A stretch of DNA of 64,000 nucleotides, from assembly GCF_003337715.1 (NCBI RefSeq), contig NZ_QPIX01000001.1, positions 186,001-250,000 on the forward strand. The letters run 5' to 3'. The DNA is from Ciceribacter lividus (lineage in GTDB: Bacteria > Pseudomonadota > Alphaproteobacteria > Rhizobiales > Rhizobiaceae). The notes beneath the pieces were generated by a model, which was not told where the DNA came from, made no database searches, and worked only from the letters and a program-made list of their open reading frames with translations. The translations under genes were made by a program, and so were the position numbers. This document shows, piece by piece, positions 1 to 64,000 of the stretch (position 1 is its first letter; every line of letters starts with the position of its first letter).

Positions 1-1
1 T

Positions 2-85
2 TACGTCGAGCGGCCGGAATTCGCCGCCTTCATGGAGCCGCCGAAGCCGGAGGAACGGGTCGCGCGGACCTTCTGCGGGACGTGA
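2..85 (+). CDS. C-terminal fragment of an unidentified protein cut by the window edge
   Basis: Frame 2 is open from the first base to a TGA at 83-85 and encodes 27 residues ending in VARTFCGT. The fragment converges on the isochorismatase-family gene, whose stop lies 6 bases further on. The proline- and charge-rich tail looks like an ordinary protein C-terminus, but it is too short to assign to a family. It is called mainly because the neighbouring gene ends exactly where this frame stops, leaving no room for a terminator. Product unknown. Confidence 0.4.
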   Translation, partial: YVERPEFAAFMEPPKPEERVARTFCGT

Positions 86-91
86 CCGGCG

Positions 92-649
92 TCAGAATGC
101 AATCCCGGCAGCCGGGCGAACACTGACGGCGCGGTCGGCGGCATCGAAGCCGTCGAGCGTCGCGTTGTGGTGGGCGATGATCTCATCGTAGGTGAGGGCG
201 CCGGCATCGGCGGTCATGTGGCCGTCCGCCACCAGCGTGACGTCATAGCCGAGCGAAACCGCGCGCCGCGTCGTCGTGTCGACGCAGAACTGGGTCATGC
301 AGCCACCGATGACGAGCGTGTCTATGCCTCTCTCGTCGAGCCTTTCCTTCAGGTCGGTTTCGAAGAAGGAATCGCAGGCCTGCTTGTGGACCACGATGTC
401 GCCCGGCGCCGGCGCGATCTCGGGGCGGATGTCCCAGCCGGGTGTGCCGGCGGCGAGGCGATGGCCGGCCGGGCCGTCGTGCTGGACGAGGACGATGGGG
501 ATGCCGGCCGCTCTTGCCCTGTCCTTCAGTGTCTTCAGTCGTGAGACGGTTTCGTCGAGGGCGCGGTCCAGGACCGGCTGGCGTTCGGGCGTGCCCTTGC
601 CGGCCAGGATTGCATTCTGGACATCGATGATCAGCAGCGCCTTCGGCAT
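92..649 (-). CDS. Cysteine hydrolase, isochorismatase family
   Basis: A 185-residue cytosolic alpha/beta hydrolase of the isochorismatase/nicotinamidase superfamily, which hydrolyses C-N or vinyl-ether bonds through a cysteine nucleophile. The triad is readable: Asp9 in LLIIDVQN, Lys89 in VVHKQACDSFF, and Cys122 in the GGCMTQFCVDTT segment. Length is normal for the family. The substrate cannot be told from sequence; nicotinamidase, ureidoacrylate hydrolase and orphan hydrolases share this core. It is followed on the same strand by the saccharopine-dehydrogenase-like gene's territory with an 83-base gap upstream, so it is probably transcribed on its own or as a distal cistron. Confidence 0.85.
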   Translation of the reverse strand: MPKALLIIDVQNAILAGKGTPERQPVLDRALDETVSRLKTLKDRARAAGIPIVLVQHDGPAGHRLAAGTPGWDIRPEIAPAPGDIVVHKQACDSFFETDLKERLDERGIDTLVIGGCMTQFCVDTTTRRAVSLGYDVTLVADGHMTADAGALTYDEIIAHHNATLDGFDAADRAVSVRPAAGIAF

Positions 650-732
650 GGTGGCCTTTCCATAAAGAGAAGAGGTGAGAGTGCGGACACTCTCACCCCG
701 TTCGACGATTCGCCAGAGCGAAATGCGGAGAC

Positions 733-1836
733 TTACGACGCCTTCGGCAGGCGCAGGGTTTCCGGATCATAGACCCGGCCGAAGCGGTTTGCGAGGAAGC
801 GCTCGAGGCTGATCTCCTCCTGCCGGACGAAGCCCTGCTGCGGCAGTTCGCCGTTCGCCAGCATGTCGAGCACGGTGCAGATGCCAGCCGCCGTGGTGAT
901 CTGGATGGCGCTCATCTTGCGGCCTGCGACGACGCCCGCATAAACCTTGTTGGCGTAGGTATCCTGCATGAAGCGGCCTTCGCGGGTGCCGCAGACGGTG
1001 ACGAAGATTACGACGACATCCTGCATGGTTGCAGGCAGGGCGTTCTCGAAAAGGTCCTTCAGCACGTCGCGGCGGTTCTTGAGGTTGAGGTCGTTCAGGA
1101 GTGCCTTCACGATCGCCTGGTGGCCGGGATAGCGGATGGTGCGGTAGTTCATTGTGCGCACGCGGCCTTCGAGCGTCTTGCAGAGCGTGCCGAGGCCGCC
1201 GGAGGTGTTGAAGGCTTCGTAGGTGACGCCGTCGAGCGAGAATTCCTCGCGCTCTTCCATGGCCGGGACCGTGACGAGCTTGCCTTCGACGATCGCCTCG
1301 CAGGGCTCGATATACTCGTTGATCAGCCCGTCGGTGCTCCAGGTCAGGTTGTAGTTCAGAGCGTTCGACGGATATTGCGGCAGGGCGCCGACGCGCATGC
1401 GCACGCTGTCCAGCGTGTCGAAGCCGGTCGCGAGGTCATGGGCGACGATCGAGATGAAGCCCGGCGCGAGCCCGCATTGCGGGATGAAGGCGCCCTTGGC
1501 GCCCTTGGCGAGTGCTTCCACCTTGCGGGTGGTGGCGACATCCTCGGTCAGGTCGAGATAGTGGATGCCGGTGCGGGCGGCGGCTTCGGCGATCGCGCCC
1601 GTCAGGTGGAAGGGCGCGGCGCTCAGGACCGCGAACTTGCCCGAAAGCAGGGCATCCAGCGCGGCGCTGTCGGAGATGTCGACGGCGGCGGTGGAAACGG
1701 CCTCGTGCGGTGCGATAGCGTCCAGCTGTTCGCGGCTGCGGTCGGCTACCGTCACGCGGTAGTCGCCGGTCGCGGCGAGCATGTGGGCGATTGCGCCGCC
1801 GATCTTGCCTGCGCCGATTACGACAATGTCCTTCAT
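733..1836 (-). CDS. Saccharopine dehydrogenase family oxidoreductase
   Basis: A 367-residue protein with an N-terminal Rossmann fold (VVIGAGKIGGAIAHML, residues 4-19) followed by the saccharopine dehydrogenase catalytic/C-terminal region. Family members act on amino-acid or polyamine imine intermediates with NAD(P)H. The open frame runs further upstream, but the start at 1836 is preceded by AAGGGGAC at good spacing and begins exactly at the Rossmann strand, so the extension (which would cross the divergent regulator) is rejected. The divergent Lrp/AsnC gene suggests control by an amino acid, possibly lysine. A carboxynorspermidine-dehydrogenase-like role is an alternative. Confidence 0.85.
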   Translation of the reverse strand: MKDIVVIGAGKIGGAIAHMLAATGDYRVTVADRSREQLDAIAPHEAVSTAAVDISDSAALDALLSGKFAVLSAAPFHLTGAIAEAAARTGIHYLDLTEDVATTRKVEALAKGAKGAFIPQCGLAPGFISIVAHDLATGFDTLDSVRMRVGALPQYPSNALNYNLTWSTDGLINEYIEPCEAIVEGKLVTVPAMEEREEFSLDGVTYEAFNTSGGLGTLCKTLEGRVRTMNYRTIRYPGHQAIVKALLNDLNLKNRRDVLKDLFENALPATMQDVVVIFVTVCGTREGRFMQDTYANKVYAGVVAGRKMSAIQITTAAGICTVLDMLANGELPQQGFVRQEEISLERFLANRFGRVYDPETLRLPKAS

Positions 1837-1953
1837 TGATGTCCCCTTGGAAGTTCTGCAAACGGAAAGCATCAGAATGACGCCGTAATTGGTCGTTTCA
1901 TAGCTGCAATTTGTGCGATATGATGTGCCTGTCTCGGCATATCGGCAAAGGGA

Positions 1954-2394
1954 ATGGACAAAATGCAAGTTTCGGCCAAGGACCAGGAATTGCTGGCGCT
2001 GCTCGGCGAGAATGCCCGCATGCCGGTCGCGACGCTGGCACGGCGGCTCGGCCTGTCGCGGACGACCGTACAGGCGCGGCTGGAGCGGCTGGAACGCGAC
2101 GGTGTGATCGCCGGCTACGGGCTGAAGCTCTCGGACGCCTATCTGAGTGGGCTCGTGCGCGCGCACGTGCTGATCACCATCGCCCCGAAGTCGCTCTCGG
2201 CGGTCACCGCCGAACTTGCGGCGATCCGCGAGGTGACGACGCTCCATTCGGTCAACGGCCCTTTCGACCTGATCGCCGTCATCGCCGCCGCCTCGATTGC
2301 CGAGCTCGACCGGCTGATCGACCGGATCGGCGAACTGGCCGGCGTCGAGCGCACGCTCTCCTCGATCATCCTGTCGACGCGGATCTCGCGGTAG
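1954..2394 (+). CDS. Lrp/AsnC family transcriptional regulator
   Basis: A 146-residue regulator with an N-terminal winged helix (QELLALLGENARMPVATLAR to DGVIAGYG, about residues 9-54) and a C-terminal RAM/ligand-binding ferredoxin-like domain. These proteins form octamers that respond to amino acids. AAAGGG precedes the ATG at 1954; an in-frame ATG at 1963 is a possible alternative. It is transcribed divergently from the saccharopine-dehydrogenase-like gene across 117 bases, the usual arrangement of a local Lrp-type regulator with its target, so it probably controls that gene and itself. The effector is not evident. Confidence 0.9.
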   Translation: MDKMQVSAKDQELLALLGENARMPVATLARRLGLSRTTVQARLERLERDGVIAGYGLKLSDAYLSGLVRAHVLITIAPKSLSAVTAELAAIREVTTLHSVNGPFDLIAVIAAASIAELDRLIDRIGELAGVERTLSSIILSTRISR

Positions 2395-2551
2395 CCATCC
2401 GCCGCGGGCAAGGGCACCACCGCCGCGTCGCTCTCGGTTCCCTTCGCTAACCGCCTGTTCACCGGTTCGGTGCTTCCCCTTTTTCCCGCATTGTTTTAGG
2501 ACTTGAGTCGCACTATGTGCGGGAGAGTGAACCCCAAGTGGAGAATGTCCG

Positions 2552-3133
2552 ATGAATGAAGACGACGACGACAAGAGCAAGGAACTGCCGCTCGGCAAGG
2601 AAACGGAAGCGAACCTCTTCAAGTCGCGTTCGATCTTCATCTATGGCGGGATCACCCAGGAACTCGCCCAGAAGGTCTGCACCCAGCTCGTGGCACTGGC
2701 CGCCGCCAGCGACGACGACATCCGTGTCTTCGTCAATTCGCCGGGCGGGCATGTCGAATCGGGCGATTCGATCCACGACATGATCAAGTTCATCAAGCCG
2801 AAGGTCTGGATCATCGGCACCGGCTGGGTCGCCTCCGCCGGCGCGCTGATCTATGTCTCTGTTCCGAAGGAACAGCGCCTCTGCCTGCCGAACACCCGCT
2901 TCCTGCTGCACCAACCCTCCGGCGGCACCCGCGGCATGGCTTCCGACATCGAGATCCAGGCTCGCGAGATCATCAAGATGAACGAGCGGCTCAACAAGAT
3001 CTTCGCAGCCGCCACCGGCCAGCCGGTCGAAAAGATCGCCAAGGACACCGACCGCGACTACTGGCTGTCGGCGCAGGAGGCCAAGGAGTACGGCCTCGTC
3101 TCCCGCATCATCGAGAGCCAGTCGGACATCTGA
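2552..3133 (+). CDS. clpP: ClpP-like ATP-dependent protease proteolytic subunit (paralogue)
   Basis: A 193-residue S14 serine peptidase subunit that would form the barrel degrading substrates delivered by ClpA or ClpX. The nucleophile is Ser95 in [10 protein letters not shown], the histidine is His120 in FLLHQPSGG, and the acid lies in the DTDRD segment near residue 166-169. The N-terminus is unusual: MNEDDDD is strongly acidic and no propeptide is evident. The nucleophile elbow (VASAGA) differs from the canonical AASMGA, which marks this as one of the extra rhizobial ClpP paralogues and not the main clpX-linked copy. It is monocistronic and ends in a hairpin terminator. Confidence 0.9.
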
Positions 3134-3164
3134 GCCGGACGGTCCGGAACACGGAATTGAAGCA

Positions 3165-3192
3165 CCCCGTCGGAGCGATCCGGCGGGGTTTT
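3165..3192 (+). terminator. Rho-independent terminator after clpP
   Basis: A 9-bp GC-rich stem, CCCCGTCGG (3165-3173) with CCGGCGGGG (3180-3188) including one G-U pair, has a 6-base loop and is followed by TTTT. It lies 31 bases past the clpP stop and ends that transcript before the SulP leader. Confidence 0.8.
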
Positions 3193-3200
3193 GTGTTTGG

Positions 3201-3340
3201 GGCGAACGTTCGCCGGGAATGCTGCATGGCAGCATTTTGACGGTTGTCAGGTAAGCGCCGCTTGCCTATAACCGCATCAATCACCCCGGACCCGGTGAAA
3301 ATCCGGGTGGCTCTTCTGGCCGCCGATCCGCCAGACAACG
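3201..3340 (+). promoter_or_regulatory. Multi-hairpin leader upstream of the SulP transporter (candidate cis-regulatory RNA)
   Basis: Five local inverted repeats are packed between the clpP terminator and the SulP start: a palindrome GGCGAACGTTCGCC (3201-3214); AATGCTGC/GCAGCATT with a 3-base loop and TTTT (3218-3238); GGTAAGC/GCTTGCC (3250-3266); ACCCGG/CCGGGT (3290-3308); and CTGGC/GCCAG (3316-3334). The first two could belong to clpP termination or to a separate short transcript; the last three look like an untranslated leader. I recall an orphan alphaproteobacterial RNA motif, sul1, described upstream of sulfate-type transporters, but I cannot test a match here. Confidence 0.45.
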
Positions 3341-3408
3341 CATCAGCATCAAACCTTGAATGGCCTGCACATCCCAGCGGCCAGGTGCACTACTTTTGCG
3401 GAAAATCC

Positions 3409-4890
3409 ATGAAATTGACGAGTTACAAACGTGAATGGTTCTCCAACGTCCGTGGCGACATCCTGTCCGGTGTCGTCGTGGCACTGGCTCTCATCCCCGA
3501 AGCGATCGGCTTCTCGGTCATAGCCGGCGTCGACCCGAAGGTGGGTCTCTTCGCGTCCTTCGCGATCGCCTGCGTTTCCGCCTTTGTCGGGGGGCGTCCT
3601 GCGATGATATCGGCTGCTACGGCGGCCACCGCCGTACTGATGGTGACGCTGGTCAAGGAGCACGGGATCGAATACCTGTTCGCCGCGACGCTGCTGATGG
3701 GACTGATCCAGATTCTCGCCGGTTTCCTCAAGCTCGGCCGCGTGATGCGCTTCGTCTCGCGATCGGTGATCACGGGCTTCGTCAATGCACTGGCGATCCT
3801 GATCTTCATGGCGCAGCTGCCGGAGTTGATCGGCGTTGCAAACACGACCTATGTCATGGTCGCCGCCGGGCTCGCGATCATCTATCTCTTCCCGTACGTA
3901 ACCAAGTCGATCCCGTCGCCGTTGGTCGCCATCGTTACCCTGACCCTGGTCGTGTGGTTTACCGGCATGGACCTGCGCACCGTGGGCGACCTTGGCGAAC
4001 TGCCGTCGGCACTGCCGGTCTTCGCCCTGCCGCAGGTTCCGCTGTCCTGGGACACGCTGAAGATCATCTTCCCCTATTCGGTGGGGCTCGCTGCCGTCGG
4101 GCTGCTGGAATCGCTGTTGACGGCGCAGATCGTCGACGACATGACGGACACCGCCAGTTCGAAGAGCCGGGAGTGCATCGGGCAGGGCGCCTCCAACATC
4201 GCCTCGGGTCTGATCGGGGGCATGGGCGGTTGTGCCATGATCGGCCAGTCGGTCATCAACGTGACGTCGGGAGGTCGCGGCCGGCTCTCGACGTTCGTCG
4301 CCGGCGCCTTCCTGCTGTTTCTGATCCTCGTGCTCGATGACATCGTCCGTGTTATTCCCATGGCGGCGCTGGTCGCGGTCATGATCATGGTTTCGATCGG
4401 CACCTTCTCCTGGCGTTCGATCCTGGACCTGCGGCGAAACCCCTGGCAGTCGTCCGTCGTGATGTTGGAGACTGTCGTCGTGACCGTCGGTACGCATGAC
4501 CTCGCCAAGGGTGTTCTCGTGGGCGTGCTGCTTTCCGGGGTGTTCTTCGCGAGCAAGGTTGCGCATCTTTTTCATGTCCGCTCGACGCTGAGCGCTGACG
4601 GCAAGGTCCGCACCTATCACGTCGACGGTGCAGTCTTCTTCGCATCCGCCGAGACATTCGTCATGGCATTCGATTTCATCGAACCGCTCGACAAAGTCGT
4701 CATCGATGTGCACGAGGCGCATTTCTGGGACATCACCGCCGTCGGGGCGCTCGACAAGGTCGTCCTCAAATACCGTCGCCATAACATCGACGTCGAGGTG
4801 ATCGGTGCCAACGAGGCGAGCTCTCACATGCTCGACCGCTTCGCCTTGCATGACAAGGATGACACGGCGATGCAGGTGGCCGCGCATTGA
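3409..4890 (+). CDS. SulP family inorganic anion transporter with STAS domain
   Basis: A 493-residue inner-membrane permease with about ten to eleven hydrophobic segments (residues about 20-375) and a C-terminal cytoplasmic STAS domain (about 400-490, core [13 protein letters not shown] to [11 protein letters not shown]). SulP proteins carry sulfate, bicarbonate or other anions by symport or exchange. The frame is open from 3244, but those residues are hydrophilic, overlap the structured leader and lack family character; ATG 3409, beginning [11 protein letters not shown], is preferred. There is no cys-type neighbour and no carbonic anhydrase in the window, so sulfate versus bicarbonate cannot be decided. 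The leader suggests post-transcriptional control. Confidence 0.85.
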
Positions 4891-5040
4891 ACAGGAGCGG
4901 CATCGTCGGAGGCGTGCGCGGCAGTTGCGTGCGCGCTCGCCGACAATGAACGGTGTACCGATTTCGGGGTGTTCTGGCTTGTCAAACTGTCTGCGGTTTG
5001 TTCTTCGATAGCTTTACGCCCCCTGATCTCCGAGCCCGCC

Positions 5041-6222
5041 ATGTTGAAAGACCTTTCCGCGCAAAGCCTGTTCATGGGGCTTTTGACCGCTTTCGTCGGT
5101 TTCGCGAGCTCGTTTGCCGTCGTGCTGCAGGGCCTCAAAGGGGTCGGCGCGACCGATCTCGAGGCCGCGTCCGGGCTGATGGCGCTCTCTGTCTCCATGG
5201 GGCTTTGCGGCGTGGTGCTGAGCCTCGTCACGCGGCTTCCGGTGTCGATCGCCTGGTCGACGCCGGGTGCCGCACTGCTTGTGACCGCCGGCGTGCCGGA
5301 GGGCGGCTTTCCGGTCGCGGTCGGAGCCTTCCTCGTCTGCGGCGTGCTGATCGTCGTTGCCGGCCTCTTCCGGCCGCTCGGTCGGGCGGTTGCGGCAATC
5401 CCGGCACCGCTTGCCAATGCCATGCTCTCCGGGGTGATCCTCGGACTCTGCTTCGCGCCCTTCAAGGCGATCGCCTTCGATCCGCGTCTCGGCCTGCCGA
5501 TCCTCGCTGCCTGGGCGGTGGTCGCGGCGTTCAAGCGGCTCTATGCCGTGCCCGCGGCGCTTGCGGCCTTCGCGCTGGTCATCGCCTTCGGCGTCGACCT
5601 GCCGGACGGGGCGATGGCAAGCTGGGCGGCGTCGCTCAAGCCACCCGTGGAACTCGTCATGCCGGCGTTCACGCTACCATCGCTGATCTCGATTGCGCTG
5701 CCGCTCTTCATCGTCACCATGGCCTCGCAGAATATTCCCGGCATCGCGGTGCTGAAGGTCAACCATTACAATCCGATGCCGGGGCCGCTCTTCGCGGCGA
5801 CGGGCCTCTTCTCGCTCCTCTCTGCGCCCTTCGGCGGCCATGCGGTGAACCTCGCGGCGATCACGGCGGCCATGTGCGCCGGCGAGGACGCCCACCCGGA
5901 CCCGAAGAAGCGCTACTGGGCGGCGGTCGTCTGCGGCCTTGGCTATGTCGTGCTCGGACTGCTCGCCGGTGCCGTCACCGCCTTCGTCTCGCTCGCGCCG
6001 CCGATCCTCATCCAGGCGGTGGCGGGACTTGCGCTGATCGCCGCTTTCTCCGGTTCGGCGGTCGCCGCCTTCAAGGAGGTCGAGACGCGGGAGGCCGCCG
6101 CCGTCACCTTCCTGATCACCGCCTCCGGCGTCTCCTTCGGCGGCATTTCGGGCGCCTTCTGGGGGCTCGTCGCCGGCGGCCTGATGATGATGCTGATGCG
6201 GGTGGCGAAGGGCAGGCGGTAG
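5041..6222 (+). CDS. BenE-family benzoate/H+ symporter-like membrane protein
   Basis: A 393-residue, very hydrophobic protein with about twelve membrane spans and the BenE-family signatures TPGAALL near residue 75 and VNLAAITAAMCAGEDAHPDP near residue 270. The family is named for benzoate uptake driven by protons, but many members sit away from aromatic catabolism, as here. The open frame begins at 4969; ATG 5041 gives the start MLKDLSAQSLFMGLLTAF usual for the family, although no strong ribosome-binding site precedes it. It stands alone between the SulP gene and the BrnT/BrnA pair. The true substrate is unknown. Confidence 0.85.
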   Translation: MLKDLSAQSLFMGLLTAFVGFASSFAVVLQGLKGVGATDLEAASGLMALSVSMGLCGVVLSLVTRLPVSIAWSTPGAALLVTAGVPEGGFPVAVGAFLVCGVLIVVAGLFRPLGRAVAAIPAPLANAMLSGVILGLCFAPFKAIAFDPRLGLPILAAWAVVAAFKRLYAVPAALAAFALVIAFGVDLPDGAMASWAASLKPPVELVMPAFTLPSLISIALPLFIVTMASQNIPGIAVLKVNHYNPMPGPLFAATGLFSLLSAPFGGHAVNLAAITAAMCAGEDAHPDPKKRYWAAVVCGLGYVVLGLLAGAVTAFVSLAPPILIQAVAGLALIAAFSGSAVAAFKEVETREAAAVTFLITASGVSFGGISGAFWGLVAGGLMMMLMRVAKGRR

Positions 6223-6261
6223 CCGACTCGCAAAGAACGCGCTTGCGGCTTATATTGGGAC

Positions 6262-6534
6262 ATGGACTTCGAGTTCGATCCCGCAAAGAGCGCCACCAAC
6301 AAGCAGAAGCACGGGATCGATTTCGTCGAGGCCCAGTCCCTGTGGCTGGATCCTTATGCTATCGAGTTTCCGGCTCGTGATGTCGATGAACCGAGAATGA
6401 TGGCGATTGGCCGGATCGCAGGCAAGCATTGGTCCGCCATCGTCGTGTATCGCGAAGGCCGTACCAGAATTATCTCCGTGCGACGGTCTCGAGAACAAGA
6501 GGTTGATCTGTATGAAAGCCAAGGATCTGGATAA
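6262..6534 (+). CDS. brnT: BrnT family toxin
   Basis: A 90-residue RelE-fold ribonuclease toxin. The BrnT signature is clear: FEFDPAKSATNKQKHGIDF at the N-terminus, then IGRIAGKHWSAIVVYREG, then RTRIISVRRSREQE near the C-terminus. BrnT cleaves RNA and stops translation unless bound by BrnA. It overlaps the downstream antitoxin gene by 23 bases, the toxin-first order typical of BrnT/BrnA. A TATATT -10-like element lies shortly before the ATG. Base composition is lower in GC than the flanking transporter and leuA genes, consistent with acquisition. Confidence 0.88.
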   Translation: MDFEFDPAKSATNKQKHGIDFVEAQSLWLDPYAIEFPARDVDEPRMMAIGRIAGKHWSAIVVYREGRTRIISVRRSREQEVDLYESQGSG

Positions 6535-6748
6535 GCTGTTTGATGGCGGCGAAGAGGATGTCCTGCAGCATTTCGATCTCTCGAAGGTCCGGCGTATCCA
6601 GTTTGAGCATGAATTGATCGAACTGGAATTGCCCAAGGAGCGTATGGCAGAGCTCGATGCCGAGGCGTCGCGCCTGAATATGACGCGGGATCAACTGATT
6701 TCGGAATGGGTCCGCGAGCGGCTGGAAGCGAAACCGGCTGCGGAATAA
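6512..6748 (+). CDS. brnA: BrnA-type antitoxin (CopG/RHH family)
   Basis: A 78-residue antitoxin. The N-terminal part (KDLDKLFDGGEEDVLQHFDL) is the toxin-wrapping segment and the C-terminal part (IELELPKERMAELDAEASRL to WVRERLEA) is a ribbon-helix-helix DNA-binding domain. BrnA neutralises BrnT and the complex represses its own promoter. The start at 6512 lies inside the toxin gene, so translation is probably coupled. A longer open frame from 6407 is a shadow of brnT. Confidence 0.85.
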   Translation: MKAKDLDKLFDGGEEDVLQHFDLSKVRRIQFEHELIELELPKERMAELDAEASRLNMTRDQLISEWVRERLEAKPAAE

Positions 6749-6793
6749 CAACACGCTTGCGCGATCGGTCATCGCGCGTTATCACTCGGCATC

Positions 6794-6919
6794 ATGACGA
6801 ACACGGGCAACAGCATCTCGATTTCTCCCGTCGCAGGCCGCATTCCGGCCGGCGCGTCGATGCTCGCCCTAAACTCGCTTCTTCTTCTTGGCCTTATCCG
6901 CGGTTGCCGGGTCCACTGA
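6794..6919 (+). CDS. leuA leader peptide (attenuation peptide)
   Basis: A 41-codon reading frame between brnA and leuA, absent from a simple long-ORF list. It encodes an ordinary N-terminal half and then MLALNSLLLLGLIRGCRVH, with seven leucines among residues 24-34: CTC, CTA, four consecutive CTT, then CTT. CTA and CTT are uncommon in this GC-rich genome, where CTC/CTG dominate, which is what a ribosome-stalling attenuator requires. An internal ATG at 6860 could give a 19-residue version. A stem GAGGAGC (6918-6924) with GCTCCTC (6955-6961) begins at the stop codon. Inferred role: sensing charged tRNA-Leu to control leuA. Confidence 0.75.
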   Translation: MTNTGNSISISPVAGRIPAGASMLALNSLLLLGLIRGCRVH

Positions 6920-6984
6920 GGAGCGCCCGGCGGCCGATAAGCCCGTCCGGCTCAGCTCCTCGAAAAATTCATGAAACCAGTTTG

Positions 6985-7013
6985 ATGCAGTCCCGACGGG
7001 ACCCAAGCATTTT
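6985..7013 (+). terminator. Candidate attenuator terminator of leuA
   Basis: ATGC (6985-6988) pairs with GCAT (7007-7010), enclosing GTCCC (6990-6994) paired with GGGAC (6998-7002) around a 3-base loop; TTT follows. It lies between the leucine leader peptide and the leuA start, the position expected of a conditional terminator. The U-run is short, so termination strength is uncertain. Confidence 0.5.
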
Positions 7014-7083
7014 CCGTCCGCTCCGGCCGCGATTGTCAGGCCTTCGAGAGCGGCGGTGAATGCGGGAAGAGGAAGAAACGACG

Positions 7084-8796
7084 ATGAACATCAAGACCCA
7101 CATCGCCAAGCAGGGCATGCCGGAAGCCGCGGTGAAGTACCGGCCCTATCCGCAGATCGACATTCCGGACCGCACCTGGCCGGGCAAGACCATCACCAAG
7201 GCGCCGATCTGGTGCTCGGTGGACCTGCGCGACGGCAACCAGGCGCTGATCAACCCGATGGGCCACGACCGCAAGGCCCGCATGTTCCAGCTGCTCATCG
7301 AGATGGGCTTCAAGGAAATCGAGATCGGCTTCCCCTCGGCTTCGCAGACGGATTTCGATTTCGCCCGCTGGTGCGTCGAGGAGGGCAATGTGCCCGAGGA
7401 CGTGTCGCTGCAGGTGCTGGTCCAGTGCCGGCCGGAGCTGATCACCCGTACTTTCGAGGCACTGGAAGGTGCACACAAGCCGATCATCCACTTCTACAAC
7501 TCGACCTCGGAGCTGCAGCGGCGCGTCGTGTTCGGCAAGGATGTCGCGGGCGTCAAGCAGATCGCCGTCGACGCGGCCAAGATGATCACCGACATGGCGG
7601 CCAAGGCCGGCGGCGGCTATCGCTTCGAGTATTCGCCGGAGAGCTTCACAGGCACGGAACTGGACGTCGCGCTGGAAATCTCGAACGCGGTCATCGACAT
7701 CATCAAGCCGACCCCCGACAACAAGCTGATCCTCAACCTTCCGTCCACCGTCGAAATGTCGACGCCGAACATCTATGCCGACATGATCGAATGGATGTGC
7801 CGCAACATCGACAACCGCGAGAACGTCATCGTCTCGCTGCATCCGCACAACGACCGCGGCACCGGGATCGCGGCGACCGAACTCGGCCTGATGGCCGGCG
7901 CCGACCGCGTCGAAGGTACGCTCTTCGGCAATGGCGAACGCACCGGCAATGTGGACATCGTCACGCTGGCGCTCAACATGTTCACCCAAGGAGTTGATCC
8001 GAAACTGGATTGTTCCGACATCGAGCGGATCAAGGCGGTCTACGAATATTCGAACCAGATGGTCATCCCCGAGCGCCATCCTTACGTCGGCGAACTCGTC
8101 TACACGGCCTTCTCCGGTTCGCACCAGGACGCGATCAACAAGGGCATGAAGGCGATCCGCAAGGCCAATTCTCCGATCTGGGAAGTGCCCTACCTGCCGA
8201 TCGATCCGCAGGACGTCGGCCGCACCTACGAGGCGATCATCCGCATCAACTCGCAGTCCGGCAAGGGCGGCATCGCCTACATCCTGCAGGAGGACTACGG
8301 TATCAACCTGCCGCGCAACCTGCAGGTGGAGTTCCGCGAGGACATCCAGCGGATCACCGACGAAGAAGGCGTGGAGCTGCCGTCGAAGCGCATTTATGAG
8401 CGTTTCCTCGATCGCTACGTGACGCAGCCCGAGGCGCGGTTGAAATTCGTCGACCACCACACCTATCCGGACACCGAGCACAAGGGCATGCGCATCGTCG
8501 CGGCCGAGATCACCGACGGTGGCGAGGTGAAGCGTATCGAGGGCAGGGGAACCGGCCCGATCGACGGCTTCATCAACGCGCTTTCCACCTATCTCGGTTT
8601 CGAGATGTCGGTGCAGGACTATTCCGAGCATTCGCTGCAGCACGGCTCGAATGCTTCGGCGATCGCCTATGTCGAGGTCTCCCATCCGGGCGGAACGCTG
8701 TTCGGCGTGGGCATCAACACCAACATCGTCGCGGCTTCGCTCGAAGCGATCATCTCGGCGGCGAACCGGGTGCTGGAAGAGCGCGCGAAGGCCTGA
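7084..8796 (+). CDS. leuA: 2-isopropylmalate synthase (type 2 LeuA)
   Basis: A 570-residue enzyme that condenses acetyl-CoA with 2-oxoisovalerate, the committed step of leucine synthesis. The TIM-barrel catalytic domain carries DLRDGNQAL (residues 48-56) and the metal-binding SLHPHNDRGTG segment; the C-terminal regulatory domain (about 430-570) binds leucine for feedback inhibition. The open frame starts at 7060, but ATG 7084 (MNIKTHIAKQGMPEAAVKYR) is the usual start and has GAGGAAG upstream. The leader peptide and attenuator suggest leucine control of transcription. The next gene begins 4 bases after the stop, implying a small operon. Confidence 0.95.
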   Translation: MNIKTHIAKQGMPEAAVKYRPYPQIDIPDRTWPGKTITKAPIWCSVDLRDGNQALINPMGHDRKARMFQLLIEMGFKEIEIGFPSASQTDFDFARWCVEEGNVPEDVSLQVLVQCRPELITRTFEALEGAHKPIIHFYNSTSELQRRVVFGKDVAGVKQIAVDAAKMITDMAAKAGGGYRFEYSPESFTGTELDVALEISNAVIDIIKPTPDNKLILNLPSTVEMSTPNIYADMIEWMCRNIDNRENVIVSLHPHNDRGTGIAATELGLMAGADRVEGTLFGNGERTGNVDIVTLALNMFTQGVDPKLDCSDIERIKAVYEYSNQMVIPERHPYVGELVYTAFSGSHQDAINKGMKAIRKANSPIWEVPYLPIDPQDVGRTYEAIIRINSQSGKGGIAYILQEDYGINLPRNLQVEFREDIQRITDEEGVELPSKRIYERFLDRYVTQPEARLKFVDHHTYPDTEHKGMRIVAAEITDGGEVKRIEGRGTGPIDGFINALSTYLGFEMSVQDYSEHSLQHGSNASAIAYVEVSHPGGTLFGVGINTNIVAASLEAIISAANRVLEERAKA

Positions 8797-8799
8797 GCG

Positions 8800-9591
8800 A
8801 TGGGCCTTCACGCGGCGGTCCGGGGCGAGGTCGGAACTGCGGCGGCACCGCTGGTGCTGCTGCACGGCTTCGGCGGCAGCTCCGGCATCTGGACGGCGGT
8901 GCTGCGGCACCTTTCGCCGACGGTTCCCGTTCTTGCCTATGACCTGCCGGGCCACGGCCATTCGCTTGGTGCCGACGGTCTCGGCGGCGCCGGGCGGATG
9001 GCGAAGGCGGTCGCCGCCGATCTCGCTGCGCGCGGGATCGAACGCTTCCATGTCGCGGGCCATTCCCTCGGCGGGGCTATCGCCGCGATCCTTGCCCTGA
9101 AGGCGCCGGACAAGGTGGCGAGCCTGACGCTCGTGGCCCCCGGCGGCTTCGGCCCGGAGATCAACGGTGCCGTTCTTTCCGCATTCGCCTTTGCCGACAC
9201 GGCGGCGGAGATGCAGGCCGCCATGGAGGTCATGGTCGCGCCGGACCATGCGATATCCGGGGAAGCCGTCCGGGCGATGCTTGCGGCGCGGCGTGCGCCG
9301 GGTGTGCGCGAGGCACTCGGCACGGTTCTGAAGGCGATCCTTTCGGAGACGACGGAGGCCGGCGAGCCGCGTCAGGGCACCTTGCCGGTCGAGGACCTCC
9401 GCAGCCTGCCGATGCCGAAATATCTTCTCTGGGGGCTCGAGGATCGTATCCTGCCGCCCGGGCAGGCCCGCTCCCTCGAAGGCGCCGCAACGATCCGGCT
9501 CTTGCCCTCGGCGGGGCACATGCTGCCGGAAGAGTGTCCGCAGGAGGTGGCGCGCGTTCTCGCCGCCGCGGTGGGTGCGGTCGCGGGCTGA
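8800..9591 (+). CDS. Alpha/beta fold hydrolase
   Basis: A 263-residue serine hydrolase with the oxyanion motif LLHGFGGSS (residues 20-28), nucleophile Ser89 in AGHSLGG, an acid in the WGLEDRILPP segment and the histidine in SAGHMLPEE near the C-terminus. The C-terminal third of this layout resembles the acetoin-dehydrogenase E2-type and related small-ester hydrolases, but no lipoyl domain is present. Its ATG lies 3 bases after the leuA stop, so it is probably co-transcribed and translationally coupled with leuA; a functional link to leucine synthesis is not established. Its stop is 10 bases from the convergent phosphoesterase stop. Confidence 0.85.
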   Translation: MGLHAAVRGEVGTAAAPLVLLHGFGGSSGIWTAVLRHLSPTVPVLAYDLPGHGHSLGADGLGGAGRMAKAVAADLAARGIERFHVAGHSLGGAIAAILALKAPDKVASLTLVAPGGFGPEINGAVLSAFAFADTAAEMQAAMEVMVAPDHAISGEAVRAMLAARRAPGVREALGTVLKAILSETTEAGEPRQGTLPVEDLRSLPMPKYLLWGLEDRILPPGQARSLEGAATIRLLPSAGHMLPEECPQEVARVLAAAVGAVAG

Positions 9592-9601
9592 ATGCTGCGC
9601 A

Positions 9602-10510
9602 TCACTCGATCAGGAACTGGTGGTGGTCGACCTTCATCTGGCCGCTCGCGCCGGCGATGCAGTGGCGGTCCCATTGCAGCCGCCAGGCTTTCGGTTCGCC
9701 GCTGATGGAGAAGAGGTTGTAGCCGGCCGGCGGCTTGTGGCTGCCCGGCCCCTGCGAGGCGGAGGCGATGCCGACGACCGGGACCTTGCGGCCATGGCTT
9801 TCCAGCCAGTAGAGCGTGTTGAGATGCGTGTGGCCGTGCAGCACGAGCTCGGCGCCGCCGACCGAAATTGCCGCGGCGAAACGGCGTATGCCGATCATCC
9901 GCTTGTAGGGGGAGGTCGCGCCGCGGATCGGCGGATGGTGGATCATCACCACCCGGAAGAGGCCTTCCTTGCCTGCCGCCTTCAGCAGCTCGGCCGTCTC
10001 CCGCGCCTGGCGCTCGCCGAAATAGCCGGTGGCGGAGAAGGGCGGCGTCGCGACCGAGGTCGAACAGCCGATCAGTGCGATGGGGCCGCGGCGGCGGATA
10101 TAGGGAAAGAGCTTGTGGCCCTTGCGCCAGATCAGCGGGTCGTCGTCGCCGCGCATGTAGTCGTACCAGGCCTGCACGGACTCGTCGTGCGCGCCGGGAA
10201 CATAGGCGTCGTGGTTGCCGGGAACCACCGAGGTGTCGAGGGGCGCGCCTGCCTCCTTCAGCCATTCCGCGGCCCGGCGGATCTCGATGCCGGAGGCGAG
10301 ATTGACGAGATCGCCGGTGATCGCTAGGTGATCCGGCTCGTGGCGGCGCAGGTCGGCAAGTATCAAATCAAGTGCATTGGCAAAAAGATGCTTGCGCCGG
10401 TTGCGGTGCCAGTTCACATATCCGGTAATGCGCTTCGAGGCGAGTTCACGGATGGTCAGGGCGGGAAGCGGCCCGAGGTGAACGTCGGAGATATGCGCGA
10501 GCTTGAACAT
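9602..10510 (-). CDS. Calcineurin-like metallophosphoesterase
   Basis: A 302-residue cytosolic phosphoesterase with all five metal-binding blocks: ISDVHLG (7-13), GDLVN, GNHD, HHPP and GHTHLN. The spacing resembles the CpdA/Icc cyclic-nucleotide phosphodiesterase group and other bacterial class III enzymes. The start chosen at 10510 (MFKLAHISDVHLG) puts the first motif at its normal position; the longer frame to 10612 would overlap the divergent Nudix gene. Substrate is unproven: cAMP or other phosphodiesters are plausible. Confidence 0.85.
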   Translation of the reverse strand: MFKLAHISDVHLGPLPALTIRELASKRITGYVNWHRNRRKHLFANALDLILADLRRHEPDHLAITGDLVNLASGIEIRRAAEWLKEAGAPLDTSVVPGNHDAYVPGAHDESVQAWYDYMRGDDDPLIWRKGHKLFPYIRRRGPIALIGCSTSVATPPFSATGYFGERQARETAELLKAAGKEGLFRVVMIHHPPIRGATSPYKRMIGIRRFAAAISVGGAELVLHGHTHLNTLYWLESHGRKVPVVGIASASQGPGSHKPPAGYNLFSISGEPKAWRLQWDRHCIAGASGQMKVDHHQFLIE

Positions 10511-10550
10511 GGCGCCTTCATAATGGCGCAGCAGACCCGGAGCAAGCCCG

Positions 10551-11042
10551 ATGGGGGAGGACAGGACGATCGAAGAAAAACGCAGCGCCGCTTCCCGGCT
10601 GGTCACACGCATGCTGCACGGCTATTTCGCGATTTCCCGCGGCATGACGCTCGGCGTGCGGGCCGCCTGCTATGACGATGCAGGCCGCATCTTCCTCGTG
10701 CGCCATTCCTATGTGCCCGGCTGGCACATGCCGGGCGGCGGCGTCGAACGACGGGAAACGGTTCTGCAGGCGCTGTCAAAGGAGCTGCGGGAAGAGGGCA
10801 ACCTCGAAATGACCGGCCCGGCGCAGCTCTTCCACGTCTATTTCAACACCCGCGTCAGTCGCCGCGACCACGTGCTGTTCTACCGGGTAAACGTCCTGCA
10901 GACGGCGCCGCGCAGGCCCGATCTGGAAATCGTCGAGAGCGGCTTCTTTGCCCTCCACGACCTCCCGCGCGGGGTGACGCCGGCGACGCAGCGACGCCTG
11001 CGGGAGCTCAGCGGCGAGGTTCCGCCCGACGATCTCTGGTGA
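10551..11042 (+). CDS. Nudix domain hydrolase with atypical Nudix box
   Basis: A 163-residue protein with one Nudix fold. The Nudix box reads GGVERRETVLQALSKELREEGNL: the GX5E start and the metal-ligand glutamates are kept, but the usual REUXEEXGU ending is KELREEGNL, with R to K and G to N changes. Family members cleave nucleoside diphosphates linked to other moieties. The MTLGVRAACYD segment before the box is the usual first strand. It is divergent from the phosphoesterase (40-base gap), and its last 35 bases overlap the 3' end of the convergent GST gene. Substrate unknown. Confidence 0.8.
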   Translation: MGEDRTIEEKRSAASRLVTRMLHGYFAISRGMTLGVRAACYDDAGRIFLVRHSYVPGWHMPGGGVERRETVLQALSKELREEGNLEMTGPAQLFHVYFNTRVSRRDHVLFYRVNVLQTAPRRPDLEIVESGFFALHDLPRGVTPATQRRLRELSGEVPPDDLW

Positions 11043-12033
11043 GCGAACCGGCTTCGGCGAGGCTGTCGCGGCCGTGCGGCCGGTCGAGGTCGAGCTCCGG
11101 TCCGATGGGCACGACGCCGGTCGGGTTGATCGTTTTGTGGCTGCGGTAATAGTGCGCCTTGATGTGCGCCATGTTGACCGTCCCGGCGACGCCCGGCACC
11201 TGGTAGAGATCGCGCAGGTAACCCGAGAGGTTCGGGTAGTCGGCGATCCGGCGGATATTGCACTTGAAATGCCCGACATAGACGGCATCGAAGCGCACCA
11301 GCGTGGTGCAGAGCCGCCAGTCGGCCTCCGTCAGCCGGTCGCCGAAGAGGTAGCGCTGGGTCGAAAGCCGGCCGTCGAGCCAGTCGAGCGTCTCGAAGAG
11401 GGGTAGCACGGCGCTCTCATAGGCTTCCTGCGTGGTCGCGAAGCCCGCCTTGTAGACCCCGTTGTTGACGGTGTCGTAGATCTTCGCATTGATCACGTCG
11501 ATCTCGGCGCGCAGTTCCTCAGGACAGAAGTCGTCGGTCGAGCCGGTCAGCCCGTCGAAGGCGCGGTTGAACATGCGGATGATCTCGGCCGACTCGTTCG
11601 AGACGATCGTCTGCCGCTTCCTGTCCCAGAGGACGGGCACGGTGACGCGGCCGGTATAGGACGGATCCGCCTTCACGTAGATGTCCGCAAGCGTTTTCGC
11701 GCCGAACAGGTGGTCGACGGTGCCGCCGTCGCGGTCCTTGAACTCCCAGCCCTTCTCCAGCATCAGCGGATCGACGACCGAGACCGAGATCAGGTCCTCG
11801 AGCTTCTTGAGCTTGCGGAAGATGAGGGTCCGGTGCGCCCAGGGACAGGCATAGGAGACGTAGAGGTGATAGCGCCCGGCCTCGGCCTCGAAACCGCCCG
11901 TACCGCTCGGGCCAGGCGCGCCGTCTGCCGTCACCCAGTTGCGGAAGGCCGATTCGCTGCGCCGGAAATGCCCGGCGGTCGCCTTGGTGTCGTACCATAC
12001 GTCGTGCCAGACGCCCTCGACGAGCATGCCCAT
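11008..12033 (-). CDS. Glutathione S-transferase, glutathionyl-hydroquinone reductase type
   Basis: A 341-residue xi-class GST (YqjG/ECM4 group) that reduces glutathionyl-hydroquinones using a cysteine nucleophile. The CPWAHRT motif in YVSYACPWAHRTL (about residue 63) and the downstream SVVDPLMLEKGWEF and VPVLWDRKRQTIVSNESAEIIRM blocks are characteristic. The C-terminal all-helical domain contains NNGVYKAGFATTQ. Start 12033 has GGAAGG upstream at good spacing; the upstream extension to 12141 is not family-like. Expected role is quinone detoxification in the cytosol. The 3' end overlaps the convergent Nudix gene. Confidence 0.9.
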   Translation of the reverse strand: MGMLVEGVWHDVWYDTKATAGHFRRSESAFRNWVTADGAPGPSGTGGFEAEAGRYHLYVSYACPWAHRTLIFRKLKKLEDLISVSVVDPLMLEKGWEFKDRDGGTVDHLFGAKTLADIYVKADPSYTGRVTVPVLWDRKRQTIVSNESAEIIRMFNRAFDGLTGSTDDFCPEELRAEIDVINAKIYDTVNNGVYKAGFATTQEAYESAVLPLFETLDWLDGRLSTQRYLFGDRLTEADWRLCTTLVRFDAVYVGHFKCNIRRIADYPNLSGYLRDLYQVPGVAGTVNMAHIKAHYYRSHKTINPTGVVPIGPELDLDRPHGRDSLAEAGSLTRDRRAEPRR

Positions 12034-12295
12034 GACAAATTTCCTTCCTGCTTTGCTATCTCTTGCCGGGGAAAATATGCCATGGGCCGGCAATTGCGAG
12101 ATGCCGATTGCTGAACACTGCGTTTTTCCGATGGACGGCAAAAAAAAATGCTGCTATCGGCGTCGATACCTCATCTGGAAAGACAACCGATGGCCGAAAC
12201 CCGGACCCTGCGACGACGCTGATGTTTTGCCCGACGTGCTCATGCGCGTCCCGTGAACCATTTTTCCCTGTCTGTCTGCCGGTCCTGGTCTTCCC

Positions 12296-12796
12296 ATGAA
12301 AAATCACCAGCTTGTCTACCTCACCGAGGATGCGTCGCACGACGCCGTCATCGAACTCATCAACGAAGAAGCCTTCGGTCCCGGCCGGTTCACCCGTGCC
12401 GCCGCGCGCATCCGCGAGCAGGGCCCGCACGACCGGACCCTCTCCTTCATCTGCGCCGACGACGGCGAGACGATCGCCTCGGTGCGCATGACGCCGGTCA
12501 CCGCCGGCTCGGTGAAGGGGCATCTGCTCGGGCCGCTCGCCGTGCGCCCCGCCCACAAGAACATGGGGATCGGCCGCGAGCTCGTCCGCATCGCCGTCGA
12601 GGCGGCGCGGCGGGCCGGATCGGAAGCCGTCATCCTCATCGGAGACCCGCCCTATTACATGCCGCTCGGCTTCGAGAAGGTGGCGTGGAAGGCGCTGGAA
12701 TTTCCGGGACCGGTCGACCCCGGCCGGGTGCTCGCGGTGCCGCTTGCCGCCGATGCCCACGAGCGGCTCAAGGGCGTGATCGCCTGGCGCCCTTGA
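12296..12796 (+). CDS. GNAT family N-acetyltransferase (YhbS-like)
   Basis: A 166-residue acetyltransferase. The acetyl-CoA binding motif A is LGPLAVRPAHKNMGIGRELVRIAVE (about 80-104), followed by AVILIGDPPYYMPLGFEKV, the YhbS-type pattern. The acceptor substrate is unknown. It converges on a second GNAT gene, the stop codons being 12 bases apart within a small inverted repeat. Confidence 0.88.
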   Translation: MKNHQLVYLTEDASHDAVIELINEEAFGPGRFTRAAARIREQGPHDRTLSFICADDGETIASVRMTPVTAGSVKGHLLGPLAVRPAHKNMGIGRELVRIAVEAARRAGSEAVILIGDPPYYMPLGFEKVAWKALEFPGPVDPGRVLAVPLAADAHERLKGVIAWRP

Positions 12797-12813
12797 GGGG
12801 CTTTTCCCTCAGG
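12791..12813. terminator. Inverted repeat between convergent GNAT genes
   Basis: CCTTGAGGG (12791-12799) pairs with CCCTCAGG (12806-12813) with one bulged T. The repeat contains the stop of one gene and abuts the stop of the other. It could serve as a shared terminator; the T-rich loop CTTTT is not a normal tail, so confidence is moderate. Confidence 0.4.
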
Positions 12814-13231
12814 CGAGCTGCTTCCTCATCCAGGTGATTGAAAAGTCGCCGGTGAAATTCTCCAAAGCACCGAAGACCTCGTAGCCCTGCCGCGCATAGG
12901 CGCGGCGGGCATCCGGGTTGATCGTGTCGATATAGGCGCCGGTGCAGCCGCGTGCCTTCGCCTCGTCCTCGGCCATCTGCAGCAGCCGCCCCGCGAGGCC
13001 CTGTCCGCGCAGGCGCTCCGGAATGTAGAGCATCGTCACGTAGAGCCAGCCGCGCCCGGTATAGCCGATGAGCCCGCCCTCGACCTTTCCCGCGCCGTCA
13101 CGGATCGGGATCATCAGGTCGCGCCGGTCGGTCGGCCCGAGCATCCTGTCGTTATGGGCGAGGATCGCATCACGGATCGCGTCGCGCGCTTCGTCGGGGA
13201 CGGTATCGGAGAGGGTGAGCTCGAGGGACAT
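12809..13231 (-). CDS. GNAT family N-acetyltransferase
   Basis: A 140-residue acetyltransferase with motif A in VTMLYIPERLRGQGLAGRLLQMAEDEAKARG (about 72-102) and motif B in AYIDTINPDARRAYARQGYEVFG. Substrate unknown. The first 20 codons and the 41 bases before its start are repeated 2,300 bases away at 15471-15571, where they form a truncated copy. This makes its upstream side one boundary of a rearranged cargo region. Confidence 0.88.
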   Translation of the reverse strand: MSLELTLSDTVPDEARDAIRDAILAHNDRMLGPTDRRDLMIPIRDGAGKVEGGLIGYTGRGWLYVTMLYIPERLRGQGLAGRLLQMAEDEAKARGCTGAYIDTINPDARRAYARQGYEVFGALENFTGDFSITWMRKQLA

Positions 13232-13271
13232 GGGGCGAGGGTAGGGGGAAGCGGGGGAGGAGTCGAGGGGG
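13171..13271. repeat. GNAT 5'-end repeat, copy 1
   Basis: These 101 bases match 15471-15571 at a constant offset of 2,300 with about seven mismatches. The 41 bases from the start codon outward (13231-13271) are identical in both copies; the mismatches all lie in the coding part. After 13271 the two copies diverge abruptly. Confidence 0.9.
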
Positions 13272-13276
13272 AACCT

Positions 13277-13588
13277 TCAGGGGCTGGATCCCTGCTTTTC
13301 GAGCGGCTGGACGGAAAGGCGGAGGCCCATGCTTCGAAGGAGGGCGCTGAGGCTCCGCAGCTCCGGATTGCCCTTTTCGGAGAGCGTCCGATAGAGCTGG
13401 GTCGGGTTGAGGTCCGCCGACTTCGCGACAGCCGGCACGCCGCCGAAGGCCTTCGCCATCTGGCGCAGCGTTACCAGCAGCTCGCCCTGATCGCCGTCGG
13501 CCAGTATCGCATCGAGGGTGGCTGCTGCGAGTTCCGGGTCGTCACGGAAAAGTGCGGCCATGGCGTCGTCGTGAGACTGATCTTTCAT
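13277..13588 (-). CDS. HI1420-like addiction-module antidote (HTH antitoxin)
   Basis: A 103-residue antitoxin with a helix-turn-helix near the C-terminus (VPAVAKSADLNPTQLYRTLSEKGNPELRSL). The pattern matches the HI1420 downstream-antidote family, partner of HI1419-type RelE/ParE toxins. The frame also has an ATG at 13597, but GAGGA lies directly against that codon and is correctly spaced only for 13588, so 13588 is chosen. The gene follows the toxin by 12 bases in the same operon and would bind and neutralise it and repress the promoter. Confidence 0.85.
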   Translation of the reverse strand: MKDQSHDDAMAALFRDDPELAAATLDAILADGDQGELLVTLRQMAKAFGGVPAVAKSADLNPTQLYRTLSEKGNPELRSLSALLRSMGLRLSVQPLEKQGSSP

Positions 13589-13600
13589 TTTCCGCATTCC

Positions 13601-13924
13601 TCAATCCGGGCGGCTCAGCCAGTCCTGCCAACAAGAGCAGGCTCGCTCGATATCAGCTTCCTGCGTTCGCTTGCTTCCAGCGCACAAGAGCAGAACCACT
13701 GTCTTCCCTGATCTTGCATAATAGACACGGTATCCGGGACCTACATCGACACGCAATTCATAGACACCACTTCGCAGAGCCTTGAAGTCTCCAAAGTTGC
13801 CTTGTTCCAGTCGGTTCAGGCGCCTGATGATCGCCGTCTTGGCAAGCGGATCGCGGAGGCTGGCAAGCCACTCGGCAAGCAGATCTCGACCGTCGCGCGT
13901 CAGGTAGTGCCGGATTTCTAACAT
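13601..13924 (-). CDS. RelE/ParE-superfamily toxin (HI1419-like)
   Basis: A 107-residue toxin with the HI1419-type pattern: ALRSGVYELRVDVGPGYRVYYARSGKTVVLLLCAGSKRTQEADI. The family is related to RelE/HigB ribosome-dependent RNases. Toxin precedes antitoxin, as in HI1419/HI1420. A TTCGT/ACGAA inverted repeat lies 10 bases upstream of the start. The pair occupies a slot between the duplicated GNAT 5' end and the remnant of the DUF4159-operon 3' end, which points to recent insertion as cargo. Confidence 0.87.
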   Translation of the reverse strand: MLEIRHYLTRDGRDLLAEWLASLRDPLAKTAIIRRLNRLEQGNFGDFKALRSGVYELRVDVGPGYRVYYARSGKTVVLLLCAGSKRTQEADIERACSCWQDWLSRPD

Positions 13925-13933
13925 GAAATTAGG

Positions 13934-13949
13934 TTCGTTTAAAGACGAA
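13934..13949. promoter_or_regulatory. Candidate operator of the toxin-antitoxin operon
   Basis: TTCGT (13934-13938) and ACGAA (13945-13949) form an inverted repeat with a 6-base AT-rich centre, 10 bases upstream of the toxin start. Autoregulation by the antitoxin or the complex through such a dyad is usual for these modules; binding here is inferred. Confidence 0.45.
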
Positions 13950-14103
13950 TTTTGTGGACTATTTATTGCCGGTCGGCGGCAGTCGCAATCGATTGTCGAA
14001 AAGCTACACCCGGGAACTAGTCATGCACGATGCCATCTTCTCGAGCATCGCGCAACTATGGGTGGTGACTCGCTTGAATTCCAGTCTCGACGGATAAGCC
14101 ATC

Positions 14104-14163
14104 CCACCGTCCCTCGCGCCACCACATCGCCGAAATTGAAAGAAGCAGCGCGGCAAAGGCCGG
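14104..14163 (-). pseudogene. Remnant of the 3' end of the GATase-like operon gene
   Basis: About 58 bases align with 16704-16761, the end of the intact gene at 16702. The first 22 bases (from ACCGTCCCTC) are identical; the rest has substitutions and a one-base indel. Read on the minus strand it encodes a variant of the C-terminal LLLAMSAMWWREGR tail, but the stop is lost and reads through as WDG. The match ends at GGCCGG, exactly where the hydrolase stop codon begins. Confidence 0.75.
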
Positions 14164-15150
14164 TCAGGGCGATATCCCCTCCACTAACTGCTGACGGAAG
14201 AAGGTGAGCACTTGAGCGTTGAAGGACTGGTGGAAGGCGGCGCGGTCGAAACCGGGGCCGTCCGTGCAGATCTTTGGTGCCGACTTGGCCATGGCAGGCG
14301 GGCACATCGTCAGAAAGGCGAAGTGCCCGGCATCGGGAACGACATGAAAGTCCGGCTTCTCAGGGAGATTGGCGGCGAGCGCATCCACTACTGCGGGTAA
14401 GACGCCATCGCCGCCATTCTGGGAACTCCAGAGCTGAATGGGCATCGTCACGGCCTGTATATTCTCCTTGCCCGGAAAGACATCGCTCAGTGGGTCCGCA
14501 ATGACAAATGCCTTGATGCGCGGATCGTGAACCCAGGGACCGGCCGGTGCCAACTGAGGAGCTACGCGTTCGCAGGTCATGCCAGTCGGGTCCTGACAGG
14601 GCAGGCGCAATTCGCGGAAATCGGGGCTCGCCCCACCAAGGACAAGGCCTGTATAGCCACCCCGAGAAAAGCCGTAGAAACCAATGCGCCGTGCATCGAT
14701 CGCGGTGCTGTCGGCCGAGAAAGCGAGCATGTAGTCGACCAGTCGCTTTATGTCCTGCGGCCGGTTGACGAGTGCAGCCAGAGTGTTTGAGCGATTTGAC
14801 GCCAGCGTGATGGCGTTATCGTCGGGATGATTGAGTGCCACGACCATGAAGCCGGCGTCCGCCAGGGCTTCTGCGGTGTCATGGTGGCTCAAGCCGGTTC
14901 CACCGAAACCGTGCGATATGACGATGAGTGGCAGCTTATTGCCCGCAAGCGGGCAATCGCGAACGGCGTCCAGTACGAAGGGGCCAAGTTCGATCCTCTG
15001 CGAGGGTTGGGCGCATGGTGACCATTGCACGGCTTTCAGGGCGGGGCCGTCGTCATCGGCGGGAACCTCGAAGACCTTCAGACCGGCAGCGTGCGCGCCG
15101 ACGGCAAAACAGAACGAAGCGAGAAAGACAACGAACTTCTTGATCAGCAT
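14164..15150 (-). CDS. Secreted alpha/beta hydrolase (dienelactone hydrolase/PAF-acetylhydrolase-like)
   Basis: A 328-residue protein with an N-terminal signal peptide (MLIKKFVVFLASFCFAVGAHA), an oxyanion block VISHGFGGTG, nucleophile Ser in YGFSRGGYTG and a C-terminal histidine in PDAGHFAFL. The arrangement matches periplasmic predicted dienelactone hydrolases and platelet-activating-factor acetylhydrolase-like esterases. Six or more cysteines suggest disulfides after export. The first open codon is a TTG at 15165 with GGAG directly behind it; ATG 15150 is correctly spaced from that GGAG and starts the signal peptide. It lies between the two duplicated junctions and is probably cargo. Confidence 0.85.
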   Translation of the reverse strand: MLIKKFVVFLASFCFAVGAHAAGLKVFEVPADDDGPALKAVQWSPCAQPSQRIELGPFVLDAVRDCPLAGNKLPLIVISHGFGGTGLSHHDTAEALADAGFMVVALNHPDDNAITLASNRSNTLAALVNRPQDIKRLVDYMLAFSADSTAIDARRIGFYGFSRGGYTGLVLGGASPDFRELRLPCQDPTGMTCERVAPQLAPAGPWVHDPRIKAFVIADPLSDVFPGKENIQAVTMPIQLWSSQNGGDGVLPAVVDALAANLPEKPDFHVVPDAGHFAFLTMCPPAMAKSAPKICTDGPGFDRAAFHQSFNAQVLTFFRQQLVEGISP

Positions 15151-15334
15151 GTCTCGTAACTCCAAAACACCGGGTGCTGGTGGTGAGAGAACTCTCGCTC
15201 CGGGCCTTCGCTCTCCATCTCATTCTCCCTCGAGAGTTGCAATAACCATCTCACCCACCCCGTACCATCAATCCGCTCAAACCTGGGACTTCCTCATCCT
15301 CCCGACATTTTCAAGGACAGGAAAAGAGCTCGGG

Positions 15335-15470
15335 ATGATGGATTTCTCGAAGGCGGAAGGACGTCTCTGGCGCAAGGACGCCACCGCCTATGAAGAGCTG
15401 ACGCACGAGGACTGCATCATGGTCTTCGTTCCCGTCGGAATTTCAGAACGCGGCCTGATCGTCGAGAGTA
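15335..15470 (+). pseudogene. 5' fragment of a DUF4440/NTF2-like gene
   Basis: An ATG (15335 or 15338) preceded by AGGAAAAG opens a frame reading MDFSKAEGRLWRKDATAYEEL then THEDCIMVFVPVG, resembling the start of DUF4440/SnoaL-like proteins. After about 45 codons it runs into the antisense of the truncated GNAT copy at 15471. The gene is therefore cut at the rearrangement breakpoint. Confidence 0.55.
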
Positions 15471-15571
15471 CCCGGATTGTGTCGCGCGCTTCGTCGGGGA
15501 CGGTGTCGGACAGGGAGAGGTCGAGGGACATGGGGCGAGGGTAGGGGGAAGCGGGGGAGGAGTCGAGGGGG
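15471..15571 (-). pseudogene. Truncated GNAT gene, repeat copy 2
   Basis: Second copy of the 101-base repeat. It keeps the start codon at 15531 and encodes MSLDLSLSDTVPDEARDTIR, versus MSLELTLSDTVPDEARDAIR in the intact gene, then diverges. Some differences change the amino acid conservatively (E/D, T/S, A/T), as expected for an orthologue from another strain. The rest of the gene is absent. Confidence 0.8.
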
Positions 15572-15871
15572 CGGAGGTCCGAAGCGGACACGGGAATGTA
15601 ATTGGCTGCCATGAGATAACCAAGATTCCACTAGTCCTAGCCAGCCGGGAAGGGACTGTCAGAAAAATAAGCAGCATGATCACAGATGCTCGTCCACTCA
15701 AAATGGACGGGCCTGCATGACGAGAGAGTTTTACCGCAGGCTTCGGCAAATCCCTTGAGCGCAATCGCACGAGCGCGGGATGCCTGCGCCTGCTCCGCTT
15801 ACCGTTCGGATCTTGTTCCGCCCCTATCACGGTTGCGCCGTCTCTGCCGAATACGAGCGGTGAACAGAGCC
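15572..15871. other. Non-coding stretch between GNAT remnant and DUF1566 gene
   Basis: No supported gene. A CGTCCA/TGGACG inverted repeat around 15689-15707 has no T-tract on either strand. Reading frames here lack family likeness or a ribosome-binding site. Probably residue of rearranged DNA. Confidence 0.5.
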
Positions 15872-16393
15872 CTACTTTTCGAACCGTTCGCCCTCGAACA
15901 AATCCCTGACGACAAGAACCGACAAAGCAAAGCCTGGGCTGTGCATGTCGACCACTCCATCACTGAAGTCGAAGTAGTAGAACATATTGGGAATGGCTTC
16001 GCTGGTCGTCCAGAATTCTGCTCCTTCACCCTGATCAGACATTGCGGCACCCGGAAATACCCTCGTGTCGATCGTCTGCCCATCACAAGAATGAAACCAA
16101 AGTTTTTCCATCTCTGGGCCAGACGGAAGCCTCCATCCTTGCCCATATGCCTTGGCCTGCTTGATAGCCTCGTTATGGTTGAGGTAGCTCGGTTCGCCGG
16201 TACACCGATCCTCTTTGCTCCAGGTCATGCCAAGAGGACAACGGTTCCAGACCAGCTTATTTCTTGGATCGATCGCAAGCGAACCTTTAAGCACAAATCC
16301 GGTCACTGGTGGTGGCTTGCAATCTGCAAGAACAAATTGATACGGGATTATCGCCAGGAGGACACTTAGGATTAAACTGAAGACAATTTTCAT
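15872..16393 (-). CDS. DUF1566 domain-containing exported protein
   Basis: A 173-residue protein with a signal peptide (MKIVFSLILSVLLAIIPYQFVLA) and a DUF1566/Lcl-type core: KLVWNRCPLGMTW, YGQGWRLPSGPEMEKLW and EFWTTSEAIP. Paired cysteines suggest a disulfide-stabilised periplasmic or surface protein. Function of the domain is unknown. The start at 16393 is chosen because it opens the signal peptide; the longer frame to 16462 adds a hydrophilic stretch. Its base composition is markedly more AT-rich than its neighbours, supporting transfer, and it sits between copy 2 of the GNAT repeat and the intact operon. Confidence 0.8.
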   Translation of the reverse strand: MKIVFSLILSVLLAIIPYQFVLADCKPPPVTGFVLKGSLAIDPRNKLVWNRCPLGMTWSKEDRCTGEPSYLNHNEAIKQAKAYGQGWRLPSGPEMEKLWFHSCDGQTIDTRVFPGAAMSDQGEGAEFWTTSEAIPNMFYYFDFSDGVVDMHSPGFALSVLVVRDLFEGERFEK

Positions 16394-16701
16394 TGGTTCG
16401 CAATCTGTTATCTTCTGATAATGCGGGATTTTCGTAGCAATTGCGGCGGTTTTACAATTCATCCCACATGCAATGCACGTCGCAAAAATCCCTGCATTTG
16501 ACTCGGTTCTGCGCCTGAGTTTTGTTCTGTTCGAAAAAAGAGGGAGATGACAAGAATAAGGCGATTGCTATGCATATCGGGGATGCTGGACAAACGAAGA
16601 ACACCAAACGCTGCGACAATCACGGCTGCTATTCCCTGGCAAGGATTGTTGGCTTGAAGCGGCCGTCTGTTGGCCGGGATACGACTCTCTTGCCTCGTCA
16701 C
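16394..16701. other. AT-richer intergenic region upstream of the DUF1566 gene
   Basis: No supported gene. Short frames on both strands (for example 16459-16701 minus) lack family likeness and ribosome-binding sites. The region presumably holds the DUF1566 promoter, but no clear -35/-10 pair was identified. Confidence 0.5.
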
Positions 16702-18771
16702 CTACCGTCCCTCGCGCCACCACATGGCCGACATCGCGAGCAGCAGCACGGCAAGGCCGGCGAAGCCCGCGAATAGCGGCAGCGTGTCGATGCCCTTCAG
16801 CACCGTCTCGTCGGTCATGCGGATCAGCATCCGCTTGTCGTCGCTGACGCGGATGTCGCTTCTGACCGGCAGGATATCGGGGATGCGCAAGCCGCCGCGG
16901 CCGTCGTCGAGCCTGCCGAGATAGCCCTTGCTGCGCTCGGCGACCGGCTCCAGCGCCCCGGTCGTCGAGACCATCGCCTTGAATTCCTGGGCATCGGCCG
17001 CGCCCACATGGGCGAGCGTCGAGAGCTCGCCATTGGTGATCTTGAAGAGGCCGGTCTCGTCCATCCGCTTTTCGCCGCGGTAGAGGCCGGGGGCAATCTC
17101 GGTAAGCGGCAGGCTTTCGGTCTTGCCGGAGGGGTATTCGACCACCGCCGCGCCCGGCGCGTCGCCGATCGTCTGGCGGGTCACTTCGAGCAGGTGGCCG
17201 GAGGCCTTGGCCGTCAGCGCCTCTTCCTCCAGTTCCGGCTCCTTCATCAGCCAGTGGGCGATGCGGCGATAGAGCGAGACATGCGGCCCGCCGCCCTCGA
17301 AACCACGCGCCCAGAGCCAGCCCTGGTCGGAGAGCAGCATGGCGACGCGGCCTTCGCCGGCGCGATCGAGGACGAGGAGCGGCCGGTCGCCGTCGCCGGT
17401 CATCACCGTCTCGCCCTTCGGCGGTTCGACGTCGACGGTGCGGAACCAGCGGCCCCAGTGCGGCGGCTCGACGGTCGAACCGTCGAGGCCGCGGGTGACG
17501 GGGTGGCGCTTGCCCTTGTCGGAAAGCCGCGGATAGAAGCCCACCTCATGCATGGTGCCGAGGGGCGCTGCCGGCAGCACGGTTTCCAGCGGTGTCAGCG
17601 CGATCGAATCCTCGCTCGCATGCTCGGGACCAGCGGCGATCAGCAGCGCGCCGCCCTTTTTCACATATTCGGCGATGTAGTCGTAATAGAGGATCGGCAG
17701 CACGCCGCGGTGCTGGTAGCGGTCGAAGATGATGAGGTCGAAATCGTCGATCTTCTCGACGAAGAGCTCCCGCGTTGGGAAGGCGATCAGCGACAGCTCG
17801 TTGATTGGCGTGCCGTCCTGCTTTTCCGGCGGCCGCAGGATGGTGAAGTGCACGAGATCGACCGAGGCGTCGGATTTCAGGAGGTCGCGCCAGGCGCGCT
17901 CGCCGGCATGCGGCTCGCCGGAGACGAGCAGCACGCGCAGGTTCTCGCGGATGCCCTGGATGAGGTGGACTGCCTGATTGTTGGCTTCCGTCACCTCACC
18001 GGCGACCGGATCGACGGCAAGCTCCACGACGTTGGTGCCACCGCGCGGCACCTTGAACGGGAACGGCGTCTCCGCTCCCGGCGTCGCATCGACGACGGCC
18101 GTCTGTTCGCCGTTGATCGAGACGGTCACTCTTGCCGGCTCACCCGTGGAGCGCCCGTCGTCGAAGACCCGGAACGTCAGTTCCTGATCCTCCCCGACGA
18201 TGCCGAAGCGGGGCGCGCGCAGCACCTCGATGCGCCGGTCGTGCTCGTCGGCCTTGCCGGTGACGAGGCTGTGCACGGGGGCCTCGAAGCCGAGTGACTG
18301 GCCGGCGCCGGGCACGTCGTGCACCTGGCCGTCGGTCAGGAGGATCGCGCCGCCGACGCGTGCCGGCGGCACGTCGGAAATGGCAGAGCTCAGCGCCTCG
18401 AACAGCCGGGTGGAGGGCGAATCCGAGTTCTTCGCCTCGCCGGCCTCGACGATGCGTGGTTCGATGAGCGGGAAGCGCGCGAGCCGCTCCTTGAGCGCCG
18501 TCAGCGCCGCGTCGGTCATCTCCCGCCGACCGGCGGTCTCCTGGCTCTGGCTGCGGTCGACGACGACCGGCACGACGGTGGTCAGGCGCTCGCGGTTCTC
18601 CTGAAGGAGCAGCGGGTTGGCGAGCGCGGCAAGCACGGCGAGCGCGGCGGTGAGGCGGAGCGCCGTTCCGCGGATCGAAGAGCGGAAGCCGAGCACCGCA
18701 AGGGCAAGCGCGATCACCGCGAAGGCGGCAAGCGCAGGCAAGGGCAGGAAGGGTGCGAACTCGATCGTCAT
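16702..18771 (-). CDS. Class I glutamine amidotransferase-like membrane protein of the MoxR/DUF58 operon
   Basis: A 689-residue protein with two N-terminal membrane helices (about 8-28 and 36-56), a von Willebrand A-like segment (VVPVVVDRSQSQ, GGAILLTDGQVHD), a GATase1-like domain in the middle (LIIFDRYQHRGVLPILYYDYIAEYVKKGGALLIAAG) and a C-terminal helix before WWREGR. It is the last gene of the four-gene operon. A GTG at 18777 overlaps the upstream stop; ATG 18771 has better spacing from GGGG and is used. Such proteins accompany BatA/DUF58/MoxR systems thought to act in chaperone-like or envelope-stress functions; the biochemical role is unknown. Confidence 0.8.
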   Translation of the reverse strand: MTIEFAPFLPLPALAAFAVIALALAVLGFRSSIRGTALRLTAALAVLAALANPLLLQENRERLTTVVPVVVDRSQSQETAGRREMTDAALTALKERLARFPLIEPRIVEAGEAKNSDSPSTRLFEALSSAISDVPPARVGGAILLTDGQVHDVPGAGQSLGFEAPVHSLVTGKADEHDRRIEVLRAPRFGIVGEDQELTFRVFDDGRSTGEPARVTVSINGEQTAVVDATPGAETPFPFKVPRGGTNVVELAVDPVAGEVTEANNQAVHLIQGIRENLRVLLVSGEPHAGERAWRDLLKSDASVDLVHFTILRPPEKQDGTPINELSLIAFPTRELFVEKIDDFDLIIFDRYQHRGVLPILYYDYIAEYVKKGGALLIAAGPEHASEDSIALTPLETVLPAAPLGTMHEVGFYPRLSDKGKRHPVTRGLDGSTVEPPHWGRWFRTVDVEPPKGETVMTGDGDRPLLVLDRAGEGRVAMLLSDQGWLWARGFEGGGPHVSLYRRIAHWLMKEPELEEEALTAKASGHLLEVTRQTIGDAPGAAVVEYPSGKTESLPLTEIAPGLYRGEKRMDETGLFKITNGELSTLAHVGAADAQEFKAMVSTTGALEPVAERSKGYLGRLDDGRGGLRIPDILPVRSDIRVSDDKRMLIRMTDETVLKGIDTLPLFAGFAGLAVLLLAMSAMWWREGR

Positions 18772-18773
18772 CG

Positions 18774-21575
18774 TCACTGCCCCAGCCGTTCGAGCAGGGC
18801 GGGGATGTGCACCTGGTCGGCCTTGTAGTTGCCGGTCAGCATGTACATCATGATGTTCACGCCGGCGCGGAAGGAGAGTTCCCGCTGCCTTTCGTCGGGC
18901 GGCACGGTCGGCAGCATCGAGATGCCGTTGTCATCGATCGCCCAGGCACCGAGCAGGTCGTTGCCGGTGATGAGGACCGGAGACACGCCGTCGGCGGAGG
19001 AAACCACGCCGCTATTGCTGTTGCGCGCCTCCTGGCGTGCCTCGACCCAGAGTGGGCTGCCGCTGTAGCGGCCGGGAAAGCCCGTCAGCAGGTAGAAGGA
19101 GCGTGTCAGCACGTGGTCCGAGGGTACAGGTTCGAGCGGCGGGATGTCGATATTGGCGAGGATGGCCCGCAGCCGCTCGCCGTTCGCGCTCGGGCCTTCG
19201 TCACTGCCGAAGCTCGCATACTGGTCGCGGGTGTCGAAGAGGACGGTGCCGCCGGCGCGCATATAGGCGTCAATCCGGTTGATCGCGGCGGCCGAGGGCA
19301 TCGGTGCCGACGCCGAGACCGGCCAGAAGATGATCGGATAGAAGGAAAGCTCGTCGGTTTCGAGGTCGAGCCCGACCGGCTCTGCGGGCTCGAGCGTGGT
19401 GCGGTAGGTCAGGAATTCCGTGAGGCCGGCAAGCCCCCGTTCGGAAAGCCGGTCGACGTCCGGTTCGCCGGTGACGACATAGGCGAGGTGGGTGTTGTCG
19501 AGCCGCTCCAAGAGCTTCTCATCGCCGGGGCGGGCATCGGCCGCATGGCTGCTGTCCGGGTGGAGAGCGAGGATCGCGGTGACGGCCAAAGCGGCTGCGA
19601 GGCCCTGGCCGCGGCGCCTGCCGCTGAAGACGCCGTTCATGAAGAGCACGATCAGGCTGTCGGCGAGGAGAGCCAGGAAGGCGAGCGCGAGCAGCGCCGG
19701 CTTGAGCGGCGTCGCGGCATCGCCGGCGAGCGCTTCGCGGGTCACGGCGGCCGCCGGATCGACGGGGAGCGGCAGGAGTTCGGCGCCGGGTTCGAGCAGG
19801 TTCAAGGCGACGAAGCCGTCTTCGCTGCCGTAGAGGCCGGGCGGGTTGTCGAAGGTCGCAGCGAGCGGCCGTCCGGCACCGAGATTGATCGGTCTCGCCG
19901 TCGCGGTGTCCGTGGTCATCGCACCCCGCGCGGTCAGCAGGCGGTAGGGCGGCAGCGTCGCCGCGGCGGTGCCGTTCCCCTCGGCGCTCGCGCCGGTGTG
20001 TGACAGCTGCACGATCCGCCGCAGCATTTCGACGAATTCGCCCGAGATCGGCAGATCGGACCACGTCACCTCGGCGCTGACGTGGAAGAGCACGATGCGA
20101 CCGGCGCCGTTCTCCCTGACCGTCACCAGCGGCGTTCCGTCGTTGAGGCTCGCCCAGGTGCGCTCCTGAAGATCTGGGGTGGGTTCGGCCAGCACCTGGC
20201 GCTTGATCAGCACGCCTTCCGGCTTCTTCATGCCCGCGAAGGGGCCGGTCTTCGGGAATTCGGCGAGCGGCTGCGGTTCGGCCCAGGACATGGCGCCGCC
20301 GAGCACGCGTTCGCCCTGCCTGAGCATGACGGGCAGCAGCGGATCGTCCGCGGGTGCGGCGGCGAGGCGTGGACCGGCAAAGCGGATGACGGTGCCGCCC
20401 TTGGCGATCCAGCGCTGGAGCGGCTCGTAGAGTTCGCCGGGCAGGCGGCCGATGTCGGCGAGAATGATCACTGAGGGGTTTTGCGCAAGGAGTTCGGGGA
20501 TCGCGGCGGCGAGGTCGGCATTGTTCGAGCGGATCAGATCGGCATAGGGCGCAAGCGCGCGCTCGGTGTAGTAGAGCGGCGAGAGCAGCGGCTGGAAGCC
20601 GTCGTCCGGTTCGCCGGAAATCATCGCCACGCGCCGGCGACGGAAGCCGTCGTCGAGCAGATGGGTGGCGCCGGCATTGGCAGCGCCGGTGACGGTAAGC
20701 CGGGTGAAGTCGTTCCGGAGCTCGAACGGGGCGGCGACGGTCGCCTTGGCAAGCGTCTCGCCGGGCGAAAAGCGTGCCTCGCCGGTGGCGATCGCTCGGC
20801 CCTGCCGGTCCTGCGCATCGATCGTCAGGCGGCTCTCGCCGGCGGAAGGCAACCGGGAAACCGTGACGTCCAGTTCGTTCGCACCGTTTACGGCGTTGGT
20901 GATCGCGACCGCGCCGCGTCCGTCGCCTTCGACGAGGCGCAGCTGCCGGGGCGCGAGCGCGGACAGTTGCTTGACCGTATCATCCTCGGCGGTCGCGGCG
21001 ACGCCGTCGCTGACGAAGACGAGCGAGCCGGGCGCGGTTCCGTCGAGCGCTTCCTTGAGCGCCTTGATGGCACGCGGACGATCCGGCCTCAGCGGCTTTG
21101 GTTCCGCGGCGCGCAGCTTCTTCAGTGCGGCGGCGGCCGTTGCCGGCACCGCGTCGTGGCTCGCGTCGGCGGTGAAGGCGATCGCGACGGGAATATCTTC
21201 GCCGTCGGCTTCCGCAATCAGGCCCTCGGCTGTCGCGACGCGGCGGTCCCAGTCGGCTGTGGCCGCCCAGCTGTTGTCGACGAGGAGGACGAGCGGGCCG
21301 TCGCCGGAAACGGATGCCGTGCGTGGATTGAGTACCGGCTCGGCGAGCGCGAGGATCACGAGGGCGGCGATGACCATCCGGAGGAGCGTCAGCCACCACG
21401 GGCTCTTGTCCGGTGTCTCCTCGCGCTTCAGGACGGTCGCGAGGATGCGCAGCGGCGGAAAAACCTCCGTCCGCGGCCGCGGCGGCGTGAGCTTCAAAAG
21501 CCACCAGATGAGCGGCAGGGCGGCGAGTGCGATGAGGATGGCCGGCGTCCCGAAGGCGAGGGGAAGAAAGCTCAT
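18774..21575 (-). CDS. DUF4159 domain-containing protein with BatA N-terminal region
   Basis: A 933-residue membrane protein. The N-terminus (MSFLPLAFGTPAILIALAAL, TPPRPRTEVFPPLRIL) is the BatA-type two-helix module, followed by a vWA-like region (LVLLVDNSWAATADWDRR, LVFVSDGVAA), a GATase-like segment (VIILADIGRLPGELYEPLQRWIAKGG), a membrane hairpin near residue 650, and the C-terminal DUF4159 domain (LAYVVTGEPDVD to NIMMYMLTGNYKADQVH). The start overlaps the DUF58 stop as ATGA. It is the third gene of the operon. Function unknown; genetic coupling to MoxR and DUF58 is widespread. Confidence 0.85.
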   Translation of the reverse strand: MSFLPLAFGTPAILIALAALPLIWWLLKLTPPRPRTEVFPPLRILATVLKREETPDKSPWWLTLLRMVIAALVILALAEPVLNPRTASVSGDGPLVLLVDNSWAATADWDRRVATAEGLIAEADGEDIPVAIAFTADASHDAVPATAAAALKKLRAAEPKPLRPDRPRAIKALKEALDGTAPGSLVFVSDGVAATAEDDTVKQLSALAPRQLRLVEGDGRGAVAITNAVNGANELDVTVSRLPSAGESRLTIDAQDRQGRAIATGEARFSPGETLAKATVAAPFELRNDFTRLTVTGAANAGATHLLDDGFRRRRVAMISGEPDDGFQPLLSPLYYTERALAPYADLIRSNNADLAAAIPELLAQNPSVIILADIGRLPGELYEPLQRWIAKGGTVIRFAGPRLAAAPADDPLLPVMLRQGERVLGGAMSWAEPQPLAEFPKTGPFAGMKKPEGVLIKRQVLAEPTPDLQERTWASLNDGTPLVTVRENGAGRIVLFHVSAEVTWSDLPISGEFVEMLRRIVQLSHTGASAEGNGTAAATLPPYRLLTARGAMTTDTATARPINLGAGRPLAATFDNPPGLYGSEDGFVALNLLEPGAELLPLPVDPAAAVTREALAGDAATPLKPALLALAFLALLADSLIVLFMNGVFSGRRRGQGLAAALAVTAILALHPDSSHAADARPGDEKLLERLDNTHLAYVVTGEPDVDRLSERGLAGLTEFLTYRTTLEPAEPVGLDLETDELSFYPIIFWPVSASAPMPSAAAINRIDAYMRAGGTVLFDTRDQYASFGSDEGPSANGERLRAILANIDIPPLEPVPSDHVLTRSFYLLTGFPGRYSGSPLWVEARQEARNSNSGVVSSADGVSPVLITGNDLLGAWAIDDNGISMLPTVPPDERQRELSFRAGVNIMMYMLTGNYKADQVHIPALLERLGQ

Positions 21576-22489
21576 CGCACTCCTCCCGCAGGCTGCGGCG
21601 GATTGCCGGAGAGATACATGTGGACGGCGACGAGCGCCTGCGAGGCAGGCTGGTCGGTCCGGTGGGCGACGAAGCTCCAGCCAAGCCGCCGCAGCGCTTC
21701 GCCGAGGCTCTCGCGGCGGGCGAAATAGGCGCGGCGATAGTCCTCTTGCAGCCGCTCGGCGCGACCGGAGACAAGCTTCTCGCCGGTTTCCGGATCGGTG
21801 AAGATCGTCCGCCCGCTGTAGGGAAAGGATTCCTCCGCCGGGTCGGCGATCTCGACGACATGGCCACGCAGCCCGCGCCGGGCAAGCGGCGCGATCCGTT
21901 CCATGATCCGGTCGGCATCGTCGAGGAAATCGCCGATCAGCACGATGTCGCTGATACCGCGGATCATCGCCGTTTCGGGGAGGCCGGCGCTCGGCGGTGC
22001 GTGCATGATCGCTGCGGCGAGCCGTTCGGCGGCATTGCGCGAGGAAACGGGGTCCATGACGCCGGGACAGCCGATGCGCTCGCCCGAGCGGGCGAGGATT
22101 TCGGCGAGCGCCAGCATGAGAACGAGTGCGCGGCCTTCCTTCGAGACGGGTGCGAAGGAGGATTTGTACATCATCGACGGCGACATGTCGGCCCAGAGCC
22201 AGACGGTGTGGGCGGCCTCCCATTCGCGGTCGCGGACATAGGTGTGGTCGTCGCGGGCCGAGCGCCGCCAGTCGATGCGCGAGAGGCTTTCGCCCTCCGC
22301 ATAGGGACGGAACTGCCAGAAATTCTCGCCGATCCCACGCTTGCGGCGCCCGTGCCAGCCGGCGATCACCGTGTTGGCGATCCGGCGCGCCTCGACCATG
22401 CAGTCGGGAACGAGCGCGGCGCGCTGGCGCGCGCGCGTCAGCGCATCGCTTCCGGAGGTCTGTTCGACGATCTGGCCGACTGCTGCCAC
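21572..22489 (-). CDS. DUF58 domain-containing protein
   Basis: A 305-residue cytosolic protein of the DUF58/vWA-like family. The signature RKRGIGENFWQFRPYAEGESLSRIDWRRSARDDHTYVRDREWE spans about residues 48-90, and WLWADMSPSM is the metal-site-like motif. DUF58 proteins are partners of MoxR AAA+ ATPases. The start codon is GTG (22489), with the MoxR stop 13 bases upstream. The 3' end overlaps the DUF4159 gene by 4 bases. Role inferred from association only. Confidence 0.88.
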   Translation of the reverse strand: MAAVGQIVEQTSGSDALTRARQRAALVPDCMVEARRIANTVIAGWHGRRKRGIGENFWQFRPYAEGESLSRIDWRRSARDDHTYVRDREWEAAHTVWLWADMSPSMMYKSSFAPVSKEGRALVLMLALAEILARSGERIGCPGVMDPVSSRNAAERLAAAIMHAPPSAGLPETAMIRGISDIVLIGDFLDDADRIMERIAPLARRGLRGHVVEIADPAEESFPYSGRTIFTDPETGEKLVSGRAERLQEDYRRAYFARRESLGEALRRLGWSFVAHRTDQPASQALVAVHMYLSGNPPQPAGGVR

Positions 22490-22502
22490 GCTGACCGCCT
22501 TT

Positions 22503-23516
22503 CTAGCCTCGCGCCTGCTTGACGAGATCGAGGATCACGTCGCGCACCGTCATGCCTTCCGCGCGGGCGGCAAACGTCAGCGCCATGCGGTGTTCGAGAA
22601 CGGGCTCGGCGAGGGCCATGACGTCGTCGAGCGAGGGCGCGAGCCGTCCTTCATAAAGGGCGCGGGCGCGGGCGCAGAGCATCAGCGCCTGACCGGCGCG
22701 CGGACCGGGTCCCCAGGCGACGTTCTTGTCTGTGCCGGCGTTCCCGTGGCCCGGACGGGCGGAGCGGACGAGCGCCAGGATCGCATCCACCACGGTTTCG
22801 GAGACGGGCATTTGGCGGATCAGCTTCTGGATGTCGACGAGCCGCGCTGCATCGATGACGCTCGACGGTTTCGCCTCGGTGACGCCGGTCGTTTCGAGCA
22901 GGATCTGTCGCTCCGCCGAAAGCTCCGGATAGCCGACGTCGACCTGCAGCAGGAAACGGTCGAGCTGCGCCTCCGGCAGCGGATAGGTGCCTTCCTGCTC
23001 CAGCGGGTTCTGGGTCGCGAGCACGTGGAAGGGGGAGGGCAGGTCGTAATGCTGCCCGGCGATGGTGACGTGGTATTCCTGCATGGACTGCAGGAGTGCC
23101 GACTGGGTGCGGGGGCTCGCGCGGTTGATCTCGTCGGCCATCAGAAGCTGCGCGAAAACCGGCCCCTTGATGAAACGGAAGGATCGCCGCCCGGTCTCGT
23201 CCTGGTCCATGACCTCGGTGCCGAGAATGTCGGAGGGCATGAGGTCCGGGGTGAACTGGATGCGGTTCGCCTCGAGCCCCAGCACGCTGCCGAGCGTCGA
23301 GACGAGCTTGGTCTTGGCAAGGCCCGGCACGCCGACGAGCAGGGCATGGCCGCCGGAAAGGATGGCGAGCAGCGTGTTTTCGACCACGCGCTCCTGGCCG
23401 AAGATCACCTTGGAGACTTCCTGCCGCACCTCGGCGATGTCGGACAGCGCCTTCTCGGCCGCGGCGATGATGGCCTTCTCGTCGAGCGGGGGTTCGGCCG
23501 ACGTCATCATGCCCAT
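22503..23516 (-). CDS. MoxR family AAA+ ATPase
   Basis: A 337-residue AAA+ ATPase, first gene of the operon. Walker A is VGVPGLAKTKL (about 61-71); Walker B is LLMADEINRASPRTQSALL; sensor motifs include VLATQNPLEQEGTYPLPEAQLDRF; the C-terminal lid follows. MoxR proteins act as chaperone-like remodelers, often with vWA partners such as the three proteins encoded downstream. ATG 23516 is used; in-frame ATGs follow at codons 3 and 4. Promoter is expected within the 158-base gap to the divergent DUF1285 gene. Confidence 0.92.
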   Translation of the reverse strand: MGMMTSAEPPLDEKAIIAAAEKALSDIAEVRQEVSKVIFGQERVVENTLLAILSGGHALLVGVPGLAKTKLVSTLGSVLGLEANRIQFTPDLMPSDILGTEVMDQDETGRRSFRFIKGPVFAQLLMADEINRASPRTQSALLQSMQEYHVTIAGQHYDLPSPFHVLATQNPLEQEGTYPLPEAQLDRFLLQVDVGYPELSAERQILLETTGVTEAKPSSVIDAARLVDIQKLIRQMPVSETVVDAILALVRSARPGHGNAGTDKNVAWGPGPRAGQALMLCARARALYEGRLAPSLDDVMALAEPVLEHRMALTFAARAEGMTVRDVILDLVKQARG

Positions 23517-23674
23517 GATCTTCTCCCTCTGGTTCCGGCGTCAGGACATTCGTACCATGCCGCCGTTCTTCCGTCGCATCTAAAAGAAGTTATTCCCCAA
23601 TCGGCGGCTGACAAGCGGGCGCGGAATGACTATCTCGTGACAGACAGCGATTATCGACAAACCGGGACGCAAAG

Positions 23675-24292
23675 ATGGCAGGTGAGACCCTGAAGGCGAC
23701 GACGGATGCGGCCGGACTGGCGGCGCTGGTCGCGCGTGCCGCCGACCAGACCGCGGACAGGGGGCTGCCGCCCGTCGAGCGCTGGAACCCGCCGTTCTGC
23801 GGCGACATCGACATGGCGATCCGCGCCGACGGAACCTGGTTTTACATGGGAACGCCGATTGGACGGGAAGCGCTGGTGCGCCTCTTCTCGACCGTGCTCA
23901 GGAAGGACGAGGACGGCAAGACCTATCTGGTGACTCCTGTCGAAAAGGTCGAAATCCGGGTCGAGGATGCGCCGTTTCTGGCCGTCGAGATGGTGTCCGG
24001 CGAACGCGACGGCGAACCGGTGCTCACCTTCCGCACCAATGTCGGCGATGTCGTCGAGGCGGGGCCGGATCACCCCTTGTGTTTCGTCGTTCACGGCGAG
24101 AACCACGAGTTGAAGCCCTATCTCAACGTCCGCGGCCGGCTGGAGGCCTTGGTGTCGCGCGCCGTCATGTACGATCTCGTCGAACGCGGCGAGGTGATCG
24201 AGGTCGATGGCGTGGAGATGTTTGCGGTTCGCTCCGCCGGCACGGTCTTCCCGGTCATGCGGGCGGACGAACTGGACACGTTATCGCGATGA
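23675..24292 (+). CDS. DUF1285 domain-containing protein
   Basis: A 205-residue protein with the DUF1285 signature PPVERWNPPFCGDIDMAIRADGTWFYMGTPIGREALVRLFSTVL and the C-terminal RAVMYDLVERGEV block. The family is widespread in proteobacteria and has no settled function. It is the first gene of a compact three-gene operon (DUF1285 - CoA pyrophosphatase - CCA transferase) in which each start overlaps the preceding stop by 4 bases. Confidence 0.9.
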   Translation: MAGETLKATTDAAGLAALVARAADQTADRGLPPVERWNPPFCGDIDMAIRADGTWFYMGTPIGREALVRLFSTVLRKDEDGKTYLVTPVEKVEIRVEDAPFLAVEMVSGERDGEPVLTFRTNVGDVVEAGPDHPLCFVVHGENHELKPYLNVRGRLEALVSRAVMYDLVERGEVIEVDGVEMFAVRSAGTVFPVMRADELDTLSR

Positions 24293-24936
24293 CGCTTTCG
24301 ACGCTCACCCCCCGCTTTTCCGCCGCCGACTTCCGGCACAGGGCGCTCAACCAGATCGGCGCGCCGCTCGAACATGCCTGGCGCGAGCACGGCGACCACC
24401 TGCTCAATCCGGAGACGCTGCAGGAGATCGAAGGGCTTCAGTTCAAGGATGCCGCCGTGCTCGTCCCGGTCGTCGACGACGGCGACGATGGTGCCAAGGT
24501 GATCCTCACCCAGCGGACCACGCGGCTGCGCAAGCATTCTGGCCAGATCGCCTTTCCCGGTGGCGGCATCGACGAGACCGACGTCTCGCCCGAGGAGGCG
24601 GCGCTGCGCGAAGCGCAGGAGGAGATCGGCCTAGACCCTGCCTATGTCGAAACAGTGGGACGCCTGCCGCAATATCTCTCGGCGACCGGCTTCCGCATTT
24701 TCCCGGTGCTCTCCGTCGTCAACCGCGGTTTCACCATCACGCCCAATCCGCACGAGGTGGAAAGCGTCTTCGAAGTGCCGCTTTCCTTCCTGATGAACCC
24801 GGAAAACCACCAGCGCGACAGCCGGGACTGGCGCGGTATCCTCCGCCACTACTATGTGATGCCCTATGCTGAGCGCTATATCTGGGGCATCACCGCCGGC
24901 ATTATCCGCACGCTCTATGAAAGGCTCTATGCATGA
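24289..24936 (+). CDS. CoA pyrophosphatase (Nudix hydrolase)
   Basis: A 215-residue Nudix enzyme of the NudL/CoA-diphosphatase group. The Nudix box is intact: GGGIDETDVSPEEAALREAQEEIGL, preceded by the CoA-type LTQRTTRLRKHSGQIAFPGG motif. It would split CoA into phosphopantetheine and 3',5'-ADP. The start is ATG 24289, overlapping the DUF1285 stop. A longer frame from 24079 is a shadow inside DUF1285. Confidence 0.9.
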   Translation: MTLSTLTPRFSAADFRHRALNQIGAPLEHAWREHGDHLLNPETLQEIEGLQFKDAAVLVPVVDDGDDGAKVILTQRTTRLRKHSGQIAFPGGGIDETDVSPEEAALREAQEEIGLDPAYVETVGRLPQYLSATGFRIFPVLSVVNRGFTITPNPHEVESVFEVPLSFLMNPENHQRDSRDWRGILRHYYVMPYAERYIWGITAGIIRTLYERLYA

Positions 24937-26189
24937 CCAACCTGTCGCAGGAGCCCTGGTTTCGCGACCCGGCGCTCATCCGTGTCATGGACCTCCTGAA
25001 CGCCGAAGGCGGCGAGGGGCGGGTTGCAGGCGGCGCCGTTCGCAACAGCCTGATGGGGCTCCCCGTCGCTGACATTGACATTGCGACGACGCTGGAGCCG
25101 GAACAGGTGACCGCGCGGGCGAAGGCTGCCGGCATCAAGGCGGTGCCGACCGGCATCGACCACGGCACGGTGACGCTGGTCGTCGACGGCAAACCCTTCG
25201 AGGTGACGACGCTTCGCCACGATGTGGAAACCGACGGGCGGCGCGCGACGGTGAAGTTCGGGGCGGACTGGCGGGAGGATGCCGAGCGGCGGGACCTGAC
25301 GATCAACGCGCTCTACGTCGACCAGGCGGGCGAGGTGATCGACCTCGTCAACGGCCTGCCGGACGTCGAGACGCGGACGGTGCGGTTCATCGGCGACGCC
25401 GACAGGCGGATCGCCGAGGACTATCTGCGTATCCTGCGCTTCTTCCGCTTCTTTGCCCATTACGGCGCCGGGCGCCCCGACGCTGAAGGGCTCAAGGCCT
25501 GCATGCGCGCGCGCGGCAAGCTCGCAACGCTTTCGGCCGAACGGATATGGTCGGAGCTCAAGAAGCTGCTCAAGGCGCGTGATCCGGGCCGCGCGCTGCT
25601 GTGGATGCGCCAGTCCGGCGTGCTCACCGAAATCCTGCCGGAGACGGAGAAGTGGGGGATCGACGCGATCCACGGGCTGGTCGCCGCCGAACAGGCGCTC
25701 GGCTGGCATCCCGATCCGATGCTGAGGCTCGCTGCGATCGTGCCGAAGGACGCCGCACGGCTCGCGGCGATGGCCGAACGGCTGCGGATGTCGAAGGCGG
25801 AAGCACGCTTCCTCGATCATTTCGCGCGTGCGCCGAAGCCGGATATCGCGGTCAAGGATACTGCGTTCGACCGCGACCTCTACCTCCACGGCAAGGAGGG
25901 GCTCGCGACGGTCCTCAAGCTCGAGCTTGCCACGGTGCGGGCGAAGGGCGAGGACGACCCGGCGGTCATGGCGCGGGTTGCGCGGCTCTCGGCGCTTCTC
26001 AAACGGACCGAGGCCTTCGAAAAGCCATCCTTTCCGGTTTCCGGCGCGGATCTGCTCGCTGCCGGCATTTCACCGGGGCCGGCAGTCGGAAAGGCGCTGA
26101 AAGCGCTGGAATCGGAATGGGTTGCCGGCAATTTCTCGATGGACCGGGCGAGGTTGCTCGCCCGGCTCAAGGAGATGAGTGTTTCCTGA
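24933..26189 (+). CDS. cca: CCA tRNA nucleotidyltransferase
   Basis: A 418-residue class II nucleotidyltransferase that builds or repairs the CCA end of tRNAs. Motifs: GGAVRN (33-38), the catalytic carboxylates in DIDIATT (47-53), RRDLTINALY, and the nucleotide-selecting RIAEDYLRILRFFRFFAHYG helix. The C-terminal helical body is of the alphaproteobacterial type. The ATG overlaps the upstream stop. The family also includes poly(A) polymerases, but the motif set and length favour CCA addition. Confidence 0.92.
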   Translation: MTNLSQEPWFRDPALIRVMDLLNAEGGEGRVAGGAVRNSLMGLPVADIDIATTLEPEQVTARAKAAGIKAVPTGIDHGTVTLVVDGKPFEVTTLRHDVETDGRRATVKFGADWREDAERRDLTINALYVDQAGEVIDLVNGLPDVETRTVRFIGDADRRIAEDYLRILRFFRFFAHYGAGRPDAEGLKACMRARGKLATLSAERIWSELKKLLKARDPGRALLWMRQSGVLTEILPETEKWGIDAIHGLVAAEQALGWHPDPMLRLAAIVPKDAARLAAMAERLRMSKAEARFLDHFARAPKPDIAVKDTAFDRDLYLHGKEGLATVLKLELATVRAKGEDDPAVMARVARLSALLKRTEAFEKPSFPVSGADLLAAGISPGPAVGKALKALESEWVAGNFSMDRARLLARLKEMSVS

Positions 26190-26195
26190 TCTGGT

Positions 26196-26384
26196 TCAGG
26201 CCGTCGCCTTTTCCGTCGTGACGATGCGGGCCTTGATGTTCTCGACCATGTTCTCGCGGATTATGGTTTCGCCATGCGCGGTCCGCATATGCTCGACCGC
26301 GCGGCGCACGACTTCCGCTTCCTCGTCCGCCCGCGTATGCCACGGGCAGCCCGGCACGAGCGAACCGCATTCAAACAGCTTCAT
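26196..26384 (-). CDS. DUF1059 domain-containing small protein
   Basis: A 62-residue cytosolic protein matching the DUF1059 family: CGSLVPGCPWHTRADEEAEVVRRAVEHMRTAHG, with the conserved two cysteines and histidines that suggest metal binding. Function unknown. It converges on the CCA transferase gene with 6 bases between the stops. Confidence 0.85.
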   Translation of the reverse strand: MKLFECGSLVPGCPWHTRADEEAEVVRRAVEHMRTAHGETIIRENMVENIKARIVTTEKATA

Positions 26385-26491
26385 GGCTTTCTCCTCTTCA
26401 TGTGGGGTTCAACCCTTTCTCTAATCGGCGCGAAGGCACATAGGTTCCCTCCCGCACACGCGACCGGGCGCAAGGCAATGAAAAAGGGAAT

Positions 26492-26764
26492 CTATACCTG
26501 TTCCGGCATAGCCCAGGCGTTGAACACCGAAGGGGCTGCCTTCGGCTTCCAGCCGCGGATCAGGGTCTTCACTGCTTGATCGGTGTCCAGAGCGCTGAGA
26601 TCACGGCCGGCGAGACGAAGTCTGACTTCCTCCACGAAATAGGAGTGGGGAAGGTCGACGCCGCCCGACGCCCTGAGTTCTTCCGCGAGACGGTCGATGA
26701 TGCGCTCGGTTTCGGCAGCGTTTTCGCTGTTCTTGGGAGTGGGAGCGCTAGTCGAACGGGCCAT
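26492..26764 (-). CDS. Conserved hypothetical protein
   Basis: A 90-residue soluble protein with a Ser/Thr/Pro-rich start (MARSTSAPTPKNSENA) and a helical body (TERIIDRLAEELRAS, VEEVRLRLAGRDLSALDTDQAVKTLIRGWKPK). No recognised domain. An upstream CAGGAGGAG before the ATG is a strong ribosome-binding site, which supports expression. It lies alone between DUF1059 and hemF on the same strand. Confidence 0.7.
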   Translation of the reverse strand: MARSTSAPTPKNSENAAETERIIDRLAEELRASGGVDLPHSYFVEEVRLRLAGRDLSALDTDQAVKTLIRGWKPKAAPSVFNAWAMPEQV

Positions 26765-26867
26765 TGCATTTCTCCTCCTGCAAACCGCGGGGAGAATAGC
26801 ACGACGTTAGGGATCACTAAAATATAAAATTCGTTAGGGTTTGTGATTCAATCGACGCGGTCAGTCT

Positions 26868-27782
26868 TCATGGCCAGCGTACGACCGGGGGTAGCGAAGA
26901 CAGGATCGACTCGACATTTCCGCCGGTCTTGAGCCCGAAGATCGTGCCACGGTCATAGAGCAGGTTGAACTCGACGTAGCGTCCGCGCCGTACGAGCTGT
27001 TCGTCGCGATCGGCCTCTGTCCAGTCGTTGTTGAAGTTCGAACGGACGATCCGCGGATAGACGAGGTTGAAGGCACGGCCGACATCCTGCACGAAGGCGA
27101 AATCGGCGGCCCAACCGCCCTGTTCCGCCCCGGAATGCAGCCAGTCGAAGAAGATGCCGCCGATGCCGCGCGGCTCGTTGCGATGCTTCAGGAAAAAGTA
27201 TTCGTCGCACCAGGCCTTGAAGCGCGGGTAGTCCGCGACGGCCGCATGCTTGCCGCAGGTGATTTCCATCGCCCGGTGGAAGAGACGGCTGTCGGGGTCT
27301 TCCTGGGTGCGGCGGCGGTCGAGCACCGGGGTGAGGTCTGCACCGCCGCCGAACCACTGGCTGGTGGTGACCACCATGCGGGTGTTCATGTGAACGGCGG
27401 GAACGTTCGGATTGACCGGATGGGCGATCAGGGAAATGCCCGAGGCCCAGAACCGCGGGTCTTCCTCGGCACCGGGCATCTGCTTGCGGAATTCCGGCGA
27501 GAACTCGCCGTAGACGGTGGAGGTGTGGACGCCGACCTTCTCGAAGACGCGGCCTTCCATCATCGACATCCGGCCGCCGCCGCCGGCGCCGCCGTCGCGC
27601 AGCCAGTCCTTGCCGACGAACCGGCCGGGCGGCTGATTGGAGAGCGGTCCCGCCAGCTCCTGTTCGAGCGTTTCGAAGGAGGCGCAGATGGTGTCCCTCA
27701 GCGTCTCGAACCAGGCGCGCGCCTCGTTCTTCTTCTCTTCGATGTTCTCGGGCAATTCCCGTGGCAGGTCGGGTCTTTCCAT
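26868..27782 (-). CDS. hemF: Oxygen-dependent coproporphyrinogen III oxidase
   Basis: A 304-residue cytosolic enzyme converting coproporphyrinogen III to protoporphyrinogen IX in heme synthesis with O2. Signatures include [46 protein letters not shown], the [24 protein letters not shown] block and [33 protein letters not shown] near the end. It is divergent from a small hypothetical gene. Length is normal. Confidence 0.96.
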
Positions 27783-27946
27783 TCCTCAGGTCCTCGTCAC
27801 CGGCCGTCTTGAACGAGTCGGCCGCATCGACCCATGGCTTAGCAGGTCGCCCGGCGGCGAGCCAGAGAGGCTCCCCGCCGTCCCCCGAATTTCGACTCGC
27901 AAACGGGCGGCTGCGCGACTACATTTCAGGGCAGGCGAGGTGTTTC

Positions 27947-28207
27947 ATGACGAAGATACCCGGCTTGCCGCCGCTCGACGGTCTCAGGAAGGAAATTGCC
28001 AAACATCGGAGGGCGAAGTCCCGTTCCGAGACCGGGCATTTTGTTCGCGAGACCTTCTGTCTGTCGCGCGAGGAGGCGAGGGCCAAGGCCAAGGAGTGGT
28101 TCGACGCCTTTCCCAAGGCCGCCTACTGGACGGAGGTCGAAAGCTGGCGGCAGCTCGAGGGCGACCGAATCGAGTTCACCATGCGGCGCCTTCCATCCGC
28201 AGACTGA
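27947..28207 (+). CDS. Conserved small hypothetical protein
   Basis: An 86-residue basic protein (MTKIPGLPPLDGLRKEIAKHRR, FVRETFCLSREEARAKAKEWFDAFPKAAYWTEVESWRQ, FTMRRLPSAD). No recognised domain; the layout suggests a small alpha-beta protein. The start is ATG 27947, since the open frame upstream runs through low-complexity sequence overlapping the hemF promoter. Function unknown. Confidence 0.65.
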   Translation: MTKIPGLPPLDGLRKEIAKHRRAKSRSETGHFVRETFCLSREEARAKAKEWFDAFPKAAYWTEVESWRQLEGDRIEFTMRRLPSAD

Positions 28208-28350
28208 CCTCTTCTGGTTCTATCGGATGTTTCCCCCTCTCGGCGGCAGGGATCGGTAAAATTTTATCCGTGCGCTGAAAGCTTTCGAAATGCCGGTTTG
28301 GCACTCTCCGGCCATCCGTCCGCAATGATATCGGAAAGTACCAATAGAGA

Positions 28351-29307
28351 ATGAGTCTCCTGCAATCCCTGTCCTCTACCGCAACGTTCTCGCGGGCCGG
28401 CGAGCGTGTCGCGCCATCCGCCGTTGTACCGGCTCCAGCCGTCTCCGCGCGGAAGGTCGACGCAGCCGCCGAAAACGACAGTTACTGGTCGATCACCACG
28501 AGCCTCGGGATGGGCAGTCTTTCCCTGTCGAGTGCCGCAGACGCGACGGGGCGTGCGGCCGCGCTGACCGATGTCGCCGCCCTCGGCATCGAGACGACCA
28601 CCGGTATCGTCATGGACATCCGCGAGCGGCTCGTCGAGGCCCGCTCGCCGGGCGCCGACCGCAATGCACTCAATACGGAGATCGGCGCGCTGAAGGAGCA
28701 ATTGGCGGCGGTCGCCGCTTCCAGCACCTATGATGGACAGAACTGGCTCCATCTCGACGCGGGACAGCGGCCGAAGGTGCAGTCCGTCATCGCCTCCGTG
28801 TCGCGCTCGGGGCCGGGTGAGCTTTCCGTCAACGTCGCGGATTTCGATACCGGCCGATCCGTGGTCACCAGCAGCGAAAACGCGGCCGACGGCGTTCTGA
28901 CGCGCGCCCATGCCGGGCTCACCCGCAGCGGCGGGGGCTACGCCTACTTCCTCCTCGATACCAATGCCGCCGTTCCGCCGTCCTCGCCGGCGCGAGAGGT
29001 CTCCCTTGCCGGCAACACGAGTTCGACGGAACTCGACGGCATGATTGCCGCCGTCGACAGCATGCTGACCGGTCTCTACGAGGCCGGTGCCTCGCTCGGC
29101 GTCATGCGCAAGGGCATCGCCGGCGAAGACGGCTTCCTCGACAGCATCCCGGAAATGACCGAAAGCGCTGTCGGCGAACGCATCGAAACCGGTATGACCG
29201 GTGACGAGGCCTCGCGTGCGGCGCTGCAGGTCCGCGACCAGCTTCAGGCGACCGGCCTCAACATCGCAAACGGCGACATGCGGGTACTGTCCGACCTGTT
29301 CCGCTGA
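28351..29307 (+). CDS. Orphan flagellin-like protein
   Basis: A 318-residue protein whose residues 41-130 follow rhizobial flagellin D0/D1 (ENDSYWSITTSLGMGSLSL, then VMDIRERLVEARSPGADRNALNTEIGALKEQLAAVAASSTYDGQNWL) and whose end (SRAALQVRDQLQATGLNIANGDMRVLSDLFR) matches the flagellin C-terminal helix finishing in LFR. The first 40 residues do not match the usual flagellin start and are Ala/Val/Pro-rich. No flagellar genes surround it. It may be a minor filament subunit, a cap-like or regulatory flagellin, or a decaying paralogue. Confidence 0.75.
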   Translation: MSLLQSLSSTATFSRAGERVAPSAVVPAPAVSARKVDAAAENDSYWSITTSLGMGSLSLSSAADATGRAAALTDVAALGIETTTGIVMDIRERLVEARSPGADRNALNTEIGALKEQLAAVAASSTYDGQNWLHLDAGQRPKVQSVIASVSRSGPGELSVNVADFDTGRSVVTSSENAADGVLTRAHAGLTRSGGGYAYFLLDTNAAVPPSSPAREVSLAGNTSSTELDGMIAAVDSMLTGLYEAGASLGVMRKGIAGEDGFLDSIPEMTESAVGERIETGMTGDEASRAALQVRDQLQATGLNIANGDMRVLSDLFR

Positions 29308-29343
29308 CGGCTTCTTCTCGACCGTCAGGCTGAAGGCGCCGCG

Positions 29344-30483
29344 TCAGTGGATGGAGTTCTTCTTGGGAGATCTCCGCCGTGCCGCGGGCTTGCGTGTGCC
29401 GGGTGCGGCAGGGGCTTTCTCAGGCACAATCGAGACCACCTCGTCCTTCGCCGTGTCGGCGACATCCGCGACGGGGGCGACGTGCGGAAGAGCCGTCACC
29501 TCCGCCGGAGCCGGCGCGGCGGTCTCCACGACGACCGGCAGGCTGTGCCCGATGATCTCCTTCAATACACTCGTGACCTGTAGCGAGCCGGGCAAGTCGG
29601 TGTTCGTCGAATGCCCGGCGAGCGGCACGCGGATGTCGGTGCCGATTTGCGGCCGCGAGTTGACTTCGCCATACCAGTCGAGTTCGCCGACCACGTCGAC
29701 GACGTCGGTGAATTCCGGTGGCATCACGATGCGTCCGCCGAAGGTGACGATCCTCAGTCCGTCGGCGAGCGCGCGGACGCGCTGCGGGTTTGTGCGCCTC
29801 AGCCCATAGAGTGCTTCCGAGAGCACCCGGTTGCCGCTCGAATGGGCTGCCAGCATGTGGAAGGAGAGCCGCGGATCACAGAGCAGTTCGGCTGCCGTGT
29901 CGGCGTCGAGGCAGGAGCCGCCCTCGCGCCCGGGGTTCAGGTGGCGCTGGGCATAGGCGCCGAGCTGCGGGCGGCCGACCGCATCGTCCAGCGTTTCCAT
30001 CTGACTGCGGAAATGCCCGAGCCAGCCGAAGAAGAAGCTTCCGCCCATCGCCTCGACGAAAACGTCGCCGAGGCCGTAGCCGGAGACGATCGCCGCAACG
30101 GGAGCACCGACCGCGTCCGCGACGTTGCGGGCGAAGGCCGCCGCCCCGATTGCCGAACCGCCGACACCGGCGATCGCCAGCACGTGGACGTCCTTGCCGC
30201 CGCGCAGCAGGTATTCGTCGACGCTGTCGCACAGCGTCAGCATGCCGGCGCCGGTCGGCGGCACGATCATGATCAAGCCTTCGGCCGTGATGGCGTCGCT
30301 GATATAGAAGACTTCCTCGGAGGTAAGCGCCTTCACGTCATAGAAGAGCGCATCGAGGCCGGTGTTGCGCGCCCTCAGCGCCTCCAGCGCGACGTTTCGG
30401 AAGGGGCGGTGCTGCAGCCTTTCGGGGATGCTCAGGCTGCGCGCGAACTGCGTCAAGCCCAAGGTGAATGCCGTATCGAACAT
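29344..30483 (-). CDS. Hypothetical protein with possible alpha/beta-hydrolase-like core and basic tail
   Basis: A 379-residue soluble protein of unknown function. The central part has glycine-rich turns (VLAIAGVGGSAIGAAAFARNVADAVG, VSGYGLGDVFVEAMGG) and AAHSSGNRVLSEALYGL, a GxSxG-like elbow with the first glycine replaced, as in lipase-like folds. The C-terminal 70 residues are Ala/Pro/Val-rich and end in the basic RKPAARRRSPKKN, which may bind nucleic acid or the membrane. ATG 30483 (MFDTAFTLGLTQFARSL) is chosen over an upstream frame. It lies between the flagellin-like gene and soxR. Confidence 0.65.
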   Translation of the reverse strand: MFDTAFTLGLTQFARSLSIPERLQHRPFRNVALEALRARNTGLDALFYDVKALTSEEVFYISDAITAEGLIMIVPPTGAGMLTLCDSVDEYLLRGGKDVHVLAIAGVGGSAIGAAAFARNVADAVGAPVAAIVSGYGLGDVFVEAMGGSFFFGWLGHFRSQMETLDDAVGRPQLGAYAQRHLNPGREGGSCLDADTAAELLCDPRLSFHMLAAHSSGNRVLSEALYGLRRTNPQRVRALADGLRIVTFGGRIVMPPEFTDVVDVVGELDWYGEVNSRPQIGTDIRVPLAGHSTNTDLPGSLQVTSVLKEIIGHSLPVVVETAAPAPAEVTALPHVAPVADVADTAKDEVVSIVPEKAPAAPGTRKPAARRRSPKKNSIH

Positions 30484-30564
30484 AAGGCCACCTCGTCGTT
30501 CTTTCGCGCTGCAGCATGACACAACGGCGGGACTTCGCCAAGCGCGTGTTTGCCGCAGCCGTCT

Positions 30565-31029
30565 TCAACTTTCGAGCAGATGCGGTCCGCCGCCCTTCTC
30601 GGCCAGAGTGTCCATGGGATTTCTGAGCGGGCAGTCGCGCATCGACAGGCAGCCGCAGCCGATGCAGCCGGTGAGGTGGTTCCTGAGCGACTGCAGCTGG
30701 TCGATCCGCCGGTCAAGCGCGTCGCGCCAGCGTTCGGAGAGGCGGCTCCAGTCCTCGGCCGTCAGCGGCCGGTCGTGCGGCAGCACGGAGAGCGCCTCGC
30801 CGATCTCGGCAAGCGGGATCCCGGTCTTCTGCGCGACCTTGATGACGGCGACACGCCGGAGCACCGAGCGGGGATAGCGGCGCTGGTTGCCGCGGTTGCG
30901 GTTGCTGTGGATGAGACCCTTGGCTTCGTAGAAATGCAGCGTCGAGACGGCGACGCCGCTGCGCTCGGCGACCTCGCCGACGCTTAGCTCGCGCCGCGGC
31001 TTTTCGGGATCGGATTTCTTCGCGACCAT
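30565..31029 (-). CDS. soxR: SoxR redox-sensing transcriptional activator
   Basis: A 154-residue MerR-family regulator with an N-terminal winged helix ([26 protein letters not shown]), a dimerisation helix and the [2Fe-2S]-binding cluster [13 protein letters not shown] near residues 121-133. SoxR responds to redox-cycling compounds and activates promoters with long spacers. ATG 31029 directly follows an 18-bp SoxR box, indicating autoregulation. No divergently transcribed target lies beside it; the upstream gene trmL runs in the same direction. Confidence 0.95.
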
Positions 31030-31030
31030 G

Positions 31031-31066
31031 TTGACCTCAATATTGGTTGAGGTCTTATACGGTCAA
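31031..31066. promoter_or_regulatory. SoxR box within overlapping opposed promoters
   Basis: GACCTCAA (31033-31040) and TTGAGGTC (31047-31054) are perfect inverted arms around a 6-base spacer, containing the classical CCTCAA/TTGAGG SoxR operator. On the plus strand TTGACC (31031) and TATACG (31056) are 19 bases apart, the overlong spacing typical of SoxR-activated promoters. On the minus strand TTGACC (31066-31061) and TATTGA (31042-31037) are 18 apart and would start soxR almost at its ATG. Confidence 0.75.
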
Positions 31067-31108
31067 ACAGACGCTTTTCCAAGCGGGCCGCAGCGCGGCG
31101 AGAGGCGG

Positions 31109-31576
31109 TCAGGCTTGCCCGAACCCGGTCTGCCGCAGGGCCTCGCCGGCGATCATCGCCGCCGACATCGCGACGTTGATCGAGCGCTGGCCCGACATCA
31201 TCGGGATGATCACGCGGCCCTCGGCAGCGTCGTGGACGAGATCGGGAACGCCGGCGCTTTCCCGGCCGAAGAGAAGGATGTCGTCGGGACGGAAGGCGAA
31301 GTCGACATAGGGAACGGCTGCCTTCGTCGAGGCCAGGACAAGGCGGCGGCCGGACATCGCCCGCCATGCCTCGAAGCGTTCCCAGTTGACGTGGCGCACG
31401 AGGGAAACCGCGTTGAGATAGTCCATGCCGGCGCGCTTCAGGTTGCGGTCGGATATGTCGAAACCGGCCGGCTCGATGACGTCGACGCCGAGGCCGAGGC
31501 AGGCGGCGAGGCGAAGGATGGTGCCGGTATTGCCTGGAATGTCCGGCTGGTAGAGGGCGATGCGCAACGAGGTCAT
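31109..31576 (-). CDS. trmL: tRNA (cytidine(34)-2'-O)-methyltransferase
   Basis: A 155-residue SPOUT methyltransferase that methylates the wobble ribose of tRNA-Leu isoacceptors. SPOUT features: LYQPDIPGNTGTILRLAACLG at the N-terminus, LLFGRESAGVP, and the C-terminal knot IPMMSGQRSINVAMSAAMIAGEALRQ. Length is normal. It precedes soxR on the same strand with 79 bases between. Its position upstream of the petABC area is common in Rhizobiales. Confidence 0.93.
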   Translation of the reverse strand: MTSLRIALYQPDIPGNTGTILRLAACLGLGVDVIEPAGFDISDRNLKRAGMDYLNAVSLVRHVNWERFEAWRAMSGRRLVLASTKAAVPYVDFAFRPDDILLFGRESAGVPDLVHDAAEGRVIIPMMSGQRSINVAMSAAMIAGEALRQTGFGQA

Positions 31577-31960
31577 GGCGCGTTTCTTAGGCCAGGTGGA
31601 GCCGCAAGCTCAAGTGCCGGTTCGGCGAGCGGTAGAGTTGTGGTCAATGGGCAACACCGCTGCAGTGATGCGCGCAGAAGGAGCAGATTGACGCTTTTCA
31701 ATTCGACGGGAGGCGGCTAGGTTTCGCATCTCTTCAACACGCAACAGGGAGGCCTTGATGATACCCACTGGCGTTATTTGCCTCCCGGTCCCGGACATGC
31801 ATCCGACGGCGTGGTAGCGATCAGTTCGCTCCTTTTCTGACTTTCCGTTTTGTTCAAGGCGCAGTCCCCGATGGATTGCGCCGTCCGTTCAAACCCCTGA
31901 CTCCGTTTGTCGCGGCATCGCCGCGCGGTGTCGACAGGGGCAAGACGAGTGGAGATATTC
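31577..31960. other. Intergenic region between trmL and the ABC exporters
   Basis: Divergent promoter region of 384 bases. It holds a 19-codon frame at 31758-31817 preceded by AGGGAGG at good spacing, and a hairpin GGCGCAGTCC/GGATTGCGCC (31858-31882, 5-base loop, one G-U pair). Either could be part of an untranslated leader of the exporter operon or a small RNA. No other feature is supported. Confidence 0.5.
31758..31817 (+). CDS. Candidate small ORF with strong ribosome-binding site
   Basis: Nineteen residues, MIPTGVICLPVPDMHPTAW, with AGGGAGG five bases before the ATG. It lies about 140 bases upstream of the first ABC exporter gene. There is no codon-usage or homology support, so it could be chance; a leader peptide is possible. 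Confidence 0.25.
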   Translation: MIPTGVICLPVPDMHPTAW

Positions 31961-33820
31961 ATGTTTGGCTGGTTCGAACAGCGACTCAATCCCTATCCGG
32001 CGGGTGTTCCGACCCTGCCGCCGAAAGGGCTCTTCCGCTTCTGCTGGTACTATTCAAAGCCGGCGGCGCCCTGGCTTCTCGGTGTGGCGATCTGCACGGC
32101 GCTGATCGCCGTCGGCGAGGTGACGCTCTTCCGTTTTCTCGGCGATATCGTCGACTGGCTTTCCAAGGCCGATAGAGAAACCTTCCTGCAATCGGAAGCT
32201 CCGCGGCTCATCGGCATGGCGCTCGTCGTCCTCGTCGGGCTGCCGCTCGTCGTGGCAATCGACTCCCTCATCATGCACCAGGTGTTGCTCGGCAACATGC
32301 CGATGATCGCGCGCTGGCAGATGCACCGCTTCCTGCTTCGGCACTCGATGACCTTCTTTGCCAACGAGTTCGCCGGGCGCGTCGCGACGAAGGTCATGCA
32401 GACCTCGCTTGCGGTGCGCGAAGGGGTGATGAAGGTGCTCGACGTCTTCGTCTACGTCGTTACCTATTTCATCTCGATGATCGTGATCGTCGCCACGGCC
32501 GATCTGAGGCTCGTCGCGCCGCTCGTCATCTGGGTTGTCGTCTACGTGTCGATCGTCAGCTATTTCGTTCCGCGGCTACGGAAGGTATCGGCCGATCAGG
32601 CGGATGCGCGCTCGATGATGACGGGCCGGATCGTCGACAGCTATACCAACATCGCGACGGTGAAGCTCTTCTCCCATGCTGGCCGCGAGGAGGACTACGC
32701 CCGCAACGGCATGGACGAGTTTCTCGTCACCGTGCACCGGCAGATGCGGATGGTGACGCTCTTCCACGTCCTCGTCTACGTCAACAACTGTATCGCGTTG
32801 TTTGCGGTCGGTTCCCTCGCCATCGCCTTCTGGCTGGGCGGCTCGATCTCGGTCGGCGCGATTGCCATCGCGATCGGCCTTGCCATGCGCATCAACGGCA
32901 TGTCGCAATGGATCATGTGGGAGGTCTCGGCGCTCTTCGAGAACATCGGCACCGTCTACGACGGCATGAAGATGATGACCAAGGCGCATGACGTCGTCGA
33001 TGCACCCGGCGCCAGGCCGCTCACCGTGGCGAAGGGCGAGATCGTCTACGATCACGTCCGTTTCCACTACGGCAAGGCGAAGGGCGTCATCGAGGACTTC
33101 TCGCTGGTCGTCAATCCGGGTGAGAAGGTCGGTCTGGTCGGCCGCTCCGGGGCCGGCAAGACGACGCTGATGAACCTGCTTCTGCGCTTCTACGACCTCG
33201 AGAAGGGAAAGATCCTGATCGACGGGCAGGACATCGTGACCGTGTCGCAGGACAGCCTGCGCTCGATGATCGGCGTCGTTACCCAGGACACCTCGCTCCT
33301 GCATCGCTCGATCCGCGACAACATCGCCTACGGCCGGCCGCAAGCGAGCGACGCGGAGGTGATCGAGGCGGCGAAGCGGGCGAATGCCTGGGAGTTCATC
33401 GAAGGTCTCGTCGACTACAAGGGCCGGACCGGCCTCGACGCCCAGGTGGGCGAACGTGGCGTCAAGCTCTCCGGCGGCCAGCGGCAGCGAATCGCGATCG
33501 CCCGGGTTTTCCTCAAGAACGCCCCGATCCTGGTGCTCGACGAAGCAACCTCGGCGCTCGACTCGGAAGTCGAGGCGGCAATCCAGGAAAGCCTGTTCTC
33601 GCTGATGGAGGGCAAGACGGTGATCGCGATCGCCCACCGGCTTTCGACGCTGACGCAGATGGACCGGCTGATCGTGCTCGACAAGGGCCGGATCATCGAG
33701 ACCGGCACCCATCAGGAGCTGGTGGCGCTCGGCGGCATCTACGCCGATCTCTGGAACCGCCAGTCCGGTGGCTTCCTCGCCGACCACGACCTCGACGAGA
33801 CGGAGCAGGCGGCGGAGTAG
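31961..33820 (+). CDS. ABC exporter, fused permease and ATPase (first of pair)
   Basis: A 619-residue half-transporter with a six-helix exporter domain (about 35-330) and a C-terminal nucleotide-binding domain: Walker A GRSGAGKTT, Q-loop VVTQDTSLLHRSI, signature LSGGQRQRIAIAR, Walker B ILVLDEATSALD and H-loop IAHRLST, all intact. Start 31961 has GGAG upstream. With the following gene it may form a heterodimer, although each has complete catalytic motifs and could homodimerise. Substrate unknown; lipids, peptides or drugs are typical of this exporter class. Confidence 0.92.
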   Translation: MFGWFEQRLNPYPAGVPTLPPKGLFRFCWYYSKPAAPWLLGVAICTALIAVGEVTLFRFLGDIVDWLSKADRETFLQSEAPRLIGMALVVLVGLPLVVAIDSLIMHQVLLGNMPMIARWQMHRFLLRHSMTFFANEFAGRVATKVMQTSLAVREGVMKVLDVFVYVVTYFISMIVIVATADLRLVAPLVIWVVVYVSIVSYFVPRLRKVSADQADARSMMTGRIVDSYTNIATVKLFSHAGREEDYARNGMDEFLVTVHRQMRMVTLFHVLVYVNNCIALFAVGSLAIAFWLGGSISVGAIAIAIGLAMRINGMSQWIMWEVSALFENIGTVYDGMKMMTKAHDVVDAPGARPLTVAKGEIVYDHVRFHYGKAKGVIEDFSLVVNPGEKVGLVGRSGAGKTTLMNLLLRFYDLEKGKILIDGQDIVTVSQDSLRSMIGVVTQDTSLLHRSIRDNIAYGRPQASDAEVIEAAKRANAWEFIEGLVDYKGRTGLDAQVGERGVKLSGGQRQRIAIARVFLKNAPILVLDEATSALDSEVEAAIQESLFSLMEGKTVIAIAHRLSTLTQMDRLIVLDKGRIIETGTHQELVALGGIYADLWNRQSGGFLADHDLDETEQAAE

Positions 33821-33936
33821 TTCCGCCGCCGGCAAAGACTACGGGCTCACGCCATTCCGGCTGCTGCCGCATCACCATCCGTGGTGCGGCGGCGGCCGTC
33901 CTTTCCGCCGGGCGGGAATCCGCCTATATCCCTTCC

Positions 33937-35850
33937 ATGCTGTTTCGCCCGATCGCCCGCCTCTTCGAGAACTGGATCGACCCCTTTGCGCGTTCGGACG
34001 ACCTGCGTCCGCCGGAAGGGACCGCGGCGTTCATCTGGTTCTACGTGCGCCAGGCGAAATGGGCCTTCGCCGCCATGGCCGTTCTCGGCGGCGCGGTCGC
34101 CATGCTGGAGGCGGCGCTCTTCTGGTTCGTCGGCAGGCTCGTCGACCTCCTCGACACCGTGCCGCGGGAAGGCGGCTGGAACGGACTGATCGCAGCGCAC
34201 GGCGTGGAGCTCGCGGTGATGGCGCTGACCGTGCTCGTCGTGCGCCTCGTCGTGGTGACGCTCGGCGCGCTGGTCGAAGAACAGGTGATCGTCCTCAACT
34301 TCTTCAATCTCGTGCGCTGGCAGGCGCATGTGCACGTGGCGCGGCAGGCGCTTTCCTTTTTCCAGAACGACTTTTCCGGCCGCATCGTCACCAAGGTCTG
34401 GTCGGCGGGGCAGGCGACCGGCGATCTCATGACCTCGCTGCTGCAGGTCGCCTGGTTCATGGTCATCTATACGGTTTCGACCATGGCGCTCGTCGCCCAG
34501 CTCGACTGGCGGCTGGCGGCGATCATCGCCGGCTGGGTGGTCATCTTCCTCCTGCTCGCCCGCTACTTCGTGCCGCGCATCCGCCGCCACGCCCGGGCGA
34601 CGGCGGAAGCCGCCTCGATGCTGAACGGCCGGCTCGTCGACAGCTATTCCAATATCCAGACGTTGAAGCTTTTCGGGCGCGAGCGCGAGAACGATCATTA
34701 TATCCGTGCCGGCTTCGACCGCTTCCAGGCGACACTCACGCCCTTCGCCCGGCTCCTGACCGGCGTGCGGGCGGCGCTTGCGACGCTCTCGGGTGTGATG
34801 ATCCTGATGGTTGCCTTCCTTTCGGTGGATCTCTGGTTCAAGGGCGCTGTCACCGCTGGCGGCGTCGCTTTCACGCTCGGCCTCGTGCTGCGCCTCAACA
34901 TGCTGCTCGGCCGCATGATGACGCAGATGAACAGCATCATGCGCAATATCGGCACGATCCAGAACTCGGCCGAGCTCGTCTCGAAGCCGCTGGCACTTGT
35001 CGACCGTCCCGGCGCCGGGGAACTCAAGGTGGCGCGACCGGAAATCCGGTTCGAGGACGTCTCCTTCCACTATGGCAGGAAGAGCGGCGTCATCGACCAC
35101 CTGACGCTGACCGTCCGGCCCGGCGAGAAGGTCGGCATCGTCGGACGTTCGGGCGCCGGCAAGTCGACGCTCGTCAACCTGCTGCTGCGCTTCTACGACC
35201 TCGAAGGCGGGCGTATCCTCATCGACGGGCAGGACATCGCCACCGTGACGCAGGAAAGCCTGCGCCGGCAGATCGGCATGGTGACGCAGGATACGGCGCT
35301 GCTCCATCGCTCGATCCGCGACAACATCCTGTTCGGCCGCCATGACGCCGATGAAAAACAGCTCGAACGCGCGGCGGAGCGGGCCGAGGCGCTCGATTTC
35401 ATTCTGCGGCTCGAAGACCAGCGCGGACGGCGCGGCTTCGATGCACATGTCGGCGAACGCGGGGTGAAGCTCTCAGGCGGTCAGCGCCAGCGGATCGCCA
35501 TCGCCCGCGTGATGCTGAAGGATGCGCCGATCCTCGTTCTTGACGAGGCGACCTCGGCGCTGGACTCGGAAGTCGAGGCGGCGATCCAGTCCAATCTCGA
35601 CCGGCTGATGCAGGGCAAGACGGTGCTGGCGATCGCCCACCGGCTGTCGACGATCGCGGCCCTTGACCGGCTCGTGGTGATGGACAGGGGTCGGATCGTC
35701 GAGGAGGGGACCCACGCCGAACTGGTCGCCGCGGGCGGGCTCTATTCCGAGCTCTGGGCGCGGCAGTCGGGCGGGTTTCTCGGCGCGGGCGACCGCGAGG
35801 GTGGCGAGGGGAGGGTGTCCTCCGTCTCGGCGCCGATGCCGCGGCGCTGA
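33937..35850 (+). CDS. ABC exporter, fused permease and ATPase (second of pair)
   Basis: A 637-residue half-transporter closely similar in layout to the preceding gene, sharing the N-terminal FIWFYVRQAKWAFAAMA and the DSYSNIQTLKLFGRE loop. Walker A GRSGAGKST, Q-loop MVTQDTALLHRSIRDN, LSGGQRQRIAIAR, ILVLDEATSALDSE and IAHRLSTI are intact. The gap to the first exporter gene is 116 bases, so co-transcription is likely. The C-terminus has a short Gly/Ser-rich extension. Probably a paralogous pair from tandem duplication, possibly a heterodimer. Confidence 0.92.
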   Translation: MLFRPIARLFENWIDPFARSDDLRPPEGTAAFIWFYVRQAKWAFAAMAVLGGAVAMLEAALFWFVGRLVDLLDTVPREGGWNGLIAAHGVELAVMALTVLVVRLVVVTLGALVEEQVIVLNFFNLVRWQAHVHVARQALSFFQNDFSGRIVTKVWSAGQATGDLMTSLLQVAWFMVIYTVSTMALVAQLDWRLAAIIAGWVVIFLLLARYFVPRIRRHARATAEAASMLNGRLVDSYSNIQTLKLFGRERENDHYIRAGFDRFQATLTPFARLLTGVRAALATLSGVMILMVAFLSVDLWFKGAVTAGGVAFTLGLVLRLNMLLGRMMTQMNSIMRNIGTIQNSAELVSKPLALVDRPGAGELKVARPEIRFEDVSFHYGRKSGVIDHLTLTVRPGEKVGIVGRSGAGKSTLVNLLLRFYDLEGGRILIDGQDIATVTQESLRRQIGMVTQDTALLHRSIRDNILFGRHDADEKQLERAAERAEALDFILRLEDQRGRRGFDAHVGERGVKLSGGQRQRIAIARVMLKDAPILVLDEATSALDSEVEAAIQSNLDRLMQGKTVLAIAHRLSTIAALDRLVVMDRGRIVEEGTHAELVAAGGLYSELWARQSGGFLGAGDREGGEGRVSSVSAPMPRR

Positions 35851-36187
35851 GGGCGGATACCTCGCCGGGCGTTGGCGCGGCGGTTGGAATACGGTCGCCG
35901 AGGCCGGTGAGGTTGACGAATGACAGGCCGGGAGGTGCCTTCTACGCCTTTCGGAGGAGGTCTGGCGTCGCCTGAAAGCCCCTCGTGTGACGCGGACGGA
36001 ACTCTCCCAAGATTTTCCGCGACAATGTGCCCCCATCCCCCTGCCAAGGCTGGACATCTTTTGTTATCGGGCTTAGAACGCGCCAAATTGGCGGGGAATC
36101 TGTGGCGCAACTGTGTCTGCGCACAGGCTTCCTGTCGCGGAGGCAATGCGGTTTATCGCAGACGTTTGCGAAGAGGATGGTTTGACC
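35851..36187. other. Intergenic region upstream of petABC
   Basis: 337 bases with no supported gene. It should contain the petABC promoter; no confident -35/-10 pair was found. A TGTGGCGCAACTGTGTCTGC stretch and nearby GCGCACAG form partial repeats of unknown meaning. GAGGA at 36173-36177 is the petA ribosome-binding site. Confidence 0.5.
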
Positions 36188-36766
36188 GTGAGCGAACACG
36201 ACATCAATAGCGAGACCTTGGGCGAGCCTTCTCGCCGCGACTTTCTTTATCTGACGACCGGTATGGCCGGTGTGGTCGGTGCCGCTGCGGTCGCCTGGCC
36301 CTTCATCGACCAGATGCGTCCGGACGCCTCGACGCTCGCGCTCGCTTCAATCGAAGTGGACGTTTCGGCGCTCGAGCCCGGCATGTCGCTCACCGTCAAG
36401 TGGCGCGGAAAGCCGGTGTTCATCCGCAACCGCACCGACAAGGAAGTCGAAGAGGCCAAGCAGGTCGCGCTCACCGATCTCAAGGATCCGGTCGCCCGTA
36501 ACGCCAATCTCGCACCTGATGCAGAAGCGAACGATCTCGACCGCTCCGCAGGCGAAGGCAAGGAAAACTGGATCGTGATGATCGGCTCCTGCACCCATCT
36601 CGGCTGCGTTCCGCTCGGCCAGTCAGGCGATTTCGGCGGCTGGTTCTGTCCCTGCCACGGCTCGCACTACGACACCGCCGGCCGTATTCGCAAGGGTCCT
36701 GCGCCGCAGAACCTTGCCGTTCCTACCTTTGCATTCGTTTCCGATTCTGTGATCAAAATCGGTTGA
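36188..36766 (+). CDS. petA: Ubiquinol-cytochrome c reductase iron-sulfur (Rieske) subunit
   Basis: A 192-residue Rieske protein of the bc1 complex. The N-terminus carries a twin-arginine signal/anchor ([25 protein letters not shown]), and the [2Fe-2S] ligands are in CTHLGC and CPCHGSHYD. The start is GTG 36188, ten bases after GAGGA, which yields VSEHDINSE as in other rhizobial PetA proteins; the ATG at 36113 would add residues absent from the family. First gene of petABC; petB begins 14 bases after its stop. Confidence 0.95.
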
Positions 36767-36779
36767 GGGGATACATAAT

Positions 36780-38048
36780 ATGAGTGGTCATTCTAGCTAC
36801 CAGCCGTCGAGCGGTCTCGGGAAGTGGATCGACGCGCGGCTGCCTCTGCCGCGCATGGTCTATGACAGTTTTGTCGCCTATCCCGTTCCCCGCAACCTGA
36901 ACTATGCCTATACGTTCGGTGCCATGCTGTCGGTGATGCTCGTTGTGCAGATCCTGACCGGCGTGGTTCTCGCCATGCACTACGGCGCAGAAACGACGAT
37001 CGCCTTCAACTCGGTCGAGAAGATCATGCGCGACGTCAACCACGGCTGGCTGCTGCGCTACATGCACGCCAACGGCGCGTCGTTCTTCTTCATCGCCGTC
37101 TATCTCCACATCGCCCGCGGCCTCTACTACGGCTCCTACAAGGCGCCCCGCGAAATCCTCTGGATCCTCGGCGTCGTGATCTACCTGCTGATGATGGCGA
37201 CGGGCTTCATGGGCTACGTCCTGCCCTGGGGTCAGATGTCCTTCTGGGGTGCGACCGTCATCACCGGCTTCTTCACCGCCTTCCCGGGGGTCGGCGAATG
37301 GATCCAGCAGTTCCTGCTCGGCGGCTTTGCGGTCGACAATCCGACGCTCAACCGCTTCTTCTCGCTGCACTATCTGCTGCCGTTCATGATCGCCGGCGTC
37401 GTCGTCCTGCACGTCTGGGCGCTGCACGTCACCGGCCAGACCAACCCGACCGGCGTCGAAGTCAAGTCGAAGACGGACACCGTTCCGTTCACGCCTTATG
37501 CGACGCTCAAGGATGCCTTCGGCGTAGCGGTCTTCCTGATCGCCTATGCCTGGTTCATCTTCTATCTGCCGAACTACCTCGGTCACCCTGACAACTACAC
37601 GATGGCCGATCCGCTGAAGACCCCGGCTCACATCGTTCCGGAATGGTACTACCTGCCGTTCTACGCGATGCTGCGCGCCATCACCTTCAACGTCGGCCCG
37701 ATCGACTCCAAGCTCGGCGGCGTTCTGGTGATGTTCGGGTCGATCATCATCCTGTTCTTCCTGCCCTGGCTCGACACGTCCAAGGTCCGCTCGGCCGTCT
37801 ACCGTCCGTGGTACAAGCTGTTCTTCTGGCTGTTCGTCGCCGACTGCATCCTGCTCGGCTGGCTCGGCTCGCGTCAGCCGTCCGACCTCTACACGCTGAT
37901 GGCCCAGTTCGGCACGCTCTACTACTTCGGCTTCTTCATCGTGATCATGCCGCTGCTCGGCCTGTTCGAAAAGCCGCGCCGCGTTCCGAACTCGATCACC
38001 GAGGCGGTTCTCGAAAAGAGCGGCAAATCCGCCGCAACCCAGGCCTGA
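36780..38048 (+). CDS. petB: Cytochrome b subunit of the bc1 complex
   Basis: A 422-residue integral membrane protein with eight or nine helices and two b hemes. Landmarks include [34 protein letters not shown] at the Qo site, and [15 protein letters not shown]. It oxidises ubiquinol with PetA and PetC in the inner membrane. The C-terminal helix extension ([20 protein letters not shown]) is normal for alphaproteobacteria. GAGGGG lies before the ATG. Confidence 0.97.
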
Positions 38049-38071
38049 GCGCGCGAAAGAGGGATTATAAG

Positions 38072-38950
38072 ATGAAAAAGCTTGTAACGAGCATCGCGCT
38101 GATCGCCGCCATGGCGGGCTTCGGCGCCTCTTCCGCGGTCGCGCAGGAAGCAACCGATCTTGCTGCGGCGGCGGAACACGCCGCGGCTGCCGGCCACTAC
38201 CCGATCTTCAAGCCGAAGAACGTCGAGTGGACCTTTGCCGGTCCGTTCGGCAAGTACGACAAGGGCCAGCTGCAGCGCGGCCTCAAGGTCTACAAGGAAG
38301 TCTGCTCAGCCTGTCACTCGATGAGCCTCGTTTCCTTCCGCACGCTCGAGCACCTCGGCTACTCGGAAGAGCAGGTCAAGGCGTTTGCCGGCGAGTATGA
38401 GGTTCAGGACGGTCCGAACGCCGACGGCGAGATGTACACCCGCAAGGCGGTTCCGTCGGACTACTTCCCGTCGCCCTTCCCGAACAAGGAAGCAGCTGCG
38501 GCTGCCAATGGCGGCGCCGCTCCGCCGGACATGTCGTTGCTCGCCAAGGCTCGCGGCATCGAGCGCGGTTTCCCGACCTTCATCTTCGATATCTTCACTC
38601 AGTATCAGGAAGGCGGTCCGGACTATATCTACTCGCTGCTGACCGGCTACCAGGCGGCGCCGGAAGGCGTCGAAGTGGCTGAGGGAACGAATTTCAACCC
38701 CTACTTCGCAGGCGCCTCTGCCTTGAAGATGGCTCCGCCGCTCAGCGACGGCCAGGTCACCTATGACGACGGGTCGCCGGAAACGCTCGACCAGTACGCG
38801 AAGGATGTTGCCGCGTTCCTGATGTGGGCTGCCGAGCCGCACCTCGAAGAGCGCAAGCACACCGGCTTCATGGTCATGGTGTTCCTCGCGATCTTCACCG
38901 CTCTGGTCTACCTGACGAAGAAGTCGGTCTACGCGAACAAGGAACACTGA
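38072..38950 (+). CDS. petC: Cytochrome c1
   Basis: A 292-residue periplasmic c-type cytochrome with a cleavable signal (MKKLVTSIALIAAMAGFGASSAVA), one heme-binding site CSACH near residue 76, the axial methionine region ALKMAPPLSDGQV, and a C-terminal membrane anchor (FMVMVFLAIFTALVYLTKKSVYA). It passes electrons from the Rieske centre to soluble cytochrome c. Third gene of petABC, closed by a strong terminator. Confidence 0.96.
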   Translation: MKKLVTSIALIAAMAGFGASSAVAQEATDLAAAAEHAAAAGHYPIFKPKNVEWTFAGPFGKYDKGQLQRGLKVYKEVCSACHSMSLVSFRTLEHLGYSEEQVKAFAGEYEVQDGPNADGEMYTRKAVPSDYFPSPFPNKEAAAAANGGAAPPDMSLLAKARGIERGFPTFIFDIFTQYQEGGPDYIYSLLTGYQAAPEGVEVAEGTNFNPYFAGASALKMAPPLSDGQVTYDDGSPETLDQYAKDVAAFLMWAAEPHLEERKHTGFMVMVFLAIFTALVYLTKKSVYANKEH

Positions 38951-38971
38951 TCCCCGCGATCGGTGCTTCGA

Positions 38972-38998
38972 AAAGGCGGTCTTCGGACCGCCTTTTTT
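38972..38998 (+). terminator. Rho-independent terminator of petABC
   Basis: AAGGCGGTC (38973-38981) and GACCGCCTT (38986-38994) form a perfect stem closed by a TTCG tetraloop and followed by six T. It lies 22 bases past the petC stop. Confidence 0.93.
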
Positions 38999-39070
38999 GT
39001 TGGTCGGGAAAGCCGGACTTGCTACTGTCCGGCGCAATCTTCCCGAAATGTGAATGACACTGGACAGACC

Positions 39071-39613
39071 ATGAGCAACTTTGCGCTTGAGCTCGCATCC
39101 TCGATCCGCTCGATCCCCGATTATCCGAAGCCCGGCATCGTCTTTCGCGACATCACCACGCTGCTCGGCAACCCGCGGGCCTTCCGCCGGGCCGTCGACG
39201 CCCTCGTCCAGCCCTATGCGGGCATGAAGATCGACAAGATCGCCGGCATGGAGGCGCGCGGCTTCATCCTCGGCGGCGCTGTGGCCCACCAGCTGTCCGC
39301 CGGCTTCGTGCCGATCCGCAAGAAGGGCAAGCTTCCCCACGATACGGTCAGGATCGCCTACAGCCTCGAATACGGCGTGGACGAAATGGAGATGCATGTG
39401 GACGCCGTCGATCCGGGCGAGAAGGTTATCCTGGTCGACGACCTGATTGCGACCGGCGGCACGGCCGTCGGGGCGGTTCAGCTGCTGCGGCAGATCGGCG
39501 CCGACGTCGTCTCAGCGTGCTTCGTCATCGACTTGCCGGATCTCGGCGGGCGCAAGAAGCTCGAGGAACTTGGCGTCGAAGTGCGGACGCTCGTCGAGTT
39601 CTCCGGCCACTGA
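39071..39613 (+). CDS. apt: Adenine phosphoribosyltransferase
   Basis: A 180-residue purine-salvage enzyme converting adenine and PRPP to AMP. The PRPP loop is [14 protein letters not shown] (about 120-133), with the adenine-site segments [15 protein letters not shown] and [10 protein letters not shown]. The start at 39071 removes an upstream extension lying in the intergenic region after the petC terminator. Monocistronic. Confidence 0.95.
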
Positions 39614-39632
39614 GCCTGGCGAGATCCGGCCT

Positions 39633-40115
39633 TCAGGCCTCGTCTTCCGGCAGGAATTCGAGAATGTTGCTTTTGAACCGTAGCACCGGATCGCCGTTCT
39701 GGTTGATGCCTTCGGCGAGGCCGGTGTTGAGAGCGAGTCCGGGCCGGGAGGCGAGGGGGCGGCTGTCGACGCTGGTGAGCGAATAGCTGACGACATCGCC
39801 CACATAGACGGGTTTCAGCCATTGCAGCTCGGCGAACCCCGGGGAGGGGCCGAGCCTCGGCGGTACGATGCCTTCGGCCGAAAGGCGCTTCGTCTCGCGT
39901 TCCCAGAAGCCGATGAAGCACCGCATCCAGCAGGCGCAGGTGTGCCAGCCGGAGGCGCAAAGTGCTCCAAAGACGCAATTCTTCGCCGCCTCGGCGTCGA
40001 CATGGAAGGGCTGCGGGTCGAACTTTTCGGCAAAACGGACGATGTCCTCGGCGGAGAAGCTTGCCGATCCGAGCGCGAGGCGCGTACCGGCGGGGTAAAG
40101 GTCGAGCATCCTCAT
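39633..40115 (-). CDS. MaoC-like hot-dog dehydratase (second of pair)
   Basis: A 160-residue hot-dog fold protein with the hydratase-type block SAEDIVRFAEKFDPQPFHVDAEAA followed by FGALCASGWHTCACWMRC. MaoC-domain enzymes hydrate enoyl-CoA substrates; here the D...H pair sits in DPQPFHVD. It overlaps the preceding MaoC gene as ATGA, so the two are translationally coupled and may form a heterodimer. Substrate unknown. Confidence 0.87.
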   Translation of the reverse strand: MRMLDLYPAGTRLALGSASFSAEDIVRFAEKFDPQPFHVDAEAAKNCVFGALCASGWHTCACWMRCFIGFWERETKRLSAEGIVPPRLGPSPGFAELQWLKPVYVGDVVSYSLTSVDSRPLASRPGLALNTGLAEGINQNGDPVLRFKSNILEFLPEDEA

Positions 40116-40582
40116 GCGGAAGCCTTTTCGGGGTTGCGCTGACGCACCATGATGGAATTGCGGGCGGAAAGAACGAGCTCTCCGCGCTGGTTGAAGAGTT
40201 CGTGGCCGAAGGTGACGATGCCGAGGCCGGGGCGCGAGCGCATCGGACGCGCGGCCTCGACCGTCGAATGGCCGCTCAGCGTATCACCGGCGATGACCGG
40301 CTTTCTCCACTGCATGACGTCGATGCCGGGCGCCCCTTCCGAGGCCGTCGCTAGCACGTAGCTGTCGATCATCATGCGCATGAAGAGGCTGCTCGTATGC
40401 CAGCCGGACGCCGACAAACCGCCGAGAATGCTCGCGCGCCCTGCCTCTTCGGAAAGATGCATCGGCTGCGGATCGAACTCCTTCGCGAACTCTATGATCT
40501 CCGCGGCCATCACCGTCCGCGGCCCGAGCTCGAAGCGTCGCCCGGGCGTGAAGTCCTCGTAGTGGAGCCGTTCGGCCTGCAT
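40112..40582 (-). CDS. MaoC-like hot-dog dehydratase (first of pair)
   Basis: A 156-residue hot-dog protein paralogous to its neighbour: AAEIIEFAKEFDPQPMHLSEEAG and LGGLSASGWHTSSLFMRMM. The start MQAERLHYEDF at 40582 is preferred over an upstream ATG at 40615. It is divergent from the Crp/Fnr gene. In other rhizobia such tandem MaoC genes lie near ychF; the pathway is not established. Confidence 0.87.
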   Translation of the reverse strand: MQAERLHYEDFTPGRRFELGPRTVMAAEIIEFAKEFDPQPMHLSEEAGRASILGGLSASGWHTSSLFMRMMIDSYVLATASEGAPGIDVMQWRKPVIAGDTLSGHSTVEAARPMRSRPGLGIVTFGHELFNQRGELVLSARNSIMVRQRNPEKASA

Positions 40583-40648
40583 CGGCTGTTCCCTCCGTCC
40601 GCCAAGTGTGCACAATGGGTCTTATGCCCCGGAATCGCTGGAGGGTCC

Positions 40649-41305
40649 ATGGCGGGTTGGGTGGATCAGGCAGGCTTTCTTTCCGCACTGGAGCCGGAGG
40701 TGCGTGCGCAGCTTGGCACCTTGAAGCCGCATTACGTGCCGGACCGGACGACGCTTTTCCGGCCGGGCGACAGGGCCGAGGTCTTTCTCATCCTTCTCTC
40801 AGGGCGCATCGGCGTCTACATGACCGGCCGCAACGGCCGCGAGCTTCTCCTCTATTCCGTCTGCCCCGGCGAGACCTGTGTGCAGACGACGCTCGGCGTG
40901 CTCGGCGGCGCGCCGTATACGGGCGAGGCGATCGCCGAAACGGATCTGGTGGCGGTCATGATGCCGCCACAGATGTTCGATGATCTGCTCGCGACATCCG
41001 CCGCCTTCCGCGGCTTTGTTTTCCGCGCCTTCGCCGGTCGCCTTTCGGAACTGATGCTGCTTCTGGAGCAGGTGGCGTTCGTGAAGGTCGAGCGGCGTCT
41101 TGCCAAGTCCCTGCTCGAAAGGGCGGGACCGGAAGGGATCGTCGTCGCCACCCACCAGGAACTTGCCGCGATGATCGGCTCGGCCCGCGAGGTGGTGTCG
41201 CGGCGGCTGGAGGAGCTTTCAGCGCGCGGCATCGTCAGCAGCGAGCGCGGGCAGATCCGCATCCGCGATCCCGTCCAGCTCCGGCGCATGGCATCGCCCG
41301 ACTGA
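40649..41305 (+). CDS. Crp/Fnr family transcriptional regulator
   Basis: A 218-residue regulator with a cyclic-nucleotide-binding-like beta-roll (RTTLFRPGDRAEVFLILLSGRIGVYM), a long dimer helix and a C-terminal HTH (ATHQELAAMIGSAREVVSRRLEELSARGIV). It lacks the N-terminal cysteine cluster of Fnr; cysteines near VCPGETCVQTT could be redox-active, but this is speculative. GGAGGG precedes ATG 40649. The downstream DUF2892 gene has a perfect palindrome in its upstream region and is a likely target. Confidence 0.9.
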   Translation: MAGWVDQAGFLSALEPEVRAQLGTLKPHYVPDRTTLFRPGDRAEVFLILLSGRIGVYMTGRNGRELLLYSVCPGETCVQTTLGVLGGAPYTGEAIAETDLVAVMMPPQMFDDLLATSAAFRGFVFRAFAGRLSELMLLLEQVAFVKVERRLAKSLLERAGPEGIVVATHQELAAMIGSAREVVSRRLEELSARGIVSSERGQIRIRDPVQLRRMASPD

Positions 41306-41335
41306 CAGGCGCATCCCGCCCAAGTTTCCTGTCCT

Positions 41336-41348
41336 GTGACTAAGTCAC
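41336..41348. promoter_or_regulatory. Palindromic operator candidate for the adjacent Crp/Fnr regulator
   Basis: GTGACTAAGTCAC is a perfect 6+1+6 palindrome located 70 bases upstream of the DUF2892 start and 31 bases after the regulator stop. It resembles Crp/Fnr-type TGA(N)TCA dyads but has a shorter centre than a classical CRP site. Binding is inferred. Confidence 0.5.
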
Positions 41349-41417
41349 TGACGGGGCACCGCGTTTGGCTATGCTTGCGACATTGCGGAATCTCCTGCAA
41401 CGCGGAAAGGAAAGACA

Positions 41418-41624
41418 ATGTTTGCCAAGAATGTCGGAACGGTCGACAGGGTCATACGCATTGTACTCGGCCTCGTGCTGCTGTCCCTGTTCTTCTACTA
41501 TCCGGGCGCGTGGTGGCGCTACTATACGCTGATCGGGATCGTGCCGCTGCTGACGGGGCTCTTCGGAAGCTGCCTGCTCTATTCGATGCTGGGCATCTCG
41601 TCCTGCCCTACGAAGAAGGCGTGA
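41418..41624 (+). CDS. DUF2892 inner-membrane protein
   Basis: A 68-residue protein with two membrane helices (VIRIVLGLVLLSLFFYY and YYTLIGIVPLLTGLFGSCLLY) and the DUF2892 signature NVGTVDRVIRIVLG at the start and CPLY/SCP-like cysteines at the end (SSCPTKKA). Family members are linked to rhodanese/YgaP-like sulfur or redox functions. The ribosome-binding site is GGAAAGGA. It probably responds to the adjacent Crp/Fnr regulator. Confidence 0.88.
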   Translation: MFAKNVGTVDRVIRIVLGLVLLSLFFYYPGAWWRYYTLIGIVPLLTGLFGSCLLYSMLGISSCPTKKA

Positions 41625-41646
41625 GGCGTTCCCGCCGATCGTAAAA

Positions 41647-41684
41647 GAAGAAGGCATCGCCACGGTGGTGGCGATGCCTTCTTC
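41647..41684 (-). terminator. Terminator between DUF2892 and ychF
   Basis: A perfect 17-bp stem: arm 41647-41663 (GAAGAAGGCATCGCCAC) with 41668-41684, loop of 4. On the minus strand it is followed by TTTT, so it ends the ychF transcript; the long stem may also stop plus-strand transcription of the DUF2892 gene, although no T-run follows on that side. Confidence 0.85.
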
Positions 41685-41708
41685 GTCGTGTGATGGGAGT
41701 TGGTCCGC

Positions 41709-42812
<1,104 letters not shown>

Positions 42813-43042
42813 GGCTTGAATACCTGCTCAGCTTGAGAATTCCGTTGCTGCCTTTTGCGAAATGGGCGGGGCAAGGTCAAGGGCTGTCGTCACCGGAGCG
42901 CCGATCGGAAGGCCGTTCGGCGGGGTTGAATTGCTGTCTGCAGAGCATGGACGGCCCCGAAGATCTTGAACGGCGTCCGTTGGCGAGGCAAGATCGTCCG
43001 GTCAGGCTTTGCCCATCCATCTGTCATCACGGGAGCGTTCCG

Positions 43043-43354
43043 ATGAGTGACAATGATATTGCGGTCAAGGTGAAACTGGGCACCAGGCCCAGGATCGAAC
43101 GGCCGAGACTCTACAAGGTCATCCTCGTCAACGACGACTACACGCCGCGGGAATTTGTGGTCGTCGTGCTCAAGGCGGTTTTCCGCATGAGCGAGGACAT
43201 GTGCTACCGGGTGATGATCACGGCGCACCAGAAGGGAAGCTGCGTCGTCTGCGTCTATGTCCGCGACATTGCCGAAACCAAGGCCAGGGAAGGCACGGAG
43301 CTCGGAAAGCAGGCGGGCTTCCCGCTGATGTTCACGACGGAGCCGGAGGAGTGA
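43043..43354 (+). CDS. clpS: ATP-dependent Clp protease adaptor ClpS (paralogue)
   Basis: A 103-residue N-degron adaptor that delivers substrates to ClpA. The ligand-binding residues lie in YKVILVNDDYTPREFVVVVLKAVF and the metal/acidic loop and MITAHQKGSCVVCVYVRDIAETK region. The sequence suggests the second alphaproteobacterial ClpS type and not the clpA-linked copy. ATG 43043 is chosen because the residues before it are not family-like. The last 121 bases are repeated at 43876-43996, and a GGAGGAG within its 3' end serves the next gene. Confidence 0.92.
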   Translation: MSDNDIAVKVKLGTRPRIERPRLYKVILVNDDYTPREFVVVVLKAVFRMSEDMCYRVMITAHQKGSCVVCVYVRDIAETKAREGTELGKQAGFPLMFTTEPEE

Positions 43355-43359
43355 AGGGC

Positions 43360-43767
43360 ATGCGCAATACCAACTGGAGCCTCATCCGGAACATGATGAA
43401 CGCGGCGATCGATTTCTGTGAGCGCGTCGAAGCGGCGGGTTATACTGAAGCCGATCGGGATGCCGACGTCGTGGTCAATGAACAGCCCGTGACGGTCCAG
43501 GATATCCTCACAAGCGCGTGGACCTATCCGGAGAACATGCGTTACGAGATTATCCGCATGCGCTATGAGGATCGCACTAATCTCGCCTACGTCCCAGAGA
43601 TGTCGCGCATCCTAACGGCCATGGCCGAGGCCTCGGCCGAGTTGGTAGGTGGCAAGGGGCTAGCTGAGGAGCCTGTTCGCAGGATGATTACATGGTTCGA
43701 AAAGGATGGTGCAGTCTTGCTGGAGACTGCGATCAAGCATCGACGTTCTGCTGCGGCTACAGAATGA
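43360..43767 (+). CDS. Hypothetical protein, cargo gene X at the clpS-pth junction
   Basis: A 135-residue soluble, mostly helical protein (MRNTNWSLIRNMMNAAIDFCERVEAAG, TVQDILTSAWTYPENMRYEIIRMRYEDRTN). No recognised domain. It starts 6 bases after the clpS stop and uses the GGAGGAG in the clpS end as ribosome-binding site, so it would be translated from the clpS transcript. Base composition is slightly more AT-rich than clpS. It is followed directly by remnants of pth and clpS, which marks it as one of two alternative cargos at this site. Confidence 0.65.
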   Translation: MRNTNWSLIRNMMNAAIDFCERVEAAGYTEADRDADVVVNEQPVTVQDILTSAWTYPENMRYEIIRMRYEDRTNLAYVPEMSRILTAMAEASAELVGGKGLAEEPVRRMITWFEKDGAVLLETAIKHRRSAAATE

Positions 43768-43818
43768 CCTGCCGCTTGGTCGATTGAGTTCCAAGTCTGG
43801 CGACGGGGCAGGCGGGAA

Positions 43819-43880
43819 TCAATCGTCCTTCTTGCCGAACATCCGCTTCAGCATCTCCGCCATCGATCCGGTTTCGGGAA
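43819..43880 (-). pseudogene. Remnant of the pth 3' end
   Basis: Sixty-two bases match 44469-44530, the end of the intact pth, at an offset of 650 with about six mismatches. On the minus strand it encodes [19 protein letters not shown] and a stop, against [19 protein letters not shown] in the intact gene. It breaks off at GGGAAGCT, where clpS sequence begins. Confidence 0.85.
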
Positions 43881-43996
43881 GCTGCGTCGTGTGCGTCTAT
43901 GTCCGCGACATCGCCGAGACCAAGGCCAAGGAAGGCACGGAGCTCGGCAAGCAGGCGGGCTTTCCGCTGATGTTCACGACCGAACCGGAGGAGTAG
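43876..43996 (+). pseudogene. Remnant of the clpS 3' end
   Basis: These 121 bases match 43234-43354 at a constant offset of 642 with about ten differences. All but one are synonymous (the exception is Arg to Lys), and even the stop codon differs (TAG for TGA). It encodes GSCVVCVYVRDIAETKAKEG and onward to FTTEPEE but has no start. The pattern of silent changes shows divergence under selection before the fragment was placed here. Confidence 0.9.
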
Positions 43997-44005
43997 CGGC
44001 GCGGC

Positions 44006-44464
44006 TCAGCGCGGTGGAATTAGGCGGATTTCCAGCCCGTGCTTCGTCGTGTCGAAGCCGCAGCTTCGGTAGAAGTCGAGTGTGCCCGGTCGTTTGGCGC
44101 CCGTCATCAGCCGCACGGTGTAGCACCCAGCGTGAAAAGCGGCGTCGATTGCGGCTTGCAGGGTCCGGCGTCCCAGGCCGGTGCGGCGATGCCGGGCATC
44201 GGTGACGACGTTTTCGATGAAGGCGTACGGCATGCCGCCGCGTGTGAGATTGGGCACCACGATCAGCGTGCAGGTGCTGGCGAGCGTACCGTCGACGAAG
44301 GCGCCGAACACGGTGAGACCGTCGTGACCGAGGATTTCATCGAAGCGGACTTCCGCGAGATCGGGCGCCAGCGGCAGATCGCTCTCGATCAACTGGTCGT
44401 AGAGTGACAGCAGACCTTGTAGATCCGGCTTTCCCAGCGCCCGTATCTCGACCGGGTTCGCCAT
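44006..44464 (-). CDS. GNAT family N-acetyltransferase, cargo gene Y at the clpS-pth junction
   Basis: A 152-residue acetyltransferase with motif A in AFIENVVTDARHRRTGLGRRTLQAAIDAAFHAG (about 81-113) and motif B in VRLMTGAKRPGTLDFYRSCGFD. Substrate unknown. ATG 44464 follows the pth stop by 4 bases, implying translational coupling with pth. Its 3' end abuts the clpS remnant, so it occupies the second of two cargo slots. Confidence 0.88.
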   Translation of the reverse strand: MANPVEIRALGKPDLQGLLSLYDQLIESDLPLAPDLAEVRFDEILGHDGLTVFGAFVDGTLASTCTLIVVPNLTRGGMPYAFIENVVTDARHRRTGLGRRTLQAAIDAAFHAGCYTVRLMTGAKRPGTLDFYRSCGFDTTKHGLEIRLIPPR

Positions 44465-44468
44465 CGCA

Positions 44469-45185
44469 TCAATCGTCCTTCTTCGAGAACATCCGCTTCA
44501 GCATTTCCGCCATCGGTCCGGTTTCGGGCAGCTTCTTCGGCTGGGCGTTGTTGCGGGCCTGACGGATGTGCGACTGGCCGGCCGGTTTCTCCGGCTTCGC
44601 TTTCGCCGGCTCCTCCTTGCCGCCGGTCGCAAGTGCGAGCTTGTTCATGAGCTTCGACTCGTCGGGCTGGAGCAGCAGGTCGGCATTGTCGGCGATCGCA
44701 TCGAGCAGCGGATCGAGCCAGGTCCGGTCGACCTTGGCAAAATCGCCGAGCACATGGCCGTGCACGCGCTCCTTGTCGCCGGGATGACCGATGCCGAGCC
44801 GGAGCCGGCGGTAGTCCTTGCCGCAATGGGCGTCGAGCGACTTCAGCCCGTTATGGCCGCCATGGCCGCCGCCGGTCTTCATCCGCGCCTTGCCGGCGGG
44901 AAGGTCGAGTTCGTCATGGATCGCCACGATGTCGGCAGGCTTCAGCTTGTAGAAGCGCATGGCCTCGCCCACCGCCTCGCCGGAAAGGTTCATGAAGGTC
45001 TGTGGCTTCATCAGCAACACCTTCTCTCCGCCGATCTCGCCTTCGGCGATCTCCGCCTTGAATTTCTTGCTCCAGGGCGAGAAGCGGTGGCGGCGATGGA
45101 TCGCATCCACCGCCATGAAGCCGATATTGTGCCGGTTCTCCGAATACTTGGCGCCCGGATTGCCGAGGCCGGCGATGATGAGCAT
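44469..45185 (-). CDS. pth: Peptidyl-tRNA hydrolase
   Basis: A 238-residue enzyme that frees tRNA from stalled peptidyl-tRNA. Signatures: [26 protein letters not shown] with the catalytic histidine, [39 protein letters not shown]. The C-terminal 45 residues are a charged, low-complexity rhizobial extension ending in KRMFSKKDD; its last part is repeated as the remnant at 43819. Start ATG 45185 is family-typical; a frame to 45224 is rejected. Confidence 0.96.
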
Positions 45186-45264
45186 GGGACGGTCCGCCTT
45201 TGGAATGGGTCTGTGATCCACCACCGCGAAACCGCGCGGATGTCAAGCCCTGCGGGCGTCCGCG

Positions 45265-45981
45265 TCAGTTGAGGACTTGCATTCCGTACTTGGTGAGGAG
45301 CGCCTTCTGCGTGCCGTCGGCAATCAGCTTGTCGAGGCCTGCCTGCATCTTCCGGATGATATCCTCGGGAAAGTTCAGGTTGCAGGCGATGCTGAACTTC
45401 TGCTCCGCCAGCACGAAGCGCTTTTCGAGCCGGTGGCCCTCTTCGCGCAGCTGGAGATAGTAGCGTTCCGAGATCGGCATCATGTCGACGCGGCCGCTCA
45501 GGAGCTTCTTGAGTGTCAGGTCGAGATCGGTCGCGAGGTCGATCTTCGGAAAACCGTTCCGCTCCAGCAATTGCTGGGTATAGTCGTTGCGCTGGGTTCC
45601 GACGACGTATTCCCGCGCCTCGGCGATGGTGATCGCCTTGATGCCGGCACCTTCCCGCGCCACCATGACGTTGCGGTCGATCGCGAGCGGCTCCACCCAT
45701 TTGAAACGGCTGTTGCGTTCGGCGATGTGCGCGGTGGTGAAGACGCAGTGGAGCGGCTCGCTCTCGGCAAGCGCGATCGCACGGGCCCATGGCATCATCT
45801 CGATCGTGTAGTCGACGCCGGTGTCCTTCATCAGCGCCACCACCTGCTCGTAGCCGAGGCCGCGGTACTCGCCGTTTTCGCGGAAATTGTAGGGCGGATA
45901 GTTCTCCGTCGTGAAATGGACGGTTTCGGCCTCGGCGGCTGGCGCCGTGCCGAGCAGCAGCAGTAATGCAAGCCTCTTCAT
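45265..45981 (-). CDS. Periplasmic solute-binding protein (PBPb/SBP_bac_3 type)
   Basis: A 238-residue exported protein with signal peptide MKRLALLLLLGTAPAAEA and a type II periplasmic-binding fold: TENYPPYNFRENGEYRGLGYEQVVALMK, PWARAIALAESEPLHCVFTTAHIAERN, and a hinge near RNDYTQQLLERNGFP. It resembles amino-acid-binding ABC components, but no permease or ATPase gene is nearby. It begins 32 bases after a GGDEF/EAL gene on the same strand and may act as its periplasmic sensor partner; this link is inferred. Confidence 0.88.
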   Translation of the reverse strand: MKRLALLLLLGTAPAAEAETVHFTTENYPPYNFRENGEYRGLGYEQVVALMKDTGVDYTIEMMPWARAIALAESEPLHCVFTTAHIAERNSRFKWVEPLAIDRNVMVAREGAGIKAITIAEAREYVVGTQRNDYTQQLLERNGFPKIDLATDLDLTLKKLLSGRVDMMPISERYYLQLREEGHRLEKRFVLAEQKFSIACNLNFPEDIIRKMQAGLDKLIADGTQKALLTKYGMQVLN

Positions 45982-46013
45982 GTCATGCCATCCTTGCTCG
46001 GTTGTCGCCGCGG

Positions 46014-48383
46014 TCAGGCGACGGAGGTTGTCTTTCGGGCAGTGTCGTAGGCTGCGATCAATTGCTCCACGGGTTGCGGCCGCGCGAAGAAATAGCCTTG
46101 TCCACAGTCGACACCAAACCCCTGAAGGAGGTCGCGCTGCTCCTTCGTCTCGACGCCTTCCGCGGTCACCGAGCATTCCATCTTGTGGGAGATGGCGGTG
46201 ATGCCTTCGACGAGCATGCGGCTCTTGTGGCGCAATTCCGCCTCGTCGGCGGCGAGGGAACGGATGAAGGACTGGTCGATCTTCACGATATCGACGGGGA
46301 AGCGGCTGAGATAGCTGAGAGAAGAATAACCGGTGCCGAAATCATCGAGTGCGATGCGGCAGCCGATGCGGCTGAATTCGTCGAGTACCATGCGGATCTG
46401 CGGGTTGTCGTGGAGCAGCGTCGCCTCGGTGATCTCGACAACGATGCGCCGCGGATCGATGTGGTGGCGGGCAGTCAACGTCGTCAGCAGCATCGGCAGC
46501 GTCTGCTCGAGCTGGAGCGGAGAGAAATTGACCGCGAGATAGGTCTTGTCGTCGCCGGACGCCCGGGTGAGCGCAACGAGGTTGGCGAGCGCCTTTTCGA
46601 ATACGCGGTTGCCGATGCGGCCGATCGCCCCGGTTTCCTCGGCGATCCTGATGATGTCGGAGGGCGGCAGCAGTCCCTTTCGCGGGTGGGCGAGGCGCAT
46701 CAGCGACTCGTATCCGATCACCCGGTTGTTGCCGAGGTCGACGATTGGCTGGAAATAGGCCTCGAACCAGTCGTTGGTAAGCGCCTCCTCGATGTCCTGC
46801 TCGATCTCCGCCCGCTGGCGGGTGTTGTCCTGGATCAGCGGGTCGTAGAGCAGCGCGCCGTTCTTGCCGCCACGCTTCTTGGTGTACATCGCCATGTCCG
46901 ACTTCTGCAGCAGTTCCGCCGCATTGTGCGCGTGGCGGGGATAGAGCGCGACACCGATGCTGGCGCTCAGCCGCACCGTCGATCCGTTGATGAGGAGGGG
47001 CTCCTCCAGCATCCCGCAGAGACGATGGGCGAGGGCGAGCGCATCCGCTTCGGCATTGTCTGAGCGAAGCAGGACCGCGAACTCGTCGCCGCCGATACGC
47101 GCGGCGGTGGCTGCCGGCGGCAGCTGCTGTTCCATGAGTTCGACGAGCCGGCGCAGCACCGTATCACCGGCCTGGTGGCCGAGATTGTCGTTGATCCACT
47201 TGAAGCGGTCGAGATCGACGAAGATGCAGGCGAGCTCGCCCTGGCGGGCGTCGGTCTCGCGGATTTCCTCATCGAGGACACTCTCGAAGCCTTGCCGGTT
47301 CAAGAGGCCGGTCAGATGGTCGGTCACCGCCTGCCGACGGATCCTGGCTTCCGACTGCTTGAGCTCGGTCACGTCGGTCATGACGCTGAGGGAAAGGCCC
47401 GTCTCGCAGTCACCGGCGGCCTTGCCGCTTTCGACGATCAGCACGTCCATGACACGGCCGTCCTTGCAGACGAACCTGGTGGTGCATTCGACGACCTTGC
47501 GGTCGCTCGGACCGTGGCGGTGGACCAGATACGCACCGCGCACGGGGCTATCGACGAGATCCGCAAAGTGCTTGCCGACGACGTCCTCGCGCGCGTAGCC
47601 CGTCGCCAGCAGCCAATAGTCGCTGACGTCGGTGATACGGTCGTTCTCATCGATCGAGAACAGCATGGCGGGTGTCAGATTGTAGATGTCCGTCGCCCGC
47701 CGGTGCGCGATCTTGAGCTCCCGTTCTTCCTGCTCCAGCTGCGTCTGCATGGCGTTGAAGCTCTTTGCGAGCCGGCCCATTTCGTCGTTTGAGTTCCAGT
47801 CGACGTGATGGCGCGATCCGAGCCTTCGGGTCGCCTCGATGGCAGCCGTCAGCTTCAGCAGCGGCTTGACGATCATGATGCGGTTGCCGAGGATGGCGGC
47901 GCCGACCATGGCGAGGATCGCGACGATGAAGATGCCGATAAAGACACCTTCCGCCTCCCGGAGAGCCGAGAAGATGCCGAGCCGGTGGTAATAGACGGTG
48001 ATGGTGCCGACGGTCTTCGGGCCGTCCAGCGTCTTGTAGATGATCGGACGATAACGAGACTGGACGCCGCCTTTGGGCCAGGCCGGCATCGGCGGCATGG
48101 AGACGTTGATGCCGCCGGCCACGTCGCGGACCCGGACCTTGGTGATCGCGTCGTCGGAGGTAAGTGCGGCGGTGATCCGCTCGGCGCTCTCGAGGTCGAA
48201 GTCCCAGAGCGGCTTTGCCAGCGCCAGTGCATTGGCGGCGAGGAGGATCTCGACGTGGTCGTCAAGCTCCTTCGCGGAGCGCTCCGACGACAGGGCGAGG
48301 AAGAGCCCGAGGAGAGGGATGACGAGGATGCCGACGGCGATTGCGATGATCGCGAGAAAACGGCTTTCGACCGACCGTGTCAT
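46014..48383 (-). CDS. Bifunctional diguanylate cyclase/phosphodiesterase (HAMP-PAS-GGDEF-EAL)
   Basis: A 789-residue inner-membrane protein: membrane helices near 8-30 and 145-167 flank a periplasmic sensor, then HAMP, PAS (YNLTPAMLFSIDENDRITDVSDYW), GGDEF and EAL domains. The cyclase motif IGGDEFAVLL is intact and the EAL side has YESLMR, VNFSPLQL, VEITEATL, ALDDFGTGYSS, VKIDQSFI and AEGVET, so both activities look possible. It makes or degrades c-di-GMP. With the solute-binding gene it forms a two-gene insertion between rplY and pth. Confidence 0.93.
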   Translation of the reverse strand: MTRSVESRFLAIIAIAVGILVIPLLGLFLALSSERSAKELDDHVEILLAANALALAKPLWDFDLESAERITAALTSDDAITKVRVRDVAGGINVSMPPMPAWPKGGVQSRYRPIIYKTLDGPKTVGTITVYYHRLGIFSALREAEGVFIGIFIVAILAMVGAAILGNRIMIVKPLLKLTAAIEATRRLGSRHHVDWNSNDEMGRLAKSFNAMQTQLEQEERELKIAHRRATDIYNLTPAMLFSIDENDRITDVSDYWLLATGYAREDVVGKHFADLVDSPVRGAYLVHRHGPSDRKVVECTTRFVCKDGRVMDVLIVESGKAAGDCETGLSLSVMTDVTELKQSEARIRRQAVTDHLTGLLNRQGFESVLDEEIRETDARQGELACIFVDLDRFKWINDNLGHQAGDTVLRRLVELMEQQLPPAATAARIGGDEFAVLLRSDNAEADALALAHRLCGMLEEPLLINGSTVRLSASIGVALYPRHAHNAAELLQKSDMAMYTKKRGGKNGALLYDPLIQDNTRQRAEIEQDIEEALTNDWFEAYFQPIVDLGNNRVIGYESLMRLAHPRKGLLPPSDIIRIAEETGAIGRIGNRVFEKALANLVALTRASGDDKTYLAVNFSPLQLEQTLPMLLTTLTARHHIDPRRIVVEITEATLLHDNPQIRMVLDEFSRIGCRIALDDFGTGYSSLSYLSRFPVDIVKIDQSFIRSLAADEAELRHKSRMLVEGITAISHKMECSVTAEGVETKEQRDLLQGFGVDCGQGYFFARPQPVEQLIAAYDTARKTTSVA

Positions 48384-48555
48384 GGCTTGTCACCGCCAGG
48401 ATATGGTTGATCCGATATCGCTTCCCTCACGGTGTCACATCCCCCTTACGCAACTTTTGCGGCAGGTAAGGCTGACACGAAATCATTAAATCTCGCTAAA
48501 GCCCTCATGCAACGGGCTTTCATGCCGCAGCGGGCCGGTTTTCGAGCCCGGAAAC

Positions 48556-48586
48556 GAAAAATCCCGCCTCCTTTCGGAGACGGGAT
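48556..48586 (-). terminator. Rho-independent terminator of rplY
   Basis: On the minus strand ATCCCGTCTCC (48586-48576) pairs with GGAGGCGGGAT (48571-48561) around a GAAA loop and is followed by TTTT. It lies 30 bases past the rplY stop. Confidence 0.88.
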
Positions 48587-48615
48587 CGGAAAAGTCCGGA
48601 GTGCCGATTGCGCGA

Positions 48616-49218
48616 TTACGCTTCGGCAGCTTCCCCGCCTTCGGAAACACCGCCAGCCGGGGCGACGATGGTTGCGATCGTGAAGTCACGGTCGGCGATG
48701 ACCGGGGTCACGCCGGCCGGCAGCTTCACATGCGAGATGTGCAGGCTGTCGCCGATCTTGTGGCCGGCGAGGTCGACGGTGATGAATTCCGGGATCGCAT
48801 CGGCCGGGCAGTGCAGCTCGACTTCGTGGCGAACGACGTTCAGAACGCCGCCGATCTTGATTGCCGACTTCTCTTCGTTGATGAAGTGAACCGGAACCTG
48901 GACCGAAACCTGGCTGTCGGCCGAGACGCGCAGGAAGTCGACGTGCATCGTGAAATCGCGAACCGGGTCGAGCTGGTAGTCCTTCGGCAGGACCTTGATC
49001 TTCTCGCCGTTCAGGTCGATCGTCGCAACGGTGGTCATGAAACCGCCGGCGTGGATGCGCTTGGTGACTTCGTTGGTGTCGAGCGCGATGGAAATGGGGG
49101 CCTGCTTGTCACCATAGATGACAGCGGGAATGGAACCGTTGCGGCGAAGTTCACGGGAGGACCCCTTACCAACCCGTTCGCGTGCTACGGCCTTGAGCTC
49201 GTAAGAAGCGTGGCTCAT
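48616..49218 (-). CDS. rplY: 50S ribosomal protein L25/general stress protein Ctc
   Basis: A 200-residue ribosomal protein with the 5S-rRNA-binding L25 domain (residues 1-95, [21 protein letters not shown]) and the C-terminal TL5/Ctc domain ([15 protein letters not shown] to [16 protein letters not shown]). The Glu/Ala-rich tail SEGGEAAEA is usual. A terminator follows directly, so it is not co-transcribed with the GGDEF/EAL gene downstream. Confidence 0.96.
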
Positions 49219-49592
49219 GGCTTTATCCTTTCAAGGTTATTTGGAGAGTTCCGGGGCAGGGCGATGTTGACCTGCCATGCGAAACCGAGGTGTCTTGCGA
49301 CGGCCTCATCCGCGTTGCCTCCAAGGGTGTCTACGCGGACGGGGGCGCTATAGACCAGAAGGCCGCGAAAGGCAAGCGCAGGCCGGCAATTGCAGGGCTT
49401 TTCGCGTGAACGGCGGCACAAACACTACCCGTCCTCCTTGCGGTGCGGCAAGGAACGGCATGAAGCCATCCGCGAGTGTCTCAAAACTGCGACAGATGCG
49501 AGGGTGATATTCGTATCGGTCTTGTATCAGCGGATGATGATTGAAAGATAGTCCATGCGCAGGCATGATGTCATATGCTTTGGGAGGAGCAG
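49219..49592. other. Intergenic region between rplY and the GAF-Fis regulator
   Basis: 374 bases of divergent promoter space. It contains the 18-bp palindrome at 49477-49494 and a GGGAGGAG ribosome-binding site before 49593. The rplY promoter should lie in 49240-49400, but no clear match was found. No gene is supported. Confidence 0.5.
49477..49494. promoter_or_regulatory. Operator candidate A for the GAF-Fis regulator
   Basis: TGTCTCAAAACTGCGACA is an imperfect 18-bp palindrome, 98 bases before the regulator start. Its reverse complement, TGTCGCAGTTTTGAGACA, matches the downstream element at 50565 in 14 of 18 positions including both TGTCGCAG and ACA ends. Confidence 0.6.
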
Positions 49593-50552
49593 ATGCCTCG
49601 GCAGCCCAACCACTCAGACTTGGTCTATCAGACAGCGACGCAGAGTTCTGCCGCCGCCAGTTCGCCGATTGCGGCCTCGTGGCGCCGCTGCCTCGACCTT
49701 CATCAGCTCCAGCCGGAAGAGCGCCGCAAGCCTGTTCGTGTCGACGAAACGGTCTTCCGCTCCGCGCGGGAGAGGGCAGGCCATCTGGTTTTCGCCTGCA
49801 GCGAGGAGGTCGATCGGCTCTATCAGACCGTCGGCCGGTCGGGTTGCTGCATCCTTCTTTCCGATCGCGACGGCGTGGTGCTCGATCGCCGCGGTGCGCC
49901 GTCCGACGATGCGGACTTCCGTGACCTCGGGCTTTGGCCGCAGACCGTCTGGAGCGAGGCGAGCGTCGGGACCAACGGCATCGGCACGGCCCTCGCCGAC
50001 CAGCGGGCGGTGATGATCCACCGCGACCAGCATTTCCTGAGCGCGAACACGGAGCTCAGCTGCGTGACGGCACCGATCCGCGATCATCTCGGACGTGTCG
50101 CCGCGGCGCTCGACATCTCGACCTGCCGCAACGACGTCACCGACATGACGCTTGCGATCCTCTCGCAGGCGGTGCGCGACGCGGCCGTTCGCGTCGAGGC
50201 GACGCTCTTCAGGCTCGCCTTTCCGGGCGCCCGTTTCGTGATGGTCCCGACGGCGAGCGCCGGCTCGGTCGCGCTTCTCGCCGTCGACGGTGACGACCTC
50301 GTGCTCGGAGCCACCAGGGCGGCGCGTCTGGCGCTGAGGCTCGACGACCAGCGGATCGCTCAAGGATTGCCGGCTTCGGATGCACTCTGCGAGAGCAGGG
50401 GAGACGGTGTCGCCGACCTCGACGAGGCGGAACGTGCGGCGCTGCGCCGGGCATTGTCGCGTACCAATGGCAACGTCTCGCAGGCCGCCCAGGTGCTCGG
50501 CATCAGCCGTGCGACCCTGCACCGGAAGATGAAGCGCCTCGCCCTCCAGTGA
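49593..50552 (+). CDS. AcoR-like GAF-Fis transcriptional regulator lacking the AAA+ domain
   Basis: A 319-residue regulator with an AcoR-type N-terminal sensor ([23 protein letters not shown] region with [34 protein letters not shown]) and a C-terminal Fis-type HTH ([33 protein letters not shown]). The central sigma-54-activating AAA+ domain found in AcoR is absent, so it cannot open sigma-54 promoters and may act as a repressor or sigma-70 activator. ATG 49593 has GGGAGGAG upstream. The adjacent aldehyde dehydrogenase gene is the likely target. Confidence 0.88.
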
Positions 50553-50564
50553 CGCCGCCGCAAG

Positions 50565-50582
50565 TGTCGCAGAACTGAAACA
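50565..50582. promoter_or_regulatory. Operator candidate B, upstream of the aldehyde dehydrogenase gene
   Basis: TGTCGCAGAACTGAAACA is an 18-bp imperfect palindrome (TGTYKCAG, 2-base centre, CTGMRACA), 12 bases after the regulator stop and 106 bases before the aldehyde dehydrogenase start. Together with site A it forms a pair flanking the regulator gene. Confidence 0.6.
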
Positions 50583-50688
50583 GTGTGCGCTGCGGTATCC
50601 TGTCATCCCCCTATCCGCGAAGGGCGTTGCCGGCAATCATTCTCCCATCGGTCCTGAGGAGGGACCTCGATCCAGGGAGGATGATTTC

Positions 50689-52203
<1,515 letters not shown>

Positions 52204-52206
52204 GGA

Positions 52207-52333
52207 GGCCTCCACCACCTCCCCCTCGATGGGGGCGGTTGCAGCAGAGCTGCGGGTGAGGTGATTGTGCACCTCCACCAAGGGTCACCTCACCCCGGCA
52301 CTTGCGTGCCGACCCTCCCCCTCAAGGGGAGGG
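52207..52333. repeat. Intergenic palindromic repeat element of rhizobial type
   Basis: Four nested hairpins fill the gap after the aldehyde dehydrogenase gene: CCCCC/GGGGG (about 52222-52235), GCAG/CTGC, GTGAGGTGA (52256-52264) with TCACCTCAC (52285-52293), and CCCTCCCC (52313-52320) with GGGGAGGG (52326-52333). This style of CCTCCCC-rich extragenic repeat is common between rhizobial genes. It may act as an mRNA 3'-end or stability element within the operon. Confidence 0.7.
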
Positions 52334-52369
52334 TTTCGCGTGTTGGCAACGTCTTTGGAAGGAACGACG

Positions 52370-52765
52370 ATGACCGAAAGTCCCGCCGGCGAACCGCGCG
52401 TGATTGCCACCGAAGCGGCGCTCGATTTCCTATCTGAGATCCGGCGCGACCACCCGGACATCCTCTTCCACCAGTCCGGCGGATGCTGCGACGGTTCTTC
52501 GCCGATGTGCTATCCGGCGAGCGAATACCGCGTCGGGGAGACTGACGTGAAGCTCGGCGAGATCGGCGGCGTGCCGTTCTACATCAGCGGCAGCCAGTAC
52601 GAGGTCTGGAAGCACACCCAGCTCATCATCGATGTGGTGCCGGGCAGGGGCGGGATGTTTTCGCTCGACAACGGCCGGGAGCGGCGCTTTCTCACGCGCT
52701 CGCGGCTGTTCGGATCCGGCGAGGCCTCGTGCGGCATTCCTGCCCCGTCCCGTCCCAAGACATAA
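52370..52765 (+). CDS. DUF779 domain-containing protein
   Basis: A 131-residue small protein with the DUF779 signature ILFHQSGGCCDGSSPMCYPASEYRVGETDVKLG and several cysteines, suggesting metal binding. It nearly always follows an acetaldehyde-type dehydrogenase gene, as here, but its biochemical role is unsettled. GGAAGGAACGACG precedes ATG 52370; the frame is open upstream through the repeat element, which is not coding. Confidence 0.9.
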   Translation: MTESPAGEPRVIATEAALDFLSEIRRDHPDILFHQSGGCCDGSSPMCYPASEYRVGETDVKLGEIGGVPFYISGSQYEVWKHTQLIIDVVPGRGGMFSLDNGRERRFLTRSRLFGSGEASCGIPAPSRPKT

Positions 52766-52796
52766 AAAGCCCGCGGGCACCGGAGCGCCGCGGGCT
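52764..52796 (-). terminator. Terminator between DUF779 and the chemoreceptor gene
   Basis: AGCCCGCGG (52768-52776) pairs with CCGCGGGCT (52788-52796), loop 11. On the minus strand TTTTTA follows, which terminates the chemoreceptor transcript; on the plus side it may also help end the DUF779 transcript. Confidence 0.85.
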
Positions 52797-52817
52797 GCTG
52801 TCGTCATTGTCACCGGC

Positions 52818-55097
52818 TCAGGCCGCTTGACGTCTTACGGCTGCTGCGCCGCGGTCGATGGCGAAGCGGTTCACCTGGCCGGTGAGGCCGTCTGCCTCGT
52901 GCGCCAGCGCGAAGGCGCTTGCCGTCGTTTCCTCGACCATGGCGGCATTCTGCTGCGTCACCTGGTCGAGCGCGTTGACGGAGGCATTGATCTCGGAAAG
53001 CCGCATCGACTGCTCGCGCGAGGCGGTGGCGATCGCACCGATCTGGTCGTTGATCGCCGCGATGTTGGTCTCGATCTGATGCAGGCTTTCGCCGGTCTTC
53101 AGCACCAGTGCGACGCCGCCTTCGACATCGGACGTCGAGGTGTTGATGAGCTGGCTGATGTCGCGGGCGGCACCGGACGACCTCTGCGCCAGTTCGCGGA
53201 CTTCCTGCGCGACGACGGCAAAGCCCTTGCCGGCGTCACCGGCCCGGGCCGCCTCGACGCCTGCATTGAGCGCAAGCAGGTTCGTCTGGAAGGCGATCTG
53301 GTCGATGACGTCGATGATCTGGCGGATCTTCGAGGAGGAGCCTTCGATGCGCTCCATCGCGGTGATCGCCTCGCCCACGACCGAGGACGAGGTCTTCGCA
53401 CCGGCGAGGCTTTCGGCTGCGACCTGGACCGCCGTTTCGCAACGCTTCAGCGCATCGTTCACGGAGCCCGTCATGTCGCCGAGGGCGGCGGCGGCCTCCT
53501 CGAGCGACGCCGCCTGCCGTTCGGTGCGATGTGCGAGGTCTTCCGATGCGGCCTTGAGGTCGGCAGAGCCGCTGCGGATGACGTCGGCGCTTTCGCTTAT
53601 CGTGCGGATCGTCTGTTCGAGATGTTCGAGCGACTGGTTGAAGTCGAGGCGCAGGTGGTCCAGCGAGGGCACGAAGGGCGTGTCGATCCGGACGTTCAGC
53701 TTGCCGTCGGCAAGGTCCTGCAGTCCGCCGGCGAGTGCGGAGACGGCATATTCGAGTTCCTGTGCGCTGCGGGCCTTCTCTGCCTCGCGCTGGCGGCGCT
53801 CTTCCTCGATCTGCTCGCCGCGTTCGACCGCCTCCGTTTCCATCCGGTCCTTTTCCAGCGCGCTGGTCCGGAAGGATTCGAGCGCCCTGGCCATGACGCC
53901 GATTTCGTCGGGGCGACCGGCGGCACGGATTTCGATGTTCTTGTCACCCTGGTTCAGCCGGTTCATCAGCTTCGCGAGATCGGTCAGCGGGCGGGTGAGG
54001 CTCGACGAGACGAAGGTCCCGATGACGCCCATCACTGCGAGCACCGCGACGGTCGCGAGAAAGGCCCATTTGGCGAGGTCGTTGGCCGATGCCAGAACCT
54101 TGGCGTCCTCCTGGCCGATCGCGAGGAGATGTCTTTGCCCGAAGAGATCGAGGGGGCGATAGGCGTAGAACGAGGTGCCGTTCGCCGAACCGGCGAAGGT
54201 CGCGCCGCTGGCACCGGATTTCGCCGCCTCCACGAGTTCCGGCGCGACGACTGCATCCTTGCCACCGGTAATCGTGCCGCCGCGCAGGCTGCCGTCGTCG
54301 CTGAGGAGGAAGGCGTCGTCGATGGTGGCGCCGAGCCCGTCCGGCTTCATCATCTGCGACAGCTTGTCGGCTGAGACGCGGATGAAGACGGTGCCCTTGC
54401 GCTGCGTCTCGCCCCAGACGGAAATGGCGAGCGGTTGCGCGACGAAGGCCGAGGGCACGCCGGCTTCGTAAGGGTAGTCACCGAAGGGCGAGAAATGGAC
54501 GTCGCGGTCGCCGCCGGCCTTCACACGCTCGGCAAGTTCCTTGAGGCGGGCATTGGCCGGATCGTCGAGCGTCGTCAGGAGTTCGCCACCCTTGGTTACG
54601 GTGTAGACGATCGTCCCGTTGACGTCGGCAACCAGAATGTCGCTGACATTGGTGTTCTTCCAGGTGCTCGACAGCGTGCCGTGAATGGCCGCGTGGCGCA
54701 CGCCGTAGAGCAGCTTCTGCTTGCTGCCGTCGATGGCGATCCGCTCTTCGACGGTCGAGCCGTCCGGCTGGAAGACCTTCTTGATCGTCGGCGCCTCGAC
54801 GGGAATGATGTTGACCATCATGTCGGTCGCTTCCCCGACCGCCGTATTCTGCGCGATTTCGGCCAGCGACTGGCCTACGCGGTCGAGATAGGAGGCGACT
54901 TCCTTCGACTGGGTGGCAGCCACCGACTCCAGCCGCAACTTGCTGGCGTCGATCAGGCCCGCCTTGCCGATCTGGTAGCTCAACAGGCCGACCGCCATGC
55001 ACGAGACCAATGTGGCTCCGACGACGAGGCCGGCGAATTTCGCCTTGACGGACGACAGAGGACGGATTCGGTCCGTCCCTATATCGGTGCGCGACAT
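52818..55097 (-). CDS. Methyl-accepting chemotaxis protein
   Basis: A 759-residue transmembrane chemoreceptor: helices near 20-44 and 347-372 flank a roughly 300-residue periplasmic dCache-like sensor, followed by HAMP, a second helical/HAMP-like segment, and the signalling hairpin with IAFQTNLLALNAGVEAARAGDAGKGFAVVAQEVRELAQRSSGAARDI. It controls CheA kinase activity. The C-terminus (RQAA) lacks the CheR-tethering pentapeptide. The ligand is unknown. Monocistronic with its own terminator. Confidence 0.94.
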   Translation of the reverse strand: MSRTDIGTDRIRPLSSVKAKFAGLVVGATLVSCMAVGLLSYQIGKAGLIDASKLRLESVAATQSKEVASYLDRVGQSLAEIAQNTAVGEATDMMVNIIPVEAPTIKKVFQPDGSTVEERIAIDGSKQKLLYGVRHAAIHGTLSSTWKNTNVSDILVADVNGTIVYTVTKGGELLTTLDDPANARLKELAERVKAGGDRDVHFSPFGDYPYEAGVPSAFVAQPLAISVWGETQRKGTVFIRVSADKLSQMMKPDGLGATIDDAFLLSDDGSLRGGTITGGKDAVVAPELVEAAKSGASGATFAGSANGTSFYAYRPLDLFGQRHLLAIGQEDAKVLASANDLAKWAFLATVAVLAVMGVIGTFVSSSLTRPLTDLAKLMNRLNQGDKNIEIRAAGRPDEIGVMARALESFRTSALEKDRMETEAVERGEQIEEERRQREAEKARSAQELEYAVSALAGGLQDLADGKLNVRIDTPFVPSLDHLRLDFNQSLEHLEQTIRTISESADVIRSGSADLKAASEDLAHRTERQAASLEEAAAALGDMTGSVNDALKRCETAVQVAAESLAGAKTSSSVVGEAITAMERIEGSSSKIRQIIDVIDQIAFQTNLLALNAGVEAARAGDAGKGFAVVAQEVRELAQRSSGAARDISQLINTSTSDVEGGVALVLKTGESLHQIETNIAAINDQIGAIATASREQSMRLSEINASVNALDQVTQQNAAMVEETTASAFALAHEADGLTGQVNRFAIDRGAAAVRRQAA

Positions 55098-55237
55098 AAA
55101 ATATTCTCCTCCCGCAACTAGATTGCGCGGAAGTGTCGCGGAAATTGCTTACGGCAATCTTAAGTAAACACTGTCGAATGTTCGGATGCCGCGACGATGC
55201 GGGCATCCGTCATTGTTTACGACAGGGGAGGCGAGCC

Positions 55238-56170
55238 TCAGTCGAAGAGGCTCGAAACCGAGGCTTCCGCGCTGGTGCGGTTGATCGCTTCGCCGAGCAG
55301 GTTGGCGGTCGTCAGAACGCGGATGTTGTGGGCGGACTGGACGGCGGTCGTCGGCTGGATGGAGTCGGTGATCACCAGCTCGCGCAGCTTGGACGAGGCG
55401 ACGCGGGTCACCGCACCGCCCGAGAGCACGCCGTGGGTGATATAGGCCGTCACGCTGGTCGCGCCGTTCTTCAGCAGCGCTTCCGCGGCGTTGCAGAGTG
55501 TGCCGCCCGAGTCGACGATATCGTCGATCAGGATGCAGTCCTTGCCGGTCACGTCGCCGATGACGTTCATGACTTCGGACTCACCCGGACGGTCGCGGCG
55601 CTTGTCGACGATCGCGAGAAGACAGTCGAGGCGCTTGGCGAGCGAGCGGGCGCGAACCACGCCGCCGACGTCCGGCGAAACGACCATGACGTTCTTGGTG
55701 TCGTAGCGTTCCTTCACGTCGCGCGCGAGAAGCGGCACGGCGTAGAGATTGTCGGTCGGGATATCGAAGAAGCCCTGGATCTGGCCGGCATGCAGGTCGA
55801 GGGTCAGCACGCGGTCGGCGCCGGCCTCGGTGATGAGATTGGCGACCAGCTTCGCGGAGATCGGGGTGCGCGGGCCCGGCTTGCGGTCCTGGCGGGCGTA
55901 GCCGAAATAGGGAAGCACGGCGGTGATGCGGCGGGCGGAGGAGCGGCGGAACGCGTCGATCATGATCAACAGTTCCATCAGGTGGTCGTTGGCCGGGAAG
56001 GAGGTGGACTGGACGACGAAAACGTCCTCGCCGCGCACGTTTTCCTGGATCTCTACGAAAATTTCCTGGTCCGCGAACCGTCGAACGGTGGCTTTTCCAA
56101 GAGGAACATTGAGATAATTGCAGATCGCCTCGGCCAACTGCCGGTTCGAATTCCCCGCGAAAACCTTCAT
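55238..56170 (-). CDS. prs: Ribose-phosphate pyrophosphokinase
   Basis: A 310-residue PRPP synthetase. Signatures: [52 protein letters not shown], and the PRPP loop [13 protein letters not shown]. It makes PRPP from ribose 5-phosphate and ATP for nucleotide, histidine and tryptophan synthesis. Length and start are typical. It is the distal gene of a same-strand run including the lipoprotein and pgeF/lgt group. Confidence 0.97.
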
Positions 56171-56282
56171 TTTGGCCCGCCTGTTGTCATGCTGGATGGG
56201 CGCTTTTTAGCGTCCTTGAACCTGAATGCAAGAGGCCTTGCGGTCGCGACCACGAAATTCGTGAAAAGTTTGTGACCAGTGG

Positions 56283-57011
56283 TCATCCGCCGTGTCCGGC
56301 CAGCCAGCTCGTGTATTCGTTGATTGTCTTGGTCGCGATCTGCTGCATGAGGGAGGCGGGCACGCCGGCCCAGGCCTCGGTCGCCGAGGAAGGAACGACC
56401 TCCTGGCCCTGGATACGGTGCAGGCGGCTTCCGCTCTGGTTGAGAATATCCCAGACATAGATGATCGTGACTTTGCCGCCTTCGGAGAAGGCCGAGAAAT
56501 AGCCCTTGAGGATGTGGTCGGCCGCCGGGTCGTTCGAGCCCTTGATCGCCAGTCCGTGCGCACGGGCCTCGGCCCCGAGCTGGCGTGAGAGCGGCGTTAC
56601 CGCCTGGATCGGCGCGCCGATGATCGGCAGGAAGCGGATCGTACCCTTTGCGGGGGCGAGGGCGGCCGTCTGTGTCGGCGCCGGTGAAGACGCTTGAGCG
56701 GCCGGCTGCTGCTGGGTCGTCACGCCTCCGACCGGCGGGGGAGGCTGCATCGGCTGACTGCCGGCGGCGAGCGCCTGGGCCTGGGCTTCGAGCGTGTTCT
56801 GCGGCGGTGTCGCGTATTCCTGGCCGGCGAGCGACTGCTGCCCTGCGGAGACGCCGGCCATCTGGTCGGTGTCGGACTGCGTGACGGGGGAGCTCGCGAC
56901 CTGCGTTCCTCCGCCGACGTCGGCGCGCGGCGTCAGGGCATCGGTGGTATTGCAGCCGGACAGGGCGAGCGCCGGGATCAGCACGTTCAATGCTATCGCG
57001 ATCCACTTCAT
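56283..57011 (-). CDS. Conserved lipoprotein
   Basis: A 242-residue lipoprotein: signal MKWIAIALNVLIPALALSGC with the lipobox LSGC at residues 17-20, a Pro/Gln/Ala-rich linker (about 30-125), and a C-terminal globular part (FLPIIGAPIQAVTPLSRQLG, ILKGYFSAFSEGGKVTIIYVWDIL). No named domain. The start is ATG 57011; an in-frame start at 57086 would bury the signal peptide. Probably anchored in the inner or outer membrane. Function unknown. Confidence 0.82.
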   Translation of the reverse strand: MKWIAIALNVLIPALALSGCNTTDALTPRADVGGGTQVASSPVTQSDTDQMAGVSAGQQSLAGQEYATPPQNTLEAQAQALAAGSQPMQPPPPVGGVTTQQQPAAQASSPAPTQTAALAPAKGTIRFLPIIGAPIQAVTPLSRQLGAEARAHGLAIKGSNDPAADHILKGYFSAFSEGGKVTIIYVWDILNQSGSRLHRIQGQEVVPSSATEAWAGVPASLMQQIATKTINEYTSWLAGHGG

Positions 57012-57111
57012 CCTGCCATTTGCCCTTCCTGTTCGGTCAAGCTTTTCATCCACCCTTCTTATCGGGTCCGGGAGGGGTGCTGTCAATTCCCCGAAATTTC
57101 ACGAGGCCGCG

Positions 57112-58263
57112 TCAGCGGACGAGAAGTTCGAGCGGATGCCGCGAGAGCGCACGCGGCGCTTCCTCCGTCGTCAGATAGGTGTGGCCGAGGGTCATTGCCG
57201 TTTCGCGCTCGGAATCCATGACGATCATGTGCACGAAAAGCGACATGTCGGGGAGGATCTCCTGCGGATTGCCGGCATGGAACATCTGGTGCTCCATCCA
57301 CGACGGCGAGAAACGTGCGCCGAGCGAATAGCCGCAGGCGTTCAGCCTGTGCCGGGTGAGGCCCCGCTCGTCCATGATGCGGGCGTGCGTGTCGAAGACG
57401 TCGCCGAAAGTGTTTCCCGGACGCAGCACCGCCTCGATCTCGCGGATCGTCGCCTCACAGGCCGCGTAGAGTTCGCGGTGGCGCGTGGTCGCCTCGCCGA
57501 TGAGGATCGTCCGCATCATTGCCGCATGGTAATGGGCGTCGACGCCCGCCCATTCGAGCGTCAGCTGGTCCTTCTCGGAAAGCGTCCGGCGACCGGACTT
57601 GTAGCGGCAGAGAAGGGCGTCCGCCCCGGAACCGATGATGAATTCGTTCGCCGGATAATCGCCGCCGCCCGCCAGGATCGTTCCCTGCATCGCCGCGAGG
57701 ATGTCCGCCTCGTTTCCACCTGCCCTGATGAGCGGCAAGGCGGCGTCGAGCGCGTCGTCGGCAAGGGCTGCCGCGCGCTCGATATGGCCGATTTCGGCGG
57801 TGCTCTTCACCAGCCGGAGATTGCTGACGAGGTAAGAGGCATCGACGATCTGGCCGAAGGTCGTGAGCTGGTTGTCGAGAAGCCGCGCGACGCGGCCCGT
57901 CATGCCGTGGGTGTCATATTCGACGCCGATGCGGCATCCGAGCAGGTCCATGTCGCTCAGCAGGTTGCGCAGGTCCATGGCCGGATCGGCATTCACGCGG
58001 TCCACCCAGACGACGATGTTCTCGATCGTCGAGGTGTGGCGCGCCTGGCGCAGGTCGGCGGAGCGGGTGAGCAGCGTCAGCGAGCCGTCCGCCCTCACCA
58101 CGAGCGTCTGGAAAAAGCAGTAGCCGAAGGTGTCGTAGCCCGTCAGCCAGTACATGCTCTCCTGGGCGAAGAGCAGCAGTGCGTCGAGCTTTTCTTCGGC
58201 CATGCGCGCCGTCAGGCGGTCGAGCCGGGCAGCGTATTCGCTCGCGTCGAAGTGCAGCGCCAT
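57112..58263 (-). CDS. Creatinase-like M24 family protein without peptidase metal ligands
   Basis: A 383-residue protein with the creatinase/prolidase N-terminal domain and pita-bread C-terminal domain. The first two metal ligands of M24 aminopeptidases are replaced: the D-x-G...G-Y-x-x-D-x-T-R-T block reads LEWAGVDAHYHAAMMRT (Asp to Glu and Asp to Ala), and later H/E positions are changed in YSLGARFSPSWMEHQM and LFVHMIVM. This resembles metal-independent creatinase/ectoine-hydrolase relatives, so a C-N hydrolase role is more likely than X-Pro peptidase. One base separates it from pgeF. Confidence 0.82.
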   Translation of the reverse strand: MALHFDASEYAARLDRLTARMAEEKLDALLLFAQESMYWLTGYDTFGYCFFQTLVVRADGSLTLLTRSADLRQARHTSTIENIVVWVDRVNADPAMDLRNLLSDMDLLGCRIGVEYDTHGMTGRVARLLDNQLTTFGQIVDASYLVSNLRLVKSTAEIGHIERAAALADDALDAALPLIRAGGNEADILAAMQGTILAGGGDYPANEFIIGSGADALLCRYKSGRRTLSEKDQLTLEWAGVDAHYHAAMMRTILIGEATTRHRELYAACEATIREIEAVLRPGNTFGDVFDTHARIMDERGLTRHRLNACGYSLGARFSPSWMEHQMFHAGNPQEILPDMSLFVHMIVMDSERETAMTLGHTYLTTEEAPRALSRHPLELLVR

Positions 58264-58264
58264 G

Positions 58265-59059
58265 TCAGTCCTCCGTGATTGCGATTGCGGAAATCTGGCG
58301 GCCGTAGTCCGGTTCCCCCGCATGTGTGGTCCGACGATAGGAGAAGAAGGAACCGGGGTCGGCATAGGTGCAGAGGCCGAGGCTTTCGGCCTTGAGGCCG
58401 GCATCCGTGAGCCGTTTCAGCGTCAGGCCCTGCAGGTCGAACATTGCGTGCCCTTCCTTGGCGGAAGAAGAGAAGAAGGCCTCGTAGGACGGATCCTGTT
58501 CGAGGAAGCGGGCGACGAACTCGGGGCCGACCTCGTAATTCTGCGCACTGATCGAGGGGCCGAGGCAGGCGACGATGCTCTCGCGGGCGGCACCGAGCTG
58601 TTCCATGGCGGCGATCGTGTTTTCCAGAACGCCGGTGAGGGCGCCCTTCCAGCCGGCATGGGCCGCGCCGATGACGCCGTTTTCCGGGTCGGCGAAGAGG
58701 ATCGGCCCGCAATCGGCGGTGAGGACGCCGAGGATGACGCCCGGCGCCGAAGTCACCATGGCATCGGCCTGCGGGCGCGAACCGTCGTAGCGGGCGTCGA
58801 CGACCATCACGTCCGGCGAATGGACCTGGTGGACGGTCGCGAGCCGCTCCGCAGGCAGTCCGAACCAGCGGCTGACGCGGCTGCGGTTCTCGTGCACGCG
58901 CTCGGGCGCATCGTTGGAGCCGAGCCCGACGTTCAGGCCTTCATAGATGCCTTCCGACACGCCGCCCTTGCGGGTGAAGAAGCCGTGGCGAAAGCGATCC
59001 CTTCCGTTCCTCGCGAGGAGCGTACTTTCGATCGGCTCTGGAGACGCTTGATTCTGCAT
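58265..59059 (-). CDS. pgeF: Peptidoglycan editing factor PgeF (multicopper polyphenol oxidase-like)
   Basis: A 264-residue protein with the metal-binding histidine/cysteine signature: VHQVHSPDV, TADCGPILFAD, AAHAGWKGA. PgeF homologues remove misincorporated amino acids from muropeptide precursors and also show purine-nucleoside/laccase-like activities in vitro. Start 59059. It lies between the methyltransferase and the M24 gene in a same-strand cluster. Confidence 0.92.
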   Translation of the reverse strand: MQNQASPEPIESTLLARNGRDRFRHGFFTRKGGVSEGIYEGLNVGLGSNDAPERVHENRSRVSRWFGLPAERLATVHQVHSPDVMVVDARYDGSRPQADAMVTSAPGVILGVLTADCGPILFADPENGVIGAAHAGWKGALTGVLENTIAAMEQLGAARESIVACLGPSISAQNYEVGPEFVARFLEQDPSYEAFFSSSAKEGHAMFDLQGLTLKRLTDAGLKAESLGLCTYADPGSFFSYRRTTHAGEPDYGRQISAIAITED

Positions 59060-59182
59060 GGCTTTCCGGTGTCCGCGTTTGGTGAGAGTGATCTTCGTCC
59101 ACCTGCCGGGTCTTGTGAAAGAGACGGCGCCTTCTGCCCCTGCCGGATTTGGCGGGATGGTGACCCAAGCCCGCCGCCTCTG

Positions 59183-60283
59183 TCAATCCGCAGGCTTGAA
59201 GGGGGGAAGCGGCACGGCGGGGCTCGAAAGCGCGAGAACCTTGAAGAGCTCGCCCATCCGCCCTTCACCGGCGCCGGCCAGCCGCTCGACCGCCTGCACG
59301 ATCTCCGTCTGGGTCTTGGTATCTTTGCCGCGGCCGAGCGCGGATGCGCGTTCCTCGATCCCGAGGCCGACGAGGAAATCGCCCTGGTGCATGCAGCCGT
59401 TGACGTGCACGCCCGCGGCGCTCGCGGTGATCGCAAGCTGCTCGAAGTCGACATGGCTCGTCAGGTCGGCCATGCCCGGATGGGCGAGCGGCGGATCGAA
59501 TTCATGAGCGAGCACCGCCTGCAGGGTGTCGCCGTAGGCCGTGGCCATATGGCCGTAATCGATGATCAAGGCCGTGCCTCCGGAGGTGCGCAGTCTGTCG
59601 CACATCGTTTCCAGAACCGCCTGGCGGGCGGGGGCGATCTCGAAAATGGTGCCGTCCGGCGGCAGGTTGCCGGCCGTCGGCAACAGAGCGGGGTCTATGC
59701 CCGAGACGCCGACGGCAAAGGTCAGTTCGTCGTCGGCGTCGAGGCCGACCATGCGCTCGCGAAAGCCGGTGGGGGTCTTCACGAACTGGCGGATCGGGAT
59801 CGCGTCGAAGAGTTCGTTTGCCGCGACGAGGACGAAACCCGCGGGGACTTCGTCGAAGCTCTCGTGCCAGGCGATCCTGTCCTCATGGCCGGCGAGTGTC
59901 TTCCTCTGCACCTCGCGAAGGCGTCCGCTGGTTTCGACCAGATGGACGGTCGCCGCCTCGTAGAGCGCGGGCGCGATGCGGGCGATCACCCGCAGCATGT
60001 CCGACATCATCGTGCCGCGGCCGGGGCCGACCTCGACGAAGCGCACCGGCTGCGGCTCGCCGTGGCGGCGCCAGGCCAGCACCATGAAGACGCCGAGCAT
60101 CTCGCCGAAAAGCTGGCTGACCTCGGGTGCGGTCACGAAGTCGCCATCGCTGCCGAAGGGATTGCGGGTCTTGTAGTAACCGTGTTCCGGATCGGCGAGG
60201 CAGAGCGCGAAATAGTCGGTGACGCTGATCGGGCCGTTCGCACGGATAAGCGCCTTGATCTTGGTGGCAAGCGGTGTGGTCAC
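59183..60283 (-). CDS. MidA/NDUFAF7-type SAM-dependent methyltransferase
   Basis: A 366-residue methyltransferase. SAM site: VRFVEVGPGRGTMMSDMLRV (about 81-100); family marks GYYKTRNPFGSDGDFVTAPEVSQLFGEMLG and LVAANELFDAIPIRQF. The group includes NDUFAF7, which methylates an arginine of complex I, suggesting a role in respiratory-complex assembly, though this is not shown in bacteria. It is 19 bases after lgt and part of the lgt - methyltransferase - pgeF run. Confidence 0.9.
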   Translation of the reverse strand: MTTPLATKIKALIRANGPISVTDYFALCLADPEHGYYKTRNPFGSDGDFVTAPEVSQLFGEMLGVFMVLAWRRHGEPQPVRFVEVGPGRGTMMSDMLRVIARIAPALYEAATVHLVETSGRLREVQRKTLAGHEDRIAWHESFDEVPAGFVLVAANELFDAIPIRQFVKTPTGFRERMVGLDADDELTFAVGVSGIDPALLPTAGNLPPDGTIFEIAPARQAVLETMCDRLRTSGGTALIIDYGHMATAYGDTLQAVLAHEFDPPLAHPGMADLTSHVDFEQLAITASAAGVHVNGCMHQGDFLVGLGIEERASALGRGKDTKTQTEIVQAVERLAGAGEGRMGELFKVLALSSPAVPLPPFKPAD

Positions 60284-60302
60284 GTCAACGCCTCTCGTTT
60301 TG

Positions 60303-61142
60303 TCAACGGCCGCTCGCTCGGCGCGCGCGAAGGATTGCCCAGAGCCCGGCCACCAGCATGGGCAGGGACAGCACCATTCCCATGGTCAGCCAGTTGCCGG
60401 CAAGATAGCCGATCTGCACATCGGGCTCGCGGAAGAACTCGACCAGAATGCGGGCGAGGGCATAGAGCGCGACGAAGGCGCCGGTCACCGTTCCGGGCCT
60501 GCGCAGCGCCTTGAAGGCGCGTGCGAGGATTTGCAGGACGATGAACAGGAGGAGGCCTTCGAGGGCCGCCTCGTAGAGCTGGCTCGGATGGCGCGGCATC
60601 GGGCCGCCGGTCGGGAAAACCATCGCCCAGGGAACGTCGGTTATGCGGCCCCAGAGCTCGCCGTTGATGAAATTGGCGAGCCGCCCGAAGAAGATGCCGA
60701 TCGGCGCGACGCTCGCAACGATGTCGAAGAGGCTCCAGAGCGGGATCGCGTGGCGGCGGGAAAACAGGATCATCGCCGTGGTCGCGCCGAGGAAGCCGCC
60801 GTGGAAGGACATGCCGCCGTTCCAGATCTGGATGGCGCGCACGGGTTCGGCGAGCACCGCTTCGAGATCGTAGAAGAGGATGTAGCCGATGCGGCCGCCG
60901 AGCACGATGCCGAGCGCGACCCAGACGAGGAAGTCGTCGAGGTGTGCGGCCGTGCAGGGGGGCGTACCGTTCGGCCAGAGCGCCGTGTTGGCGAGCATGC
61001 GGCGGGCGACGAACCAGCCGAGCATGATGCCGGCGACGTAGGCGAGGCCATACCAGCGGATTGCGATCGGCCCGATGGCGATGGCCACGGGATCGATTGC
61101 CGGGAAGCTGACGATGGAAAGCAGGGCGGCGGCTGACTGCAC
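60303..61142 (-). CDS. lgt: Prolipoprotein diacylglyceryl transferase
   Basis: A 279-residue inner-membrane enzyme with about seven helices that transfers diacylglyceryl to the lipobox cysteine of prolipoproteins. Key blocks are IQIWNGGMSFHGGFLGA, IGIFFGRLANFINGELWGRIT and PRHPSQLYEAALEG. The start is GTG at 61142. It is divergent from ubiK. It would process the lipoprotein encoded at 56283. Confidence 0.96.
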   Translation of the reverse strand: MQSAAALLSIVSFPAIDPVAIAIGPIAIRWYGLAYVAGIMLGWFVARRMLANTALWPNGTPPCTAAHLDDFLVWVALGIVLGGRIGYILFYDLEAVLAEPVRAIQIWNGGMSFHGGFLGATTAMILFSRRHAIPLWSLFDIVASVAPIGIFFGRLANFINGELWGRITDVPWAMVFPTGGPMPRHPSQLYEAALEGLLLFIVLQILARAFKALRRPGTVTGAFVALYALARILVEFFREPDVQIGYLAGNWLTMGMVLSLPMLVAGLWAILRARRASGR

Positions 61143-61338
61143 GGTTGAACCTTCGTTATTGTCGGCGGAAAATGGCGTTCTGAAATGGGACGGTCAAGAT
61201 GGATTCTGGACGGCCGGCAAGCTGCCCGACCCTCCCGGCAAGATTATGGCTTGCATCGCTCCCGGCAAATGCCTACCTCAAACCCATGAACAAGGGCGCC
61301 GGCGGACGGCGTCGACTGCGAAAGAGGAGCCGATCCCG

Positions 61339-61599
61339 ATGTCCACTGGACCGAACCGCATTCTGGACGAATTCGCCAAGCTGATGACCGATGCTGCCGG
61401 CGCCGCCCAGGGCGTTCGCAAGGAAATGGAGACCGCCTTCCATGCGCAGGCCGAGCGCTGGCTGAACAGCATGGATGTGGTGAAGCGCGAGGAATTCGAG
61501 GCCGTCCGGGAAATGGCGGTGAAGGCGCGCGAGGAAAACGACGCGCTGCTCGCCCGCATCGCGGCCCTCGAGGCACGGCTCGACGCCAAGGACAAGTGA
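61339..61599 (+). CDS. ubiK: UbiK family ubiquinone biosynthesis accessory factor
   Basis: An 86-residue BMFP/UbiK (YqiC) protein: RILDEFAKLMTDAAGAAQGVRKEMETAFHAQAERWLNSMDVV, then KREEFEAVREMAVKAREENDALLARIAALEARL, a C-terminal trimeric coiled coil. UbiK is an accessory factor of ubiquinone synthesis in proteobacteria. AAAGAGGAG precedes ATG 61339; the longer frame upstream overlaps the lgt promoter. Confidence 0.9.
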   Translation: MSTGPNRILDEFAKLMTDAAGAAQGVRKEMETAFHAQAERWLNSMDVVKREEFEAVREMAVKAREENDALLARIAALEARLDAKDK

Positions 61600-61631
61600 G
61601 CCGTTCGGCTCCTTCACGACCGACGATCAAC

Positions 61632-61685
61632 ACCGCCGCCGAATCTCCGGAAGTCACCGAACTTCCAGCGGGATTCGGCGGCGGT
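61632..61685. terminator. Large hairpin after ubiK
   Basis: ACCGCCGCCGAATC (61632-61645) pairs perfectly with GATTCGGCGGCGGT (61672-61685); inside, GGAAGT (61649-61654) pairs with ACTTCC (61661-61666) around a 6-base loop. The position 33 bases after the ubiK stop suggests a terminator, but only a weak ATTT follows. It may serve as a structured 3' end. Confidence 0.55.
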
Positions 61686-61768
61686 CGCATTTCGACGGGT
61701 GCTTTTGCGGAAAGAAACGCCGACGGCCGGATTCGCCTGTCGCTGCAAGCGAAAATAATCGTCCTCGT

Positions 61769-61784
61769 TGTCCACATGTGGACA
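61769..61784. promoter_or_regulatory. 16-bp perfect palindrome with DnaA-box-like halves
   Basis: TGTCCACATGTGGACA is a perfect palindrome; each half is close to the DnaA box TTATCCACA (here TTGTCCACA and CTGTCCACA). A further CTGTCCACA occurs at 61847-61855. It could be bound by a dimeric regulator or by DnaA at the promoter of the YbjN-proC genes. Confidence 0.45.
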
Positions 61785-62085
61785 GCGGCCGAAAAGCCAA
61801 TCGGCAGAGTCGTTTAAGTCTACTTGCCGATATTGTGGAACCGAACCTGTCCACAGTCCCGTCGGCCGAAACGCATTTCTGGGCTGGTACTTCGACTTCG
61901 CCATTATACACTGATTTTAAATGATGATTCGAAACGGGCCATCACAAGTTTCGGGCAGGGTGCCTATGGTGTCCTGATGGTCGCGGGGGAATCATTCCCA
62001 GTGTTGTTTCCGGCAGGATGATGTCTGTTCGTTTGTGTGCCACCACGCGAATTGTCGCCTTTCGCTCCGGTCAAGAAGGTGCTGC

Positions 62086-62586
62086 ATGAGCCTTATGGAA
62101 ATGGAATTTGAACGTCAGTCCAATCCGGTTGACATGATCGAGTTCGTTGCAGCCAACAACGACTGGTCGTTCGAGCGCTCGGGCGAAGACGAAATCGCCA
62201 TGACGGTTGAGGGGCGATGGGCGGACTACCACGTCTCGTTCTCCTGGATGGAAGAGTTCGAGGCGCTTCATCTCGCCAGCGCCTTCGACATCCGCATTCC
62301 CGACTCCCGTGTCAACGAGGTCATCCGGCTCCTCTCCTACATCAACGGCCAGGTGCTGATGGGGCATTTCGACCTGTGGCGGCAGGAGGATGTCATCATC
62401 TTCCGCCAGTCGCTGCTGCTCGCCGGCGGCGCCGAGCCGACCAACCGTCAGGTCGAGGTCCTGCTTTCGAGCGCGATCGACGCGTGCGAAGCCTATTTCC
62501 AGGCCTTCCAGTTCGTCGTGTGGTCGGGCATGGACGCCAAGAGCGCCATGGACGCGGTGCTCTTCGAAACCGCCGGAGAGGCCTGA
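62086..62586 (+). CDS. YbjN domain-containing protein
   Basis: A 166-residue cytosolic protein with the YbjN/CesT-like chaperone fold: NPVDMIEFVAANNDWSFERSGEDEIAMTVEGRWADYHVSFSWMEEFEALHLA, and VNEVIRLLSYINGQVLMGHFDLWRQEDVIIFRQSLLL. YbjN proteins affect stress responses and motility in enterobacteria; in alphaproteobacteria the role is unknown. Start ATG 62086. proC begins 4 bases after its stop, so the pair is an operon. Confidence 0.9.
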   Translation: MSLMEMEFERQSNPVDMIEFVAANNDWSFERSGEDEIAMTVEGRWADYHVSFSWMEEFEALHLASAFDIRIPDSRVNEVIRLLSYINGQVLMGHFDLWRQEDVIIFRQSLLLAGGAEPTNRQVEVLLSSAIDACEAYFQAFQFVVWSGMDAKSAMDAVLFETAGEA

Positions 62587-62589
62587 TCC

Positions 62590-63402
62590 ATGGCTGCGAC
62601 CGGCAACATCGTCCTCGTCGGCGCCGGCAACATGGGCGGTGCCATGCTGGCGGGATGGCTGAAAAGCGGCATTCCGGGTTCCTCGATCACGGTCATCGAT
62701 CCCGGTCCGTCCGAGGCCATGCTGGCGCGGATCCGGGAAGCGGGCGCCACCTATACCAGCGAGGTGCCGCAGGGGCTTTCGGTCGGCATCCTGTTCCTTG
62801 CGGTCAAGCCGCAGGTCATGGGTGCGGTACTGCCGCCGCTGAAGTCACTGGTCGGCCCGGAAACGGTCGTGGTCTCGGTCGCGGCCGGCAAGACGCTCTC
62901 CTTCATGGAGAGCCATCTCGGCGCCGCGCCGATGGTGCGCGCCATGCCGAACACGCCGGCCATGGTCGGCCGCGGCATCACCGGCGCTTTCGCCAATGCC
63001 GGGGTAAGCGAGGCGCAGCGGCAGGTCGTCGACGGCCTGCTCAAGGTTTCCGGCCCGGTCGAATGGGTATCCTCCGAAGCCGACATCAATGCCGTTACCG
63101 CGCTCTCGGGCAGCGGCCCGGCCTATGTCTTCTATCTCGTGGAATGCATGGCTGAGGCAGGTCGCAAAGCGGGCCTGCCGGCGGACCTCGCCATGCGCCT
63201 TGCACGGGAGACTGTCTCGGGGGCTGGTGAACTGCTTCACCAGTCCCCAGACGACGCTCAGCGTCTGAGGCAGAACGTCACCTCGCCGGGCGGCACGACG
63301 GCGGCCGCACTTTCCGTCCTGATGGCCGACGACGGCATGCAGCCGCTCTTCGACCGGGCGGTCGAGGCCGCCCGCAAGCGCGCCGAGGAGCTCGCCGAAT
63401 GA
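62590..63402 (+). CDS. proC: Pyrroline-5-carboxylate reductase
   Basis: A 270-residue reductase making proline from pyrroline-5-carboxylate. The Rossmann motif is [17 protein letters not shown], and the catalytic region includes [18 protein letters not shown] and [22 protein letters not shown]; the C-terminus has [11 protein letters not shown] and [14 protein letters not shown]. Second gene of the ybjN - proC - csaA-like operon; the next start overlaps its stop as ATGA. Confidence 0.96.
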
Positions 63403-63758
63403 GCGAGGCAGAGGGAACCAGCGAACTGATCAGCTACAGCGATTTCGAGAAGGTCGACATCCGCGTCGGCACGATCATCGAGGTCGAGCCGTTTCCCGAG
63501 GCCCGCAAGCCGGCCTGGAAGCTCAAGATCGACTTCGGCCCCGGGATCGGCGTGAAGAAATCCTCCGCCCAGATCACCGTGCACTATGGCGCAGCCGAGC
63601 TCGTCGGCCGTCAGGTTCTCGGTGTCGTCAATTTCCCGCCACGCCAGATCGGCCCCTTCCGCTCGGAAGTGCTGACCCTCGGCTTCGAGGACGAAACCGG
63701 CGCCATCGTGCTCGCCGCCGTCGAACGATCCGTACCGAACGGCCGCAAGCTGATGTGA
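63399..63758 (+). CDS. CsaA-like tRNA-binding domain protein
   Basis: A 119-residue OB-fold protein of the CsaA/EMAPII tRNA-binding type: [46 protein letters not shown], followed by [25 protein letters not shown]. CsaA has chaperone-like and export-related activity in Bacillus; the proteobacterial role is not defined. Translationally coupled to proC by an ATGA overlap. Its stop lies inside an inverted repeat shared with the convergent gene. Confidence 0.88.
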
Positions 63759-63773
63759 GGCCGTCCGGCCTCA
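63756..63773. terminator. Inverted repeat spanning two convergent stop codons
   Basis: TGAGGCCG (63756-63763) and CGGCCTCA (63766-63773) are perfect arms with a 2-base centre. The stop codons of the CsaA-like gene and the DUF1349 gene are the two ends of this repeat. It is probably a bidirectional terminator, though without T-runs. Confidence 0.5.
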
Positions 63774-64000
63774 GTGGATGTCGCGGCTGAGCGGGTCCGT
63801 GAGCACGAAGCGGTGAAAGGTGACTTCGAAGCCGGCTCTCTGCGGCGAGCAGGCGGTCACGCCGACCTCCAGCGATTTCAGTTCCGGCGGAAAGTAGCCG
63901 AGTCGTGCCATTTTCCAGGTATCCGGTTCCGAGAGCCGGTACTGCACGAACAGCGCATCCGCGAGACGGGTGACGCGGGCTTCCACCGGACCATTTCCGT
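63771..64000 (-). CDS. DUF1349 domain-containing protein (C-terminal part; gene runs off the window)
   Basis: The last 75 or so residues of a protein whose 5' part lies beyond the window. Visible: VEARVTRLADALFVQYRLSEPDTWKMARLGYFPPELKSLEVGVTACSPQRAGFEVTFHRFVLTD, the C-terminal jelly-roll part of the DUF1349/laminin-G-like family, which includes YesU/regulator-like and possible carbohydrate-binding proteins. The frame stays open through position 64000. Function unknown. Confidence 0.8.
   Translation of the reverse strand, partial: GNGPVEARVTRLADALFVQYRLSEPDTWKMARLGYFPPELKSLEVGVTACSPQRAGFEVTFHRFVLTDPLSRDIH

Follow-up and report, generated by a model that had tools for sequence, protein, structure and literature searches.

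How did a single junction between clpS and pth in Ciceribacter lividus come to hold the 3' ends of both genes twice, with a different gene attached to each pair? By the window we mean the whole stretch of DNA that was analysed, 64,000 nucleotides in length. A preliminary description, made from the letters of this DNA, had proposed that a foreign clpS'-Y-pth segment was joined to a resident clpS-X-pth arrangement by homology-facilitated illegitimate recombination (HFIR), leaving two alleles of one cargo slot side by side. We examined the locus itself, the same interval in related genomes, and the sites at which the repeated tails differ.

Anatomy of the Junction

The intact clpS (43043-43354, forward strand; Pfam ClpS at 88.1 bits, cut-off 23) follows ychF (41709-42812, reverse strand) along the window, ends in TGA and is the second ClpS paralogue of the genome, the other being located at C5:148776. 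Its 3' end (43234-43354, forward strand) is the first copy of the repeated clpS tail, denoted e1, and 5 nt past its stop begins gene X (43360-43767, forward strand), which encodes 135 amino acids and belongs to no named family. After a 51-nt spacer (43768-43818) comes a remnant of the pth 3' end, p1 (43819-43880, reverse strand; nhmmer with a pth-tail profile, E 7.6e-19), which keeps 20 codons in an open frame and then a TGA stop. It meets a second clpS 3' end, e2 (43876-43996, forward strand; nhmmer E 1.3e-27), with a TAG stop and without a clpS start. Gene Y (44006-44464, reverse strand), a GNAT acetyltransferase of 152 amino acids (Pfam Acetyltransf_1, PF00583, 56.1 bits, cut-off 20.7), starts 4 nt past the stop of the intact peptidyl-tRNA hydrolase gene pth (44469-45185, reverse strand; Pfam Pept_tRNA_hydro, 227.4 bits, cut-off 27), whose 3' end (p2, 44469-44530, reverse strand) is the second copy of the pth tail. 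Every element of the arrangement that had been described from the sequence, the duplicated ends as well as X and Y, is present.

A repeat finder returned both tails as direct repeats (43234-43352 and 43876-43994 for clpS, 93%; 43818-43889 and 44468-44539 for pth, 89%). Over the 121 nt up to their stops, the clpS tails show 10 differences: seven are synonymous third positions, one is a replacement (K82R) and two fall in the stop codon (TGA/TAG); the pth tails show 6 differences in 62 nt. The longest identical runs are 20 nt between the clpS tails (43250-43269 in e1, 43892-43911 in e2) and 18 nt between the pth tails. The remnant p1 has Ser at a site where Pro stands in all 63 intact pth tails of the genus, and GTC (Val73), which both clpS tails carry, is absent from every other intact clpS among the 63 genomes. 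Both remnants, p1 and e2, would be dead scars.

The two remnants meet at GGGAAGCT (43876-43883), which in a position-by-position comparison is exact against clpS (8/8) and agrees at 7/8 positions with the genome's own pth (GGGCAGCT), so the description of this joint as one of microhomology held. The same GGGAAGCT is present in 15/63 congeneric pth tails and in the clpS of three of the 63 congeners (the source genome, G053 and G042). When 200,000 random clpS/pth joints were drawn, an exact overlap of at least 7 occurred in ~0.03% and of at least 8 in 0.008%. The joint also creates a putative open frame of 96 codons (43706-43996, forward strand) that ends in ClpS tail sequence. A scan for promoter and terminator consensus sequences found nothing.

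The clpS-pth Interval in the Genus

The interval was compared in 63 same-genus genomes, source genome included, and the presence of X and of a Y-type GNAT was scored by tblastn (E <= 1e-4, 63 loci). X was found in 11 intervals, a Y-type GNAT in 28, both in one (the source genome only) and neither in 25; this means that genomes with X only (10) and with a Y-type GNAT only (27) exist, as had been predicted. The interval can be as short as 10 bp or as long as 3.4 kb, and its gene sets differ. By tblastn at the 63 loci, a second clpS tail is present in the source genome alone, and none turned up elsewhere when the 62 intervals of more than 40 bases were searched; the double structure, whose presence in relatives would have spoken for an old duplication, was seen in 0 of the 62 other congeners.

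X starts 3-5 nt past the clpS stop in 11/11 X-bearing congeners, and the start of Y 4 nt past the pth stop recurs in G053. These spacings place X at the tail of the clpS operon and Y at the tail of the pth operon; the operons are convergent, and X is probably co-translated right behind clpS. The idea of X and Y as strict alternative cargo of a single slot is weakened accordingly, because X goes with clpS and Y with pth: the two versions do coexist in the window, as the preliminary description held, but they sit in two different operons. The ClpS proteins of the ten other X-bearing congeners are 61-63% identical to that of the window; these ten may form one related group, and the non-overlap of X and Y may then come from kinship.

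A second pth-tail remnant was detected in G034 (L056), at E 5.5e-5 in a pth-tail profile search that covered the 62 intervals of more than 40 bases, where the next hit (L045) had E 0.42 and the best reversed control 0.14. It is located at interval positions ~1915-1967, at the start of a GNAT frame, where a pth-GNAT operon would have its pth; the intact pth is ~1.1 kb away, and the reading frame of the remnant is decayed. A profile search of the G034 interval for a clpS tail found none. This remnant is likely a second, older fusion scar.

Gene X and Gene Y

At high identity, X is known from the source genome and one relative only (P0002, 89%, the closest one, on a 1,733-base contig), in a database clustered at 90%. 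A family profile of X was positive in 13/63 congeners, and in G053 and G042 the same profile search did not find X. In a sample of the family, X occurs in 8/394 genomes, source genome included, the other seven reaching at most 57% over the main match. A scan of genome contigs for a relative of X found none, a search of phage records gave no match, and no genome with a clpS-X-pth order at high identity was found when one was sought as donor. Plasmid records gave seven X matches at 40-61%, and the three of these seven whose surroundings were examined all lack clpS next to X. One X relative lies on a Sinorhizobium chiapasense plasmid (L194), between a ParD/ParE pair and, on its opposite side, toprim and strawberry-notch-like genes; X is therefore also plasmid-borne.

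The GC3 of X is 0.674. As a sign of transfer this low value was rejected, since X frames of congeners are equally low (0.64-0.73 in the eight that were measured out of ten, with 0.83-0.89 for the clpS alongside). Against curated families, Pfam included, X gave no match over the cut-off of the respective family. Its AlphaFold2 model has a pLDDT of 85, and the fold comparison of this model with solved DinB-like four-helix proteins was weak.

As for Y, the simple succession clpS-Y-pth is seen in G053, whose Y has 89% amino acid identity; among the GNATs of the other 26 Y-type loci, six, in further congeners, are orthologues at 76-80% (beside pth in five of them) and twenty are at 41-52%. Database clusters with Y relatives at 88-92% number five, and in the tree the window Y, that of G053 and six relatives from the database make up a supported 8-row set (98/96).

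Which Half Is Resident

In ~41 kb of flanking DNA, G042 is the sister of the window, at a distance of 4.7-5.6%, and G053 lies farther off (8.9-10.0%). The tail copies differ at 16 sites; G053 agrees with the Y side at 13 of them and with the X side at 3 (8 and 2 of the ten clpS-tail sites, 5 and 1 of the six pth-tail sites), and G042 agrees with the Y side at 7 and with the X side at 9, a tie. The distance to G053 is 5.9% for the Y-side clpS tail and 9.2% for the X-side tail; the latter is 7.6% from G042. Since the Y half matches G053 at 13/16 sites and the X half at 3, X is the likely newcomer; the supported set that Y forms with its relatives, and X being rare and without a match in G053 and G042, point the same way. 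On these comparisons we regard Y as probably the resident and X as the newcomer, a direction that seems roughly twice as probable as its reverse. The earlier claim that the Y half is foreign is for its part doubtful, with Y beside pth in G053 and five further congeners.

That claim had come with a proposed test for donor affinity running into pth, and the pth sites, taken alone, look like such affinity: of the derived pth sites of the window, 13 are common with G053 versus 5 with G042. The derived ychF sites show the reverse (6 with G053, 14 with G042). In addition, the ychF-clpS spacer is 4.4% apart between the window and G053, which is below the backbone value of 8.9-10.0%. Both observations could mean that G053-like DNA is foreign here. 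However, a replaced slot in G042 would give the same pattern of derived pth sites, and judging from the sequence comparisons this slot was probably replaced, as its GNAT is divergent (51% identical to the window Y and nearest, at 54-63%, to GNATs of other congeners, in a comparison that took in 19/23 slot GNAT frames), and its flanks have diverged from both neighbours (pth 3' end and ychF-clpS spacer 11-14% from window and from G053 alike). We would therefore ascribe the derived pth sites common with G053 to the replacement in G042.

The TGA stop and Arg82 of the first clpS copy are common to the backbone sister G042. Window-only changes are in excess in this copy, but only suggestively so: set against 714 background windows they rank in the top 4-8%, and those in e2 rank in the top 14-20% of 723. 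Residues R15, R22 and V73 of the first copy differ from G053 and G042 and match the database protein P0026, the nearest database ClpS (96%, on a 3.09-Mb contig); they may accordingly be characteristic of the clade and not of imported DNA. Because GTC for Val73 occurs in both clpS tails, and Val73 in P0026, the donor and the recipient of the fusion were probably close kin.

Proposed Origin and Alternatives

The dead clpS tail has 2-3 private changes and the working copy 5-8 (rough binomial P 0.0004 to 0.026, assuming 40-50 free sites in the working tail). Drift in place should have left the dead tail with the larger number; because it has the smaller, the copies would mostly have diverged before they were joined; the claim that they diverged as working genes and were joined later is in this sense mostly borne out. 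A fusion of once-separate working alleles is thereby supported over an old tandem duplication in situ whose copies drifted in place. The latter we hold to be very improbable: the Val73 codon GTC common to both tails fits it, but besides the imbalance of private changes, the two units carry unlike genes (X without a Pfam match over its cut-off, Y a GNAT) that differ in sequence, strand and length, and no relative has the double structure. An assembly artefact that fused two strain haplotypes appears just as remote. The genome is a draft of 32 contigs, which leaves room for such an error; against it stand an assembly contamination estimate of 0% and a joint stretch with no N, and assemblers do not usually join sequences across an overlap of only 8 bases.

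The reading that we prefer, and to which we give somewhat less than an even chance, is that a short clpS'-X-pth' fragment of a close relative was joined or closed via the 8-base GGGAAGCT and entered the resident clpS-Y-pth by one crossover in the clpS tail. The fragment ends, at GGGAAGCT of pth and of clpS, would have been joined to give a unit of ~642 bp. A single crossover of the RecA type within the 121 nt of the clpS tail, for which the 43250-43269 run is the best place, would then have integrated it in the Campbell fashion (by single crossover), doubling the clpS tail without deletion and leaving both flanks resident. X behind clpS and Y behind pth would keep their operon positions, and X would be gained without loss of Y. 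Several features of the window agree with this course: the clpS, Y and pth of a G053-like arrangement are all intact, with no resident DNA lost, and the clpS tail is duplicated as a target in direct orientation around the insert (43234-43354 and 43876-43996). Of the ten clpS-tail sites, 9 fit a single crossover between sites 15 and 36, and 8 fit without a crossover. Integration of a circle would account for the target duplication and for the intact resident DNA no less well than HFIR does, and it is preferred over HFIR because of one site (15) and the absent deletion. If the clpS tails recombined with each other, X would be lost again, and if the pth tails did so, Y would be lost; such losses should be rare, because the longest identical runs are only 20 and 18 nt.

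The reverse course, with a resident clpS-X-pth that received a foreign clpS'-Y-pth by HFIR (homology in pth, microhomology at the joint), or a mirror clpS'-Y-pth' circle that entered via the pth tail, we consider rather unlikely. It would account for the microhomology, for the 13 versus 5 derived pth sites, for the ychF-clpS spacer being near to G053, and for the TGA and Arg82 that the first copy has in common with its sister G042. However, Y beside pth is usual in the clade and X is rare, so that Y would have to be lost and then regained; the window-G053 distances in Y (13.0%) and in the pth 3' end (178 nt, 7.9%) are not below those of the backbone (8.9-10.0%) and of the rest of pth (5.1-5.6%), respectively; and G042 is far from both window and G053 in Y and the pth 3' end. 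HFIR as the cause, as first proposed, keeps its microhomology joint, but there is no deletion, and it is one of at least two mechanisms giving such anatomy. Still somewhat less probable is a course in two steps, in which a microhomology tandem duplication of clpS'-Y-pth' was followed by replacement of the first Y with X from the clpS-X-pth of a relative. The final structure would be identical, and tandem duplication and homologous replacement are each common kinds of events, but this course requires an extra event and its intermediate was found in 0/63 genomes.

Relation to Known Systems

Flexible genes at conserved junctions are replaced via homologous recombination in their flanks, and the clpS-pth interval resembles such sites in its range of sizes and varied gene sets; unlike in them, neither version was replaced here and both were kept. 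A search for literature reports of a clpS-pth fusion locus gave none among the matches listed.

HFIR is reported from S. pneumoniae, A. baylyi and P. stutzeri, and at a low rate from E. coli; it uses homology at one end and mostly 3-10 bp of microhomology at the other, generally deletes resident DNA, and may, as the authors argue, chiefly concern species with natural competence (PMC3240628). The locus is like HFIR in its one microhomology joint within 3-10 bp, the homology on the other side and an insert of less than 1 kb. It is unlike HFIR in that a similar resident length is generally lost in the latter, while the locus loses none and has its gene tails duplicated. The same study found that in E. 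coli conjugation, partial degradation plus ligation plus a single crossover gave HFIR-like products ~10x oftener than HFIR (PMC3240628). With ligated fragments integrated in this way, the locus has in common the target as flanking direct repeats and the absence of deletion; it differs from them in being natural, with its ~642 bp unit deduced from the sequence. The circular intermediate is putative, and E. coli rates may not be valid for rhizobia.

The locus would be a fossil of bacterial gene gain rather than a new kind of system. Its value is that of a natural product of illegitimate recombination, apparently between near relatives, that has preserved both alternatives and in which the joint, the tails of both parents and the likely crossover region are still readable. 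Repeated gene tails at convergent operon junctions could serve to count these events across genomes, a question for which transformation and conjugation in the laboratory are otherwise the main approach. To hypothesize further, and with a good deal of doubt, the clpS-pth junction may be a recurrent site of additive gene gain, at which sub-kb fragments of convergent operon ends form minicircles by microhomology and enter by one crossover in a gene tail. If this were true, the 642-bp fusion would be a fresh example and the pth-tail-GNAT scar of G034 an old one, and each time an operon-tail gene would have been gained without loss, with a two-tail scar left behind.

Other Observations in the Window

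Two stretches, 38240-38800 and 51200-51900, are rich in window-only substitutions relative to G053 and G042 and are possible short imports. Elsewhere in the window there is a 99-nt direct repeat, 94% identical (13173-13271 and 15473-15571, 2.3 kb apart), a 54-nt repeat pair at 14103 and 16701, and a pair of tandem repeated stretches (32599-33667 and 34602-35670) with a spacing of 2003 that are 72-81% alike and are probably paralogous genes.
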